This document shows positions 1 to 64,000 of a DNA stretch of 64,000 bases, piece after piece. The number at the start of each line of letters is the position of its first letter. The first letter of the stretch is position 1. The DNA comes from Tetraselmis striata (Eukaryota; Chlorophyta; Chlorodendrophyceae; Chlorodendrales; Chlorodendraceae), in the NCBI GenBank assembly GCA_006384855.1, contig VCJN01002795.1, positions 1-64,000 of the forward strand, given 5' to 3'. A program made the position numbers and the translations under genes. Under the pieces are notes generated by a model. That model ran no database searches, was not told the origin of the DNA, and saw only the letters and a program-made list of their open reading frames with translations.

Positions 1-3000
1 ACAAATCTATCTAACGCTAAAAGCATTATTACCCGGAAACAACAGTATTACAGGATCAACACTACTGTACAAGCCGGCTAAAAGCGGCCCGTATCCCGCA
101 CGGCCGCACCACGCTCAACCCAAGAGGTAGGGGCACCTCCACAAATCCCCGGCGCGAAGCGCCGCATAGTTCCCCTACCTCTTGGGTTGAGCGGAGGAAA
201 AGGAGAGCCGCGTCCGAAATCGCCTGGAATACGCGAGAATCGATACCGGTAACAATACGGTTTTATCACGGATTTTTAGGCGTCCGTCCTCCGTCCGTCC
301 GTCCTCCTGTGCTGCGTCTTCGCGTATGAACCGTCATATGTTCGATCTGTGCTCGTTTGATTTCTAGGCACACCTCCGAAGACGGCAAGATTCTGAATGG
401 ATGCGCGTGTATTCTAGCTCAGGCACGTCATGTATTCGTCTAAAACGCCAAAATAACGCGGTACCGCAGCGCGTTTTTATTGCTGAATCAGCATTCGAGG
501 CTATTCAGCGACTATTCCTTACCTACACGGTAGTCCAAGTATGGTGCTGTAAAAAGGGGTCGCCGCGGTGCGGGGGCAGTCCGCCGACCCGGGGCCCGGC
601 GTCCGTCGACGGACGGGCGACGGTCGAGCGGCGGCGTCCGGCGTCCGGTGCCGGTACAGGCGGCGGGCGTGGCGATTCGCGGCGTGCCCGCCCCGTAGAC
701 CTGACGACCGGCCCGACCTGCGCGGCCTCGTGCGGGATGCGGGCCGCCTGTAGGCGGCTTGTACTGTATTGCTGATCTTGCAGTGCTGTTTTTTTTTTTT
801 GGGTAGTACAACTTTTAGCGGTGGGTTGGGTACCGGCCTTTTTGTAATGCACACCAGTAGTCAGCGGCCCGCTTTTACGCGGCTTGCAGATTTAATCTGT
901 TTTACAAAATAAATTAATACGTCTCTTTTGAAAAATAAATTACTGACAAATCTATCTAACGCTAAAAGCATTATTACCCGGAAACAACAGTATTACAGGA
1001 TCAACACTACTGTACAAGCCGGCTAAAAGCGGCCCGTATCCCGCACGGCCGCACCACGCTCAACCCAAGAGGTAGGGGCACCTCCACAAATCCCCGGCGC
1101 GAAGCGCCGCTTAGTTCCCCTACCTCTTGGGTTGAGCGGAGGAAAAGGAGAGCCGCGTCCGAAATCGCCTGGAATACGCGAGAATCGATACCGGTAACAA
1201 TACGGTTTTATCACGGATTTTTAGGCGTCCGTCCTCCGTCCGTCCGTCCTCCTGTGCTGCGTCTTCGCGTATGAACCGTCATATGTTCGATCTGTGCTCG
1301 TTTGATTTCTAGGCACACCTCCGAAGACGGCAAGATTCTGAATGGATGCGCGTGTATTCTAGCTCAGGCACGTCATGTATTCGTCTAAAACGCCAAAATA
1401 ACGCGGTACCGCAGCGCGTTTTTATTGCTGAATCAGCATTCGAGGCTATTCAGCGACTATTCCTTACCTACACGGTAGTCCAAGTATGGTGCTGTAAAAA
1501 GGGGTCGCCGCGGTGCGGGGGCAGTCCGCCGACCCGGGGCCCGGCGTCCGTCGACGGACGGGCGACGGTCGAGCGGCGGCGTCCGGCGTCCGGTGCCGGT
1601 ACAGGCGGCGGGCGTGGCGATTCGCGGCGTGCCCGCCCCGTAGACCTGACGACCGGCCCGACCTGCGCGGCCTCGTGCGGGATGCGGGCCGCCTGTAGGC
1701 GGCTTGTACTGTATTGCTGATCTTGCAGTGCTGTTTTTTTTTTTTGGGTAGTACAACTTTTAGCGGTGGGTTGGGTACCGGCCTTTTTGTAATGCACACC
1801 AGTAGTCAGCGGCCCGCTTTTACGCGGCTTGCAGATTTAATCTGTTTTACAAAATAAATTAATACGTCTCTTTTGAAAAATAAATTACTGACAAATCTAT
1901 CTAACGCTAAAAGCATTATTACCCGGAAACAACAGTATTACAGGATCAACACTACTGTACAAGCCGGCTAAAAGCGGCCCGTATCCCGCACGGCCGCACC
2001 ACGCTCAACCCAAGAGGTAGGGGCACCTCCACAAATCCCCGGCGCGAAGCGCCGCTTAGTATATATTCCCCTACCTCTTGGGTTGAGCGGAGGAAAAGGA
2101 GAGCCGCGTCCGAAATCGCCTGGAATACGCGAGAATCGATACCGGTAACAATACGGTTTTATCACGGATTTTTAGGCGTCCGTCCTCCGTCCGTCCGTCC
2201 TCCTGTGCTGCGTCTTCGCGTATGAACCGTCATACGTTCGATCTGTGCTCGTTTGATTTCTAGGCACACCTCCGAAGACGGCAAGATTCTGAATGGATGC
2301 GCGTGTATTCTAGCTCAGGCACGTCATGTATTCGTCTAAAACGCCAAAATAACGCGGTACCGCAGCGCGTTTTAACTGCTGAATCGGCAAGCGAGACGCG
2401 CCCTCTCTATTTATACAGCGACTATATACACGGTGGTCCGAGGATATGCTGTAACATGATGCTGTAAAAAGGGGTCGCCGCGGTGCGGGGGCAGTCCGCC
2501 GACCCGGGGCCCGGCGTCCGTCGACGGACGGGCGACGGTCGAGCGGCGGCGTCCGGCGTCCGGTGCCGGTACAGGCGGCGGGCGTGGCGATTCGCGGCGT
2601 GCCCGCCCCGTAGACCTGACGACCGGCCCGACCTGCGCGGCCTCGTGCGGGATGCGGGCCGCCTGTAGGCGGCTTAAACTGTATTGCTGATCTTGCAGTG
2701 CTGCCTGTTTTTTTTTTTTGGGGTAATAACAACTTTTAGCGGTGGGTTGGGTACCGGCCTTTTTGTAATGCACACCAGTGGTCAGCGGCCCGCTTTTACG
2801 CGGCTTGCAGATTTAATCTGGTTTACAAAATAATACATCTCTTTTGAAAAATAAATTACTGACGGAAAAAAAAATACTGGCGAAAAAAAATACTGACAAA
2901 TCTATAACGCTAATAAAAGCATTATTACCCGGAAACAACAGTAGTACAAGATCAACAGTCCAAGCCGGCTAAAAGCGGCCCGCATCCCGCACCACGCTCA

Positions 3001-3053
3001 ACCCAAGAGGTAGGGGCACCTCCACAAATCCCCGGCGCGAAGGGCCGCTTAGT
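1..3053. repeat. Tandem array of 945-bp foldback units
   Basis: Near-identical units begin at 1, 946 and 1891, each opening with ACAAATCTATCTAACGC. The first two periods are 945 bp, the third unit is about 1005 bp, and a fourth, partial unit runs from 2896 to about 3053. Inside unit 1 the segment 67-104 reappears inverted at about 727-765 (shared core AAGCCG...GCGGCCCG), so each unit has internal terminal-inverted-repeat structure. A GC-rich core at 575-715 holds GTCCGTCGACGGAC palindromes. The many small reading frames are GC-rich shadows and I call no gene. The same inverted-repeat motif occurs at 48.9 kb and the same core at 58.4-59.0 kb. Confidence 0.93.
112..193. repeat. 22-bp perfect inverted repeat (hairpin) in unit 1
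   Basis: Arms 112-133 and 172-193 are exact reverse complements (CGCTCAACCCAAGAGGTAGG at the 5' side). They enclose a 38-nt loop that contains a second small hairpin, GGCGC-GAA-GCGCC, at 151-163. The structure recurs in units 2 and 3. In unit 3 the loop carries an extra TA-rich 6 bp near 2061, so the arms are kept while the loop varies. Confidence 0.9.
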
Positions 3054-3167
3054 TAATATAATATATCATATATATTATTAATTTGAATATGCAAATATAT
3101 GTCTATAATATCCATATATTGGCACAGTATACTGCGTTTAATGACATGATGACTTCGTTTCGTGCCT

Positions 3168-4644
3168 TTACCGGTACCAAGCCGGCAAGCCCGCGCGCGG
3201 GTCGGGCGATACACTGTTTGTAATACTTGCGGGGAATAGTGCTGGTAAATTCGAAAACTGCATTCCGGGCGTACCGGCTAAAAACGTCCGTAGTTCTTGC
3301 TGGGTTGAGGCGCTGATAGTCGCGGGCGTGCGTCCGGCTTGGGGTAGTTGGGTGCCTTGCCTGCGGAGCATCCGCATACGGCCCACCTGCGGTTGCAAGG
3401 GGGTCGTCCGTCCCGGGGCCAGGGCGGCGGGGGCGATGAGCCTCTGCCGCGAGCTGGGCCAAGCGGGACGCCTGGGCCGGTGTGCTGGTTGTGGAGGTAT
3501 GCTCGAGGGGTTGGTGGCCTCCGAGGCCTCTCTTGTCGCGGTGGGGGCTTGGGCTGCGGCCGGTGGAGCCGGCTCGGGGTGCGGGGCTAGATCGACGCTT
3601 GTCGCCGGCTGATCTTCCGGTGGCGGGTCTTCGCCGTCCATCTCCGTGTCTTGAGGGGCTGCCGCGGCCGGGAGATGGGCCTCTTGTAGCTGACTTGTTG
3701 GTGTTGGCGGGAGCTCTCGGGGGAGCTGGCCATGGTGCATCGCCGGCTGGTCGGCTGTAGTCGGTGCCAGTCGGTTAATAGTCGCCGGCCTCTCCCGCCT
3801 GCGCATGTGCATGGCTCTGGCTGCGACGAGTTTCGCGTCGGATCCCGTGTTAGTGGCGAGTCCAGCTATGCTCACCCCTATCGGAGAGGCGGCAGCCGGC
3901 ATAGGGGCGCGTCGGGTCACCGCCCGGACGTCGTAAGTTGATGTGTGTGCCCCGAGCTTGGGGCCGAGGGTACGGATCGGGTGCAGAAGGATACGGCGCA
4001 TGTCGACCCCCGTCGAACGGTTGCGGGTCGCCACATCGCTGAATAGATAGCAGGGAGACTTGTGTGGCACAGTCGGTACCAGGGGGAAGATCGATCGGGG
4101 ACTGGCGGGATTGACGGCGCAAAACGCGGCGGAGGCGGAGGATAGCAGGGGGGAGTCGGGTGCATGTGAATTCCTTTGCGGCAATCGTAGTCGGGATTTT
4201 GGGGGGGTGGGCTCTGCCGCTGCGCGGCGTATCGATAGGGCCGCCGACCGCGGCCTCTTGTTGCTCCTCGGGTATGTTGGTGTCCATGTTGGTTGTTGTG
4301 GTAGTCTCTTGTGGAGCTTGCTCTTCACGCAGCTGTGGGCGCTGGCCGGCAGTTGGCATGGGGAGGGTAACCGGTGGAAGTCGGGTGCCTGCGATTTTCT
4401 TTGTAGTGTTGGCTGTTCGGATCTTGGGGAGTCGGGTCTTGCCGCCGCGCGGCGCATCGAGAGCGGCGCCGACCGCGGCCTTCTGTTGCTCCTCGGGTCT
4501 CTTGATGTCCATGGTGGTTGTAGTGATGATCTCCTGTGGAGCCTGCTCTTCACGCCTCTGTGGGCGCTGGCCGGCAGTTGGCTTGGTGGTGGGTCGTCCG
4601 GTCGTCGGGCGGTCCACCGTTTCACAGGAATACACTATCAACAC
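3168..4644 (-). CDS. Unrecognised Pro/Arg/Gln-rich protein with an internal duplication
   Basis: Two overlapping minus frames stay open here: 4644 to 3850 (264 codons, containing REEQAPQE and PEEQQ) and 4625 to 3168 (485 codons). Both translate an internal duplication of about 70 residues, encoded by two degenerate DNA repeats of roughly 220 bp at about 4150-4370 and 4370-4590. The more protein-like composition is in the 264-codon frame upstream and in the 485-codon frame downstream (acidic stretch followed by a mixed C-terminus). This suggests one gene with a frameshift or an intron, but I cannot settle that. It could be a retroelement gag-like remnant. No domain was recognised. Confidence 0.35.
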
Positions 4645-4709
4645 ATGTAGAGCCGCGCCGGCTCGACGCCCGGATTTAGTACATACGCAGTACTTCGCCC
4701 GCTGTTAAG

Positions 4710-5330
4710 GGCCGGCTGGAAAGTGAGAAATCTTTCGTTCGGCGAAGAAACTAACGATGAGCCGCCTTGGCTTGAGCTGGCTAGGTAGTAGCAACAAAGG
4801 CGGAGGTGGAAAGTTTAGTACCATTTCCGGGGGCTTGAGCACTTTGAACGGTCTGAAGCCGTGAGTTCGTGTTGTGCGGGCAGGAAGCCACCACAAAACC
4901 AAGAGAGTGGTCCCATCTAACTGACGATGCTGGTTTTATAAGATTCGATGGGTACAAGGGTGATCGATGTTTTCGCCGAGGGCGGCACGCAAAGTCCCGC
5001 ACATCCGCCTCTAAATTATGAAGCATTAGTAGGACTCACCGTGGTTGATTCCTGCTGGCGTGGCGCAGAGGCCGCGGGCAGCCGGTGTCTACAGCCGCAT
5101 ACCATACCGCCAAACCATGATACGTGATGGTCTGTCACTATGTCCGGATCGGCATAGAAGCGGTACAGTTTCTCCTCGATGTGCTACAGCGCTACAAGAA
5201 AGGCGTGCGTGATGCCCCCTGCGAATGTTTGGCCGAAGGGGCGCCTTGCCTCCGAAGGGAGGAAAAAGGAAACCCCAAAGACACAGCTCTGAGCAAAACC
5301 ACCAAGTCGGCGTCTCTACGATGGCGGCCG
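4710..5330. other. No gene recognised
   Basis: Only short frames with no family resemblance. The right edge grades into the 3' end of a decayed LINE copy. Confidence 0.5.
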
Positions 5331-6470
5331 TTAAGGCAGCGGCGATCCGGTTACGGAAAAGCCCTGGGTAGGCGACGCTCCGTGATAGTCATGAAGCAAA
5401 TTGTCGAAGCATTCCGCGAGATTAATTGAAGACCAGCAACGAAATTTCGTCCAACACGGTTGGATCCCCGTCTAAAACACTGCCATCAAAACACCCGGCA
5501 CGGAACACGAAGGGTCTGTCCTACCCGTTTCGGCGTCGACCCATTCGAGTAATGCGAGTTGGGGCAAGCCCCATATCCCGCCGAGCAAAGCATTTCGGGA
5601 GTTCGATACATGTGCAGAAAAAGGCAATGCAAGGGAGTGCTCTACGCCATATTAACTGTAAATTTTCCCATTCCTATGAAAGTCCAGGGCGCCGTGAAGG
5701 GAAGGGGGGACCCTGCTCATAACAAAGGCAGGTAAGTCCTCGAGTGTTGACGCAACCAGGCAACTAATAAGATCCCTAAACTCCGGATGAACTAACAACT
5801 TACCCAAGTTATGACGGTGATACCCCTACCCCGGGCACTCCACCAACATATGTCCGATTATCTCAGATTCATCACTTCAGCCATATGCAAGACAGTGTTC
5901 AAGGAATTGCTCATGCATGGCAAGAATCTGGGCCAAACGCCGTGCATCGGGAAATATCCGGGAGCGTTATTGTATCATAATGTGCAGCCCGGTCACAACC
6001 CCCACGGGGACACCCATGCCGTACTGTGGCAATGGGTTGGGCGCATAAGTCGCTTGGACATACAAAATTCCAAGTGTTAGTACGTGCTAACGTTGCCGAC
6101 AATTTGTAGCGCACCCACACCGATGCCTTTACTGGTCTAGCGGCATTGCGCGCGGCTAGTGACCTCCACCCAAGTGTAAGGTGTAAGGTGCGCACCCTCA
6201 ACTAGCCATATGTTCGTCGTCGCTAGCCAATCTAAGCCCTGCAAAGTCCCCGACGTCCACGTGTTAGGGCGCGCCAGACTTGGCTGATCTACTAAATATG
6301 TTATGCTTGTGTTCAAGTCGTCGGATGCTTTAAGGAATAACGCTCTAGCCCGTGCCGCAGCGGCCGTGGTCTATGTTGGCACAATATATAATTCCCGCAT
6401 CATCGGTGCAGTGGCCACCCCAGGGGAGTTTATTCGCACCCCAAGCACCGCCAACACAGATTTATTGTAC
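5330..6470 (-). pseudogene. Decayed 3' part of a LINE ORF2
   Basis: The stretch matches the LINE at 60.69-61.78 kb in order and orientation. Shared segments include AAGCCCTGGGTAGGCGACG near 5360 and 60719, and GCATCATCGGTGCAGTGGCC near 6398 and 61741. It corresponds to the thumb/connection and C-terminal zinc-knuckle part of a non-LTR reverse transcriptase read on the minus strand. Many indels break the frame into small pieces, such as 5911-6201. It is an older, dead copy of the same family. Confidence 0.8.
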
Positions 6471-6639
6471 GATTTATTGTACAGTGCGATTTATTGTAGT
6501 ACAACGGAGAGAACATGGATTCACGAAGTGGTCAACCCTGCTATCGCTCATGGACGCCCTGCCGGGCTTCCAGGAGCGAAAGCCGATGATAGGCCTCCGC
6601 TACCTCCCAACCCTCGGTCAATAACACATTAACACAGCT

Positions 6640-7200
6640 CCCCCAACACCTCCCTCATAGACATCGAAGCAGACGTATAGAGCTACCGTACCTCTCATCC
6701 TCCCTCCCCAGTGCTCCCGCTGCGAGCCCCTCGCTCTGCGGCTACTGTTTCCGTATCGCGCTACTTGACCCCTGCAGCACACCCGACCATCGAGCGTTGA
6801 CATACGACACGGGGCGAGATCCAACGCAAGCAGCGCGGTTTTGCAGCGTCCACCTCACGCGTCAGCAGTGCGGTAACTGCGATCTGCTGCGGGTACTTAG
6901 TCGGGGAGTTGGTTGGTTCTGAGTTGTTCAGGAGTTCGAGGGGGTGGCTGTGCATCACATATGCGGTACCGCATGCCGTCCGCACCCTGTCGTCGTGTGC
7001 ATGGTCCGGGCTCCACCACGCCGTGACGCGATGATGATCTTCATGTCACACGACGTCTCAAATGGCATGTTCGCGTGTGACATGTGCGTGCATCATCGCG
7101 TCAACCCGCTATCAGCAGTAAATGGTTTGCATACAATAACGCACCACCGATGGCGATAACTATGATACTGCTGTATAGAACGCATCTAAGCTGCCGCAAA
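6640..7200. other. No gene recognised
   Basis: Short frames on both strands without a recognisable domain. I see no repeat family here. Confidence 0.4.
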
Positions 7201-7227
7201 ATGAAGATGAAACTGAAAAAGAGTGGC

Positions 7228-8070
7228 GTATGGCAGTGTCGATGAAGAGCGCGCTGCGACGGGATAATGATGAAGCTGAAAAACTAAGCTGTTGTATGGC
7301 AGCGCTGGTGAAGAGCGGGCCGCCGCAGAAGAATGATCAAGCTATAAAAGTGATGGCGTATGGCAGCACCGAGGAAAGTGCGCTGTGGCAGAATGCTGAT
7401 GAATGCTGGAGATGACAATGCATGGCAGCATGAATGAAGGGCGCGCCGCTGTCTAACTATGAATCTGGATGCTGGCGTACGGCAGCGGTGATAAAGCTGA
7501 AAAGAAGTGATGGCGTACGGCAGCGGTGATGAAGAGCGCGCCGCCGCAATATGATGCTGAAAATGATGCCGATGAAGCAAAGCGCGCCGGCGCATGTTGA
7601 TGAAGAAGCTGAAATAAGCGAGGGCGGCTGGCAGCGACGATGAGGAGCGCGCCGCCGCAGAATGATGAAGAAGCTGGAAACAGTGATGGCGTATGGCAGC
7701 GCCGATGAAACAGATCGCGCCGCGGCATGTTGATGATGAATGTTGGAATATGTGATGACGTGTGGCAGCGGCGATGAAGAGCGCCTCGCCGCAGCATGAT
7801 GATGAAGGCTGGAGATGCCGATGGATGGATGCGGTGAGGAAGAGCGCGCCGCTATTTAACGAGGGAAATCTGCAGATGTTGATGTACGGCAGCGGTGATG
7901 ACGAAAGCGCCGCCGCAGAATGACGAAGCTGAAGAAAGTGATGGTGTATGGCAGCACCGATGGAACAGAGCGCGCCGCGGCATGTTGATGAATAAGCTGA
8001 AATATGCGATGCCGTATGGCAGCGGCGATGAAGAGGGCCCCTGCCGTCGGATGATGATTAACGATGAGGG
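7228..8070. repeat. Degenerate minisatellite, period about 65 bp
   Basis: About a dozen imperfect copies of a unit containing GTATGGCAGCG, GATGAAGAGCGCGCC and GCCGCAGAATGATGAAGC lie head to tail. Successive TGGCAG anchors are about 64-66 bp apart. The translated strings are frame shadows of the repeat. It probably has no coding role. Confidence 0.8.
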
Positions 8071-8079
8071 TGGATAGTA

Positions 8080-10310
8080 TCAGGTTGGGGTAGGTTGCAT
8101 GATATAGGATGGGGTGGCGTGAAGAGAGGTGAGAAAGTATTCCCTTTAGGTAGCGCCATACAACAGTGGCCACACAAGAATATGTATGTTTCGGGAGGTA
8201 CATTGAGAGCTAACCGATTGAGTTCACTCACGGTCTATACTCGTAGTCGAACAAAGCTACCCCATGGCAGTCAAAGATAGCATTGACTTGTTAAGGAGTT
8301 AAGGTCACTGATTATGTGTAGTCGAACAAGCATACTCTAGGGAATTCAAACATAGTCTTAAGTGACGCCATATTCCGGCAACGGAATAAGACACAAAGTA
8401 AGGTCGGGCAAGAGGTGCAAGTAGCTAATAGTACGACAGGATTGGGCTGTGAAGGTACGCGAGCTGCTGGACCATCAATATGTGCAAGTAGCAGGTAGAC
8501 AGTTATGGAACCAGCAAAAAACATCGGAGTAGCGGTCGTCGACGAAGGAAGTAGACGCAGGTGAAGTAGGTCAGCAAAAGACCGAAAGAAAATAAAGGCG
8601 TGCACAACACCTGAAGGCGTTGTGGGAATAAATATGGGTTACAGAGACGGTTGAATAATCAGTGTCCTTAGAGGGGCGCGCGCGCTCTACCCATATCGTC
8701 AGCAGCCAGCCAGCAGAAGCAGAAGCAACAGCCCTGCCGCCGAGACAACGAGCTCCGACAGCTTGCTCATGGTCAGCCATGCTCGCGCAGGGTCGTACAT
8801 GGCTGTCGAGAAGGACCCGCCGCCGCGCTTGTTGAGGGTCCGCAACCTGTGGACGCGAGGGACGAGGAGAGGAAAGGAATACTTACATTATTAAGAAGTG
8901 TCTCGGGCACTGTTAATGACGGATCTGGGGCTGATTATTGATGCAGCTAGTCACCGGCCGTACTATTGGTATGTCGGTGCTACGCTACTCGTAGTAGAGT
9001 CGTAGCTTATCCGCTATAGATAGATGCAGTTAGACTGTCTAGCACTACTATGAAGACTGATCGACGCTATAGATAAGCTCATAGGTGTCACAACGCCTGG
9101 AAAGTGGAGCGTCATGTTGTGATGACCTGTTAGCCATGAAGGTCTGGCAGTAGGGTTTGGCAGCAGGGCAAGGTTAGGGCAAGCAGAGCTGCCAACATTA
9201 AGTTCGAGGCCGCACATAATAACAATTCTCACCCATACTAAAGCTACCGTACTAGCTACGATGAGTCTGCTGCTGCTAGCCAGATACCACTAAGTATTGC
9301 AGTCCTGCAGCCATTCACTACACTTCCATTCACAACTATCCCACCACATTCCATGAGTTTCAGCCTTACACACAGGAACCTCAGGATTGGTTTCACTTGG
9401 AAAAGCTGGGCTGGTTGAAATGCAGCCGCACACTGCCCTCACTTGCCTTGATCTCTCCGGTTGTGTTTGGGTAACAGACACTGCCCTTTGCAGCACTAAC
9501 TTCAGCCGCTGACTGCATTCAGTAATCAGAATCTCACGAATTGTCATCGGGTGACTGCCACTGGGCTGGTGAATCTGCAAGCACTACCCGCCTTTAACAG
9601 CATACACCTTCCACAATAGCTCATGGAGTATTGCATTTTGGGAGATGCAAGGCCATAATCCAGGCATCTCCATGTAGGGACCATAATATACTATGGATAC
9701 TATGGATACCCATAGTGGAGCCAATGCAAACATAGATGTCGGCGGAAATGGTGGATGTTGTAGGATGACTGCAGACTCCGCCGCGGACAGACATTTGTCG
9801 CTCATTGCATGTGCTGACACTATCAGCCAGACATTTGTGGTGGAAGATGCGAGCTGAGAGGACACTCGGTTGGATCCAGAAGTGAGCAGACTTGCCGCGT
9901 GTGTCGTGTGATGCTTGCTGTTAATGTATTGCTGGATTGCACATAAAGCGGTGTGTCAATTTATGAACATTATCAGCTCCCAGTATGGCAGCAGGTGATG
10001 GCATTGAACAGTTCTTCGTTTACAGCAGTTCTAATCTGATGGCAGATACTCGCACAATTCTGGCGACTTTTTCCATTTCCAGTATGTCATGCATTGACAC
10101 ATACTCGTTCTGGAAAGCTCTCTCATCGTTATCGCTTACCGCTGCAAACAGTTTTTACTCCTTGAATTATTTTACAATGAAAATGTGCCTGCCTAGACAA
10201 GGTACGACTAATACTGTTGTATAAACGGAATCTTCAAGAGCAGTTGGCTACAAGGTGTTAATCCTGATCTATGTACGGGTACTGATGCTGATTTATAACA
10301 CTGTTCTGCA
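8080..10310. other. Intergenic, nothing firm
   Basis: Several small frames (8312-8605, 9290-9580, 9584-9865, 9985-10224) lack family motifs, consistent splice signals or strong coding composition. The part near 10.0-10.3 kb may be the 3' untranslated region of the minus-strand LEA-like gene. I assign no gene. Confidence 0.4.
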
Positions 10311-10314
10311 TCCT

Positions 10315-11622
10315 CTACTTCATGGAAGCCGAAGCTGCTTGCACCTCGCTGTTGGCCCCATGATACATGTGGTGCATCGAGGTCGACAGCTCCTCACGCG
10401 CCTGCTGCTGCAGCTCCCAAGCCTCGTCCATGCGCTCCTGCTTCTGGCTCTGCGCCGCCTCCTTCGCTGCCTCGGCGTTGGCTGCCTCCTCCTTCACGCG
10501 GCCCTTGACTGCGGTATACGCCTCCTGAGTCTTGGAGGCCACGAAGCCCCCGCCGTTCTTGACGGCATCGGTCACGGCGCCCACGGGGGATTTGGACTGG
10601 CCGCCATCCACGACATTAGCCACTTGGTCGCCAGCGCTCTGCGCCATGCCCTGCGCTGAAGCTGCGGCAGCCTGAGCCTGCTGGCCGGCCTCGTCCAAGG
10701 CCGTCTCAGGGTTCTCGACGGCGAATTGTACGCCGTCCGCGGCCTGCTGAGCGGCCGTGGCAGCCTGCCCCTTGGCGTTCTCCACACCCTCTGCGAGACG
10801 GTCGGTAGCGGTCGAGTCATCGCCCCCAGTGGTGAGGCTCTGCAGCTTCTCCGTCACGTATGCCGTGCTACTCTCCGCGAGGTCCTGGGCCGCCACCACC
10901 GTGTCGGCGACGTACTGGCGACCTGCGTGTACCCGCGCGCGAGCCGCATCCGACGCACCCAACGCCGCGACCTTGGTAGCGGCCGCTGCGTCGCCAGCCG
11001 CGGCTGTTAGGTTATCGAGAGCGGTCTTCTCGTGCAGCTGTTTCTTGACGTCGTGCCCGGACTTGGTGGCGGTCTTGCCAGCCTCGTTCACTTGCTCACT
11101 TGCGGAGCCGTGGACCTCGGCAGCCGCCGACTGGGCGGTCTCGACGGCGTCGGATACCGCCTTCGTAGCAGCCGCAACCTGCTCGTCGACCGATTCACCG
11201 GCCTTGCCGGTGGTGTCGACAGCCCCGCTCTGAAGCTTCTCCGTCAGTTTGGTCGCTTGATCACCGGCGTCCGTCGCCGCCTTCTGTGCGTCTTCCAAGC
11301 GCTTGCGAACAGCGTCTCCGGTGTCACTGGAGAGGTTGTCCTTCAGCTCGGTGATGCTCTGAGCAGCGTCGGTGGCCGCCTTTGTCGCGCTGTCGAGGCG
11401 CTGCTGGGCCTCGGCGGCCACGCCTTTCGCGGTGTCGCCAACGGCGTCCGTGACGTTGCTAAGCCCGGCGGCGGCGGCATCGAGCTGCTTCTGTGCGGCC
11501 TGCGTTGCATCGTTGTAGATGTTGCCGGCAGCAGACTGGGTCTCCCGAGTCTTGGACTGGGCCGCGCTGACGGGATGAGAATCGACGGTGGATTGCGACG
11601 TATGGGAGTTGGTGGGCGACAT
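10315..11622 (-). CDS. LEA-like hydrophilic helical-repeat protein
   Basis: A single uninterrupted 435-codon frame starts at ATG 11622 and ends at TAG 10315-10317. The product is very rich in Ala, Asp, Glu, Lys, Thr and Gln, has almost no aromatic or hydrophobic blocks, and repeats 11-residue-like amphipathic patterns such as KAATDAAQSITELKDNL and EDAQKAATDAGDQATKL. This is the pattern of group-3 late-embryogenesis-abundant and apolipoprotein-like proteins, which protect membranes and enzymes during drying, freezing or salt stress. I see no signal peptide or membrane segment, so it is probably soluble. The C-terminus turns more Gln/Glu-rich with a short His/Met patch (SMHHMYHG). The assignment rests on composition and repeat pattern rather than a catalytic motif. 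Confidence 0.8.
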   Translation of the reverse strand: MSPTNSHTSQSTVDSHPVSAAQSKTRETQSAAGNIYNDATQAAQKQLDAAAAGLSNVTDAVGDTAKGVAAEAQQRLDSATKAATDAAQSITELKDNLSSDTGDAVRKRLEDAQKAATDAGDQATKLTEKLQSGAVDTTGKAGESVDEQVAAATKAVSDAVETAQSAAAEVHGSASEQVNEAGKTATKSGHDVKKQLHEKTALDNLTAAAGDAAAATKVAALGASDAARARVHAGRQYVADTVVAAQDLAESSTAYVTEKLQSLTTGGDDSTATDRLAEGVENAKGQAATAAQQAADGVQFAVENPETALDEAGQQAQAAAASAQGMAQSAGDQVANVVDGGQSKSPVGAVTDAVKNGGGFVASKTQEAYTAVKGRVKEEAANAEAAKEAAQSQKQERMDEAWELQQQAREELSTSMHHMYHGANSEVQAASASMK

Positions 11623-11659
11623 GTTGGTCGAGGGTTATTATATCGACGAAACTGAAAAT

Positions 11660-12935
11660 CGATATAAGGTCCGTATCAGGTTCTTATGGAACGGTGATGA
11701 ATTCCTGCTGTTACGAGTCGCTGCTGACTTGATGTTATGCCAGAGGAGTGACGGTGTAGCAGCGTATATGTATGACGACGTGCATCGTCTCATCCGTCCC
11801 CGCCTACTCCCCAGCAGCCGCCCGGCCGGGTGGCGGTTCCAGTACCGCGACTACCGTACAGGTTTGACAGGACTACAGGACTGATACTGTTTGATATGTG
11901 CTACCGGTAGCTGCAAAATTCAAGAAATCCATACAGAACAGGACTGATAGTTTTCGCTGCCAGTACCTGTACCGATTACCTGTACCAGTACTAACTACCT
12001 ACTGGGAAATCTACAAGGCAGGTGCTGGCATGGATATACAGATTTTTTTTTGTAATTAGATCCGCAATAAGCAGTACCTGCTGGTAATTATTAGTAGTTA
12101 AGTGCCTCGCGCCCGGGGGGAAAGGGGGCAGCAGCATCATATTTTACGCAGCATCGCAGCAGCGCATGTATAGTCGCTATTACGCCGATGATGGTATCTC
12201 GCTTGCTTGGGCTCTACCCGAGGAGATACTCGCTTGGGCTCTACCCGGCGTGGTCGCTATGGTGTTGCGTGCTGCGCGCAGAATGCCAACCGCGGTAATA
12301 TTGATGTGCTGTGTGTTGGTGGATAGCGATCATATTTGCTCACATCAGCGCAAATTATCATTCACTTTGTCTGGGATTAACAAGCTTCCAGTACTACTGG
12401 GGTGAAAATAAATCATTTCGTCGACTCCGTGTGTTTGTACGAGTACCAAAGCTGGGGAACTTCTAATTCTGGGGAACTGCCCTTTTTGGAATTCATACGA
12501 GTACCAAAGCTGGTACCTGTATACCCGGTATTTATTGCATGGGCTATAGGCAGCTGCGAAATGCGATCAGGAATAAAAAAATTACATCAAGGCTTATACA
12601 AACGCGCACTACAAAACAGAACTAACAGCAATTAAAAATTCGCTGCCCTTCGATCAGGAATAAATCGCCCGAAATAGCACTAGAAAATGCCTACTATGGC
12701 GACTGATGCGAGGTGGAAGCCGAGGATGCTGCATGAGCACGATGGGCCTACACGGCAGACTTGGCCATCTGCACACCGGCTGAGGAAATGACGCCCAAGG
12801 TACCATGCACGCAAGCCGACCTATACCTGGGGGTCGCTGCTAACAGTATTCCTTACGACTGCTAGTAATATATAGCTACAAGGTACGCGCGGAGAGCATA
12901 CTACATACTGGTATTCTTACCGGCATGCATACTGT
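11660..12935. other. AT-richer spacer upstream of the LEA-like gene
   Basis: No convincing gene. The LEA-like gene reads away from this spacer, so its promoter should lie just above 11622. A repeat fragment at 12438-12514 is listed separately. Confidence 0.4.
12438..12514. repeat. Repeat fragment between 17-18-bp direct repeats
   Basis: TACGAGTACCAAAGCTGG occurs at 12438-12455 and again at about 12497-12514. The roughly 40 bp between them contain 12461-12494, whose reverse complement matches the GAATTACAAAAAGGGCAG...TTAGAA segment at about 49061-49095 with one mismatch. This looks like a short insertion of the 49-kb repeat family with its target duplication, or a solo remnant. Confidence 0.6.
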
Positions 12936-12951
12936 AGTACGGTAAAACTAG

Positions 12952-13204
12952 TACATCCCTTGTCCGCTCGGTAGAGCGGTCGTCTCGTGTACGAGAGGTA
13001 CCGGGTTCGATTCCTGGCCGATGTATTTCGGCAATATCGGCCCGGCGTGTCCCGGGTTTCCTCGGTTGATGCATTAGCCCTTCGGGGTTCGAATGAGGCA
13101 ATGGTCTATGGGCTATGCCAGACCTACGACTGCAGTTGGCGCACGAGGTCAAGTGCTGGGGCGGCTTCGGCCGATGTCCCGGGGCGAACTTTACTTTACT
13201 TTAC
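12952..13204 (+). mobile_element. tRNA-derived SINE, copy 1
   Basis: The head resembles a tRNA: a D-arm-like CCGCTCGGTAGAGCGG and a perfect B-box-type GGGTTCGATTCC near 13003-13014. A body of about 190 bp shared with two other copies follows, ending in a TTTAC repeat tail. The direct repeat GGTAAAACTAG flanks it at 12941-12951 and 13205-13215 and is the target-site duplication. Such elements are transcribed by RNA polymerase III and moved by a LINE's reverse transcriptase. It is the most complete of the three copies. Confidence 0.88.
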
Positions 13205-13477
13205 GGTAAAACTAGCAGTCGCAATCGTATTGGAGAGCTTTTACAAATCCACCGGAGGATGAAGGCCAACGACCAGACGGATAAAGAGGAACACTACTGG
13301 TATCTCCACGGAGACACCACTAGCAGAGGGCTACCAGTAGGTCCGCTGCTTGGAGCGAGACCAGCGTCGGCTCAGCAACGTGTTTCCCCCGTCTGCGATG
13401 CATACATGGTGACGCAATGTTGGCGTATGGACGAGAATAGGATCTAGAGGCTACAGCGGACTTCAACCTGACATTCG

Positions 13478-13705
13478 CTACTACACGTAGCGACGACGAG
13501 TACGCGACTTTCGCTATGGAACACAGCGAAACTGGATGAAAGGCGGCAGGCTTTGCTAGTTGTAGCTGCTTTAAGTCTCGCCTTGCTGGCTGCGCACAGA
13601 AGGGGGAAACGACGACAGGTAACGCTAGTAACCCGTACCACGGTAGCAGCACGGGCAGGTAGGAACCTAGGAGCGGTTGGGAGTGGATAAACCTCATGAA
13701 CTAGT
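13478..13705. repeat. Solo terminal-repeat relic related to the YR element at 49-53 kb
   Basis: It aligns in order with the 188-bp repeat at 49446-49633: GGAAC.CAGCGAAA..CTGGA, GGCAGGCT, a GCTGCTTTA-like block, CCCGTACCAC, GAGCGGTTGG/AAGCGGTTAGG, ATAAAC and GAACTAG. The match is divergent and gapped, so this is an old solo repeat or a sister family rather than a recent copy. Confidence 0.5.
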
Positions 13706-13709
13706 CGCT

Positions 13710-14450
13710 GGTTAAAACAATACGGCTGGTGTTGCAGACGTTAATTGCTGCTGGTCCTGTGCATGTCGAGGACGAATGGCAGGCTGCACATCGCAACTGC
13801 GCATCAAGTATCGAGAAATGCAATTTCGTCTCACATCCGCGCAGTGTAGCATACGAGAGACAGAAAACAGAAACTTTACACGCAGCCGTGCGTAGCTCAA
13901 GGGAAACATGGAACCCCAGTGAGGTATGTACAGCTGAGACGCATGTTACAAACCTCAGAAAAGGGGAAAAGGTACATTAGAAAAAGGAAAAGGGGGCGTT
14001 GAAGAATGCCATAAAGTTCATCCACTAGCATTGGTATATTGATGCCAGCATGTCATGATAGAGCGAACCTCCACGCTGCTGCTGGGTGAACATGCTGTCC
14101 CACTCACTGTCGAAGATCAAGGTTCCCACTATATCGACAGCATTGAATCGCATTCGGCAGCTTGTGAATAATACCGGGTGATGCGCTCCACTTGATACCG
14201 CTTGCCAAAGCTTGGAGCCACTGTCGTTAATCGGTGACAGTACTGCACGGGATGATCCGATGAATCCGTAGGGCTGGCCTTGCATACGGCTCGCCCTGAT
14301 GGCCTGGAGGGTGTATGTGGGATTGGAAGTTGAAGAACTCTACATTCCTCAGGCGATCGGCCGGGGCGTGGTGGCACAGCCAACGAGCCATGTGCTCCAG
14401 CCGGCTACATGCGCATGGCCAGCAGTATCACAAATCAGCAGGAGGGATGC
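13710..14450. other. 3' flank of the HTTM gene
   Basis: No gene recognised. The right part directly follows the TGA of the minus-strand HTTM gene and probably includes its 3' untranslated region. Confidence 0.4.
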
Positions 14451-14451
14451 A

Positions 14452-17400
14452 TCATATTAGCTGTCCATAAGAGTGTGATTGCATTAGCCCCTCCCCCTGG
14501 GAGTGGATGTGGAGACAATGCCCTCGGGCCATCCCTGCCCTCCCTGGAAATCCCAGTTCCGCAATGCACATGACGGAGCAGCCGGATGGAGAGTGCCTTC
14601 CAATGCGTGTGAACAGGAAGTGGGACGCTGCTGCCCACCTGTCGAGCCTTGCTTGCCTTGGGAGCTGATCCAAGTATCTCTCCCATCTGCGCGCCCATGT
14701 CGGTCCATCATTGCGTAAGATATCCAGCACTTGATGTGGGGACCAGAAAGGAACACATCCTTAAGAAGTACAACAGGAGTCTGCAATGACACCGACAGCT
14801 CATTGGTCAAGTGTGTGTAGCCGTAGAAATCCACCACCTAAAAAAGAGAGAGACATGTGTCCGTGGTGTGGGCATCCGCCACCTGGAAGTGGCGCCAGGG
14901 GAGGCAAAGGAGCGTACCTATGGTTCCTGTACAGGCTGGCCACGTTTCCAGGGCGCCGCATGAACCCAGGCGCATCCTCGTTGGCGCTGAGAGCTCGCCA
15001 CCCAGCCGCCCCCTCCCGCAGCCACGCCAGCAGGTCGACGCGCATGGGGCCGTCCACTGTGTCCGCCTCCCCTATGATGACCCACCAATGACCCTCCATG
15101 GACACAGAGGCGAACATGTTCCAGCCCTGCCGCGGCATGAATAGAGTCAAGGAGGTATCCCCTAGAAACCCGGTGACTCTGCGTTAAGGCATGTCCTCTT
15201 GCAACTACTGAACTAGCCACTGGCGGCAACGGGGGTGGCACCTGATTGAACCTCAGGGCCTCCCCAATGTTCCCGCCATCAGGTTTCGACACGATTCCCA
15301 TGTCGCCTGCCGGGGGGGCAGCCCAAGTCAGGCCCAATGCCGATGTTGCAAGAGGCGGCGGGAAGCGAGGTGTTGCAGCAGGGGGGGGCGGAGGGGGTAC
15401 CGAGGGAGTGATACACGAGGTAGAACAGGAGGAAGGCCGCCAACCCCTGTCGCCCACATACCAGCAGAGGCAATAAGGATGCAGACCCAGCTCACTTCCC
15501 TGCCAGCCCGCCCCCTTTCTCCTCTACCCCCGGGGTTTTCCCTGGCACAGCGGGGCCAAATCTCTCACCTTGCGGGCTAGCTCCGCCATGCCTGGTGGCG
15601 CAGCAGCCGTTGTGTGTGGCAGTGGTCTCGCACCGCCTCCATGTCGGACGCCAGTGCGCGCAAGTGAACTACCCAGCTGCAGTGCGGCCCACAACATCCA
15701 AGCAGAACACAGTCCAGCGATCAATGGCTAGGGCGGATGCCAGTGTATGACCCTTCTATCTGGGGCGCCAACCCCAAGGGTCAGACAAGTCTATGCAAGG
15801 TGCCAAGCGCAACTACTGCGGCCCACGCATGTCTCGTCTCCTCAGGCAGAGCTTGAAGCCAGTGCACACGCCGTCACTGCAATGCGCGCCTCTGCACTCA
15901 CCCTCTCCGCCAAGGCCGCCAGCCAGGCCGGGCAAGCGTGCGCAGCCGCGTCCATGGCTGACGGCGGCAGGAACGCCAGCATGCAGAGGACAGAGATCGC
16001 CTGAAAGTTCACCAGCCACATGGTGGCGGCGATGCCCGCTTGCAGGCCGACCTGGAGGGTGAGGACCAGGTCAGAGAGGGGGCAAGGATTGCCTGCAGAC
16101 GCTCAGAAAACAAATCGAAGGAGGGGGGGGTCACGGGTTCGCACCAGCGCAATGATCGGGATCAGCCTGAGCGAGGCGGTGTATGGCGTGGCCAACAGCA
16201 TGGCCGGGGCCAGGAATTCCGTCATCTGGTGACAGGAATGACATCAGCCGCACCAAAGGGCACAGCATCCAGTTAGTGGTGGCGTGCGTTGAGCCTTTTG
16301 ACAGCTCTGCCGGGGCCGAGGGATGGGGGCAGGTGGCCGGGTGGTGTTGCCCACCTGGCCTGCGCCTGTGAGGACTCTACATAGTCCTGGCATGCTCGCT
16401 GCCACCCAATTGCCTGCGGGATGGGCACAGTCGTGTGATTCAAGCGTTGATGGCACGGCCGCGGCGCTCTTGAGCTAGAATCCTCACCGGAGTAGAAGGG
16501 TGGTGGATTGGGATGAAAACGAGGAGGGGAGAGGGGGGAAGGGGTCCAGGAAGGGGGCACAAAGGGGCGCACCAAGGGGCGATGCCGCAAAGGTGCCGGC
16601 AAGCATGTAATACACCGCGGATAGCTCGGGCGGCCACCACTGCGCTCCCGTCCGCCGCGCCGCCGTCACCCAGTACAGCGCCACCACCTGCCACCGCCAA
16701 CACCAGCACGCCGCCCTCGCAAGATGGCAGCCATGGGTTCAAGGGGGCTTCCATGGGGTGCTGTGCGCTGCTGCCCGGAGAGTCAGCCGAGGCGCCGCGA
16801 ACAAAAGGCGATGCACCCACCTGCAGTGTCAGCCCGATGGACGCAGCGCTGAAGTGGGCCCCACCCTCCGCTCCCCCCATGTTGCCAATAGCGTGGCGCT
16901 CCCTGTGAGGGCCGTCCTCCTCCTTGTACTTCCTGCTGGTGAGCCGCGGCACGCGCCATGCGTCCACAGAGCACCGCGCCTCCACAGGCAGCAGGCAGCT
17001 CCAGAGAAGAAGGTGCCGCAGCAGCTTGTCGCCCCCATCATGGATATGCTGGGAGCGCCCTGTCGAGGAGAGGGGGGGGAGGGGGGGGGGGGGGGGGGGG
17101 GGGACCAAGCTGAGCTTGCAGCCGCAGCTCACGTTGACAGCCCATTCCGCTCGGAGCAGCCACAAAAATAATATAAACAATGATATCGACTCATATAGTA
17201 CTCTTTACTACGAGGGAAGGCTTAAGGACCAGATGACTACGGAAGGGTCTCAGTCTCGTGGCGCGCTTACCCACCTAGCGACTACCGGCACCTGGGCGAA
17301 CACTGGGCAAGGGGGGCAGGGGGGCAGTACCCTGGTACCCGGCGACTAGTGCGTACAGCAGCCAGCTGACAACCTGCGTCCGCCACCCCAGTATGAAGGC

Positions 17401-17682
17401 GGCGGCCATCACGGCAGAGGCCGCAAACCAGGCGGCCTGCAGCTGCCACGGGCCCCGGTAGAAGAGAAGCCGGTGCAGGACGAAGCCGTGCGGCGTGTCA
17501 TCGGCCGCCAACAAGCTGGGCGGCCCGCCGCCCTCGCCGCCGGTGTACCAGGCCAGGGTGTCGGAGGTGCGGCAGCAGATGTCGAAGAGGACGAAGCCCC
17601 CCAGCGCAACGCGGAAGGCGGCCAGCGCGCGCAAGTCCAGCGAGAAGCGGGAGCGCAGAGCTGCCACGCAGACTGTCGTCAT
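14452..17682 (-). CDS. HTTM-domain multi-pass membrane protein, 11 exons, 569 aa
   Basis: HTTM domains are multi-pass membrane modules related to vitamin-K-dependent gamma-carboxylase; the function in algae is unknown. Exons: 17682-17331, 17059-16821, 16687-16573, 16413-16355, 16225-16145, 16051-15902, 15727-15569, 15446-15401, 15306-15242, 15126-14918, 14686-14452. All introns are GT-AG and phases agree throughout, giving 570 codons with TGA at 14452. Motifs in order: SLDLRALAAFRVALGG and a following helix in exon 1; HDGGDKLLRHLLLW then RCSVDA in exon 2; RRTGAQWW and AVYYML in exon 3; LAPAMLLATPY in exon 5; a hydrophobic segment in exon 8 (LLFYLVYHSL); GWNMFAS in exon 10; and the typical C-terminal NHRWERYL across the exon 10/11 junction. 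The start was set at the Met just before the first conserved block; a longer frame continues upstream to 17841. A G23 run at 17081-17103 lies in intron 1, 21 bp before exon 2. Confidence 0.88.
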
Positions 17683-17987
17683 GCTGGCGACGTCGGCCTG
17701 CCGGCCAGCCCGGCACGAAAACTGCGTAAGGGTTGCGGAGGGCACTCGACGGGGGTCAGCCGTCCTGCGCCTCCCCGTCTTATCCGCAAGCTGTGTGGCT
17801 GTGTTCCAGCCAGGCGGCGCTCGTGATTGTCGTTCAACCACCAGTATTGCTGCTTATCACAGCCATTCCGCCTGATGTGTAGACACGCTGCGTGCTGCTG
17901 CCCGTCGTCCGCCGTGCCGCGATCGTTTCGTCATCGTCATCATCGTCGTCATAGTCCTGATCATCACCGAGCCGCCGACGCTGATCG

Positions 17988-17990
<3 letters not shown>

Positions 17991-18019
<29 letters not shown>
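17991..18019. repeat. C29 homopolymer
   Basis: An uninterrupted cytosine tract between the HTTM gene and the TA element. It is one of more than 20 long G/C homopolymers in the window. Confidence 0.95.
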
Positions 18020-18020
<1 letters not shown>

Positions 18021-18073
18021 CAACACTACACTCGGCCCGCTTAGCATGATCGACGAAGCATATTTATGATATA

Positions 18074-19427
18074 CACCCCTCCACATAAGTTTGGGTTTTG
18101 CAGTTTTGTTCGACATGTGCATGTCATGTAGAAAATACGGCGTGGGCAATTGCATGCAAGTGACTAAGGGCGAGGTCGACTTGGGAAAAAATGGGGGCGC
18201 GCTCTAGGCCTAACCGTGCGACAGGGCATGCGTCGTTCTGCGCCCCTCGAGAAATGGCAAATCAATGCGTGTAAAACTTGCACTGGAAAATAACAAGTTG
18301 CGCCATCCCTTCGTACGCATACATCCAACGCGCAAATCCACGCCGTACTGGCATGCTGCCATCTTTAGTGTAAGGTTCACCTACAACATGTGTGGGGCAC
18401 CAAGATTAGGTCACTAAGGGTATTGCACAAGCCCTAAATTACAGTTTCACCACTACATGGCGTGATGTTCGGCCAAAAATGGTGCTGTTATTGTTGCCTA
18501 CTCACGCATGAAAGGCTTATTGAGCCCTCCTTGGCTTAGGCGAGAGCGCATCAATGGGGGTCACGTGCACGCATGGCAATTGCACGTATGCCGAATCACA
18601 AGTAGAATGCCACATAGCAGCGCGCTATTAAATGCTTGAATATCAGCAAAAATAATATGTTGAAAACAGCACAATGTTGTTGGCCATCGAGGACATGGCT
18701 AGAGAGGGAGCATGTGGCAAGTTTGCGCCGCCCGTGTGCATCTACATTCATAACACTGTCACACAAATGCGTATGGATTAAGGGGACACACATAGCGCAA
18801 AGCTACGCCCCCATGTTGAGGTTGAGTGTTGCGAAAGGATGCCGTGATTGATGTATTTTATGGTCATCGCTAGAAAGTGGTCAAAACGTGCAAATTAGGT
18901 GCTCAAAAAATCGAAAATCACCTCTCGCGTTTGACGCAAGGATTTTTTTGCGCATTTTTTTAGAATTTTTGGAGCACTCCCTGAGCCGCTATAAGCGTTT
19001 GAAGTCAAGGGGGTGTCGCTTGCAGTGGGCAGAACTGCACTGATCCTAGCATCGTCACACGCACGTGTGCCCACTCTGCCTTACGTGACTATGCCCACCC
19101 AAACCCACCCAACCCGCGAGCTACTATGTTTCCTCACACATCTACGGGCATTGCACCATACAATGCTCTATGCATGTGGGCCATCATATATGTGCCAATA
19201 ACATGTATTGTTGTGCATGACTGCGTCATGCCCTTTGAGCCCCGCGCCAGATCGCAATACCCTATTCTTAGGGTAATAGGTTATAATTTAGACCCTATCA
19301 AGCAAAAGGTTTTATAACAACCTAAAACATTCCCGGGTTCCAGCCCTAAAGCCCTACGTTTAGATACCCTAGTATTTTTCATTTCATATTCAGCCAAAAA
19401 AGGACCCCAAACTTATGTGGAGGGGTG
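18074..19427. mobile_element. TA-flanked DNA transposon, non-autonomous, copy 1
   Basis: The ends are exact inverted repeats beginning CACCCCTCCACATAAG and extending to about 20 bp. The element is flanked by TA at 18072-18073 and 19428-19429. The 1354-bp interior has only small frames and no transposase signature, so it must be mobilised in trans. A nearly identical copy in inverted orientation lies at 52208-53559. A TA duplication is typical of Tc1/mariner and some other superfamilies; I cannot assign one from the ends alone. Confidence 0.92.
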
Positions 19428-19429
19428 TA

Positions 19430-21180
19430 TATGCAGGTGCTGCCGCGCTGTTGCGAGCTGGCGCGCGAATCGCGCGCGCGGGCGGCTGGTGCTGACAGAC
19501 TTATACACCGTTCCACAAAATTCCCAGAGCCATTTTTTCGCCGAGTAATAATATGCTGAATTTACAAATTCTCGGCCCGGTGTGCTGCCGGCAACCAAAG
19601 GGCGAACGGCCAGCGGTGCATGGGGTGTTTCTCCCGCGTCCACCTCCGAACCCCCGAGGCGCCCGTGGACACCGTTGGCGCATGCAGCGACTCAAGTTGG
19701 TCTCGGGCCCTCGGCAGCGAGACGGCGAGACGGCCTATAGCCGGTTGGCTCCCGCCGATGGAGCGCAACGCTAGAGCAGGCTGCGAGATGGGCATAGGAA
19801 CGGCGGAAAAACGCATATACGGGCAGTCGTGCACACCGGTGCGCAAGTGGCTCGTGAGTCGTGCGTCATGGTTGGTGTCCTTGTGTTAATGAGTGTAATC
19901 ACCCCCTACATGAACCACTAAGCGTGCGAGCATTATTACTAGTGCCAGATGGAACCAGATGGAGCCAGTTTTTAGTACCGTTGTAGTGCAACATATTGCT
20001 ACGTTTACCAACAAAGGCTCGGTCCTACGTGCTTTAATTTGCGGACCCTAGGTATATTGGTGAGTTGCTTTGGTTACGGGCAGTAGTGAGTCCCTTCCCT
20101 GACGATGCTCCGTAAAGGCAGCTTGTCCAGAGAAAGAGCTTGATTCGGTTATTGTAACCAACAATTTCAATTCCAACTGCAATAGGGCGGCCGCACGTGT
20201 GGCCCATGGGTATAATGTGTATAGGCATGGGACATGGGTGGCCCGAGCTCTGATTTTGTACTCGGCCTTGCGTCGGCCTCTCCGAGATCCGCCTACCGGT
20301 GGAGAGGGCGGGGGTGTACGACTCGGATGGGGGCCGCCTACTCGCGAGGGTTGTTCAAAATAAAATCTTCTTCTCATACCTCGGTACGACCTTCCAAATA
20401 CGGGGGGCGTTACAATACTCGGCAGCACAGCCTTGCATGGTATGGTGGCGGCTTCAATGAATCCAACCGTACCGTGCACGGGGCCCCAAAAAGCCGCCCT
20501 CGGGCGGTGACCTCCGCCATGCGCGTGGGCAGGTGGATGCCGTACGTTGGGCGATCCGGCACATCGGAGTCGGAGTTGAGCATACGGCCAACGGTGCATG
20601 GGGTGTTTTCCTCGCCTTCACCTCCGAAATCCGAGGACGTCCGTGCTGGTCGGACACCGCTGGCAGCAACTCGAGGCGGGGGCTGATCTCATCAACGCAA
20701 CGGTCGAGCGACATCTCCGCTTGGCCGTGGCCGGTGGAGCTTAGCGCTGGAGCATGCTGTGACTTCCGGGGGAGAATAAACGGCGAGAACATGCGCATGT
20801 ATACGGCGCGGCCACGGGATCAAACGTTCCTACGGCCGGGCTAGCTAGTACAGATTGGCGCCCATATGTACGAGCGTAAACCCCCGTAACTATGACTCAT
20901 GTGTAGTGTACCGTACCGCCGATGCAAAATTAGTACTTGTAATGCAACAAAGCCACGTAGCCTACAGAGGCCCGCCGTACGCGCTTTCATTGAGCGGACC
21001 TTATGCGGGTTGGTCGGGGGCGGGCCCTTCCATGATGTTGGGTAAATAAGACAGCATGTCAAGACGAAAATTTGATTCAGTTGTAACAAATTTTAAATTG
21101 CTTACCGTTAGTATTGTGTGGGGGGTATACAAGTATGTCCTTTTACCGGAAATTATTAAAATGCTGTTTTAATAGAAAGT
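19430..21180. other. Intergenic with small dispersed repeats
   Basis: Two stretches, about 19600-19700 and 20585-20690, share GGTGCATGGGGTGTTT and CACCTCCGAA and are diverged copies. The segment 20268-20375 (GGCCTTGCGTCGGCC...) is repeated at about 60533-60637 next to the LINE 3' end. The frames over these repeats (for example 20234-20686) are not supported as genes. Confidence 0.6.
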
Positions 21181-21254
21181 GGTGCCATTTAATAGATAAC
21201 ATCTGTTGCATCTGATGGCGTTCGCTGCGCCCCAACCTTGCGTGTCATGTCGGT

Positions 21255-21590
21255 TTGCTCCCGGCGCGCCGCCAGCCCGCCCGCGTGCCTATTGTTGAGC
21301 GTATTAGCATGATGAACTCGGTTCGCGACCGAGTGATCGCTTGGCAAGTAGTGAGGGTCGCGCTGCCCTGGCTCAAGCAGAATGTGGTTAAGCACTTGTC
21401 TCGCTATGTGAATATGTGTTTGCTTGACTATGATCATGATTTGTTGAACATTATTGAGGATAATGTGTTGCTTGCGGCCATTGAGGCTTACGATAGGAAG
21501 GGCCGGCAAGCAGCGCCCGACCGCCCCGTGACGCCCTCTCACGGTCTCACTACCCCTAGCGGACGGGGCTGTCATCTCTATAGTGAATAG
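21255..21590 (+). CDS. Unrecognised 111-codon frame
   Basis: The translation has balanced protein-like composition in the middle (RVALPWLKQNVVKHLSRY, LLDYDHDLLNIIEDNVLLAA), unlike the low-complexity frames nearby. No domain, splice context or neighbour supports a function. It may be a fragment of a mobile element or a small exon. A G-rich tract follows at 21713-21730. Confidence 0.25.
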   Translation: MLPARRQPARVPIVERISMMNSVRDRVIAWQVVRVALPWLKQNVVKHLSRYVNMCLLDYDHDLLNIIEDNVLLAAIEAYDRKGRQAAPDRPVTPSHGLTTPSGRGCHLYSE

Positions 21591-21639
21591 TCGATGATGC
21601 CTCAATCGGCAAGTTATTGCCACAATAACGCACAACCGT

Positions 21640-22470
21640 CATGTGATATATGTTACCCTGCCCTTATCCGTCAGGCGACAGGGGTGATTGTTAGTGTGTG
21701 TGTGTTGGGGGCGGGGGGGGGGGGGGGGGGTAATATAATTTACCGGAAATAACATACAGTGAAGGTACTTCTTATGTCAAAAAAATTATGGAAATGCAGG
21801 TACCCTGGTACAGCAATAACCGGCCATATAATGTACGTGCCTTTTGTACATGCAGCGGTATTAGCATCAGGTACCTGGGTCCCGGGGGCGGGCGGCAGTT
21901 ACACAAGGTAGTTGACGCCCATTCCGCGCGCAACCGCGCGCATGTTGTTTGTCCCGCGCCACCACCATGGCGTCGCGCTGGTCGCTAGTCGACGGCGGAG
22001 CAGCATCGCGCAGCTCCGCAGCGCTAGCTGCTCGCCGTGGCGACTTATCTTCCCTGGTAGTCGTAGTCCAGCAAGCACGTTCGTGGGGGCTTGCACCCCG
22101 CTGTGGGTGGTTCTGCCACTGAGTGTGGCAGCGGCATCGCTCCTTGTCATTGCTCGCCCCCTCTTGGCGGAAGGGGTGTCGCTCTCAGTGAGCGGCCACG
22201 GCGCACTGCAGAGCCGTGGAAGTCCCCCCCCCCCCCCCCCCCCCCCCCCACCACCACCACCTGAGGTCTTTCGACATCGCGCTATCCGTGGCGACCAGTG
22301 GGGAGTGACACAGGGCAGGGGCGTGTCCGCCGCCCGGCGAGGCCCGGGCGGTGAGGGCAGATGTCATTCGCCGCCGGGCTGCCGGTACACCACCGGGCGG
22401 GCAGCGGCGGCAAGCTGGGCGGCGGGGGCGGGCGGCCCGCGGGGGGCGTCGTGCGGGGCTGCCCCGGCAG
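21640..22470. other. Possible 5' region of the 22.5-24.8 kb gene
   Basis: A plus frame from 21912 contains a hydrophobic run (WVVLPLSVAAASLLVIA) and ends at a C26 tract (22224-22249). It may hold the first exon or exons of the downstream gene, but I could not join it in phase. Confidence 0.3.
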
Positions 22471-24038
22471 GCGGCCGCCTTCGCGGGCTTCGCCTTTCTG
22501 CTCGCGCTCTACGTCGCCTACAATGTGCACGCGCTGCGAACTGCCGCCGCCGCCCGCAGCGCTGCGTCGAGTCCGGCCGCGCCGAGTGAGGCGGTGCCGG
22601 TTCCGGAGCCCGAGGAGCGTGCGGTGGGGCAGAGGCACAACGCGGTGGCAAGTTCCCCGGCAACATACACCCCACCCCTCCCCACCTGGAAGAGCGAGCG
22701 AGAGGGGGCGAGGGATGGAGGGGTTAGGGAGAGAAAAGTTACATACGGACGATTGTATAGAAGCATAACCTCAATTCAATTGAGAATACAGCCGGAGTCC
22801 TTAGTAAGGTATAAAAAAACATCTCATATGCGAAGATGTTGTGACTGAAAATTTCAAATCTCATACGAGTCGAGACAATGAATCCGAATATAGTTGCCTT
22901 GTTGTTGATTGGAACATGCCTACGAACACAATCCTTGGCTGGGGTGAAGTTGCAATGCGCAGACTGGATCCGGGTTGCCCTGCGGAGATGTGGGAGAGTC
23001 GCTCGCTGACCCGCACCTTCCCGAATTTCCGATTGGTCCCCCACCCCCATGCCTTCCACCAGCAGGCTGCGGCGCGGGCAGCAGCCAGCGCGCCCTCATC
23101 CAGCCGGGGGCCGCCGCCGGTGCGATCCTTTGGCGCCTGGAAGCGGCAGGATGGCAGCGGGCTGGGGCGGCGCGCAGGTCCGGGTGGGGGCCGCCCCCCG
23201 GTGCTGGTGCGCCCAGGCAAGCCGCCACCGCCGACGTTAGCCGCATGGGGCGGCGCGGGGAAGCTGCAGGGCAGTGCCCATCATGTTCCGGCTTCGACGG
23301 GGGCGGCCGGGGGTGGGCTGGGGGAAGCTGGGGTCGCTTCAGGCTCGCTGCTGGCGGAGCTGGACGCCCACATGGCGAGGGCGTGCCGGGAGGGGCGGTT
23401 GGCTGCGGGCAGCGTGCCCGAGAGGGTGATGTCGCCGCCCCATCCATCTCCCCCCCCCCCCCTACTCTCCCCCCCCCACCCACCCGGCCAGTAGCCACTG
23501 CCTGCCGCCACATGGGCTGACGCTGACAAGCTGCCCCCCGCCTACCGCCAGGCATGCCAGCAGCTGGCGATAGCAGCGGCAGAGCTGCGGGTGGCGGGGC
23601 GGGCGAAGCTGCAGCAGCGTGCCCATGCGTTGATCGAGCTGGTGCGGCAGAGCATCGGGCCGTCGTCTTCCAGTGGGGAGCTGGCGACGGCAGCCGCGGC
23701 CCTCATGAAGGTGCGCCTGCAGCGCAGCTGCTACCACTCCTGCTGATGTTGACTGGGGCTTGTCCTGTAGAAGGTAGGCCGGAGGGGGGACGGCGGTGGG
23801 GGGGACATGCCATGGCGCCACAATGTGCCCCCCCCCCCCCCCCCCCTTCCCCTCACTGTCTTCGGCCCCCTGCAGGACCTGTCCGTGCTGAGCCACGCGG
23901 GCGCTGGACCGGAGGTCGATGACATGCTGGACGCGCACGTGGGCAGCCACTCGTTTGGGGAGGACGGAGGTGGCAACAGCTCCCTGCACGCAGGCAACTC
24001 TGCGGTGAGGCAGCAAACCCCCCCCCCCCCCCCCCCCG

Positions 24039-24083
<45 letters not shown>

Positions 24084-24847
24084 TACACTTCCACACGAAC
24101 AAAGACAGTTTGGCCCGCCTCAGCTACTGCAGTTACCCTCCATCTCAGCTGACAAGCACAGACGAGAGCGACCTGCAGGAAGTCAGCCATGATAGGGCCA
24201 CCATCAGGTGCTTGGTGGCGGCTTTCATGGTGGGGTCGAGGGGGCGAAGAAAGGGGTGTGTGTGTGGGGGGGGGCTCCCTCCCACTCTACGGACAGACTC
24301 ATGGTACAAAACACCTGCAAAGCGGCGTGCGGAACCTGCTGATGACGTCAGCGTCTCCATGACGTGCGCCGGTATTGGAACGCTGGTAGTTGCACGTTCT
24401 TCGTATCGGTACCTTGGCAGCGGGCTGCCCCCGCAGGAGGATGCGCCTCTGTGCCCCGCATCCCCTCCGCTCCCTGCATCATAACGGTGTGGGTATCATT
24501 TATCCCAACTATGGCGCTCCAGATACTCATCTATCCCCCCCCCCCCTCCCCACACACACTCCTGCCCAAGGGCTAGAGGACACAGGGTCACCTGAATCTT
24601 TACAGCCTGTCCGTAGTCCGTCTACCCCCACGCCGCCCCGCCCCGCCTGATCCCCCGCGCTGCCCCTCTGTCCTCCCTCGTCACTGTCCGCTCTCCTTGC
24701 CAGCGTGCCGGGTCGGTGCAGCAGCTGGTCCAGGGAGCTCTGCTGGCGCGGCAGCAGGAGCAGGCCGAGGCGCTGCGGGCGCACCAGCACATCCCAGTGG
24801 GAGCGGTCGGCCGCAACGCCGCGCTGCTGGGCGGGCCGCCGCCGTAG
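22471..24847 (+). CDS. Multi-exon gene, one membrane helix plus helical C-terminus; function unknown
   Basis: Phase-compatible exons are 22471-22623, 23063-23425, 23552-23710, 23876-24004 and 24149-24207, with a terminal exon 24704-24847 ending in TAG. The first exon gives a membrane helix (FAGFAFLLALYVAYNVHAL) followed by a Pro/Glu linker. The next is a Gly/Pro-rich, probably disordered stretch ending LLAELDAHMARACREGRL. Later exons are Ala/Gln/Glu-rich helices (LQQRAHALIELVRQS, LLARQQEQAEALRAHQ). Exon 24149-24207 ends in phase 2 while the last exon starts in phase 0, so at least one exon between 24208 and 24703 is missing from this model; the start exon is also unknown. C-tracts lie in the introns at about 23828-23846 and 24018-24037, and a CA repeat sits in the same intron. 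I recognise no family. Confidence 0.55.
24041..24080. repeat. CA dinucleotide microsatellite
   Basis: About 20 CA units directly after a C20 tract, within an intron of the plus-strand gene. Confidence 0.95.
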
Positions 24848-24849
24848 CT

Positions 24850-26340
24850 CCGCCGCCCGCAGGTGCGCCCCTGCCGGACCCCCTGCACCCCCGGACCCTC
24901 CCTGAAGGGGCTCCTCGCTGTGCCCCTCTAGCTCTGCTCGCATCTCACTGCGTCAGCAAGGAATCGCCAAATATAGCCGCTACTGGACCTGACCCCCGTC
25001 ATGTACTCGTAATAATGTGCAGCGTTATTTGGGTTGCCGTATCATTTCCAGCCCCTCCGCTCTCCCGAGACCGCAAGAAGCCTTGCCATGTGGGGAATGC
25101 AGTCCCCCCCCCCCCCCCCCCCCGCCTCTCGTTCTCTCCGGCCCAGACAGCCCTGGGATTCCAGCAATTGCATTTTCGGTGCCTATTCATTAATGTGTTT
25201 ACTGCGAGTGTGACTATCCGCCATGGCAACAAAGCTTTGGGTTTTGGGCCCACCATCAGCCCCCATGTGATTGAACAGTGTCTGCCTGCGGAATACTAAT
25301 TGCCGCCCCGCCAATTACCGACCTTCAGCATGCACGAGCTGGACGCGGGCATACATTGTGCAGAGTTACCCCAGCTGGGCATTGACTGCCTGCCTTCCGG
25401 CTGGGCCCAGGATGGTGCGACCTGACGCAGCGAGGGCGCAAGCGGCGGGACCTGCGCGGTGGCGGGAGGCAAGCCGCTCGCAGGATGGCTGGCTTGCGGC
25501 TCAAGTGGGCAGGGACAACGCAGCCCCAAGGCGGCCGCAGGAATATGTGCCTATCTACGTCGACGTGGGCCGGGCCATCCTTATTCCAGGGTGCCTCAAG
25601 CCTGCCAGCGCGGGGGCTTCCGCTGCCTTTCGCATGGGCCCACATCCCCCGGTGCGGCCCCCGGCTCTATGGCACTGCGCGCTTGTCAGCGTGCCGCCCA
25701 GGCAAGACGATCCCCGAAGGAGGGTATGGCGGCGTTGCCTGTCTGTGTGCAGGCCACAGCAACGCCCGCAGAGCCATTGTGTCGGTTGTGCCCCTAACCT
25801 GGGTAGTAGATGGGCCACTGTAAGCCCCGTGCGTGGCCGCCAGCCAAGCCAGTACTCGAGCCAGGCACAGCCGCCCGTCCCCCGATCGCCGGTCTGCCCC
25901 CCTGGCAAGTGATGCCCAGTCTCACTCTGATTGGTGCGGTGCATAGACTGGGTGGCATCAGCCTGCATAACAGCATGCCAACTTTGCAGAAACAGCATTT
26001 GCAAATAGGTTTCGCGCCTCCCTCTCTAATTACCTGTGTGAATGCTTGCGTCTATCTGCATTAGGTACTTGTGCTCATTGATGGAGACACACGTAGTAAA
26101 TGCGCATCCAGGGCTTAAGGGCAGCTACCCGCTTTGGGGGCAGGGTGATGCTCCCGAGGCACCCGCAGGCCAGCAGACTTAGCCCGCTGAACCTCGCCTC
26201 ATCACAAATGCGGGCAGGGTGCAATGCATAATCATATTCGAGCCGCTCAATATCGGCTAGTACATATGGGTTTGCTTTACAGAAAAAGGGGGGGGGGGGG
26301 GGGGGGGGGGGACTGCAAAGGGGCGGATGCCTGTGTCGGT
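24850..26340. other. Intergenic between two genes, nothing firm
   Basis: GC-rich frames occur on both strands (25271-25912 plus, 25555-26004 minus) without recognisable motifs. A C20 tract sits at 25104-25123 and a G24 tract at 26288-26311, the latter about 33 bp past the stop of the minus-strand gene and so probably in its 3' untranslated region. Confidence 0.4.
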
Positions 26341-26343
26341 CCA

Positions 26344-27553
26344 TCAGGACAGAGCCTTGAGCGTGGCGGCCACGCCTCCGAGCGTAGCGGCGCCCAGCAC
26401 CAGCGGCAGCAGCAGGTTGAGCGGCTTGAACTCCTTCGCCGCGTCGTCCACGTAGCCCTTGTCCTGTAGTGACGAGGGAAGGGGCGCGCCAGAGGGTTAG
26501 CCAGGGGGGGGGGGGGCATGTATGTGGTGGGGGCAGATAGCGCATGTATATGTTGGGGGAGGGGGCGCCCGGATCCACCTGGATGTAGTTGATGGGCTTG
26601 CCATCCGCGTCCTCAAAGTTGTTGGCCTCCAGCTACGTGTAAGCGGATCACGCGCGGGGCGGCCATATGTCACGCTAGAGCTGGGCGTTGATGCAGCTGT
26701 ACTGATTGTTGGGGGTTCCGTCCGGGCAGGGCGGTTGCCAAGGGAGAGGGGGGGGCAGAGAGGAGGGAGGGCACCTCCATGACGACGGTGCGCGCTGGAT
26801 CGTTCAGGTTGATCTCCGTGATGTCACCCGCGATGGTCCCCATCCCCTGCCAGCCCGCCCCAACCACACATCAGCGCACCCTAGGTGATCGCCCTGCGCC
26901 TGCCATGGGGAGGAGCAAGGGGGAAGGGGGGGGGGGGGGGGGAGGGTCTGGAGCGCGCACAGACCATCATGATGAGCTGCTTAACGCCCACAAAGTCGAT
27001 CTTCGGGCCCGCCTTGCCCTCCGGCTTCTCCTCCTGCGGAGCGGTCACCGAAGCCATCGACCAGTCTTTCAGCATCCCATCTGACTGGCACACATCTGCA
27101 TATCGTTGAGTCTCAGGGTCCCATAGTGTTGAGTCTCAGAGCGTTGAGTGTCAGAGTGTTGCATGACGTGGAGTCTCAGAGTGCCGCCGTCGCAATAATA
27201 TATATAAACAGGCTATCCAGTACATATATATTTACTTCAGTAGGAGGTGAAAGCCGGTGGAACCGGCAACATTTCGCTCCGTATACAGCAATACGCTTGA
27301 CATACAGCAAGTATGTATATCACATATGGCGGGTGTCTAATTGGGCAAGTGGCGGCACCTCAGCGGCAGACTCCTGCGTGGCGTCGGCTTCTTTCCTCTG
27401 CCCGGCCGCCCTGGGGACTATATCGGCGCGGCGGCGGGGTTGGTCGGGCAGCGTGCGGCGGGCGACAGCAGCGGCCGGGCGGCCTCCGGCGAGGGAAGGC
27501 CGGGCGGGCGGGGCAACGCGCGCCTGAGAGTGGACTGCCACAAGGGGCGCCAT
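26344..27553 (-). CDS. Small plastid-targeted membrane protein, 5 exons, 186 aa
   Basis: Exons: 27553-27359, 27084-26965, 26846-26775, 26632-26579, 26463-26344. Every junction is GT-AG and in phase 0, which makes the model tight. Exon 1 encodes an Arg/Ala/Ser/Pro-rich, acid-poor leader (MAPLVAVHSQARVAPPARPS) like an algal chloroplast transit peptide, with a plausible cleavage region near VPRAAG. The mature part carries IDFVGVKQLIMM, GTIAGDITEINLND, ANNFEDADGKPINYIQ and DKGYVDDAAKEFKPLN, then a single C-terminal membrane helix (LLLPLVLGAATLGGVAATL) and the stop TGA. This suits a protein anchored in a thylakoid or envelope membrane with its soluble domain on one side. I do not recognise the family. 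A G-tract lies about 22 bp after the exon 2 donor. Confidence 0.72.
27107..27185. repeat. Short GTTGAGTCTCAGAG-type tandem repeats
   Basis: Four imperfect copies of GTTGAGTCTCAG/GGAGTCTCAGAGTG lie in the first intron of the small plastid protein gene. Confidence 0.75.
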
Positions 27554-27559
27554 GGCAGC

Positions 27560-30080
27560 TGGATCCGTCTGGTGTTTGGGAAGGGACAGACGGGGGGCGG
27601 GGGGGGGGGGGGGGGGGAAGGGGGGGGGGGTGGGAGGGTAGGCGGGAAGGACGCGACGCTGGCTACCGTACTACAGGAAACCGCACTGAAGAGTGGTGGA
27701 TGGCGATGTGGCGCGCGTCCGTACCGGTACGGGATACCATCACAAGGTGATATTCGCCGGTTCGGTGCGTGCGTGCCCAACGGAGGGCGGACCGCGGACG
27801 ATAAGGATTGCTACGGGTACGAGGATTCAGTAGCCAGTAGATCGAATATATTCGATCTATAATACCCCTGCTGATATTCACACGTAGTAGTCGCTATATA
27901 AACACGGCGCGAGCGCGGATACGACATTTCTCTGGATACGATTATGGCGGATTTTGTTTAGGCCATCACAACTTGACCTGTCGTTTTATTGGGTGCCAGC
28001 CCCCGCCTTTTTTCTGAGCTCCCCTTTTTTTTCTCCTGCTGCATCCACATGTACTACAAAGTGCTGTCAAACGCGCTGCAAACTAACGATGCAATTGGGC
28101 GGTTATATAGTTGATGGTAATGTCATGTCATGCAAGCACACATTGGCCGGCAAGCTATTGCCTCAGGGATATAACATGCACAAGATATGACAATTCTGAA
28201 GAAAAACCACATGATTACATTGTGGAAGTATAAACCCCTTGCCTCCCGGCCGAAGCCTATCTATCGTATGCCGACCTTGCAGTTTTGAGGGCGCTGAGAT
28301 AAGCGAACACGATGGGTGACCTGCCCTTGCCGCGGAGCAGGTCGTGTAGTCTATTCGCAGCTTTACCGGGATCCGGCTCGTCTGCGCATGCTTGCCCAAT
28401 ATTTTCAAACTTGCCGCCGAAGAACTGTTCTAGACAATCGTCGGGGGGGGGGGGGGGGGGGTTTCCGCATTTGCGCCCATACCCCGACGTTCTTTTTATC
28501 ATTCTCAGGTGAGTTGCACGGGAAGAGCGCGAGGTGCGCATGCTGCACATCAGCACATACAAACGTTTATTTGGGGGGGAGCTAGGGCCCCCACACACGG
28601 AATGCTCGCCAAGTACAACGCAGCTCCAAGACATGCTCCGAAACCAGTGCTGAAACCGTCGCCGCAACGCCCGGATGCTGCCAAATATGGTGGCTATTCC
28701 AGCTCAAATCATGGTGGCATACTTGACTATATATAGCCAGCACATGGTATGATTTGCAGCTCGAAACGTGGCGATTGCTCTCCGAGTATATATTTGCTGC
28801 CGCTCCGTAGCGTACACTGCAGTGTTTACCGCACAATATGGCAGTGTATACCACCAACCCAAAAGTGCGCAGAATCTATTCTCGCGCTGGGGATCGCTAG
28901 ACTATATATATGACTACATATCGGCACATACAGACAGTTTGGGGGGGGGGGGGGGGGGGGGGGGCTAGGGCCCCCACACACGGAATGCTCGCCGGGAACA
29001 ACGCAGCTCCAAAAAATGCTGCTCCGAAACCAGTGCTGAAACCGTCGCCGCAGAGCACCGCACGGCCGCTGCATCGCCGGGACAGTGGGCATACATGTTG
29101 TTGGCATGTGCAAAGGGTTGGCGGGGCAACAGCTCGGCGGCTGCAAGCTGCGATGCGTCTTGCACGCTGAATTTGCTGCGAAATCAAGAATTCATTACAC
29201 GGAATGATGGAACCGCCACCGCAGCGCACCGCACGGCCGCTTATGCGTTTCCGGGACGACTCTCAACAGAGTTAGTATCCAAAATCAGCATTACAACAGC
29301 CGCACCAAGCCCGCATAAGCCCGCATTGCTAGGTCGCCAGGGCACTACTCAACGCTTGTTCTCTCAAATTTTCCCACCCCCTCCGCATGCATGTTATAGT
29401 GGCTTACCAAAGGCAGTTGGGGTTGAGGAGATGCATGGTGCATCGCGTTATTGTTGGAAGTGCATGCCACATGTCACAATGAAGTACATAGTATGCCGCA
29501 TTACATAAAGTACGAGAAAATGATTACAAACAAACCGGAGGGGGGACTCAAAATGGAGGGGGTGTGACCTAAACCATATCATTTTGTCGGAATGGCTTTA
29601 TGTTCGTACCGTATAATTGTCACAATATCTGCATAACCTCCGAGCATGTCGCCGTCGGGTCGAGCTCCGTCGCTTTCCTCCACGACGGCTTTAAGTGACG
29701 CACGTTGCGGCTATCCGCGACGATGCTGGCGCATACTGATAGAACGCCACCTATCAGTTTTACGGGCATGGTGGGCGTGGCTGCGGTGATAGTGGGTGTT
29801 GTGATGCCCAATGGCGGCCCGCGGCTAGGTTCTGCGGCGAGTGATGTCGAATGGAGCCTCTAAAACCGACGTGGCGTCGCCAAAGATAGCGCCCACACAA
29901 ACATGGGGTCATGCGCGGCCGGCCGTATGCGTCGCAACGGCTTCTCCGGTACAATACTTATTTAGTACTGTTTGGGATTCAGCATCTTGTTTTGCCAATA
30001 TCCGGTCTTAACCCTCCCCCCCTTTTTTGAGCAAGAAACATGCAGCTAAAACAACAAATATAGTTCTGATGGCCTTATAC
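27560..30080. other. Intergenic with a local direct repeat
   Basis: The segments 28567-28680 and 28965-29075 are direct repeats (CTAGGGCCCCCACACACGG, GAAACCAGTGCTGAAACC), each just after a G-rich stretch; the G24 tract is at 28941-28964. A shorter echo (CGCAGCGCACCGCACGGCCG) occurs near 29220. No gene recognised. Confidence 0.6.
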
Positions 30081-30088
30081 GGCAGATT

Positions 30089-30311
30089 CCGGGTCTCGAT
30101 TCCGGGTATCGATTCATGGCCGATGTATTTTCGGCAATATCGTCCCGGCGTGTCCTGGGTTTACCCGGTTGATGCATTATCCCTTCGGGGTTTGAATGAG
30201 GCAATGGTCTACGGGCTATGCCATTCATACGACTGCAGTTGGCGCAAGAGGTCAAGCAAGTGCCGGGGCGGCTTTGGCCGATGGCCGGGGGCGAACTTTA
30301 CTTTTACTTTT
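30089..30311 (+). mobile_element. tRNA-derived SINE, copy 2 (5' truncated)
   Basis: It shares the body of copy 1 from GGCCGATGTATTTTCGGC through CAGTTGGCGCAAGAGGTCAA to a TTTAC-type tail. The tRNA-like head is largely missing. CGGCAGATT at 30080-30088 and 30312-30320 is the target duplication. 5' truncation with an intact tail and target duplication is what target-primed reverse transcription produces. Confidence 0.85.
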
Positions 30312-31578
30312 CGGCAGATTTTCTGGTCACTGTGATTTCGTGATGCATTGATGCGCGCGCGCCGCATGCTGGATCGTTGGCTGCGACGCGGCGGCATTAC
30401 ATGCACGCAGCTATCTATTGATGATGATATATAGTACGGCGGCATAATCTGATTTAATTTCGATTAATTTTCAATACGTCGGGCAATATATATCGGGCGG
30501 CAAGCGTGGCTTTTTCAAATACTAGCCGCGAAGGATTACATACCGGCCTTTGCTGAAAATGCCGAATCAAATTTCCCGAACGGGCAACACTGCCGGTACC
30601 TACCGCCCTAGTAGTAGGGTGGCGTGATAGCAGACTATCTGTAGGTAAGGAGCATTGTCACCCAATTGGCCACACGAGCGTTTGGCCATATTTCGTACCT
30701 TTCTTGGCAGAACTTTGCGGAAAATTAACCGTTTGCTAAGCTGTTTTCGCAGCTAGACAGCGTAGATTTTGCATCAAAATGTACGGGGTCGGCTGGGACC
30801 GAAAGATCCACGACTGGTACGGGGCCGCCAGACCGGATGGTGTCCGGAAAGGCGCCGCGCGTCCCGAGCCCCCGCCGGTGTTTGTAAATTACATGCCACC
30901 AGCGATCACGTGGCTCATCGGGACAGTACATTCCGCTATGCTGCTCTCGGCCTCTCATCACGGCTAAGACGCCGGGAAAGCCTGACTAATTGCTGCCACA
31001 CCTGGGCTTATCGGACACGCAACACCCCTGTGGGATGACGTATATCAAATGATATGCACTCCCCACCTCAGGTGCTTTCACAACTAACCAGACTAACCCT
31101 AATCTAAATCGAGCAGCATCCGGAAACGTACAACACAAGCGAATAAATTGTCTCCGGGCGGGTGGGTGGGAGACAATATAGTCGGGTGCCTTCCAACAAC
31201 TGAAGGCGCCCCCGGTCCGCGGCCGCCCTTTATACTCGGTTAAAGGGCGTCGCCGGACCGGCGCCGGCCGGTACTGGCGTACCGGGCCGGCAGGGTCGTC
31301 ACTTAACCCTGACGGCGCTGCGAAAACCAGGGTTTCCTAGGTCGTTCCTCCCAAGGAAACCCTACAGTTTTCGCAGCTAGACAGCGTAGATTTTGCATCA
31401 AAATGTACGGGGTCGGCTGGGACCGAAAGATCCAACAGATGAAAGAACAGTGGCCGGTCTGGCGGGGCCCGTACACGGGCATAAGCGAGCCAAGTTACAC
31501 AGGGAATTATATTCAATTAAGTACAGACACAGGGATGGGGTACCACCAGTACGGTGTAAATTGCCACTAGGCCGGGAC

Positions 31579-32931
31579 TTAAGTTGCTTCCCGGGAGGGA
31601 TTCGAGTCAGTGTCGGATGGTGAACCGTCACCGTCACCATCGTCCAGTTCGTCCTCTTCGGCAAGTGACAGAATCGCTCGCGACACGGAAAGGACGTGCT
31701 CTTCATCCAGCCCCATATAGCGGAGCTGAGCAGATGTTGACTTCCAGCCACCATGCTGGCCCCATGTTGCGAACGGGATGTCTGCGTTAGCAGCGGCGGA
31801 AGCGCCGCCACTTCGGCTGGACTGGGTGCCGAATCGGGATAGGAAAGCGGATTCAGTCATCGCAGGGGTGAGCAGCGGGCCCAACCACCGTGCGAGGTAG
31901 CGTCTGAATGTGGGGTACTCAATAGGGGAAGATGAAGGAACCATCCCCAGCTCGCCCTTGTGCCGTAGGACTGTGCCGCTGAACCCCGGGAACACTGGTA
32001 GGGTGGGTGTTGCCCAGCGGATCATGACTGCCTGGTACCGTCGCAGGAGTCCATATACGCACACCACGGCGCCGTGCATCTTGGCGACCCGCACCTTGCC
32101 ACACAGGCGGTGCTGGTCGTTCTTGCGCTTCACGAAGCGGAATTCTAGGTAAGTCGGGAGGAAGGAGACGTCCTCCCACCGGAGGACCCGGAGGTCGCTG
32201 TAGCGGCAGAAGCCGGCAAAACTGACGGCTGCGGCAACTGCCACTATCCAGGAACAAATACCCGAGTCGTCCTTGCAGCGAAGGCGGACCAGCTTCGCGA
32301 TGTCAGACCATGCGAAGGGCTCCTTGGCGTTCTTCACGGCGAGCCCCAGGGTGCGCTTGGCTGCTGCCCGGACAGAGGTGCAACACGGGGACAAGGTAGG
32401 ACTGGGATGCATATTCAGCCGATGCATCTGCGATATAGCCGCAGACGCAGACCTGATCACTGAATAGCTGTTGGTAGAACGGGCGTCCAACCGAGCTTGT
32501 AAAAACATAGCCACCACAATCGGGGCTGCTGGCATTGGGCACATGGGAGGTGACCGAGCTTCGCAGAACATCACAAAGCGATTCCATATGTAGGCATAGC
32601 CACGATTAGAGCCAGCAGCCCACTGTTGCGGAGCTGAAGAGATCAAAGCATTAAACAGAGATGTGCCGGCCACATCGGAGGGAGCCACCGGGTTACATGG
32701 CCAGGCGGATGTACACCCACGGGTGATGGCTGACTCATGGGCCGTGACTGTCACACCACTGTGGGTGGAGGCAGCGATGGCGTGTTGGGGAGCGCCGCGC
32801 GCTGGGCCGGCAGTCGATGCGCAGAGCAAGGACGCGCCAGTTCCTGGAGCAGCTCGGGCGGCTGTTACCACTGCCCTCGCCAGAACTGAATAGCTCCTCG
32901 CCGCTGTCGAGCATGACCCAATCGACCACAC
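31579..32931 (-). CDS. Tyrosine recombinase (integrase) of the PAT-like element
   Basis: A frame of 450 codons; its 5' part overlaps the 3' end of the RT frame by about 200 bp in another phase. The N-terminal half fits a core-binding domain (WNRFVMFCEARSPP, LQARLDARSTNSYSVIRSA). The catalytic half has the first Arg in AGFCRYSDLRVL, an HxxR-box position reading TQSSRSGGAS, GQHGGW for the second His/Trp position, and the nucleophile Tyr in LRYMGL. The first residue of the HxxR box is Gln rather than the usual His, which may reduce activity or be a lineage trait. The C-terminus is a Glu/Asp-rich tail. It would insert the circular DNA copy of the element. Confidence 0.88.
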   Translation of the reverse strand: MWSIGSCSTAARSYSVLARAVVTAARAAPGTGASLLCASTAGPARGAPQHAIAASTHSGVTVTAHESAITRGCTSAWPCNPVAPSDVAGTSLFNALISSAPQQWAAGSNRGYAYIWNRFVMFCEARSPPMCPMPAAPIVVAMFLQARLDARSTNSYSVIRSASAAISQMHRLNMHPSPTLSPCCTSVRAAAKRTLGLAVKNAKEPFAWSDIAKLVRLRCKDDSGICSWIVAVAAAVSFAGFCRYSDLRVLRWEDVSFLPTYLEFRFVKRKNDQHRLCGKVRVAKMHGAVVCVYGLLRRYQAVMIRWATPTLPVFPGFSGTVLRHKGELGMVPSSSPIEYPTFRRYLARWLGPLLTPAMTESAFLSRFGTQSSRSGGASAAANADIPFATWGQHGGWKSTSAQLRYMGLDEEHVLSVSRAILSLAEEDELDDGDGDGSPSDTDSNPSREAT

Positions 32932-34801
32932 AGTCAGCCAGGTGTCTACCGTCAGGAGCTACTAAAGTCCACCAGGACTGACTAGGCCATAGCGGTACTA
33001 TGACTGTAGCGACTGCACGGTCAGCTTTCAGCTTGCGCACAACTCGGCCAATGCAGCTAAACGGAGCGTTAATCCAATTATTCACATTACCACCCCAGAA
33101 GTGGCTGAAAGCATCGACTCCTTCGCATCCTGGGCACCAGAACCGCGAGTAGAATCTCGGTACTTGATGGTTCAGGTCGGATGCGAACCGGTCGACATGG
33201 TGGATGCCCCACTTCAGGCTGAGGCGCCGGAAAAACTTGGGCAGCAGTTGCCAGTCATCTTTGTCGAGCATCTTGGAAATCTCGTCGGAGTCCGGATTCT
33301 CATCGCGGGACGCCCACACAATAGAGAGAGCTGCTCCCAAGGAGAGACACAAGAGGTAGACCTGTTGAGCGACAGAGTTCAGCGACAGGCTCGAGCGAGA
33401 GCCGTGCCGGCAAACCGGTAGCATACTTTTATTATCCACCTGGACTTGCACTCGTCTGCCTGCGATCAGGTGTGACAGGGACTTCAAAACGAAGAGAAGA
33501 CCACGAGTCTCACGGTGTGTCGAGGACTCGACGCGTTCCCACGGAAGGAAGAAGCCATGAGCTTTCGCGACGGGATCTGAGCTGCCATCAGTCGGTCTGG
33601 CTAAACCGCCCCAGCCGATGCCAGAAGCATCACACTCCAGAAAAACGGACAGTTTGCTGTCCAGGTCAGGTACGATGCGCCCAGTAAACTGCTGCCTAGA
33701 CACTCGGGCCCAGAACCGTAGCTCCTCACGGGATTCCTCAGAGAGGGCAACGTGGTGACCCCACTGTTCTGCTTGCGCAATGTTGGCATACAGACCTCTA
33801 GAAAAGAGGCGAGAAACTGGGCCCAATGCTAGCCCCATGGAAATCAATTTCCCAGTACAGCTGGCCAAGAACTTGACTTTGTGGCGCTTGCGGTGGCCAT
33901 GCAGTAGGGACTGGATGTCAAGCTGAAGGGCATCCCATCGCTTCTGAGGCACAGAGAAGGTGCCGGCCACGGTGTCCAGGTCAAACCCCAGGTGGGTGAT
34001 GGTGGAGCTAGGGCGCAGACTGGATTTTTTGAAGTTGATGTTGACATGGGCGCGCTCAACATCGGCCAGCACTCGCTGAGTCGTTAAGTGCGCCTTTCTG
34101 ACAGAGCCAGAGATGAACAACCAGTCATCCAGATAGCAGAGCATCCTGATGCCCTTACTGCGCCAGTGTCGCACCAGGACTCCCATAACTTTAGAAAAGC
34201 AGCGAGGGGCATCAGACAGCCCGAAGCATAGAACTCGCCAGGTGTAGAATCTCCCTCTCCATTCAAACCCGCTGTAAGGTGCAGCTGAGTCATGGAGGCG
34301 GACATGGTAGTAGCCCTGGGTCAGGTCCATGCTGGTCAGCATGTCGCCGGGATTCACCAAGTCTGACAGCTTAGATAACGACTCCATCCTGAAGGGAGTG
34401 TCAACCAAGTGTTTGTTGACATGCCGCTGATCGCAGATCAGCCTGAGTCCACCATGGGGTTTGGGGACCACACCCAAAGGGTTCAGCACCACAGGGCGCA
34501 CAGGTTCCTCTCTGATATGGCCCAGCGGCAATAACAGAGCGATCTGCCCATCAATGAAATCGGGGTGCTGCAGCGCGGAAGGGTGATTTGGCAGGTGGCT
34601 GGGTGGTGCCGGACCATCAGCCCAGTTCATACGGTAGCCATGCCTGACCCAGTCTCTGACCTGACTGTCTCTGACTGAATCAGTAATGCTGTCCCAAAAT
34701 TGCCAGCCATCGCGGATAACACCAGCTGATTCCACAGGGGAATTGACGTCCAGAGCTGGCTCATGAGGGAGCTCAAAATTAGCCGACGATAAAACTGTCA
34801 C
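32735..34801 (-). CDS. Reverse transcriptase-RNase H of the PAT-like element
   Basis: 688 codons. Reverse transcriptase motifs in order: NPLGVVPKPHGGLRLICDQR, motif A SMDLTQGYYHVRL, motif B FGLSDAPRCFSKVM, and the catalytic YLDD in MLCYLDDWLF. RNase H follows with DASGIGWGG, ETRGLLFVLKSL and QVDNKSMLPV, supplying the acidic catalytic residues. The C-terminal part (DRFASDLNHQVPRFYSRFW, APFSCIGRVVRKL) is the extra domain seen after RNase H in many DIRS-order elements. The first ATG of the open frame at 34801 was taken as the start. The frame has no internal stop. Confidence 0.92.
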   Translation of the reverse strand: MTVLSSANFELPHEPALDVNSPVESAGVIRDGWQFWDSITDSVRDSQVRDWVRHGYRMNWADGPAPPSHLPNHPSALQHPDFIDGQIALLLPLGHIREEPVRPVVLNPLGVVPKPHGGLRLICDQRHVNKHLVDTPFRMESLSKLSDLVNPGDMLTSMDLTQGYYHVRLHDSAAPYSGFEWRGRFYTWRVLCFGLSDAPRCFSKVMGVLVRHWRSKGIRMLCYLDDWLFISGSVRKAHLTTQRVLADVERAHVNINFKKSSLRPSSTITHLGFDLDTVAGTFSVPQKRWDALQLDIQSLLHGHRKRHKVKFLASCTGKLISMGLALGPVSRLFSRGLYANIAQAEQWGHHVALSEESREELRFWARVSRQQFTGRIVPDLDSKLSVFLECDASGIGWGGLARPTDGSSDPVAKAHGFFLPWERVESSTHRETRGLLFVLKSLSHLIAGRRVQVQVDNKSMLPVCRHGSRSSLSLNSVAQQVYLLCLSLGAALSIVWASRDENPDSDEISKMLDKDDWQLLPKFFRRLSLKWGIHHVDRFASDLNHQVPRFYSRFWCPGCEGVDAFSHFWGGNVNNWINAPFSCIGRVVRKLKADRAVATVIVPLWPSQSWWTLVAPDGRHLADCVVDWVMLDSGEELFSSGEGSGNSRPSCSRNWRVLALRIDCRPSARRSPTRHRCLHPQWCDSHGP

Positions 34802-35253
34802 AAAATGCCAACGCCACAGACAGCATCATAGTGGTCAGCAAGCAGCTTGGATGACTGCTGCATAAATCAAACAGTGAGTTTGAAGTCACAATCGTCTGAA
34901 ACTGAAAATAACAGAATTTTCAAAATAAATATCGCTCCGACACAACGAGAGATATGAAACGTCACACAGGGTGTGCCGATCTTCACACGAATGCATCAGC
35001 CAACTTAGTGAAAGTTGGGGGGACAACTGCCAGGGGCAGCAAAGAGTCGCAGGGAACATCATGTACATTACAAACGAGGTATCTCTCGAGGATACACCAT
35101 CTAACAGGTGACTCTCCCGGAGGAGATCAGAGCTGCGATAACACGAGCCTGAGCTCAGCTCCCGGAGGAGGGCTAACAGCTGCCCGGAGGCCTAACTGCA
35201 GCTACACGAACACCATCACTGGCCAGGCCAGGAGGATTGCAGACTCCGCAGCT

Positions 35254-36303
35254 TCAGCGACGAGCACTCGGGCAGTCCCTACTGAAGTGACCTTTCCTCT
35301 GGCAGCGATAGCATGTGATGTCTGCAGCAGAAGATCGACTAGAAGGAGGCTTCTCCTCGCGGCGGCCGCTCTCCCTCCGGTTGTCGCTCCCGCGGCGAAA
35401 CGACTCTGGCTTGCGAGAAGAGGAAGAAGGCTTGGCGCGCGAAGAGGAAGAAGAAGGTTTCTTGGCCTTGACCTTCTCCAGCGCCTTCTTCAGCTCCTTG
35501 TTGTCGGCTGAGCCCTTCTCGCCGAGAGGGTCCACAGCATCGAACTCCTTGGCGACTTCCGCGCCGTACTCGTGTTCTACATGCAGCTTCTTGCCACGCT
35601 TGTTAATCCGAAGAGCCACAGTAGTGCACAAAGCTAGAGCTGCGGTAATCGACTTGAACAGCTCCGCAGACGAAGCTGGCGAAGAAGCAGGAAGATCGGT
35701 GCCGTCCTCTACTAAGTCACGCAGAGGCTCCTCCGCCGGTGCCAAAAAGTCATAGATCTGGAAGACGTCGTCTAGGTCGCGCTGAAGGTTACGAACGTCA
35801 GCGGTATGGCGGCGGTGAACCTTACCATCTTTGTCTAGCCATCCATCCTCAGGTGCGTTGATGAGGCGAGATGGAGCTTCCGCCGCCGGAGGTTGAGCAG
35901 GTCTCTTGCCCTTGCGGTCGTAGTCGGCGTCCCCCTCCGCAACGCGTTTCGAAGCTGAAGCCGAAGTAGACGGACCACTCGACGACGCGACTGCCTGCCT
36001 AAGCTCAGAGACCTCACGTTCAATACGGAGTAGAGCAGCAGACGTATCAGCAACTGCCTGTCTAGCGGCGACGAGAGGGGGAGATTCAGCTACCCCGTCT
36101 ACAGGTGGAGTGTCACCACCTAGGACAGTGAGATGATTTTCGCGGGTAACGAGTTGCTCGCGAAGAGCTCTGCGAGAGTCCAGTAACTCGTTCCAGACGA
36201 GTTCAAACTTGTCCACTGCTAAAACAGAGACGAGAACGCAAGGTGACAGCACCACAAGCGAGACAAGGAGCCACGCCCAAGACGGACTCGCGGAGCGAGC
36301 CAT
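35254..36303 (-). CDS. Gag-like protein with CCHC zinc knuckle (PAT-like element)
   Basis: 349 residues from ATG 36303; an alternative non-ATG start lies upstream at 36399, inside the B repeat. The C-terminus carries CYRCQRKGHFSRDCPS, a C-x2-C-x4-H-x4-C nucleic-acid-binding knuckle, preceded by Ser/Arg/Lys-rich tracts. The middle is charged and helical (LLRIEREVSELRQAV, LRDLVEDGTDLP). The N-terminus has an unusual hydrophobic run (WAWLLVSLVVLSPCVLVSV) that could be a membrane anchor, or could mean translation starts further downstream. It would package the element RNA. Confidence 0.85.
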   Translation of the reverse strand: MARSASPSWAWLLVSLVVLSPCVLVSVLAVDKFELVWNELLDSRRALREQLVTRENHLTVLGGDTPPVDGVAESPPLVAARQAVADTSAALLRIEREVSELRQAVASSSGPSTSASASKRVAEGDADYDRKGKRPAQPPAAEAPSRLINAPEDGWLDKDGKVHRRHTADVRNLQRDLDDVFQIYDFLAPAEEPLRDLVEDGTDLPASSPASSAELFKSITAALALCTTVALRINKRGKKLHVEHEYGAEVAKEFDAVDPLGEKGSADNKELKKALEKVKAKKPSSSSSRAKPSSSSRKPESFRRGSDNRRESGRREEKPPSSRSSAADITCYRCQRKGHFSRDCPSARR

Positions 36304-36599
36304 GGTGAGTGCCGGGATCAAACACACTACAGAACGCAGAAGAAATTTGAATTTTTGTAGTCGAAGACGAAACGAAAATGTACCAGTCGTAGAAGACAAT
36401 ATAGTCGGGTGCCTTCCAACAACTGAAGGCGCCCCCGGTCCGCGGCCGCCCTTTATACTCGGTTAAAGGGCGTCGCCGGACCGGCGCCGGCCGGTACTGG
36501 CGTACCGGGCCGGCAGGGTCGTCACTTAACCCTGACGGCGCTGCGAAAACCAGGGTTTCCTAAGTCGTTCCTCCCAAGGAAACCCTACAGTTTTGCGCA

Positions 36600-37172
36600 G
36601 CATACAACCTAGCTCTGGGGCTTGCTAGAGTGATCTGGCCAGGTGTTGTCGAGTATCCGGCGCGCGCGAGCGAGGACGTGCCGATACATGGGTAGATCGT
36701 AGATGCCCCAAAAGCGCTACAACATTACCGTGTCTAGCCACAGGGTTTCCCATAGACGGCGTAGTGGATATGCCCAACAACCCGTCCTAGAATATTATAT
36801 GTAGGCCGTGGGGGCCGTACCCTGGGGCATTCCTAAGTGCTTGGCGAATATATGGCGGGTGCCTTGACCGAGTGGAAGCGGCGAATGACCAGTGGGTAGA
36901 GGGGCGAGACCGACAGCTGCGGCGGGCGGAACACACTTGGAGACACACGGTGTTCCCCCCGCCATGGCGACCGGCCGCACACACTTGCCGTAAAAGCATG
37001 ATGGCAGACTATGGCAGGAAGCTCGACCCCTTACCGGCGTGTTCGGCTTGCTCAAGGGCCGTTGTTGCGTGACGCACGCCGCCGCCTATGCGGCAGTGGA
37101 ATGTCAGCTACCATGAATTATTAAAAACTAATTTTCTCATTCTATATCAGCGAGGTCCGTCAGGGGAGCAAA

Positions 37173-37208
<36 letters not shown>

Positions 37209-38220
37209 GAGGTTGGCCCTCGGCGGCAATGCGATCGGTGCGATGAGGAAAAAACAGGGCCGTGCACGAACATCGCAAGGGCTCCGAAACTATTCTCGTT
37301 GACGATGACCGCGCTGCTTTACGGCACCACTGCATTTACTTCATTCGCTGCTGCACTAGCATGCGCTACTACTCAACGGCGTTCCTCGCAAAGCTTTAGC
37401 GCGCTGCGTTGCCGCCCTAGCTACCTGTCCACTTCTCATACACAGCGCCTCCTGACGAGTAACCGGTGCGGCAGGGGAAATAATGAATTGCCCAGCATGT
37501 TAAGGTCGGGAATCACTTTTTGGCACAGTATATTGGGTAGAGATAACCCACAGCATCAGACAATCTTAAATAAACCTGCCTGAGGCGCATTCAACCTCAT
37601 TTCCGCTCACCGCCGCCATAGATGACCTGTCGTCTTGTTTGACAATTGGCGGAATCTTCATCCAGGCTTGCTCAACGGCGTTGGAGCGATAATGAATGAA
37701 GTAAAGCAAGTTAATGGATAAAAAGAGAGGAGAGAATGTGTGTGTGTGTGTGTGTGTGTGTACCTCTTTAGAGGGGGGGGGGGTGGCCCTGGAACTCCCT
37801 CATTCTACGGGAGTTGAAGTGGCCCCACCAAGCGATTGCGTGGTTTTAAAGCAGCGCGTAATCTCATCGTATTGGAGCCTGGATAAGTGATTAATAGTAG
37901 CACAAAATAATGAGCACAATGCCATTTATGCCATGCTGGGGACGCGTGCAATCGTACATTGTTCCATTTCAGACCGCGCTTGGCGCAGCTTCAGGGTCAA
38001 CGTAAGACTGCAGGTCTGCATGCAATATAACACTGTCCAGGACATGCGGCGATGGGGCAGGGCGGCGATGTGGCGCACATGGCGGCCAGAAGGCATGCTC
38101 AATCGTATTACGGTGCTATGCATTACATCGCGCCCCTCCGGCGGGTGCGTCGTGGGCCTGCTGGCCGGCGTCCCCAGTGCCGGCGGGCTCGACTCGACTC
38201 GACGGCCGCGCATCTGCCGG
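36600..38220. other. Spacer with G34 tract and TG microsatellite
   Basis: A G34 homopolymer at about 37173-37206 and (TG)n at about 37739-37760. Small frames show no recognised domain. The right end adjoins the 3' end of the starch synthase gene. Confidence 0.6.
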
Positions 38221-38224
38221 GGAG

Positions 38225-41200
38225 TTAGCTGCAGTACGCGGGGTCGAGCATCGCCCACTCAAACACCTGCTCCCACTGCTTGGCGGCCCGGTCCCAGGAC
38301 AGGTCCTGCTCCATGGCGCGCGCCTGCGGCACACAACCGGCATGTCGTTCACACCTCTGTTCACGGCAGGAACGCGGTGTAGGGCATGGGATGTTTTAGG
38401 GTTTTACGGGGGATTACGCCCCATGCGGACACGAGATGGCCGCCAGGGGCGGGGCTGCAATTCGGGATCCCCTGCATAGTTGCTGATGGTTACTTTGTCA
38501 TGTGCCGAGTCATCCGGGACGTCTTGCCATTGTTGGCACGGTGCGATGGAGTGTGTGGTTCGCGCGAATAGCACGGCGCACAAGGTACGTCCCTTGTCCG
38601 CTCGGTTGAGCGGTCGTCTATTATGCAAGAGGTCCCAGGTTCGATTCCTGGTCGACGTTTTCCAGCAATATCGGGTTGATGCATTAGCCTTTCGGGGTGA
38701 GAATGAGGCAATGGTCTAAGGGCTATGCCAGACTGCAGTTGGCGCAAGAGCTCAAGTGCTGGGGCGGCTTCGGCCGACGTCCCGGAGCGAACTTTGGTTT
38801 ACTTTTAACACGACGCACAATCGCACAAGGATCACTGGCGGACACGCAGGGTACGCGGACCGGTGCAGATGACAACCTGGCGGCATGGAAGAAGGGGGCG
38901 GGGGGTCAAGTTTGCCGTTGGATGAGCTTACCTGCAGCGCCTCCCAGCTCTCGCGGTGCTGGCGGTACGTCGTGAGCGCGTTGTCAGTGGCGGACAGCAT
39001 CGCGTCCACAGTGTTGGGGGAGTAGGTCCAGCCCGTGCCGGCGCCCATCTTGCCTGTGGTGTTCGGGAATTGGAGCCCGCACGGGGAAACATCGATCAGC
39101 GGTCATAGAGGTGTCCTCATGTGGTGGCCACAGCCGGTGCTGTGCTTGATTCGGCCCAGGACTTTGGGCCGCAGCCTCAGGCCGTTGTCTATTCGCAAAT
39201 GGCTCGGTGCACGAAGAGTCAGACTCATAAGTAGCGAGTGCGCCGTGCCGAACTATGATGGTGGCATGAAACTGTCGATGGTGGCAGCGCTGGTGTTGTT
39301 GATGCGGGTGGTTTTGTTGCTTTTGTCGGTGGTGGTGGATGTAATAGTCGCGTTGCTGCTGCTGCTGCCGGTGGTGGAAGCAGCACAGGTGTTGTTGGTG
39401 GTGGAGTGTGTCACTCTTTGTGGTGACGGGGTAGTAGCATTCCTGTTGATGTTGTTGCCCTTCTTGGTAGTGGCCGCATTGGTGCTGTTGTTTTTGGAGG
39501 TGTTATTGTTGTCGGTAATATCAGTGCTGCTGTTGGTGTTGTTCTTGATGGTGGTAACTTATGCATCGCTGTTGCTGTTGTTGTATCATAGGTGTTGTTG
39601 CTTGCGGTGGCAATGTCAGTGCTACTGTTGGTATTGCTATTGGTGGTGGTAATAGTAACACTGTTGTGGTTCTTCTTGATACATGTAGCAATATAAACAT
39701 TGCTGTTGTTGTTAGAGGTGCTGTTGTTTTTGGTGGTGGCAGTAGAGGCATAGGTACAGGTACTGAAGGACTGATATCAGCAAGGCTGTTGTCGTCGAAT
39801 TAGACGAGCTGGTGGCGTTGTTGTTCTTGGTGGTGGTAATCGCAGCACTGCTGTAGTTGTTTTTGGTACAGGGAGTAATGGACTGACAGCAGCGAGGCGA
39901 TGGTGTGTATTAACATTGCTGTCAATGGTAGGGTGGCGGTGGCGGTGGCGGTGATGGTAGTAGTGTTGTGGTTGTTGATGGTGGTGGTGATGGTGGGAGC
40001 AGTATTGGCGGTGTGGTGGCGGCTGGTGGTGCTGTTGGCGGTGACGCCAGCGGTAGTGGGAGCACATACACATGGCACGGCGGCAAGGCACCGAACATCA
40101 GTATGGGGACAGAGAGGTTGCAGTCCGACGCACCGTGAGCAAAGGGGTTGTAGTCCTCAATGGTGTCGCGGAGGCCGCCGGTGGCGTGCGCAATGGGCAC
40201 GGTGCCGTACGCCATGGCGTACAGCTCTGCAGCAGCAGGGGGAGAAGGGGGGGGGGGCAAGGTGGGCTCAGTCGAGGCGGGCAGTCTGAACCTGCTTCTT
40301 CCGTTGTGATTGTGACACCTCTTTCCTGGATCCTTCCCTGGGAAGCCCCGCAAGGAAGGCAAGTCACCGCACGAGAGATGACATGCTGACATCTCTCTAA
40401 GCAGGGAGAAGGAGGGGTCAGGGCATCCTCTGCAGGCCAGCATGGAAACCTGTAGGGTGATGTTCAGGGTATATATGGTATTTAGGGGAGGGCTGTATAG
40501 CCTAGCCCGCATGTCCGTGACACCGCTATTGGGTTTGACTTTGGGTGCCGACGCACCAATAGGGACCCTGATAATAATAATCAAATTGGGCTTGGACCTA
40601 TACGAACATTTGCTATACTACTTCCGCGTATAGATTCGTCTACGTTTGACCTCTGACAGGCATGGCAGATTCCTATTCGCAATGCACCCACAACCGCGCA
40701 GGCGCCAGTAAGGGATCAAGGTATTGGATTCCAGGCACGCAACAGTGGGAGGAAGTTGGGTGAGCAGGAATGGGTGCCCAATATCTGTGGTGGCGCGCGT
40801 GTGGTGATACACATTTGGGATCTTTATGACTATAGACGAAGAGCGCTTCCCGCCCAGGCAAAAGATGGGGGGGGGGGGGGGGGGGGGGGGTCGGGAAGGG
40901 GCATACGGTTGAGGCCGCAGGGCTCAAAGCGCGAGGGCATGAGCAGGATGTCCGCGCCCGCGATGATGCGGTGCGCCACTGGGATGGAGAAGCCAACCCA
41001 GCCGCGGAAGTGATCCGGGAACTCCTCCTCCAGCTTGCGCATGCGGCCCTCGATGGAGGGGACGCCGCTGCCCAGCATCACCATCTGCACGGCGCCACAG
41101 GGCAGCGCGATCAGCACCATCGCCGAGTTGCAGCGCGCGCCCGTCAACGAACATCTCGCGGGCCGTCACGCGCAGACAGAGCCGAGAATGGGGCGCAGAA

Positions 41201-44200
41201 TGGCATCCGCCGGCACGTTCACTTGTTTACAGGAGTTTATGCACGCAGGGCAAGCTCAAGGGCATTAAATCAGGATTTACAAACCCGGAAAACCCTCAAA
41301 CCGTCTGTCTGCATTATTTACACAATCTGCAAGCGGGTTCCCCACATCCCTAAAGTAATTGACATCACTTTTTCGATGGGGGGACATTTGGGGTGAGATA
41401 TTGCTGCAGTGGCACATTTCGGCTGCCCAGCACTGGTGTTGGTGCGCCTGGTTAGGGGAGGGGAGGCACCAGGATGTGAGGGTGGAGTGTTGCGCCGCAC
41501 GGGACGATGGCGGGCGGCAGCGCACCTGCACGTCACGCTGGCGCAGGCCCCACGCCGCGTCGAGGAAGATGTCGGGCGCCTTCTGCGAGTCGAGGCGGCC
41601 GATGAAGCCGACGAGCGGGATGTCGGGGTTCACCTGCAGCCCCAGCTCCTCCTGCAGCTTGGCCTTGCAGATGCGCTTGCCGGACATGTCGTCCAGGCTG
41701 TAGTTGGCAGGGATGTGCTCGTCGGTGCTGGGGTCCCACTCCACCATGTCGATACCGTTGGCCACGCCGTTGAGATGGTGCTGGCGGGTGCGCAGCAGAG
41801 TGTCCAGCAGAAAGCCGCCTGCCGGGGGCCACAACAACCCCACTCGCCGCGTCAGCATTAGACATGGGCATCAGCAGCATCAGGCAGCATTGGCACCGCT
41901 GTGTAGAGCATGCGGCGTGGAGCGCATGGGCCCTATGACATGGGAAAGAGGGCGAGGGCGGTGCCTTCCGGGGTGGTGATCTCCCAGGCGTAGCCCTGGC
42001 TGACCGTCATGATGCGGTCTGCGGTCACCATGGCGCCCTTCATGATGTTGACCGCCTCGCCCTTGTCCAGCTCGTGGGCGCGCATGTGCTCCGGGAACAC
42101 CCACTCCAGCGCGCCGTACCTGCGCCCCGCCGCCACGGGACCGGAGAGAAGGGAACGTCAACGACCGCATACATACCGGCGCTATCAAGTGACACGTGCC
42201 TCTCAGTGAGTGGAAGGACGAGTTGGCGCCAAAACGATGTTGCAAAAGCATGCGGGGGAGTTGTCATGTGAAGGGATGCTGGAGACAGAGGACTCATGCC
42301 CCCAAAAGGGGGGGGGGGGGGGGGGGGGCGCGGTTTAGGGTTTTAGGGGGGGGGGGGGGGGGGGGGGGCATGCGCACCAGTCGCTGGGCATGCCAAGCGC
42401 GCCGTAGGTGGTGGCGGGCTCGCAGCCCTGGTGCATGAGGTTGTGGATGGCGAGGATGGTGCGCGCGTCCTTGTACACGCCATACGGGCGGTAGCGCGCC
42501 GCCAGGTAGGAGCACACCATGCCCGCGTGCCAGTCGTTGGCGACAAACACGCACTTGTCGCCGTAGGGGAAGCCTGGCGGGGAGCCGCTGCGGTACCCGC
42601 CTGGCCCGCACACACAAGACAGAAGGAAAGTGGGTGGGTGGTGGGAGGGGGATGGCGGGGGGGGGGGATGGTTACCGCCTTGGAGGCGACAGGTTTCCAG
42701 GTGTGGCGGGCAGCTGCAGCTGGCGGGTAGAGAGTTGGGGGGGGGGGGGGGGGGGGGGGGGGGTTACCCCGGGGGATATCTTCATGCCATTAGGCTAGTA
42801 CTTAGCATATTCTCTCGCCTATCTAGTTATGCATAAGTAGTATCCTAATCCTCTAGCATGACTATATCTCTTTCATGCCCCGACGATGCACAACCACACG
42901 GAGGAGAGGCAACGCGAGCTGGATGGCAGCCCTCATTTGGTTACAAGAGACATTTGTCACTGGTTGGTCGGGCTGACGCTCGAAGGGCTGCTGCAAGTGC
43001 AGGGACCCCCCCCCCCCCCCCCCCCCCCCCTCCCCGGCCCCTTCTCCTGGGCAACGCTCTACAAGTGTGTCTCTACAGGTGAGGACACGTAGTTATAAAG
43101 GCATCCGTGCAGCTGTGGATGAGAAAAAGGGGGATGGTGCAAGGGAGACACCACGCACAAGCAGGGGAGAAGGTGGGGACGGGGAGGGTGTTCGGTGGTA
43201 AGGATGGAGTGGTGGTAGTAATTGGAGCAGGAGGAGGTTGCGGCCAAGGGTGGCGGGATGGGGCGCAGCCGGCCACTGCCCAGGTAGCCAGCCAACGCGA
43301 GGCGTGCCGGGCAGAGGACGAGAGGGAAGAACCTTGCGTGTGTGTGTGGGGGGGGGGGGGGGGGGGGGGGGGGCTGCTCACCGACGTTGAGGTTGAGCGG
43401 CGCCTCGCAGGCGGCGAGCGAGAGTAGGCAGAAGCGGAACTGGTTGTCGCCGTAGGTGCCCATGTCGTCGCCGTAGGGGCCGCCGGAGCGGTGGAAGCAG
43501 GGATGGTCCACAAACACAAAGTCCACGCCGTCCTTGTGCTGGTGGAAGTAGCGCACGGTGACGTCGCCGCAGGTGCCGAGGTTGAAGGTGACGCAGCAGC
43601 CGGTGTCCTCCGCCTCGGCATAGCGCGCGTCCGTCTTGCCGTTCATGTACCTGCCACAGCAGAGGCACCGGACCGCGCCCGGATGCGGGGGAGAGGGGAA
43701 GGGGGGGAGGGCAATGCTCAGAGGCCGGCTGCTACCCAGAGACAGACTTCAAACATCCAGCCGAACAAACATTGACCCCATGCTCTCACAGCAAATTTCC
43801 CGAGGATGACACCCGGGGTGATTTGCATCTTGAGCGCCGTTGTTGGGGCTAGCAATGCCCAAGTCATGACCGCCATCCCATTTGCTCAGCATATCTGTGC
43901 GCATGACTGTGCTGAGGGCGGAAGGGGGAGGAGAAGGGGGGGGGGGGGGGGGGGGGGCGATACAGCCAAACGGGGCGGCCCGCTGCTGCGTCACTACCCC
44001 GGATACCGACGCACAGCGAGGTGACTGCCACCTTCTGCACACCGCTTCCTATCACTTCTAGACCATGAGTCTGGCCGCAGGTCGACTACCACAGTGCATG
44101 CACCACCACTTGCTACGGGGCATACTGCAGCTACAGTGTTGTGTTAGGAAGACGGGAAAAACTACGTTGGTCGATATACAACGGACACTGCACGGAAAAA

Positions 44201-46108
44201 CCGACTCGGCGCTGCAAAATAGTTCCGGAACCCGCATATCCAACTGAACGGTGTGGCAGATGCAGAGGCACCCCTCGGGCACCCGCGGGCTATCTCCCGG
44301 TTAACGTGCTCGAGAATGTGACTAGAGTATCATTGGCCCTACAGTTGACAATGTATGCTCAGAAGAGCGCGCCCCCCCCCCCCCCCCCTCTCTCCCGAAC
44401 CCTCCTTTCTGCTCTGCCTTTCCAGTACACCATCGACAACATGCAGGCAATGCTCTGGTGATGGCACGCTAGACTGCCAATCGACCCCCTTCCCAGTGCT
44501 TTTGCTCTTAGGCGGTGGCATGTATGCGGCCTTGCGTTGCTTTCCACGCCGGGGAAGGAGGTTTGCTCCCCAATCGGTGGATGTGGGAGTGACGATTGGT
44601 GAGGGGTGGGAAGGGGGCACAGGCAGGGTTGGGCACCTGGGTGCGACGACCATCACGCGGTGACCGCGGCCCGAGAGCGAGATGGGCAGTGAGCCCGCCA
44701 CGTCCGCCAGGCCGCCCGTCTTGCTCCATGGCGCCACCTCAGAGGCAACAAACACAATATCCATGACGGTGGCCGCCTGCTCGGAGGGCCCCTTGGTCCT
44801 GCGAGGGCAAAGCGGGGCGCCATCACCATCACCATCGCCATGAGGATTGCCATTGCCATCGCCATCGCCATGAGGATTGCCATGCTGATGGAGTGTAGGG
44901 GCGATTGTTGGCGGGGAAGCGGCTCACTTGGCGGAGCGGCTGAGCGCGGCGCTGCGCAGGTTTCCCTCCGCCTTCTTCGCTGTGCTCGCCTGAGTGGCGG
45001 AGCCGATGGGCGTGGCCACGTCGTCCACCACCCCAGGCGGCTTGGCGTCGGGGTTCACCCGCGAGACGTCCTTCCCCGCAGGCGCCGCGGAGGCGGCGGG
45101 CGCAGGCGAGCGGGAATCGCCGCCGTCCATGGTGCCGATCTCCTGCCGGATGCGCTCGTTCTCCACCCTCAGGCGCTCAATCTGCGGGGGGGAGGGGGCA
45201 GCGGATGGCGATTGAGGCTTTGATGTACGCAGCGGGCGGCACAGGTGGGAGAAGGGACACCCGGATGAGGGGGTCGGGGGGGCATCCACGGAGCAAACGC
45301 AGGCTGGCCTGTGGCAGCTATATCGGCCGGGCGGGCAGACGATAGGTGGCGCCGCAAAGGAAGCCAGTAGCCGCTCTACTGCGTATGTGCGCTGTGACGC
45401 TGCCTGGCAGGGGGAACCCCCCCCCCCCCCCCCGGCTCTCTCCCCCCTTCTTTCACTGAGGCCAGTGGCGAAAGGCCCTAGGCCGCCAGCTTGTGCCAGG
45501 AAGCCCTTGACACTGGCAGACTCACAATAACCTAGATATAGAAGAGCTGGAGATTTGCAACCCTAAATTTCGAACCGATTGTAGCGCTACACTGCCTGAA
45601 TGGGCGCTCCGTCGCGGCTCTCTCCCTTGAGTGTCGGGCGGCGGTCGGGGATCCGTTTCTGCTTTCTCGGGGATAGTAAGGGGGGCGGCTCGGCTCCGAT
45701 CGCCGCAGAGGCGAGCCCCACGTTGAGGCGGGCCACAAGATGTCGAGAGAAGTGCGTAACTCGGCTACTGGTTCCTCCATCCAGGGTGGCGTTATTGAGG
45801 GCGGCGGGTGTGATGGAGCCGTTGGGGGGGGGGGGGGGGGAGGGGGGTGCAGAGGCGGGAATTGAGGCGAATAATAAGGACTGCTGTGCGCGCACCTCCC
45901 GCTTCACCTCCGCTGGGTCGGTGGACACCAGGGTGTACTCAGAGTCCATGCCGCCGCCAGCGTTGGACCTCGCGCGGCGAACATGATGCGTCCGGCGCGC
46001 TGGCATCGGCAGGCGCGCCGACAGGGCGCCCCGGCTGGTGGGCGACGACACCGCGCGGAGCTGTGCGCCCGACGCGCCGCGCCGCCCTGCTATGAGGGAT
46101 GGCGCCAT
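38225..46108 (-). CDS. SS1: Soluble starch synthase I (GT5), 11 exons, 686 aa
   Basis: Transfers glucose from ADP-glucose to the non-reducing ends of alpha-1,4-glucan in the plastid stroma. Exons: 46108-45896, 45181-44928, 44798-44637, 43650-43382, 42600-42378, 42119-41965, 41818-41526, 41084-40907, 40226-40134, 39053-38932, 38323-38225. Phases agree throughout, giving 687 codons with TAA at 38225-38227. Exon 1 is a transit peptide; exon 2 starts with a coiled coil ([15 protein letters not shown]). The GT5 domain begins at [20 protein letters not shown], the ADP-glucose loop. [53 protein letters not shown] and HATGGLRDT follow. GALEWVFPE plus DKGEAV argue for class I rather than granule-bound, II or III. 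The intron after exon 6 uses a GC donor. Introns carry C-tracts (on the sense strand), a SINE and trinucleotide repeats. Confidence 0.94.
38585..38808 (+). mobile_element. tRNA-derived SINE, copy 3, in the last starch synthase intron
   Basis: The head (CCGCTCGGTTGAGCGG, CCCAGGTTCGATTCCTGG) and body match copy 1, with two small internal deletions and a TTTAC-like tail. Flanks CACGGCGCACAA (38572-38583) and CACGACGCACAA (38809-38820) are a target duplication with one mismatch. It lies antisense within the intron between exons 10 and 11 of the starch synthase I gene. Confidence 0.85.
39270..40030. repeat. Interrupted GTT/GGT trinucleotide-rich tract in a starch synthase intron
   Basis: About 750 bp dominated by TGTTGTTG and GGTGGTGG runs, all inside the intron between exons 9 and 10. 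The long frames over it (for example 39035-39652) are repeat translations (LLLLLVVV) and not genes. Confidence 0.85.
44810..44892. repeat. CCATCG/GCCATGAGGATT minisatellite in a starch synthase intron
   Basis: ATCACCATCGCCATGAGGATTGCC-type units repeat two to three times, filling most of the intron between exons 2 and 3. Confidence 0.8.
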
Positions 46109-46860
46109 CAGCGCGGGCGAGGCGAGCGGAGAGCCGAGGAGGGGAGACGGGAGCGTCGTGTCGGCGGGTGTGTGGAGGACTGCCGACCGTGCCTAGACGA
46201 CCGAACTGCTCCGGAGTGGCAGATGGCGGGGCGAAGTGGTATGGACAGTCCCTGCACGCAGTGCCGCCGGCGTCAAGTAGTAGGAATGGCACGAGTGGGG
46301 GTAGCACGCGATGACACAAGAGCGGGTGGTGGGGGCGAGCCGGGGCCCTGACCGCCCAGGCAGGCGCGCGCCTGCACCGCGATACGATCGCGCGGGGATG
46401 AGGTTCAGCATCAGCACGAGCGGCTCGTCATCAGAGGCGCACAATACTGTCTTGAAGTACTAAATCGATGTTTCGGTGACTACGAGGAGACCACCGTTAT
46501 CTGCAGCACCCTGCCAGCGTGCTACCTGGTATACGAGGGAGCCGCAGATGATGACGATGTGTGGGCATAATAATAATATGCCATAATAAGGATTACCAGC
46601 CAGCAGTCGCTAATAATCCGCGCGGATATTTTCCTGACGAGATTCAACCGGCAGTATGTGCGACTGCTGGCGTACCAGCGAGGTACCGTAGCGGTACTGT
46701 CCTCCTGTAAATAAATTATTTAGCAGCAGCCATTAAGGATTAGGTTCCGAACCGGTATCCGGGCGGAAAAGGTCTTTATTAGTACTTCACACCGGTATCT
46801 ACTGCTGATTGTAGTATCCTCGTATAAGATAAGGATTAGAGTTTTACAGTTACAGTATCC
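46109..46860. promoter_or_regulatory. Upstream region of starch synthase I
   Basis: Directly 5' of the ATG at 46108. The proximal 300 bp are GC-rich and the next 400 bp AT-richer. No specific box can be named with confidence. Confidence 0.35.
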
Positions 46861-46919
46861 TACCCACCCAGTTGAAGTTAGTTCTGTTTGTAGTGCGCTT
46901 TTGTGAAAGCCCTTATGTA

Positions 46920-47780
46920 ATTAATCATCCTACCCACCCACCCACGCACCCACCGCCGCCTGGGCGGGCCCGACGACCGTCCTCGGCCCTCGGAATCGCG
47001 GGCCCTTCCTCCGCCTCCACCCCCGGCTGGGGATGGGGGCGGGGATCGTGCACGGGTGGCGCCTTGGTAGCCTTCGCCCGGCCCGTGCGTGCTGCCACTG
47101 CCGCGGAGGAGCAGTGTGAGCTAGACACCGGCGTCTTACGTCGTTGCTGGTCTGGTCAAGTCCCCGTTCGCTGTTGGGGAGCACCCTCTCCCTTCCTGTC
47201 CTGTCGGCGCCTCCACATCACATTCGGCCTAGTGCCGCTATTGGAGTGGCCCGGGATGTTGTGCTGGGAAGGGGGTTCTACATTCGGCGGAAGGGGACGC
47301 GACCGAGCTATCGGCGGATCTGGCGCTGGGCGGAACAACGCGCGCTGGACACCGGCGTCTTACGTCGTTGCTGGCCCGGTCGGCTCTCCATTCCCTACTC
47401 GTTGAGCACTTTTTCCCTCCCTGTCATGTTGGCGCCTCCACATCACATTCGGCTCAGCGCCGCTATTGGAGTGGCCCAAGATGTTGTGGGGAAGACGTTC
47501 TACGTTTGGCGGAAAAGGACGCGACCGAGCTGGCGGCGGATTTGGCGTTGGGTGGCATGCGTCTGTTGCACGCCCGTGGCGCCCCGTTCTGGGTTGGACC
47601 CCCCCCCCCCCCCCCACCACATCCGCTACTTGCTGCGAGACCTCTACTTCGAAGCTCCTTTCATGTCGGCGCCTTCACATCACATTCGGCCTAGTGCCGC
47701 GGCTATTGGAGTGGCCCGGGATTGTGTGCTGGGGAGAGCGTCCCTACTGCGTGGAGCGGCGGCTGGCTGGTGGCGATGCC
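46920..47780. repeat. Three tandem repeats of about 220-240 bp
   Basis: The string CACATCACATTCGGCC/T, then CGCTATTGGAGTGGCCC, recurs near 47214, 47440 and 47677. The first two copies are preceded by ACACCGGCGTCTTACGTCG (near 47125 and 47350). The plus frames here (46872-47405, 47144-47884) run through the repeats and are rich in Trp/Arg/Pro. Host coding function is doubtful. Confidence 0.75.
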
Positions 47781-48229
47781 TGGTCGGTGGCTGTCATAGC
47801 GGTTCCCGCCTCTGGTGGCCCGTAGGTGGATTTTCTTTTGGATTTCCGTATGGATTTCTTGAATTTTGCAGCTGGCTCATGTAATCATACGGAGTACTTC
47901 TATTAGTTCGTTTTTTTCTTGTGCGCCCGGGCGCCCCCAGCAGATAATCGCCGACGAGACGGGACACGATTCCACGCCTCATGTGCTTAATATTGCGGAC
48001 AACGAATATAAAATAGATTCAAAGGATCAGTACATTAATTTTCCTGCCTAGCCCGTGCTTGGCCCCGGTGGTTGGGAGCCAGATCATTCTGCCCTCGACA
48101 TGGCACAACCCCGTCAATGTTGACCTACATGGCGACACGCTCATGAACCTCCCGGCACCTTGAGACGCCCATGGGCGTGTACAGCACGACGCTATCGCAG
48201 ACGCCTTCCGCGATCAATGTGTTCATGAT

Positions 48230-48628
48230 TTGGGTATCGATGTACGCCGGGAGGTGGACGACTTGTTCCAACCAGGAGCGCCTCTCGGCAACACCGTACC
48301 CAGGGATGAACTCAAGGACATGATGCCGGACGCAGAGCTCTCCCTTCCGGCGTTCAACGTCGTGACCGGGAGCTATGATCCCCGGAGCTTGAAGTCCACG
48401 TTGCTGGAGTTCAAGACTATGCAGCCAGTACGGGGTCAAATACACTGCGGTGCCCGGGCCACGGCTGTGGATCGGTTTGAGCGCTCCATGTTGGGCGACA
48501 TACAACAAGGGTTCGCACTGCGGGATGCGGCGTGCCACAACACGGAGCCCGGACAGATGGGCCCTCTTCGAGACATCTTGAATAATTATGTCGGAGTACA
48601 CGGGCATGGTCTTCAGCACGGTGGGTGA
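48230..48628 (+). CDS. Unrecognised ORF with protein-like composition, probably a mobile-element fragment
   Basis: 132 codons with normal composition (PRDELKDMMPDAELSLPAFN, TLLEFKTMQPVRG, FERSMLGDIQQGFALRDAAC) and no start or stop context that fits a host gene. The FDxK-like spacing around LLEFKTMQ recalls nuclease-fold proteins, but that is only an impression. It sits next to repeats. The opposite-strand frame (48125-48721) is the probable shadow. Confidence 0.35.
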   Translation: MGIDVRREVDDLFQPGAPLGNTVPRDELKDMMPDAELSLPAFNVVTGSYDPRSLKSTLLEFKTMQPVRGQIHCGARATAVDRFERSMLGDIQQGFALRDAACHNTEPGQMGPLRDILNNYVGVHGHGLQHGG

Positions 48629-48944
48629 GGTGAGCAAGGGGTTGCGCCGCACTGTGCGCGGTGTCGCATGCTTGGCTGCGGATCGGGGTGCCCTCTTAGC
48701 GCGGGGCACTCGGTGCACCACCCGGGCTCACGAGAAGGCCTTACTCGTGAGAGATTTCCTCAGAGTCATCTTGAGCTTGGTGGCGGCTTGAGAGCGTGCT
48801 CGCTGCCTCATCAGACGTTGCAGATTCGTCCGCCATCCCGTTGCCGAATAAGCTGCACATCACGTCCGGGGATCACCCTCGCACACACGGGCACGCGTGG
48901 CCCGGAGTCTGAACCATGCGCGCATCACTCATCCATCCCGCCTC

Positions 48945-49230
48945 GTGCGGGATGCGGGCCGCCTTTAGGCGGATTGCTTTTTAATCTTTTAGAACTCCTT
49001 TTAATAGCAGTAGGTGGATTTGTTATTGCTTGTTTTTTGCTTCACACCAGTACTGGTGTGAATTACAAAAAGGGCAGTTCCCCAGAATTAGAAAATCAAC
49101 ACAGCAAGCAGCCGCCTAAAAGCGGCCCGCATCCCGCATCCCACACCAGTACTGGTTGTGAATTACAAAAAGGGCAGTTCCCCAGAATTAGAAAATCAAC
49201 ACAGCAAGCCGCCTAAACCAGTACTGGTGT
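48945..49230. mobile_element. Small foldback element cluster with ACCAGTACTGGT palindromes
   Basis: GTGCGGGATGCGGGCC (48945-48960) plus the following GCCTTTAGGCGG is inverted at about 49108-49139 (AGCCGCCTAAAAGCGGCCCG...), giving a roughly 195-bp inverted-repeat unit. AATTACAAAAAGGGCAG...CAACACAGCAAGC is directly repeated about 100 bp apart. ACCAGTACTGGT occurs three times, once within a perfect 18-bp palindrome at 49043-49060. The terminal motif is shared with the units at 1-3 kb. Confidence 0.75.
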
Positions 49231-49710
49231 GAATTACTGGTACGGGTAGTTATTCATTTACACGCACGGATAGCCAGGGCGGGTACGTGAGGCTACCCGG
49301 AGCGCAACGGCTAGTGTTCTTTTTGGTTTCAAAGTTGAGTCTGGTTTTGCCAAAAAGGTCGCGCAGGCTGTTTTACACGGTCAAGAGCCGAAATTGGCAG
49401 GAAGGTTTAGCGAAAAGCGTGGAGGGAAAACGGAGTCAGGGGGGGCGCTGCGTGGAACGCAGCGAAAACTGGAAGATGGCAGGCTCAGCTGTTCTGGCTG
49501 CTTTTATGTCTACTCGTGCTGCACCCAACAAGGGCGCAACAACAGTTACTAGTTCCCGTACCACTGCGCAGCACTTGTAGCTGAAAAGCGGTTAGGTCAA
49601 GGATGGAAACCCCATAAACTAGTTTAGATCATTTCAAAGTTGAGTCTGGTTTTGCCAGTCTTGAGCGAACGGAGAGAGCGGTGGATTGACGGAGAAGGGG
49701 TAGCGCCAAG

Positions 49711-51076
49711 TCATGAAGGAGGCACTGGGAAGGCCACCGCTGCGGAGTCCTGTTGGACTTGGAAGTGGCGGAGGGGGGCGATGTGTCCAAAGAAGAACCA
49801 CGCGCCAGGAGAAGGAAGAACGTTGGGGTCGATGTAGTCCAGAACGACATCAGAGTTAGTGGCCCAACCGCCCTGGTAGCGGATGTGGGACAGTGGCGCT
49901 CCAATGGCGTTTGCTGCAGAGGCTGCGCCCTTGCGTAGACTGTGTGAAGTCCAGGAAGTGCCAGCAGGGGGGGCAGCGTTGACTAGGTTGACTGCTGTAG
50001 ACAACCAGTCTGACATCGTAGCAGCAGTCCAAGGTTTCGACTGCTCAGCCACATTGACAGCCCAGAAGTTGGAGGTAGCCAAGCCAACAGTAACCAGGGG
50101 GACAGACTGGACGTTGTCGATGAAGTAGCGCAAGAGACGTGCCACTCGAGGGTGCTCGGACACTGGAAGGAGAAGTACGCGCAGGTCGTCAGGTCCTCGC
50201 CGGCCGGCGCGACCCTTCTCGCGGTAGATCTGCAAGGTGATGTTGTAGGTGTCGACATGCACATCTTGCACTCGACAGGAGACGCCAGTAAGGCCCCTGG
50301 CAAAGAACAGGAAGTTGACAACCGAGGCCAAGAGGGCTCGGTAGTCGAGGTGGGACTCGAACAACAGTAGCAGTAGTCGCCTCTAGCGGACTGATGTTCT
50401 CGGAGTCGTGGCAGAACTCAGCGAACTGAGCTAACCTGCCGGCGTAGCTCTTGAGGGTCTGAGCGCTGAGGGAGCTGGAGAGCAGGTCGAGCGTCCGCTG
50501 GCCTAGCTCGTCTGAGCCGAACGCGTCCTGTAGTCGGGATCGCAGTGACGCAGCCCACGGAGCGATAGCTGCGGGCTCGTCGATTACGTTAGTGCGTCGT
50601 TTTACTGACAGAGTTCCACCGGCACGGCTACTGTTCGCAAAGTACTCGGCAGCAGCGGTTAGGTTTCCGGCGGTTGGCCGGTAGTTGCCGGACGGGTTTG
50701 CAGTAGCTCCAGTACGGGTTTGCGGGGCTAGGTTCAGGTAGGAGGGCCGCCCCGCGCGCCCTTCGCGCTCATAGCGCCTGTCCCGTGCGTAACGTACACG
50801 CGCGAAACTTGGTCGTTGCGAACCGGTTGTAACTCGTAGTGTAACAACCGACGAACGCAGAGATGGGGTTGTAAGAAAAGCGGATGGTTGAACCGCCATG
50901 TGCAGGTGTGCGGATGGTTGAGCCGCACTCGGCTGTAGCTGTAAGAAGCGCCGCACCGAGGAAGGTCTAAATGAAGTCTGTAAGGTGGGGGGGTCAGGTC
51001 CTGACACAGGGCGCTCATCCCGCCGTTGAGCTGCAAGGGTGCGTCTTGCGGCGGTCACCGAAAGGTGGCCTCGCAA
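49711..51076 (-). pseudogene. Broken tyrosine recombinase of the RT-less element
   Basis: Two frames: 51076-50189, whose end (TLKSYAGRLAQFAEFC, then ATTATVV) is the start of a core-binding domain, and 50364-49711, the catalytic part (NFLFFARGLTGV with the first Arg, SHSLRKGAAS as an intact HxxR box, YQGGW, and Tyr in VLDYIDP). They switch frame near 50360. Most of the expected core-binding segment between the two halves is missing. The catalytic residues I can see are intact, so the break looks like a deletion plus frameshift, although an intron cannot be excluded. Confidence 0.72.
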
Positions 51077-51112
51077 GGCTCCTGCAGCTCCGACGAGCGG
51101 CGCCCCACACCG

Positions 51113-52021
51113 TCACTCATGCTCACCTTCGCGGCCCCGTCCACGTCCGCCGCCACGTCCTCGCCCACGCCCGCGACCTGCAGCTGCAGCCGCCACTCGA
51201 GAAGTAGCGGTCGCCTTGGCGCTGCTGGCAACGGTCGCCTCGAAGACACGACGCTCGTAGTCCCGCATGAGGTCCCCAAAGATCGCGGAACCCAGATGCT
51301 CCGAAGCAGGCTGAAAATGCTGGGCTCGCAGCACATCCAGAACACCTTGGTCACCGTGCACCCGCTTGATCTCATTGAGCTTCCGTAGGAAGGCCAAACG
51401 AAACCGAAACGCCTTGTCGATGGCCTCGGCGTGGTTCCGGGCTCTCGCGAGGTAGGGGGTGAAGTCCTGGTTGTTGGACGGGACGTAGGGCAATAGCTCG
51501 TCGAGCGCCACGAAAAGGGCGGCCATGTGGGCCCCGAAACACGACATCCACAAGTACTCCTCCTGAGCCGGCAGACGCCGGTCATCCTGCTTGAGGTACT
51601 CGTTCGTTAGGTCGGTGCTCAAAGGGAAAAGTCCAGGCACTCGGCTGACCGGTCGAACGGCCTCGTAACCAGACTCTGCTCTCTGCAGTAGCTCTGGCAC
51701 CGCGAGGTAATCATCCTCGGCACTCACGGATTTTGCTCCGACACGGCCGCTCTGGGCTAGCTCTAGCAAGTCGGGGCGCTCTGCGGCTCCCCCGCTGCCT
51801 GTCGGCTGTCTCGCGAAGCGCTGCCCTGAGCCGGAGCCATGTGCCCCTTCTCCATCAACAACGCGATCACGAGCCGTCAATTGTGCCACAGCTGTAGCCA
51901 GCTCTCGCAGTAATGAAGACTGGGCCCTCATATCTGCGTTCAGCGACTGCAACGTCGGCTCAGCGACGGGTTCTTCTCCATCTGACATAGTAACGCACGG
52001 ACGTACGGACGAGAATATCAC
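51113..52021 (-). CDS. Gag-like protein of the RT-less element
   Basis: An intact 302-codon frame. It starts in or close to the first ATG after the 5' repeat, has a helical N-terminus (SLNADMRAQSSLLRELATAV), a conserved-looking middle (YLWMSCFGAHMAALFVALDE, AIDKAFRFRLAFLRKLNEI) and an Arg/Gly-rich RGRGRG tail that probably binds nucleic acid in place of a zinc knuckle. I infer gag from its position before the YR and its composition. Confidence 0.65.
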   Translation of the reverse strand: MIFSSVRPCVTMSDGEEPVAEPTLQSLNADMRAQSSLLRELATAVAQLTARDRVVDGEGAHGSGSGQRFARQPTGSGGAAERPDLLELAQSGRVGAKSVSAEDDYLAVPELLQRAESGYEAVRPVSRVPGLFPLSTDLTNEYLKQDDRRLPAQEEYLWMSCFGAHMAALFVALDELLPYVPSNNQDFTPYLARARNHAEAIDKAFRFRLAFLRKLNEIKRVHGDQGVLDVLRAQHFQPASEHLGSAIFGDLMRDYERRVFEATVASSAKATATSRVAAAAAGRGRGRGRGGGRGRGREGEHE

Positions 52022-52207
52022 ACTCGGGTGGCGAGCCGGGTGTGGTCTTGAACAACCTGGGGTGACCTTGCTCGCAACGGGTTACGAGACAGTTTTTACA
52101 TCGCTGCGTGGAACGCAGCGAAAACTGGAAGATGGCAGGCTCAGCTGTTCTGGCTGCTTTTATGTCTACTCGTGCTGCACCCAACAAGGGCGCAACAACA
52201 GTTACTA

Positions 52208-53559
52208 CACCCCTCCACATAAGTTTGGGGTCCTTTTTTGGCTGAATATGAAATGAAAAATACTAGGGTATCTAAACGTAGGGCTTTAGGGCTGGAACCC
52301 GGGAATGTTTTAGGTTGTTATAAAACCTTTTGCTTGATAGGGTCTAAATTATAACCTATTACCCTAAGAATAGGGTATTGCGATCTGGCGCGGGGCTCAA
52401 AGGGCATGACGCAGTCATGCACGACAATACATGTTATTGGCACATATATGATGGCCCACATGCATAGAGCATTGTATGGTGCAATGCCCGTAGATGTGTG
52501 AGGAAACATAGTAGCTCGCGGGTTGGGTGGGTTTGGGTGGGCATAGTCACGTAAGGCAGAGTGGGCACACGTGCGTGTGACGATGCTAGGACCAGTGCAG
52601 TTCTGCCCACTGCAAGCGACACCCCCTTGACTTCAAACGCTTATAGCGGCTCAGGGAGTGCTCCAAAAATTCTAAAAAAATGCGCAAAAAAATCCTTGCG
52701 TCAAACGCGACAGGTGAATTTCGATTTTTTGAGCACCTAATTTGCACGTTTTGACCACTTTCTAGCGATGAACATAAAATACATCAATCACGGCATCCTT
52801 TCGCAACACTCAACCTCAACATGGGGGCGTACGTAGCTTTGCGCTATGTGTGTCCCCTTAATCCATACGCATTTGTGTGACAGTGTTATGAATGTAGATG
52901 CACACGGGCGGCGCAAACTTGCCACATGCTCCCTCTCTAGCCATGTCCTCGATGGCCAACAACATTGTGCTGTTTTCAACATATTATTTTTGCTGATATT
53001 CAAGCATTTAATAGCGCGCTGCTATGTGGCATTCTACTTGTGATTCGGCGCAATTGCCATGCGTGCACGTGACCCCCATTGATGCGCTCTCGCCTAAGCC
53101 AAGAAGGGCTCAATAAGCCTTTCATGCGTGAGTAGGCAACAATAACAACACCATTTTTGGCCGAACATCACGCCATGTAGTGGTGAAACTGTAATTTAGG
53201 GCTTGTGCAATACCCTTAGTGACCTAATCTTGGTGCCCCACACATGTTGTAGGCGAACCTTACACTAAAGATGGCAGCATGCCAGTACGGCGTGGATTTG
53301 CGCGTTGGATGTATGCGTACGAAGGGATGGCGCAACTTGTTATTTTCCAGTGCAAGTTTTACACGCATTGATTTGCCATTTCTCGAGGGGCGTAGAACGA
53401 CGCATGCCCTGTCGCACGGTTAGGCCTAGAGCGCGCCCCCATTTTTTCCCAAGTCGACCTCGCCCTTAGTCACTTGCATGCAATTGCCCACGCCGTATTT
53501 TCTACATGACATGCGCATGTCGAACAAAACTGCAAAACCCAAACTTATGTGGAGGGGTG
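52208..53559. mobile_element. TA-flanked DNA transposon, non-autonomous, copy 2
   Basis: 1352 bp, the inverted-orientation near-twin of 18074-19427, with the same CACCCCTCCACATAAG ends. It sits in the B repeat of the RT-less YR element. The other B copy at 49446-49633 is the empty site (GTTACTAGTTCCCG), so the duplicated target is exactly TA (52206-52207 and 53560-53561). Confidence 0.95.
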
Positions 53560-54088
53560 TAGTTCCCGTACCACTGCGCAGCACTTGTAGCTGAAAAAGC
53601 GGTTAGGTCAAGGATGGAAACCCCATAAACTAGTTTAGATCATTACAGGGAGAGCGTCGTCTAGAGAACGGCTAGTAGTGCTTTCATGCCTGACCACTTT
53701 CATACCTGACGAACGATGGGCGGCCCGCCGGCCACGCCAACCCTGTGTGGCCAACTACCACGGCGCACCGGACGGCTTGGCAGCAGTTGAGTGGCATATA
53801 TGGGATAGTGCAATCGCCGGACCGCGGCCATCTTACCTCCTCTCGACACCCCTCCCTGCTGAGGAGGTTCCGAAGCGTAAAACTCGAGCCCCGGTATAGC
53901 CGGTTGCTGATGTGCGAGCCCGCCGTGTACGCTCCGTGCTAGTACGCGGGCGCGTGCCTCGGCATGCCGTCGCGCCGTTAGCTACCTGCAGATCACAGGC
54001 GGGGCTATACGGTTGGCCGGGCGACTCGCCGACTGGGTACCCGGGCGGCGGCAAGGCGCTCCCCCCCCTCCGGCCCGGTGCGCAGTGT

Positions 54089-54637
54089 ATGGGGCGGCAG
54101 ATGGTGCCCTCCACGCCAGTGCGCCTCAACGTGTACGACCTGGCGGAGGTGAATCACAGCCTGTATTGGTGCGGTCTCGGCGCGTACCACACCGGGGTGG
54201 AGGTGTACGGCGTTGAGTACGCCTTCGGCGGGCACAGCTACGACACCTCCGGGCTATTCGCCACGGAGCCGCGGCAGCCGCCGGGCACAGTGAAGTTCCG
54301 GGAAAGCATAGAGATGGGCAGCATCACGCTTTCGCCGCACGAGGTGCAGGCGGTGGTGGCCAGCTTGAGCGATGAGTACCGCGGCAGCGCGTACCACCTG
54401 CTCAACACCAACTGCAACCACTTCGCGGACGACCTGTGCTTCCAGCTGACAGGCAAGCACGCGCCCAGCTGGATCAACCGGCTGGCGGGATTTGCCACGG
54501 TGCTGGAGTGCATACTGCCGCGCTACTGCCTGCCGCCCCTGAAGCCCCCGTCGCTGGAGGAGGAGGAGGCAGCAGTCCTCATGGCGGAGCACGCCGTGGC
54601 GCAGGTCCAGGCAGCCCGGCAGCCACCGCGCGCATGA
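54089..54637 (+). CDS. PPPDE (DeSI-like) thiol isopeptidase, 182 aa
   Basis: The PPPDE family are papain-fold cysteine isopeptidases that remove SUMO or ubiquitin. The domain starts at VRLNVYDLAEVNHSLYW. The catalytic His is in GAYHTGVEVYG, the catalytic Cys in LLNTNCNHFADDL, with GHSYDTSG and PSWINRLAGFA as family landmarks. A Glu/Ala-rich tail follows. The frame is open without introns to the TGA at 54637. I chose ATG 54089 because it directly precedes the domain; a second Met is four residues on, and the frame also extends upstream to 53912 with Arg/Pro-rich sequence unlike the domain. The gene converges with the DHHC gene, with about 250 bp between the stops. Confidence 0.9.
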   Translation: MGRQMVPSTPVRLNVYDLAEVNHSLYWCGLGAYHTGVEVYGVEYAFGGHSYDTSGLFATEPRQPPGTVKFRESIEMGSITLSPHEVQAVVASLSDEYRGSAYHLLNTNCNHFADDLCFQLTGKHAPSWINRLAGFATVLECILPRYCLPPLKPPSLEEEEAAVLMAEHAVAQVQAARQPPRA

Positions 54638-54888
54638 CGGCGCTGCTCTGGAAGGCAAGGGCATGGCAAGAATGATGACTGACTGGTAAATGATTCGCAT
54701 GGGTGCTGCTGAGCGCTACTAGGCCCACTACAGCAGCTGACGGAACATGCTGCTGCTGGCGCATCATCTCTCCATGTGTTGCGCCGTAGCGGTCACAAGA
54801 ATGGACATCTGCGGCCAGTGTAAAGATAGTAAATTAGTTTGTATTTTCCTACATCTAATGATCTCCATCCGGGAGGGAATGTCCGCCA

Positions 54889-57542
54889 TCACGTCCGCTT
54901 CTTGCCGTGGCTGCGCTTGAGAAACAGCTCTGGCGCGAGGCACTCAGTGATGTTGGCGGCCAGGCCGCGGCTGTAGCTGGGCGGCGCCTCACCCGCTGTA
55001 GCCCGCCCGCGCTTGATGCGCTCGTAGGTGGTGGAGTTGATGGAGATCAGCCAGAGGTGGTAGCCCAGGAAGCCCGCCAGTGTGACGCCCATGCAGAGCA
55101 GGAACACGCTGAGCGTCAACTGCGCGCACAGCATGGCATAGCACAGCTCAGTCGGTGGCCGGCAGCACCATCCCTCTGCGCGGAAGCTGGGCGGTGTGAC
55201 AAAGCGAGCTGGGGCAACCAGCTGCCAACCGCATCGTCCACTAGGGGGAGCATACAGCGGTTTGAAAGCAGCGGAAGCGGCTCTGCTCAGGCCACCTTTC
55301 CCGGTGTATGATTGCAGCGCAAGGTGGTATGGTATGAATGCCGAGCACTCACCCCCTACCCTCCATACGCGGGGGGCACTTGCGCATACATAGATGTGCA
55401 GTTGTATGCTCACCATGCATAGTCCGCCATGTCACGTGTGTCCCCCCCCCCCCCCCACCCCCCCCCACCTTCCTCTGTCACATCACCTGGAGGCGAGTTG
55501 AAGAGACACCCTAGAGCTCTAGAGCGCGCGCCTTGCTGTAAAGTAAATACATTATCGGCGGACAGACAACAGCAGCTGTGCTGCTGCTATCATCAACGGA
55601 CTCTTAAATATGGTGTTGCGGAGGTGTTTGTGTGGGGTGGGGGGGCTCAGCAGCACACACCGCCATGTGGAAGTGCCGCAGCAGAAAGCGGAAGAGGTAG
55701 CGCCAGTCCCGGCCTGCAGGCGGCGCCACAGGGCAGCTGGGCGCCTCAGCAGAGTGGCGCTCATGACCAGCGATGTGGGGTTGCAGGGGAATGGGTGAGG
55801 TTGGAAGGGCCGCACCCAGGTACACCACCTCCGCTGTTGCGTAGTCCATGACGGCGGCGCGGAAGGCGCCTCGCCGCTCCATGTCTCCCCAGATGGCCAG
55901 CACCCCCACTGCAATGGCTGCGCGTTACAGGCGGGGATGTCAGGGCTGCCAAGGCGCGCACTTAGAGGCCACGGCGGCGGCAGGGTGGGTGGGATTGGGC
56001 GTTGGGTGCAGGCGTCACCGTAGAAGCAGAGGAAGGTGTTGGCAGCGAGGAAGAGCACAAAGAGACGCAGGTTGTGCAGGCCCACGCAGTTGTTGATCCA
56101 GCCTGCAGAGCACATCGGACTCTCAGGTGAGAGAGCGACGTAAGTGGCCGCGTTGGTGCTGGGCGAGCCTGGCAGGGAAGGGGCGTACCGCAGTGGTGGT
56201 CGAAGCGGGCCACGCATCTGGAGATAAGGGGGCCAAATGGGCAGAATGAAGGGGGGGGGGGGGGGGGGGTTCAGGGATGTCAAACACATGCCACGCCTGC
56301 ACAGCAGCGAGCAGGTGCTGCAATCACGGCCAGCCGCCAGCCATCACACCACTCAGGCTGGGTGGTTGGTAGTTCGTCAGATTCTCAATAGGCACTCAAT
56401 GCTGCAGCATAAAGTGTCGGCCAATGCAGGAGCTGTCGCCAGCGCCTCACTTGAGCGGGACAATGCCTGGCAGCATGGGGCGTCACAGCCGGGAAGGAGG
56501 GGGGGAGGGGGGGGGGGGGGGGGGCTCACCGGCCACATGTGGGGCAGTGCTTGGTGCGTGCGGGGCGGCGGAGGCCGCAGGTGTTGCAGTCCTTTCGTGG
56601 CGCAGCTGGCTGGTCGCCATGGTCAAACGCGGCCGCCAGCGCGTCGCTGCTGGCGGGCGTCACGGTGCCGGGGTCGCTGACGCTGCACATGCAGAGCAAC
56701 GTGAAGCAGAGCAGCAGGGTTGCGGTGCCGGTGTGCCTGCATCCCGAGAGAGAGGGGGTTCAGGGGCGGCCAGGCTGGGCTGGCTGGCTGGCGGGGCTGG
56801 CAGTGCAGCATATGGCATGTGGGCACACTCACACATGGATGTCGGAGACGTAGGGGCCCGGCAGGAGCGGAAAGAGCGTGAGGGAGTAGATGTAGTAGCC
56901 GGCGCCTAGAAGCGCGGAATACAGAAGCTGCAGCACCGGGTTTGGCTTGTCGCACAGGTACTCGCCGGCCGCGTCCATCGCGCCAACGCCCCGCTCCCCA
57001 CACGTGCAGCGCACGCACCACCTGCCTTGCCCGACACGCAGCAGGTCAGCCAATCTGACCCACCTGCTGCCAGCAGCGGCAGGTCCTTGTCCCCAATTCG
57101 GCCTGGCAGCTCGTGTTCGGCTCCTGGCCAGACTACAGCAATTCTAAATAGTGATGATTCTATATACACTTTGGCTAGATGATATACCCATCGTAGATGG
57201 CCCAACTCAATAAATAGGCACCCCTTATTAACCTTTCCGCCAATTCGTGAGATCTCAAATCGTCAGGGTGGTGTGCCTACTTCTACGCAGGATGCACGTA
57301 AGTAAGCGTGTCGTAGGTTCTTACACCCACAGTCTGCAGCATTACTTCAAGCAAGCTGGCGGGAGGTTCACAGGAAGTGATTGGGTCACCCACGTGGCGG
57401 CATCGCAGGGTCCGGAGGCCAAGCAGTAGTAGAGGCGGCCCAGGCACGAGGTAGGTGAGGCGCGCTGCCCCAGCAGCAGCACAGCGCCCAGCGCTGCAGC
57501 GCCGCCCAGATACCACAATGCGATGAGCGCCACCAGGTCCAT
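54889..57542 (-). CDS. DHHC-type S-acyltransferase (palmitoyltransferase), 8 exons, 344 aa
   Basis: Attaches palmitate to cysteines of membrane proteins, at Golgi, plasma or other membranes. Exons: 57542-57394, 57021-56833, 56736-56530, 56217-56189, 56102-56019, 55908-55816, 55713-55661, 55119-54889. All are GT-AG with consistent phases (345 codons). Order: an N-terminal helix (LVALIALWYLGGAAALGAV); NPVLQLLYSALLGAGYYIY; the Cys-rich domain CNTCGLRRPARTKHCPTCGR, then CVARFDHHC and GWINNCVGLHNLRLFVLFL; a C-terminal helix; INSTTYERIKR (the TTxE motif); and YSRGLAANITE. The catalytic DHHC motif sits on a 29-bp exon. The intron between exons 6 and 7 is a multiple of 3 with an open frame, so it may sometimes be retained. 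Sense-strand C-tracts lie near the exon 3 donor and exon 4 acceptor. Confidence 0.93.
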
Positions 57543-57544
57543 CG

Positions 57545-58205
57545 CGCCCGCGCCGCGCCTCCTTTCTTGCCTGGGCGTCCGCTGACCTCTTGGCAGCGGC
57601 GTCGATTCGGCAAGGCTATACAGCCGGCAGGAGCGATGTGTGACTGATTAGTAAGGATTATTGGCTAAGGATGACGTCGACTACGCAGCAAGCACCACTG
57701 AGCTGATGAGAACAGCTGTGGAAGCTTGCCACCTGTGCTGCATCCCCGCGGCGGATGTATGCTGAATACGGGTAAGTGGAGTATCGCACTAGTAGCAAGC
57801 GCCTCCAAAAGCAAAAAAAGCGCCTTCGAGCTCCCTGCGCGCTCGTATTGAATCCTTGATGAATGATACAGTACAAATCTTACCGAACAATCACACGAAA
57901 TTTGCTCAATTTAAATTTGAAATTACACAATTTTCTTACAGACGACACATTCGGCCCTCTATTTTATTTCGACCAACGACTAGTATTTCGGTATGATGGG
58001 GGGATAGAACAGCGACATAGCGACTAGAGCGACTACTAGTCGGCAATAATTATACCGCAATATTAAGGTCAGAAATAACTAACAGACGAGGCAAAATATT
58101 GATCGATGATAATATAGCCGCTTAGATCCGCTTATCCGCCGCGCTATAACCATTATTGTGGGACTGAGGATTATATTTATATTGTATAGTCGCTACAATA
58201 AATCC
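57545..58205. other. Upstream region of the DHHC gene, AT-rich beyond
   Basis: About 100 GC-rich bp above the ATG at 57542 probably hold the promoter and leader. No further gene seen; 57890-58200 is AT-rich. Confidence 0.4.
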
Positions 58206-58209
58206 TACC

Positions 58210-59124
58210 GTACAAGTAGACCAGTTGCATGATTGTGGAATCGAGAGAGCCGCGCGCAAGGATCAATCGTAGTAGTTGCTACATTGTGCAGCCCCGCTAT
58301 TGAGATATTAAGCTCGGAAAAAGATGCTGATCGGACTCGGATGTCATCATCCGATATTGTAGAGCTTGTATACCGGTCTGAACCGGGCCGAGGACCACAC
58401 CACATGATTGTACGAGGTCATGTCCCAACACCCGCATCCGCGGACTTATTACCGACCGGGGGCCCGGCGTCCGTCGACGGACAGGCGGCGAGGCGGACGG
58501 GCGACAGTCGTCCGGCGTCCAGCGACGGACGAACGACGGCGTCCGGCGTCCGGGTTCGGCCCACGCGGCGGGCTCGGCGCTTCGCGCCATGCCCGCCCCG
58601 TAGACCTGACGACCGGCGACGACCGGCACGACCGGCCCTACCATGCATATTAATTACGAGGTGAGTATGTTAGTTTGTCTGTGTGTCGCCGAGTATCAGA
58701 ACGGTTTCGCATATATTATTAGATAGATCGAAAATGTGTCCGTTATAGATTCCGCCATAATTCCGCGCAGGCCAAAATAACTGTCGCGCTTACTTGCGGA
58801 CTACTTGTACCGGTACGGGTACCGGCCGCCCGCCCGCCCGGCCGCCGCCGGTCGGGCCGGTTGCCGCTGTTCGTCAGGTCTACATAGCGGGCATGGCGCG
58901 AAGCGCCGAGCCCGCCGCGTGGACCGGACCCGGACGCCGGACGCCGACGTTCGCCCGTCGCCGGACGCCGGACGACCGTCGCCCGTCCGCCTTGCCGCTT
59001 GTCCGTCGCCGGACGCCGGGCCCCGGGTCGGCGGACGCGGGGTTGAACACTGTAGTGACTACTACGATTGATCCTTGCGACTCTCTGGATTCCACAGTTG
59101 CTCCTGCAACGGGCCTACTTGTAC
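58210..59124. mobile_element. Foldback element with long inverted arms
   Basis: The outer arms 58210-58310 and 59042-59124 are imperfect reverse complements (GTACAAGTAGACC..., AAGGATCAATCGTAGTAGT). The inner arms 58456-58620 and 58862-59042 are built from GGCCCGGCGTCCGTCGACGG and GTAGACCTGACGACCGG blocks. The inner core is the same as in each 945-bp unit at 575-715. No protein is credible; the frames are palindromic GC shadows. Confidence 0.82.
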
Positions 59125-59129
59125 AAATC

Positions 59130-60530
59130 AAATGGTTGCTAGTTGACTGGTCGCCGCCCGCCTCGACGCGGCGGCATCACTATAGTGCCCCCGATGACTG
59201 GTGGTAAAATTATTCTTATTCATTGTCCGTATGATTTGAGGTCGGTACGGCCACTAGTGGCTACATCGTCTAATTGCGGAATTGCCAATGAATCAAGTGC
59301 GGGTGTTGTGGCAACCACTAGCTAGGGGCTCATGGATTGCACTGCAGGCGCGCAAGGCGTCCATAGTGGGGCTCTGTGTTTTCATACATTCGGATTCGTA
59401 TACGTTGCAGAAGTCACCGCCAAACCAACACGAAATCATTCACATGTGTATGCAAGAAGCACCATCCGCCACTCGCCACACACCGCGATGTAGCCACTCG
59501 CAAACAAGGAGTTGCGCGGCACATGTTGATCGTGATGATCAAATATTAATGCGTGTTCAAGCCGGCGAGTTGAGCGGTTGCTCGTGTACATGCAGTATAT
59601 AGTGTACTTGCGTCGGTGCGTCGCCACATTCAAGCGGGGCTCCGAAACCAATGGTGAAGAGGGGAAAATGCTATGGAACCACATGATCGCAACGACTCCA
59701 TACGTGTCTTTACAAAACTACGTACACCCGCCGCACCTCTCGTCGAACGGTGCCAACATGGCTCCGAAACCAAATAGCAGTCAAGATGTGTTACACCCCT
59801 CCCACTACATGCGTCAAAATTATTGAACGGGTTTTCAACGGCAGAGATTGGAATCGTTGTCCCGCGCGGTACAACGAGCGGTTTGGTACGATATATTTAT
59901 ATAATGAAATTTTGTTATCGGCCACTTTCGGGCTAAGGCCTGAGCTTGGGTAACACCTAGCTCCCGAGACCAAGAGGTTTTACTCCCGGACTACGCGTGT
60001 GCGAGCTCGGCTCCGCGCGCCGGTAGGGAAACGGAACCGCCAACCACGGTGCGCGGACTTCCGGACTTATTCGGGACTCGGGCGCGGGTGCGACAACGCA
60101 CCCCAAACAGATCACCGCAACAACATGGCCTTGTGTACTGCGCCCTTACATATTGCGTTTATTTCCGGACCGGCGGCACAATACATTTTTGGGAGGCGCG
60201 CACTAATGTACGGGTATCGAAAGCCGCAACAGCGGCCCCCCGCTTTCCCGGACCACCCCACGACGAATGGCAACTACTTCGCCGTGGTGGGCGCTGGTAG
60301 CCCCTAAGCCCGGCTGGGTGCGGTAGGGAGCTGAGCGCGGGAGGGGGGGGGGGGGGGGGGGGGGGGGCGGTTGCCGCTGATCCTCGGATCATGCGACGAC
60401 CGGGGAGCCCTACAGGGGGCTTTACAAATAATAAATACCCGTAGTCCCGGTAGGGTATGATGGCGTCGTCGCTAGGCAGCAGCCATATATATGTACGGGG
60501 GCTGCTAAGGATAATTCTCGTACGACCTCG
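59130..60530. other. Intergenic, nothing firm
   Basis: Small frames only. A G26 tract sits at about 60342-60367. Confidence 0.4.
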
Positions 60531-60532
60531 GC

Positions 60533-60637
60533 CTTGCGTCGGCCCCTCCGACATCCGCCTACGGGTGGGGAGGAACGTTGTGTACGACTCGGACGGGGGC
60601 AGCCTACTCGCGACGGCTGTTCAAAATGAAATCGTGT
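60533..60637. repeat. Repeat shared with 20268-20375
   Basis: GGCCTTGCGTCGGCC, ATCCGCCTAC, GGGTG/GAGGG and GTGTACGACTCGGA blocks align over about 105 bp with the 20.3-kb copy. It adjoins the 3' end of the LINE and may be part of its 3' flank or a separate short element. Confidence 0.7.
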
Positions 60638-60689
60638 TTTTTTTTCGCCCCCGGGACAGGACTGGCACCAGTGAAACCCTTGCAGCGTC

Positions 60690-63512
60690 TCTACAACGGC
60701 CGTTTAGGCAGCAATCCAGGTACGGGAAGCCCTGGGTAGGCGACGCTCCGTTATAGTCAAGCAAATTGCCGAAGCATTCTGCAAAACTAATTGAAGGCCA
60801 GTGATGGAATTTCCAACACGGTTGGATAACCGTCTAAAACACTGCCATCAAAATACCCGGCACTGACCACGAAAGGTCCACCCTCCCCGTTTGGGCGTCG
60901 GCCCATTCGAGTAATGCGAGTTGGGGCAAGCCCCAACCCGCGGAGCAAAGCATTTCGGGAGTGCGATACATGTGCAACAACAAAGGCAATGCGAGGGAGG
61001 GCCCGACGCCATAGCAGGAAAATTTCCCCATTCCCAGTACAATCCAGGACGTCGTCGTGAAGGGAGGGGGGGACCCCGCCCAAAATAAAGGCAGTTAAGT
61101 CCTCAGGTGTTGACGCAATAACCTGACTAGTAAGAAAATCTTTGAACTCCGGAACTAACAACCCAAAATTATGACGGTGATACCCCCACCGCGGGCACTC
61201 CACCAACATACTTTCGATAGTCTCAGATTCACCTCCGCCACATGCAGGGCAGTGTTCAAGGAACCGCTCAGGCATGGCATGAATCCGGGCCAATCGGCGG
61301 GCAGTGGGAAATACTCGGGTGCGTAATTGTATCATAATGTGCAACCCGGCCACAACCCCCGCGGAGACACCCACACCAAACTGTGGCGACGGGTTTGACG
61401 CATAGGACGCCTGGACATGTATACCCCAGGTGTTATTGCGTGCTAACGATGCCGACGATTCGTAACGCGCCCACACCGACGCCTTCACTAGTTTAGCGGC
61501 ATCGCGCGCGGCTAGTGACCTCCACTCAAGTGGAAGGTGCGCCCCCTCAGCTAGCCCTACGTTCGCCCTAGCTAGTCGATCTAACCAGCGCACAGTCCCT
61601 GACGTCCACGTGTTAGGGCGCGCCCGACTTGGCTGATCTACTAAATGGGTTATACATGTATTCAAGTCGGATGCTTTAAGGAACGCCCGAGCCCGTGCCG
61701 CAGCGGCCGTAGCCTCTATGGGCGCAATATCCAATTCCCGCATCATCGGTGCAGTGGCCACCCAAGGGGAGTTTTTACCTACCCCAATGAGGCACCGCAA
61801 GCACTGATTGAGTACGGTTTGTAATTTATTTGCGCCGCTAGTTCTATCCATGCCCCATACTTCACACCCATAAGTTAAAACCGGCAGTACACAGGTTTTA
61901 AAAACCGACACACGCACATTAATAGGAATTATGTCCCGTCCACCGACTATTACCGAATCAAGCGCCTCAATGGCGCGTTTACCCTTCTTAACCCGGTCGT
62001 CTACTGTGTGTTGCATACCTAAATCCGACTTAATGACCGTACCCAAGTACCGATATGAATTTACAACCGGTACCCGTTCCCCCCCAAGCTGCCATCGGGC
62101 AGCTTGTTCGCGTAACGCGGTCTCGTCGGAATATCGGCCTAATGCCATCACCCCACACTTAGTACCCCAAACCCCATAAAATGGTCCTCCGCCCACTGCG
62201 AGAAGTGGGCGAACATGGCATGCAGGTTATCGAACGAGCCTGTGATACCAACAGCGTCGTCCGCGTAATTATAACTGACCTGGCACCCTTAGTGGTTGCC
62301 TTGCCGCTAATGTGTCAGTGCACCCTGGTACATCACACCCTAGATGTTCTACCCCATCGAATATATCGTTAACAAATATGTTAAATAGGATGGGGGAAGC
62401 GGGGCATCCCTGTCGGAGGCCACGCTCTATGGGTATGGGGTCTGATAGTGTTCCCGGCGCCACCCCTGTCTTGACATGTACCATACTATCCATGTATAAA
62501 GTTTTAATGAAGGCAAGCATATGACCCGTGACTCCTATGGCTTTTTGTTTTAGGAATAAAAGCTCATGAGGTACGGTGTCATATGCCTTCCTAAAGTCAA
62601 TAAATCCCGCGTACGTGGGTAGAATTATTCGTGTTATTATTGTTCCTTGGTACGCGTACGCCACACGACCGACTTGCAGAAGATACATATGGCGTAACCC
62701 CCCACCCGTATGTGTTCCACCTGTGTCACACCCTAGATGTTCTACCCCATCGAATATATCGTTTATAAATATGTTTAATAGGATGGGGGAAGCGGGGCAT
62801 CCGTGTCGGAGGCCACGCTCTATGGGTATGGGGTTTGATAGTGTTCCCGGGGCCACCCCTGTCTTGACATGTACCATACTATCCATGTATAAAGTTTTAA
62901 TGAAGGCAAGCATATGACCCGTAACTCCTATGGCTTGTAGTTTTAGGAATAAAAGCTCATGAGGTACGGTGTCATATGCCTTCCTAAAGTCAATAAATCC
63001 CGCGTACGTGGGTATTATTATTCGTGTTATTATTGTTCCTTGGTACGCGTACGCCACACGACCGACTTGCAGAAGATACATATGGCGTAACCCCCCACCC
63101 GTATGTGTTCCACCTGTGTCACACCCTAGATGTTCTACCCCATCGAATATATCGTTTATAAATATGTTAAATAGGATGGGGGAAGCGGGGCATCCGTGTC
63201 GGAGGCCACGCTCTATGGGTATGGGGTTTGATAGTGTTCCCGGGGCCACCCCTGTCTTGACCTGTACCATACTATCCATGTGTAAAGTTTTAATGAAGGT
63301 AAGCATATGACCCGTGACTCCTATGGCTTGTAGTTTTAGGAATAAAAGCTCATGAGGTACGGTGTCATATGCCTTCCTAAAGTCAATGAACCCCGCGTAC
63401 GTGGGTATTATTCGTGTTATTATTGTTCCTTGGTACGCGTACGCCACACGACCGACTTGCAGAAGATATGTATGGCGTAACCCCCCACCCGTATGTGTTC
63501 CACCTGTGTTAC
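60690..63512 (-). mobile_element. LINE (non-LTR retrotransposon), 5'-truncated and rearranged
   Basis: The minus strand carries RT motif A (FIDFRKAYDTVPHELLFLK), motif B (GLRxGCPxSPILFNIF), then YADD (near 62255), the RT thumb and a C-terminal zinc knuckle. The endonuclease and RT fingers are absent; the sequence above 63512 is unrelated GC-rich DNA. Motifs A and B lie in a 393-bp unit repeated three times. An older copy of the 3' part is at 5.3-6.5 kb. Confidence 0.88.
60787..62196 (-). CDS. LINE ORF2 C-terminal part (thumb and CCHC knuckle)
   Basis: 469 codons. Starts after the YADD box with GTKCGVMALG and YRYLGTVIKSDLG, continues through the connection (VLPVLTYGCEVWG, LRCLIG) and ends in the knuckle CPACGGGESETIESMLVEC followed by PRWGYHRH. 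A frameshift just above 62170 separates it from the YADD box, so the ORF2 as a whole is not intact. Confidence 0.85.
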   Translation of the reverse strand: MGGGPFYGVWGTKCGVMALGRYSDETALREQAARWQLGGERVPVVNSYRYLGTVIKSDLGMQHTVDDRVKKGKRAIEALDSVIVGGRDIIPINVRVSVFKTCVLPVLTYGCEVWGMDRTSGANKLQTVLNQCLRCLIGVGKNSPWVATAPMMRELDIAPIEATAAAARARAFLKASDLNTCITHLVDQPSRARPNTWTSGTVRWLDRLARANVGLAEGAHLPLEWRSLAARDAAKLVKASVWARYESSASLARNNTWGIHVQASYASNPSPQFGVGVSAGVVAGLHIMIQLRTRVFPTARRLARIHAMPERFLEHCPACGGGESETIESMLVECPRWGYHRHNFGLLVPEFKDFLTSQVIASTPEDLTAFILGGVPPSLHDDVLDCTGNGEIFLLWRRALPRIAFVVAHVSHSRNALLRGLGLAPTRITRMGRRPNGEGGPFVVSAGYFDGSVLDGYPTVLEIPSLAFN

Positions 63513-63714
63513 ACTCGACTCCCGGCTTAGTACGGCGGAGTGTTCGGCAGCGCCCTGCGGCCGACCCGTTCGGAGCACCCGGAAAACCCGACCCGCGGCC
63601 GCCCCGTGAGAACATGCGAGGGCGGCGAGAGCGAGGGGACGGGAGCCCGGCACTTAAAGGCGAGGCGGGTGTTTGGGGGCGGAGAGGCCAAGCCTGGCAG
63701 CAACTCAGGGGCAA
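62269..63714 (-). pseudogene. LINE RT palm, in-frame triplication
   Basis: One open frame of 481 codons. About 68 unrelated N-terminal residues are followed by three copies of a 131-residue segment, units at 62334-62726, 62727-63119 and 63120-63512. Each carries motif A FIDFRKAYD and motif B GLRxGCPxSP. The copies differ at only a few positions. The frame then departs (VPGCTDTLAARQP) before the YADD box, which is in another frame. A polymerase with three palm segments would not fold normally, so I treat it as a rearranged pseudogene. Confidence 0.85.
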
Positions 63715-64000
63715 GGAGACATGAGCCTGAGTGAGTGCCCCGAGGGAGTCGCGACCGGGCAGCGGTAGGAGTCATCAGCTGGCGGTCAGCCCGGACTGAC
63801 CCCGGAGGGGTGTCTACATCGACAAGGCGCGCTGTGGCGGCAAGCGGCGGCGCGCAGGCGTGCAGGACCGGCCCGCCGACCACGGAGCGACGACACGCAA
63901 ACGTCGGGGGGGGGGGGGGGGGTTGTTTTAGTGCCCGCCTTCCCCCCTCCAGCCCCCCCTCGGGGACCTTACCGCAAGAGCTCATGCGGGCGAGATGGCG
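63715..64000. other. GC-rich end of window
   Basis: No gene recognised. A G-tract lies at about 63906-63922. The frames on both strands continue out of the window or lack motifs. Confidence 0.4.

Follow-up and report, generated by a model that had tools for sequence, protein, structure and literature searches.

The gag+YR element described here, from the green alga Tetraselmis striata, is probably one half of a bipartite YR retrotransposon, whose other half would be a second family that seems to carry only RT/RNase H/MT; we put the probability of this reading at about 0.57. The element was read in a window of 64,000 nucleotides (assembly GCA_006384855.1, contig VCJN01002795.1, positions 1 to 64,000), where it occupies positions 49327-53642 of the minus strand in the order A1 - gag-like ORF - YR - B1 A2 B2. 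What is likely to be new is the copying of an RT-less element through spliced RNA, together with an RT-only family as the probable source of its RT.

An earlier note, made from the window alone, had described split direct repeats with adjoining gag-like and YR ORFs and no RT. The present analysis confirms this: on the minus strand, no RT lies between or around the two ORFs of the window element, and the arrangement A1 - B1 A2 B2, a hallmark of PAT-like YR retrotransposons, is present. Three details of the description are corrected: the gag-like ORF and the YR form one frame split by TGA, the YR of this copy is broken, and a nested insertion of 1,352 nt, bounded by terminal inverted repeats, interrupts the 5' A1 repeat. 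The 5' end of the element is TGATCTAAAC, and its features are as follows (window positions):

49327..49352, minus strand: B2, the outer 3' repeat, 26 nt, identical to B1 (repeat search).
49353..49445, minus strand: A2-B2 spacer, 93 nt, 100% identical across 20 fetched loci, which were picked by identity to this same end.
49446..49636, minus strand: A2, the internal copy of the 5' repeat, 191 nt including a 5-nt overlap with B1 (repeat search and 20 loci).
49632..49657, minus strand: B1, 26 nt (repeat search and fetched loci).
49711..50382, minus strand: C-terminal part of the YR, a 223-aa frame with an HxxR...GGW...Y box aligned to Cre (ORF, profile and alignment).
50357..50358, minus strand: splice-type junction, with 260 nt (GT...AG) absent that are present in most relatives seen.
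50358..51112, minus strand: N-terminal part of the YR up to the splice-type junction; the frame continues in other codons to 50189.
51113..52081, minus strand: gag-like ORF, 322 aa between stops, with its first Met at 51988 (ORF, sequence and structure model).
52102..52207, minus strand: A1, inner part of the 5' repeat (repeat search).
52208..53559, no strand: nested insertion, foreign to the element, with terminal inverted repeats CACCCCTCCACATAAG... and a duplicated TA (repeat search and sequence).
53560..53642, minus strand: A1, outer part of the 5' repeat (repeat search and flanks).

B1 and B2 are both found in all 20 fetched loci, where B1 begins 53-54 nt past the YR stop, and the B1-A2 junction is the product expected from joining both ends of the element.

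The 322-aa ORF is termed gag-like from its position, predicted helices and RG-rich C-terminus; it closes with TGA, after which the YR follows in frame. A Pfam profile search revealed neither a zinc knuckle nor any Pfam match in it, a motif that many but not all PAT-like gags have; PAT elements whose gag has no zinc knuckle (Toc3-like) are described in PMC4157794. The AlphaFold models of the gag-like protein (mean pLDDT 44) and of the YR (pLDDT 32) are both poor. For the YR of an intact copy, PF02899 and PF13495 score above the cut-offs and PF00589 (E 0.0013) below; the catalytic HxxR, GGW and Y align with Cre, which gives the YR hallmark HxxR...W...Y, and the first Arg and the Lys were placed by eye only. 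The YR of the window copy is broken, since the 260 nt absent at 50357/50358 shift its frame. Across the family both ORFs are under purifying selection (pN/pS 0.10 and 0.12, from polymorphisms shared between copies). The matches listed in the protein searches (the best 120 of 350 and the best 120 of 336) are all Tetstr1 models except one JGI protein, P0001 (90% identical), and a scan of viral_contigs found no relative of the YR or of the RT.

The element is a member of a large family whose copies have split direct repeats and no RT. The B1-A2 junction (23 nt, at most two mismatches) occurs 1,163 times in the T. striata genome, above chance, as the pattern read backwards gave 0 hits. In all 20 fetched loci gag is followed directly by YR, with no RT between them, and a 25-mer running across the gag stop into the beginning of the YR frame has 1,485 genome occurrences at up to three mismatches. 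Had every other copy held an RT between gag and YR, the window copy would be a mere internal deletion, as the earlier note allowed; the 20 loci exclude such an artefact and, with the 25-mer count, support the note's proposal of a class that retains gag and YR and is forced to borrow RT. The fetched copies are made up of repeats, gag and YR, with RT/RNase H/MT absent from the same element; locus L015 alone has about 1.1 kb extra within the YR, without an RT match. The fetched copies were picked by identity to the window 3' end or as best YR matches, so their identity and intactness are biased upward. Among the places listed, 42 of 100 B1-A2 junctions have no exact YR site or gag-stop site (at most one mismatch) within 7 kb, and lists of 100 places each are too short to decide the content of these 42.

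Separate copies of the gag+YR element have been made from spliced RNA. An exact GT-AG stretch inside the YR is missing in some copies, either 260 nt (6 sites) or 120 nt with the same AG (3 sites), and 874 sites are unspliced; two representative gene models, P0083 for a cluster of 67 members and P0086 for one of 21, leave out precisely these 120 nt. The tree of copies forces at least two changes for each loss, i.e., at least four origins, presuming no regain of the lost stretch by recombination between copies, and microhomology at the breaks amounts to 1 nt and 0 nt. These repeated exact losses argue that an RT-less element is copied through spliced RNA by an RT acting in trans, and an RNA step is thus well supported by sequence comparison. 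Of the nine spliced sites, four copies were read at both ends (the window, L011, L015 and L016), and these have complete element ends. Processed pseudogenes made by a LINE, which would show a target duplication, poly(A) and 5' truncation, were considered for these four copies and rejected, as the copies carry A1 and B2 ends; the flanks inspected contain neither a flanking duplication nor poly(A).

At the two sites with an exact empty counterpart the insertion is clean, without the target-site duplication whose absence is a hallmark of PAT-like elements. The joined flanks of L028 equal window 13081-13160 (80/80 nt), and those of L010 match a neighbouring repeat unit exactly. Among diverged empty-site relatives (77-85%), that of L027 is clean at the joint and those of L012, L016, L017 and L025 are gapped near it.

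A second large family, bearing RT/RNase H/MT, shares the split-repeat layout and has ends that are almost the same; most of its measurable copies leave no room for gag or YR. Its junctions number 254 genome-wide, as against 1,163 for the gag+YR family, and 29 of the 150 scored RT matches have a 763-aa frame. In 21 matches the end motif is listed on both sides, and 16 of these span 2,753-2,768 nt, a length that already holds the 763-aa frame and so leaves no space for gag or YR; the other five spans are 1,707, 3,073, 3,437, 12,410 and 26,849 nt, and for the two longest the distant motif is probably part of another element. A1 sits 1,019-1,057 nt upstream of the RT query in 28 of 36 matches. The RT lies 1,689-1,728 nt upstream of the junction in 63 of the 100 listed RT-type junctions, and at C227 the RT stop abuts B1; 32 of the 100 have no RT among the 150 scored matches. 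Over 60 nt, the ends of the two families give a local score of 62, against at most 24 in 2,000 shuffles. They are alike without being identical, as the middle of B differs; such ends fit the motif TG[AT]TCTAAACTAGT, and in circles of the two families the end-to-end junctions would read TTTGAAATGATC and TGTGAAATGTTC.

Taken as halves of one system, the two families would divide the work as follows. The gag+YR element would supply the packaging protein and the recombinase, and the RT-only element the reverse transcriptase; given the common ends of both RNAs, the RT could use the A/B repeats to copy both into circular products, and either kind would be inserted by the YR. Neither element would then be able to move alone, and we infer that the families depend on each other. 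Weighing against this reading are the unequal copy numbers of the two families, the 32 listed RT-type junctions that have no scored RT, the differing middle of B, the poor model of the gag-like protein, and the loci C819, C1006, C1208 and C1156 discussed below. The stricter version, an obligate partnership of gag plus recombinase with RT/RNase H/MT, having shared ends and mutual dependence and selected for longer than one recent burst, is suggested by these comparisons with slightly less than even confidence.

The strongest competitor, itself rather unlikely, is that both families are deletion derivatives mobilised by a third element, an autonomous one that combines gag, RT and YR between the same ends. 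Non-autonomous elements usually arise through complementary deletions, and several loci could harbour traces of such a parent: at C819, C1006 and C1208 the RT lies 7,252, 7,214 and 7,204 nt before the junction, 5.5 kb above the rest, which may reflect either an insertion nested in the copy or an element that is longer and has additional genes, and C224 and C343 have 674 and 627 nt extra before the RT. At C1156 a distant RT relative is preceded by a gag-like ORF with a like motif at its stop (TGACGGTGTGG); comparison with the gag of the gag+YR element (E 0.028 and 0.034) is only suggestive of kinship. Against an autonomous parent, a pattern search found no gag+YR-type end before the C1156 gag, and both the short spans of 16 of the 21 RT copies and the narrow range of distances from A1 to the RT in 28 of 36 matches tell the same way.

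That the RT is drawn from some unrelated element of the cell, such as the PAT-like element of the window, a Ty3 element or a LINE, appears improbable. This PAT-like, RT-bearing element lies at 30743-36594, and intact copies of it exist in the genome (of 75 RT matches, 23 cover the full length and have no stop). The earlier note had taken it for an autonomous relative with the same architecture; the split-repeat layout is indeed the same, but the kinship does not hold. The YRs are not recognisably related (BLASTP E 3.1; a profile comparison aligns 38 columns within the generic YR box with E 0.0065 and a probability of 5.8%), nor are the gags (E 0.066) or the ends (local score 16, where shuffles reach up to 24). 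Spliced copies for which both ends were read show YR-type ends, not LINE-type insertions. The RT-only family is a likelier RT source than the window PAT-like element. Another candidate partner, P0081 (YR plus RT domain), was set aside: it has the look of a chimeric gene model, and its RT appears to be of the Ty3/gypsy type. Movement as DNA only, by a Crypton-like transposon, would fit a YR without RT and the duplication-free empty sites, but is very hard to reconcile with the split direct repeats, the gag-like ORF and the repeated exact GT-AG losses.

The usual view of retrotransposons divides them into autonomous elements and parasites that exploit them in one direction. The two abundant families described here, both with near-identical intact copies, appear to complement one another, each having the part that the other is missing, and their shared ends and complementary gene sets resemble viruses with divided genomes. 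They offer a natural system in which to study what maintains a division of labour between selfish elements, and bear on what the split repeats of YR elements need for copying and insertion in trans; the splice-derived copies reveal the RNA step of an RT-less YR element directly from sequence.

Several known systems come close. TOC1 of Chlamydomonas is likewise an RT-less green-algal element with split repeats, but in the present family purifying selection has kept gag and YR intact, and there is a candidate partner with RT only. HeT-A of Drosophila, which is gag-only, presumably draws its RT from another element (HeT-A/TART); these are non-LTR elements at telomeres, whereas here YR elements share their ends. 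BARE2 of barley has no Gag, is packaged by its relative BARE1 and is described as a parasite of it (PMC3735527); in the present case the full set is absent from either family read. Crypton has a YR without RT (PMC4157794); it is a DNA transposon with YR only, unlike the gag+YR element with its gag, split repeats and spliced copies. A further likeness is to the PAT-like YR retrotransposons of the DIRS order (Pat1, TOC, Kangaroo), described with A1 ... B1 A2 B2 repeats (PMC6681497, PMC3266345, PMC4157794), and DIRS1-like elements are described as integrating without target duplication (PMC3266345). Split repeats, YR and duplication-free integration are common to PAT-like elements and the gag+YR element; PAT-like elements hold RT/RNase H/MT within the same element, whereas here gag+YR and RT/RNase H/MT reside in two separate ones.

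The minus-strand gag+YR element of the window consists of a gag-like ORF and a tyrosine recombinase (YR) ORF enclosed by split direct repeats, with an insertion in the A1 repeat. The window also contains a PAT-like element, which the earlier note had proposed as the autonomous relative of the gag+YR element. The features are as follows:

30743-36594, minus strand: PAT-like element with gag containing CCHC, RT/RNase H/Dam-type methyltransferase (MT) and a YR-like ORF
49327-53642, minus strand: gag+YR element, A1 - gag - YR - B1 A2 B2, split direct repeats
52208-53559: insertion inside A1, 1,352 nt, terminal inverted repeats exact over at least 22 nt, TA duplicated

The A and B repeats of the gag+YR element are 186-191 nt and 26 nt long, B1 and A2 overlapping by 5 nt. 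Judging from the TA duplication, the insertion splitting A1 can be read as a Tc1/mariner-type non-autonomous element. The gag-like ORF (322 aa from stop to stop) ends with TGA, and the YR frame continues in the same frame; a search for a family match to the gag-like ORF found none. In a Pfam search with the intact YR of copy L022, the cut-off was passed by the tyrosine-recombinase SAM-like N-terminal domain but missed by the catalytic domain (E 0.0013), and the residues HxxR, GGW and Y line up with Cre.

The lack of RT suggested in the earlier note is real and is a feature of a family, rather than a deletion. In the host genome (224 Mb, 2,903 contigs), the 23-nt B1-A2 junction has 1,163 matches at up to two mismatches and a 25-mer spanning the gag stop and YR start has 1,485 at up to three, with no matches to the controls (for the junction, the pattern read backwards). 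YR directly follows gag in all 20 loci fetched out of 42 matches and in the window copy, and in all of them B1 starts 53-54 nt past the YR stop; repeats, gag and YR make up about 3.2 kb. The exception among the fetched loci is L015, with about 1.1 kb extra within YR, which showed no match in comparison with both RTs. Gag had no internal stop in 122 of the best-scoring 124 matches (4,993 candidates), and the 553-aa YR frame was counted manually in about 120 of the best 150 YR matches listed; both lists are ordered best-first, which flatters the intactness of the family. Near-identical database proteins carry the label Tetstr1. Tandem copies also exist: contigs C764 (three 3'-end matches) and C2249 contain regularly spaced arrays, with a period of 3,203 nt in the former and about 2,916 nt in the latter, and the C764 units begin 16 nt inside A1, as though one A1 site was hit repeatedly. 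Three exact gag-stop motifs on contig C42 (100257, 114857 and 129368), spaced by about 14.5 kb and with no YR site nearby among those listed, perhaps belong to a larger repeat unit.

For polymorphisms common to at least two copies, pN/pS is 0.10 in gag (9 non-synonymous and 31 synonymous among 20 copies) and 0.12 in YR (21 non-synonymous and 63 synonymous among 47 copies); for singletons, the values are 0.25 and 0.41, respectively. Both proteins have been kept during the spread of the family.

Most copies seen contain within YR a stretch of 260 nt, running GT...AG, that is missing from the window copy, and other copies lack 120 nt defined by a second GT and the same AG. At up to two mismatches, the genome contains six 260-nt junctions, three 120-nt junctions and 874 unspliced sites; two of the six 260-nt junctions carry a common two-base variant and are perhaps a single older event. 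A tree of 48 copies, made with the loss columns excluded and including four 260-nt and two 120-nt losses, needs three changes for the former and two for the latter, assuming no regain, and its starred branches require at least two changes for each loss type. Microhomology at the breaks is 1 nt and 0 nt. Exactly the 120 nt are skipped by the gene models P0083 and P0086, compared as representatives of clusters of 67 and 21. All four spliced copies for which both ends were read have complete element ends. Since the GT-AG losses are repeated and the spliced copies have complete ends, spliced transcripts of the RT-less element were reverse-transcribed and then inserted, apparently in the ordinary way, which bears out the trans-mobilisation guessed at earlier. 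In the window copy, the 260-nt loss shifts the YR frame ahead of the catalytic part; its insertion therefore probably relied on YR produced elsewhere.

The ends of the element are invariant except for a few nt on the 5' side. The joined flanks of copy L028 equal window 13081-13160 (80/80 nt), with neither duplication nor loss, and those of L010 equal a neighbouring unit of the repeat that hosts it; these two clean empty sites fit YR insertion. The matches for six other copies were to diverged relatives or to the copy itself: the joint is clean in L027, gaps lie near it in L012, L016, L017 and L025, and L021 matched itself.

A decayed element adjoining L017 has the same layout and similar ends, and RT, RNase H and MT are the only coding parts recognised in it. 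Among the best 150 scored relatives of its RT (1,808 candidates), a 763-aa frame is present in 29 and one of at least 760 aa in 38. RVT_1 and RNase H are above the cut-off in the protein, the Dam-type MT being weak and below it; this RT is of the DIRS/PAT kind and is 28% identical to the RT of the window's PAT-like element over 606 alignment columns. The end motif of this RT-only family, TGTTCTAAACTAGT, occurs at 405 genome places (control 0). Among 36 RT matches on the contigs that the first 100 listed places cover, A1 is located 1,019-1,057 nt ahead of the RT query in 28; the motif lies on both sides of 21, with a span of 2,753-2,768 nt in 16 and of 1,707, 3,073, 3,437, 12,410 and 26,849 nt in the others, the last two probably extending into another element. 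With 2,289 nt taken by the 763-aa frame and about 175 nt by A1, the common span is too small for gag or YR. In a common-span element on contig C227, read at both ends, the RT stop adjoins B1, followed by A2 and B2. The RT-type B1-A2 junction has 254 genome matches (control 0); among the first 100 listed, an RT match lies 1,689-1,728 nt upstream in 63 and at 648, 2,019, 7,204, 7,214 and 7,252 nt in five, and 32 have none among the best 150 scored. A further RT relative (L011 1-821, minus strand), with 48% identity across the N-terminal 75 aa, has a gag-like ORF ahead of RT, whose stop, TGACGGTGTGG, is similar to that of the gag+YR element; this likeness may reflect a translation signal.

The gag+YR and RT-only families agree at 24 of 26 positions at the start of A, and a 60-nt comparison over B1 and the beginning of A2 scores 62, where 2,000 shuffles reach at most 24. 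The ends of the PAT-like element (A 206 nt, B 68 nt, overlap 5 nt; 23 of 75 genome RT matches full length and stop-free) score 16 with gag+YR and 13 with RT-only; the neighbour once named as a relative is not recognisably related. Motif places on contig C109 (147642-150565) combine an RT-type end motif with the gag-YR stop motif at the expected position, a hint that the two kinds may have swapped ends. A third family, represented by a B1-A2-B2 at L013 2380-2810, has ends close to those of the gag+YR element; upstream of this B1-A2-B2, no coding sequence was recognised.

The genome documents, on the gag+YR side, a family, its anatomy, selection on it, two sites of clean insertion and spliced-RNA copies, and, on the other side, an RT family of the same layout with similar ends. 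The gag+YR element is best read as half of a two-part YR retrotransposon. The gag-like protein would package both RNAs, the RT-only product would copy them through the A/B repeats, and the circles, joined at TGAAA/TG, would be inserted by YR; the B1-A2 junction within each element is the product expected from an end-to-end joint. The chief competing explanation is an autonomous element bearing the same ends as both families: three loci of nearly equal length (C819:37406-44680, C1006:39515-46751 and C1208:6576-13802) have about 5.5 kb extra between RT and B1-A2 compared with the common form, which may be a nested insertion common to all three or a longer element, but no autonomous element with these ends was found among the loci read, which cover part of the genome.

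Searches of the open-access literature, with subscription journals mostly outside, found neither a two-part YR retrotransposon nor a Tetraselmis retrotransposon study among the titles and abstract openings of the matches listed. PAT-like elements are mentioned in Ectocarpus and Chlamydomonas, with no gag+YR/RT split mentioned in the passages available (PMC12477816, PMC8226300). Elements described in other sources unite split repeats, RT/RNase H/MT and YR within one element (PMC6681497, PMC3266345, PMC4157794), and BARE2 is described as a Gag-less parasite of BARE1 (PMC3735527).
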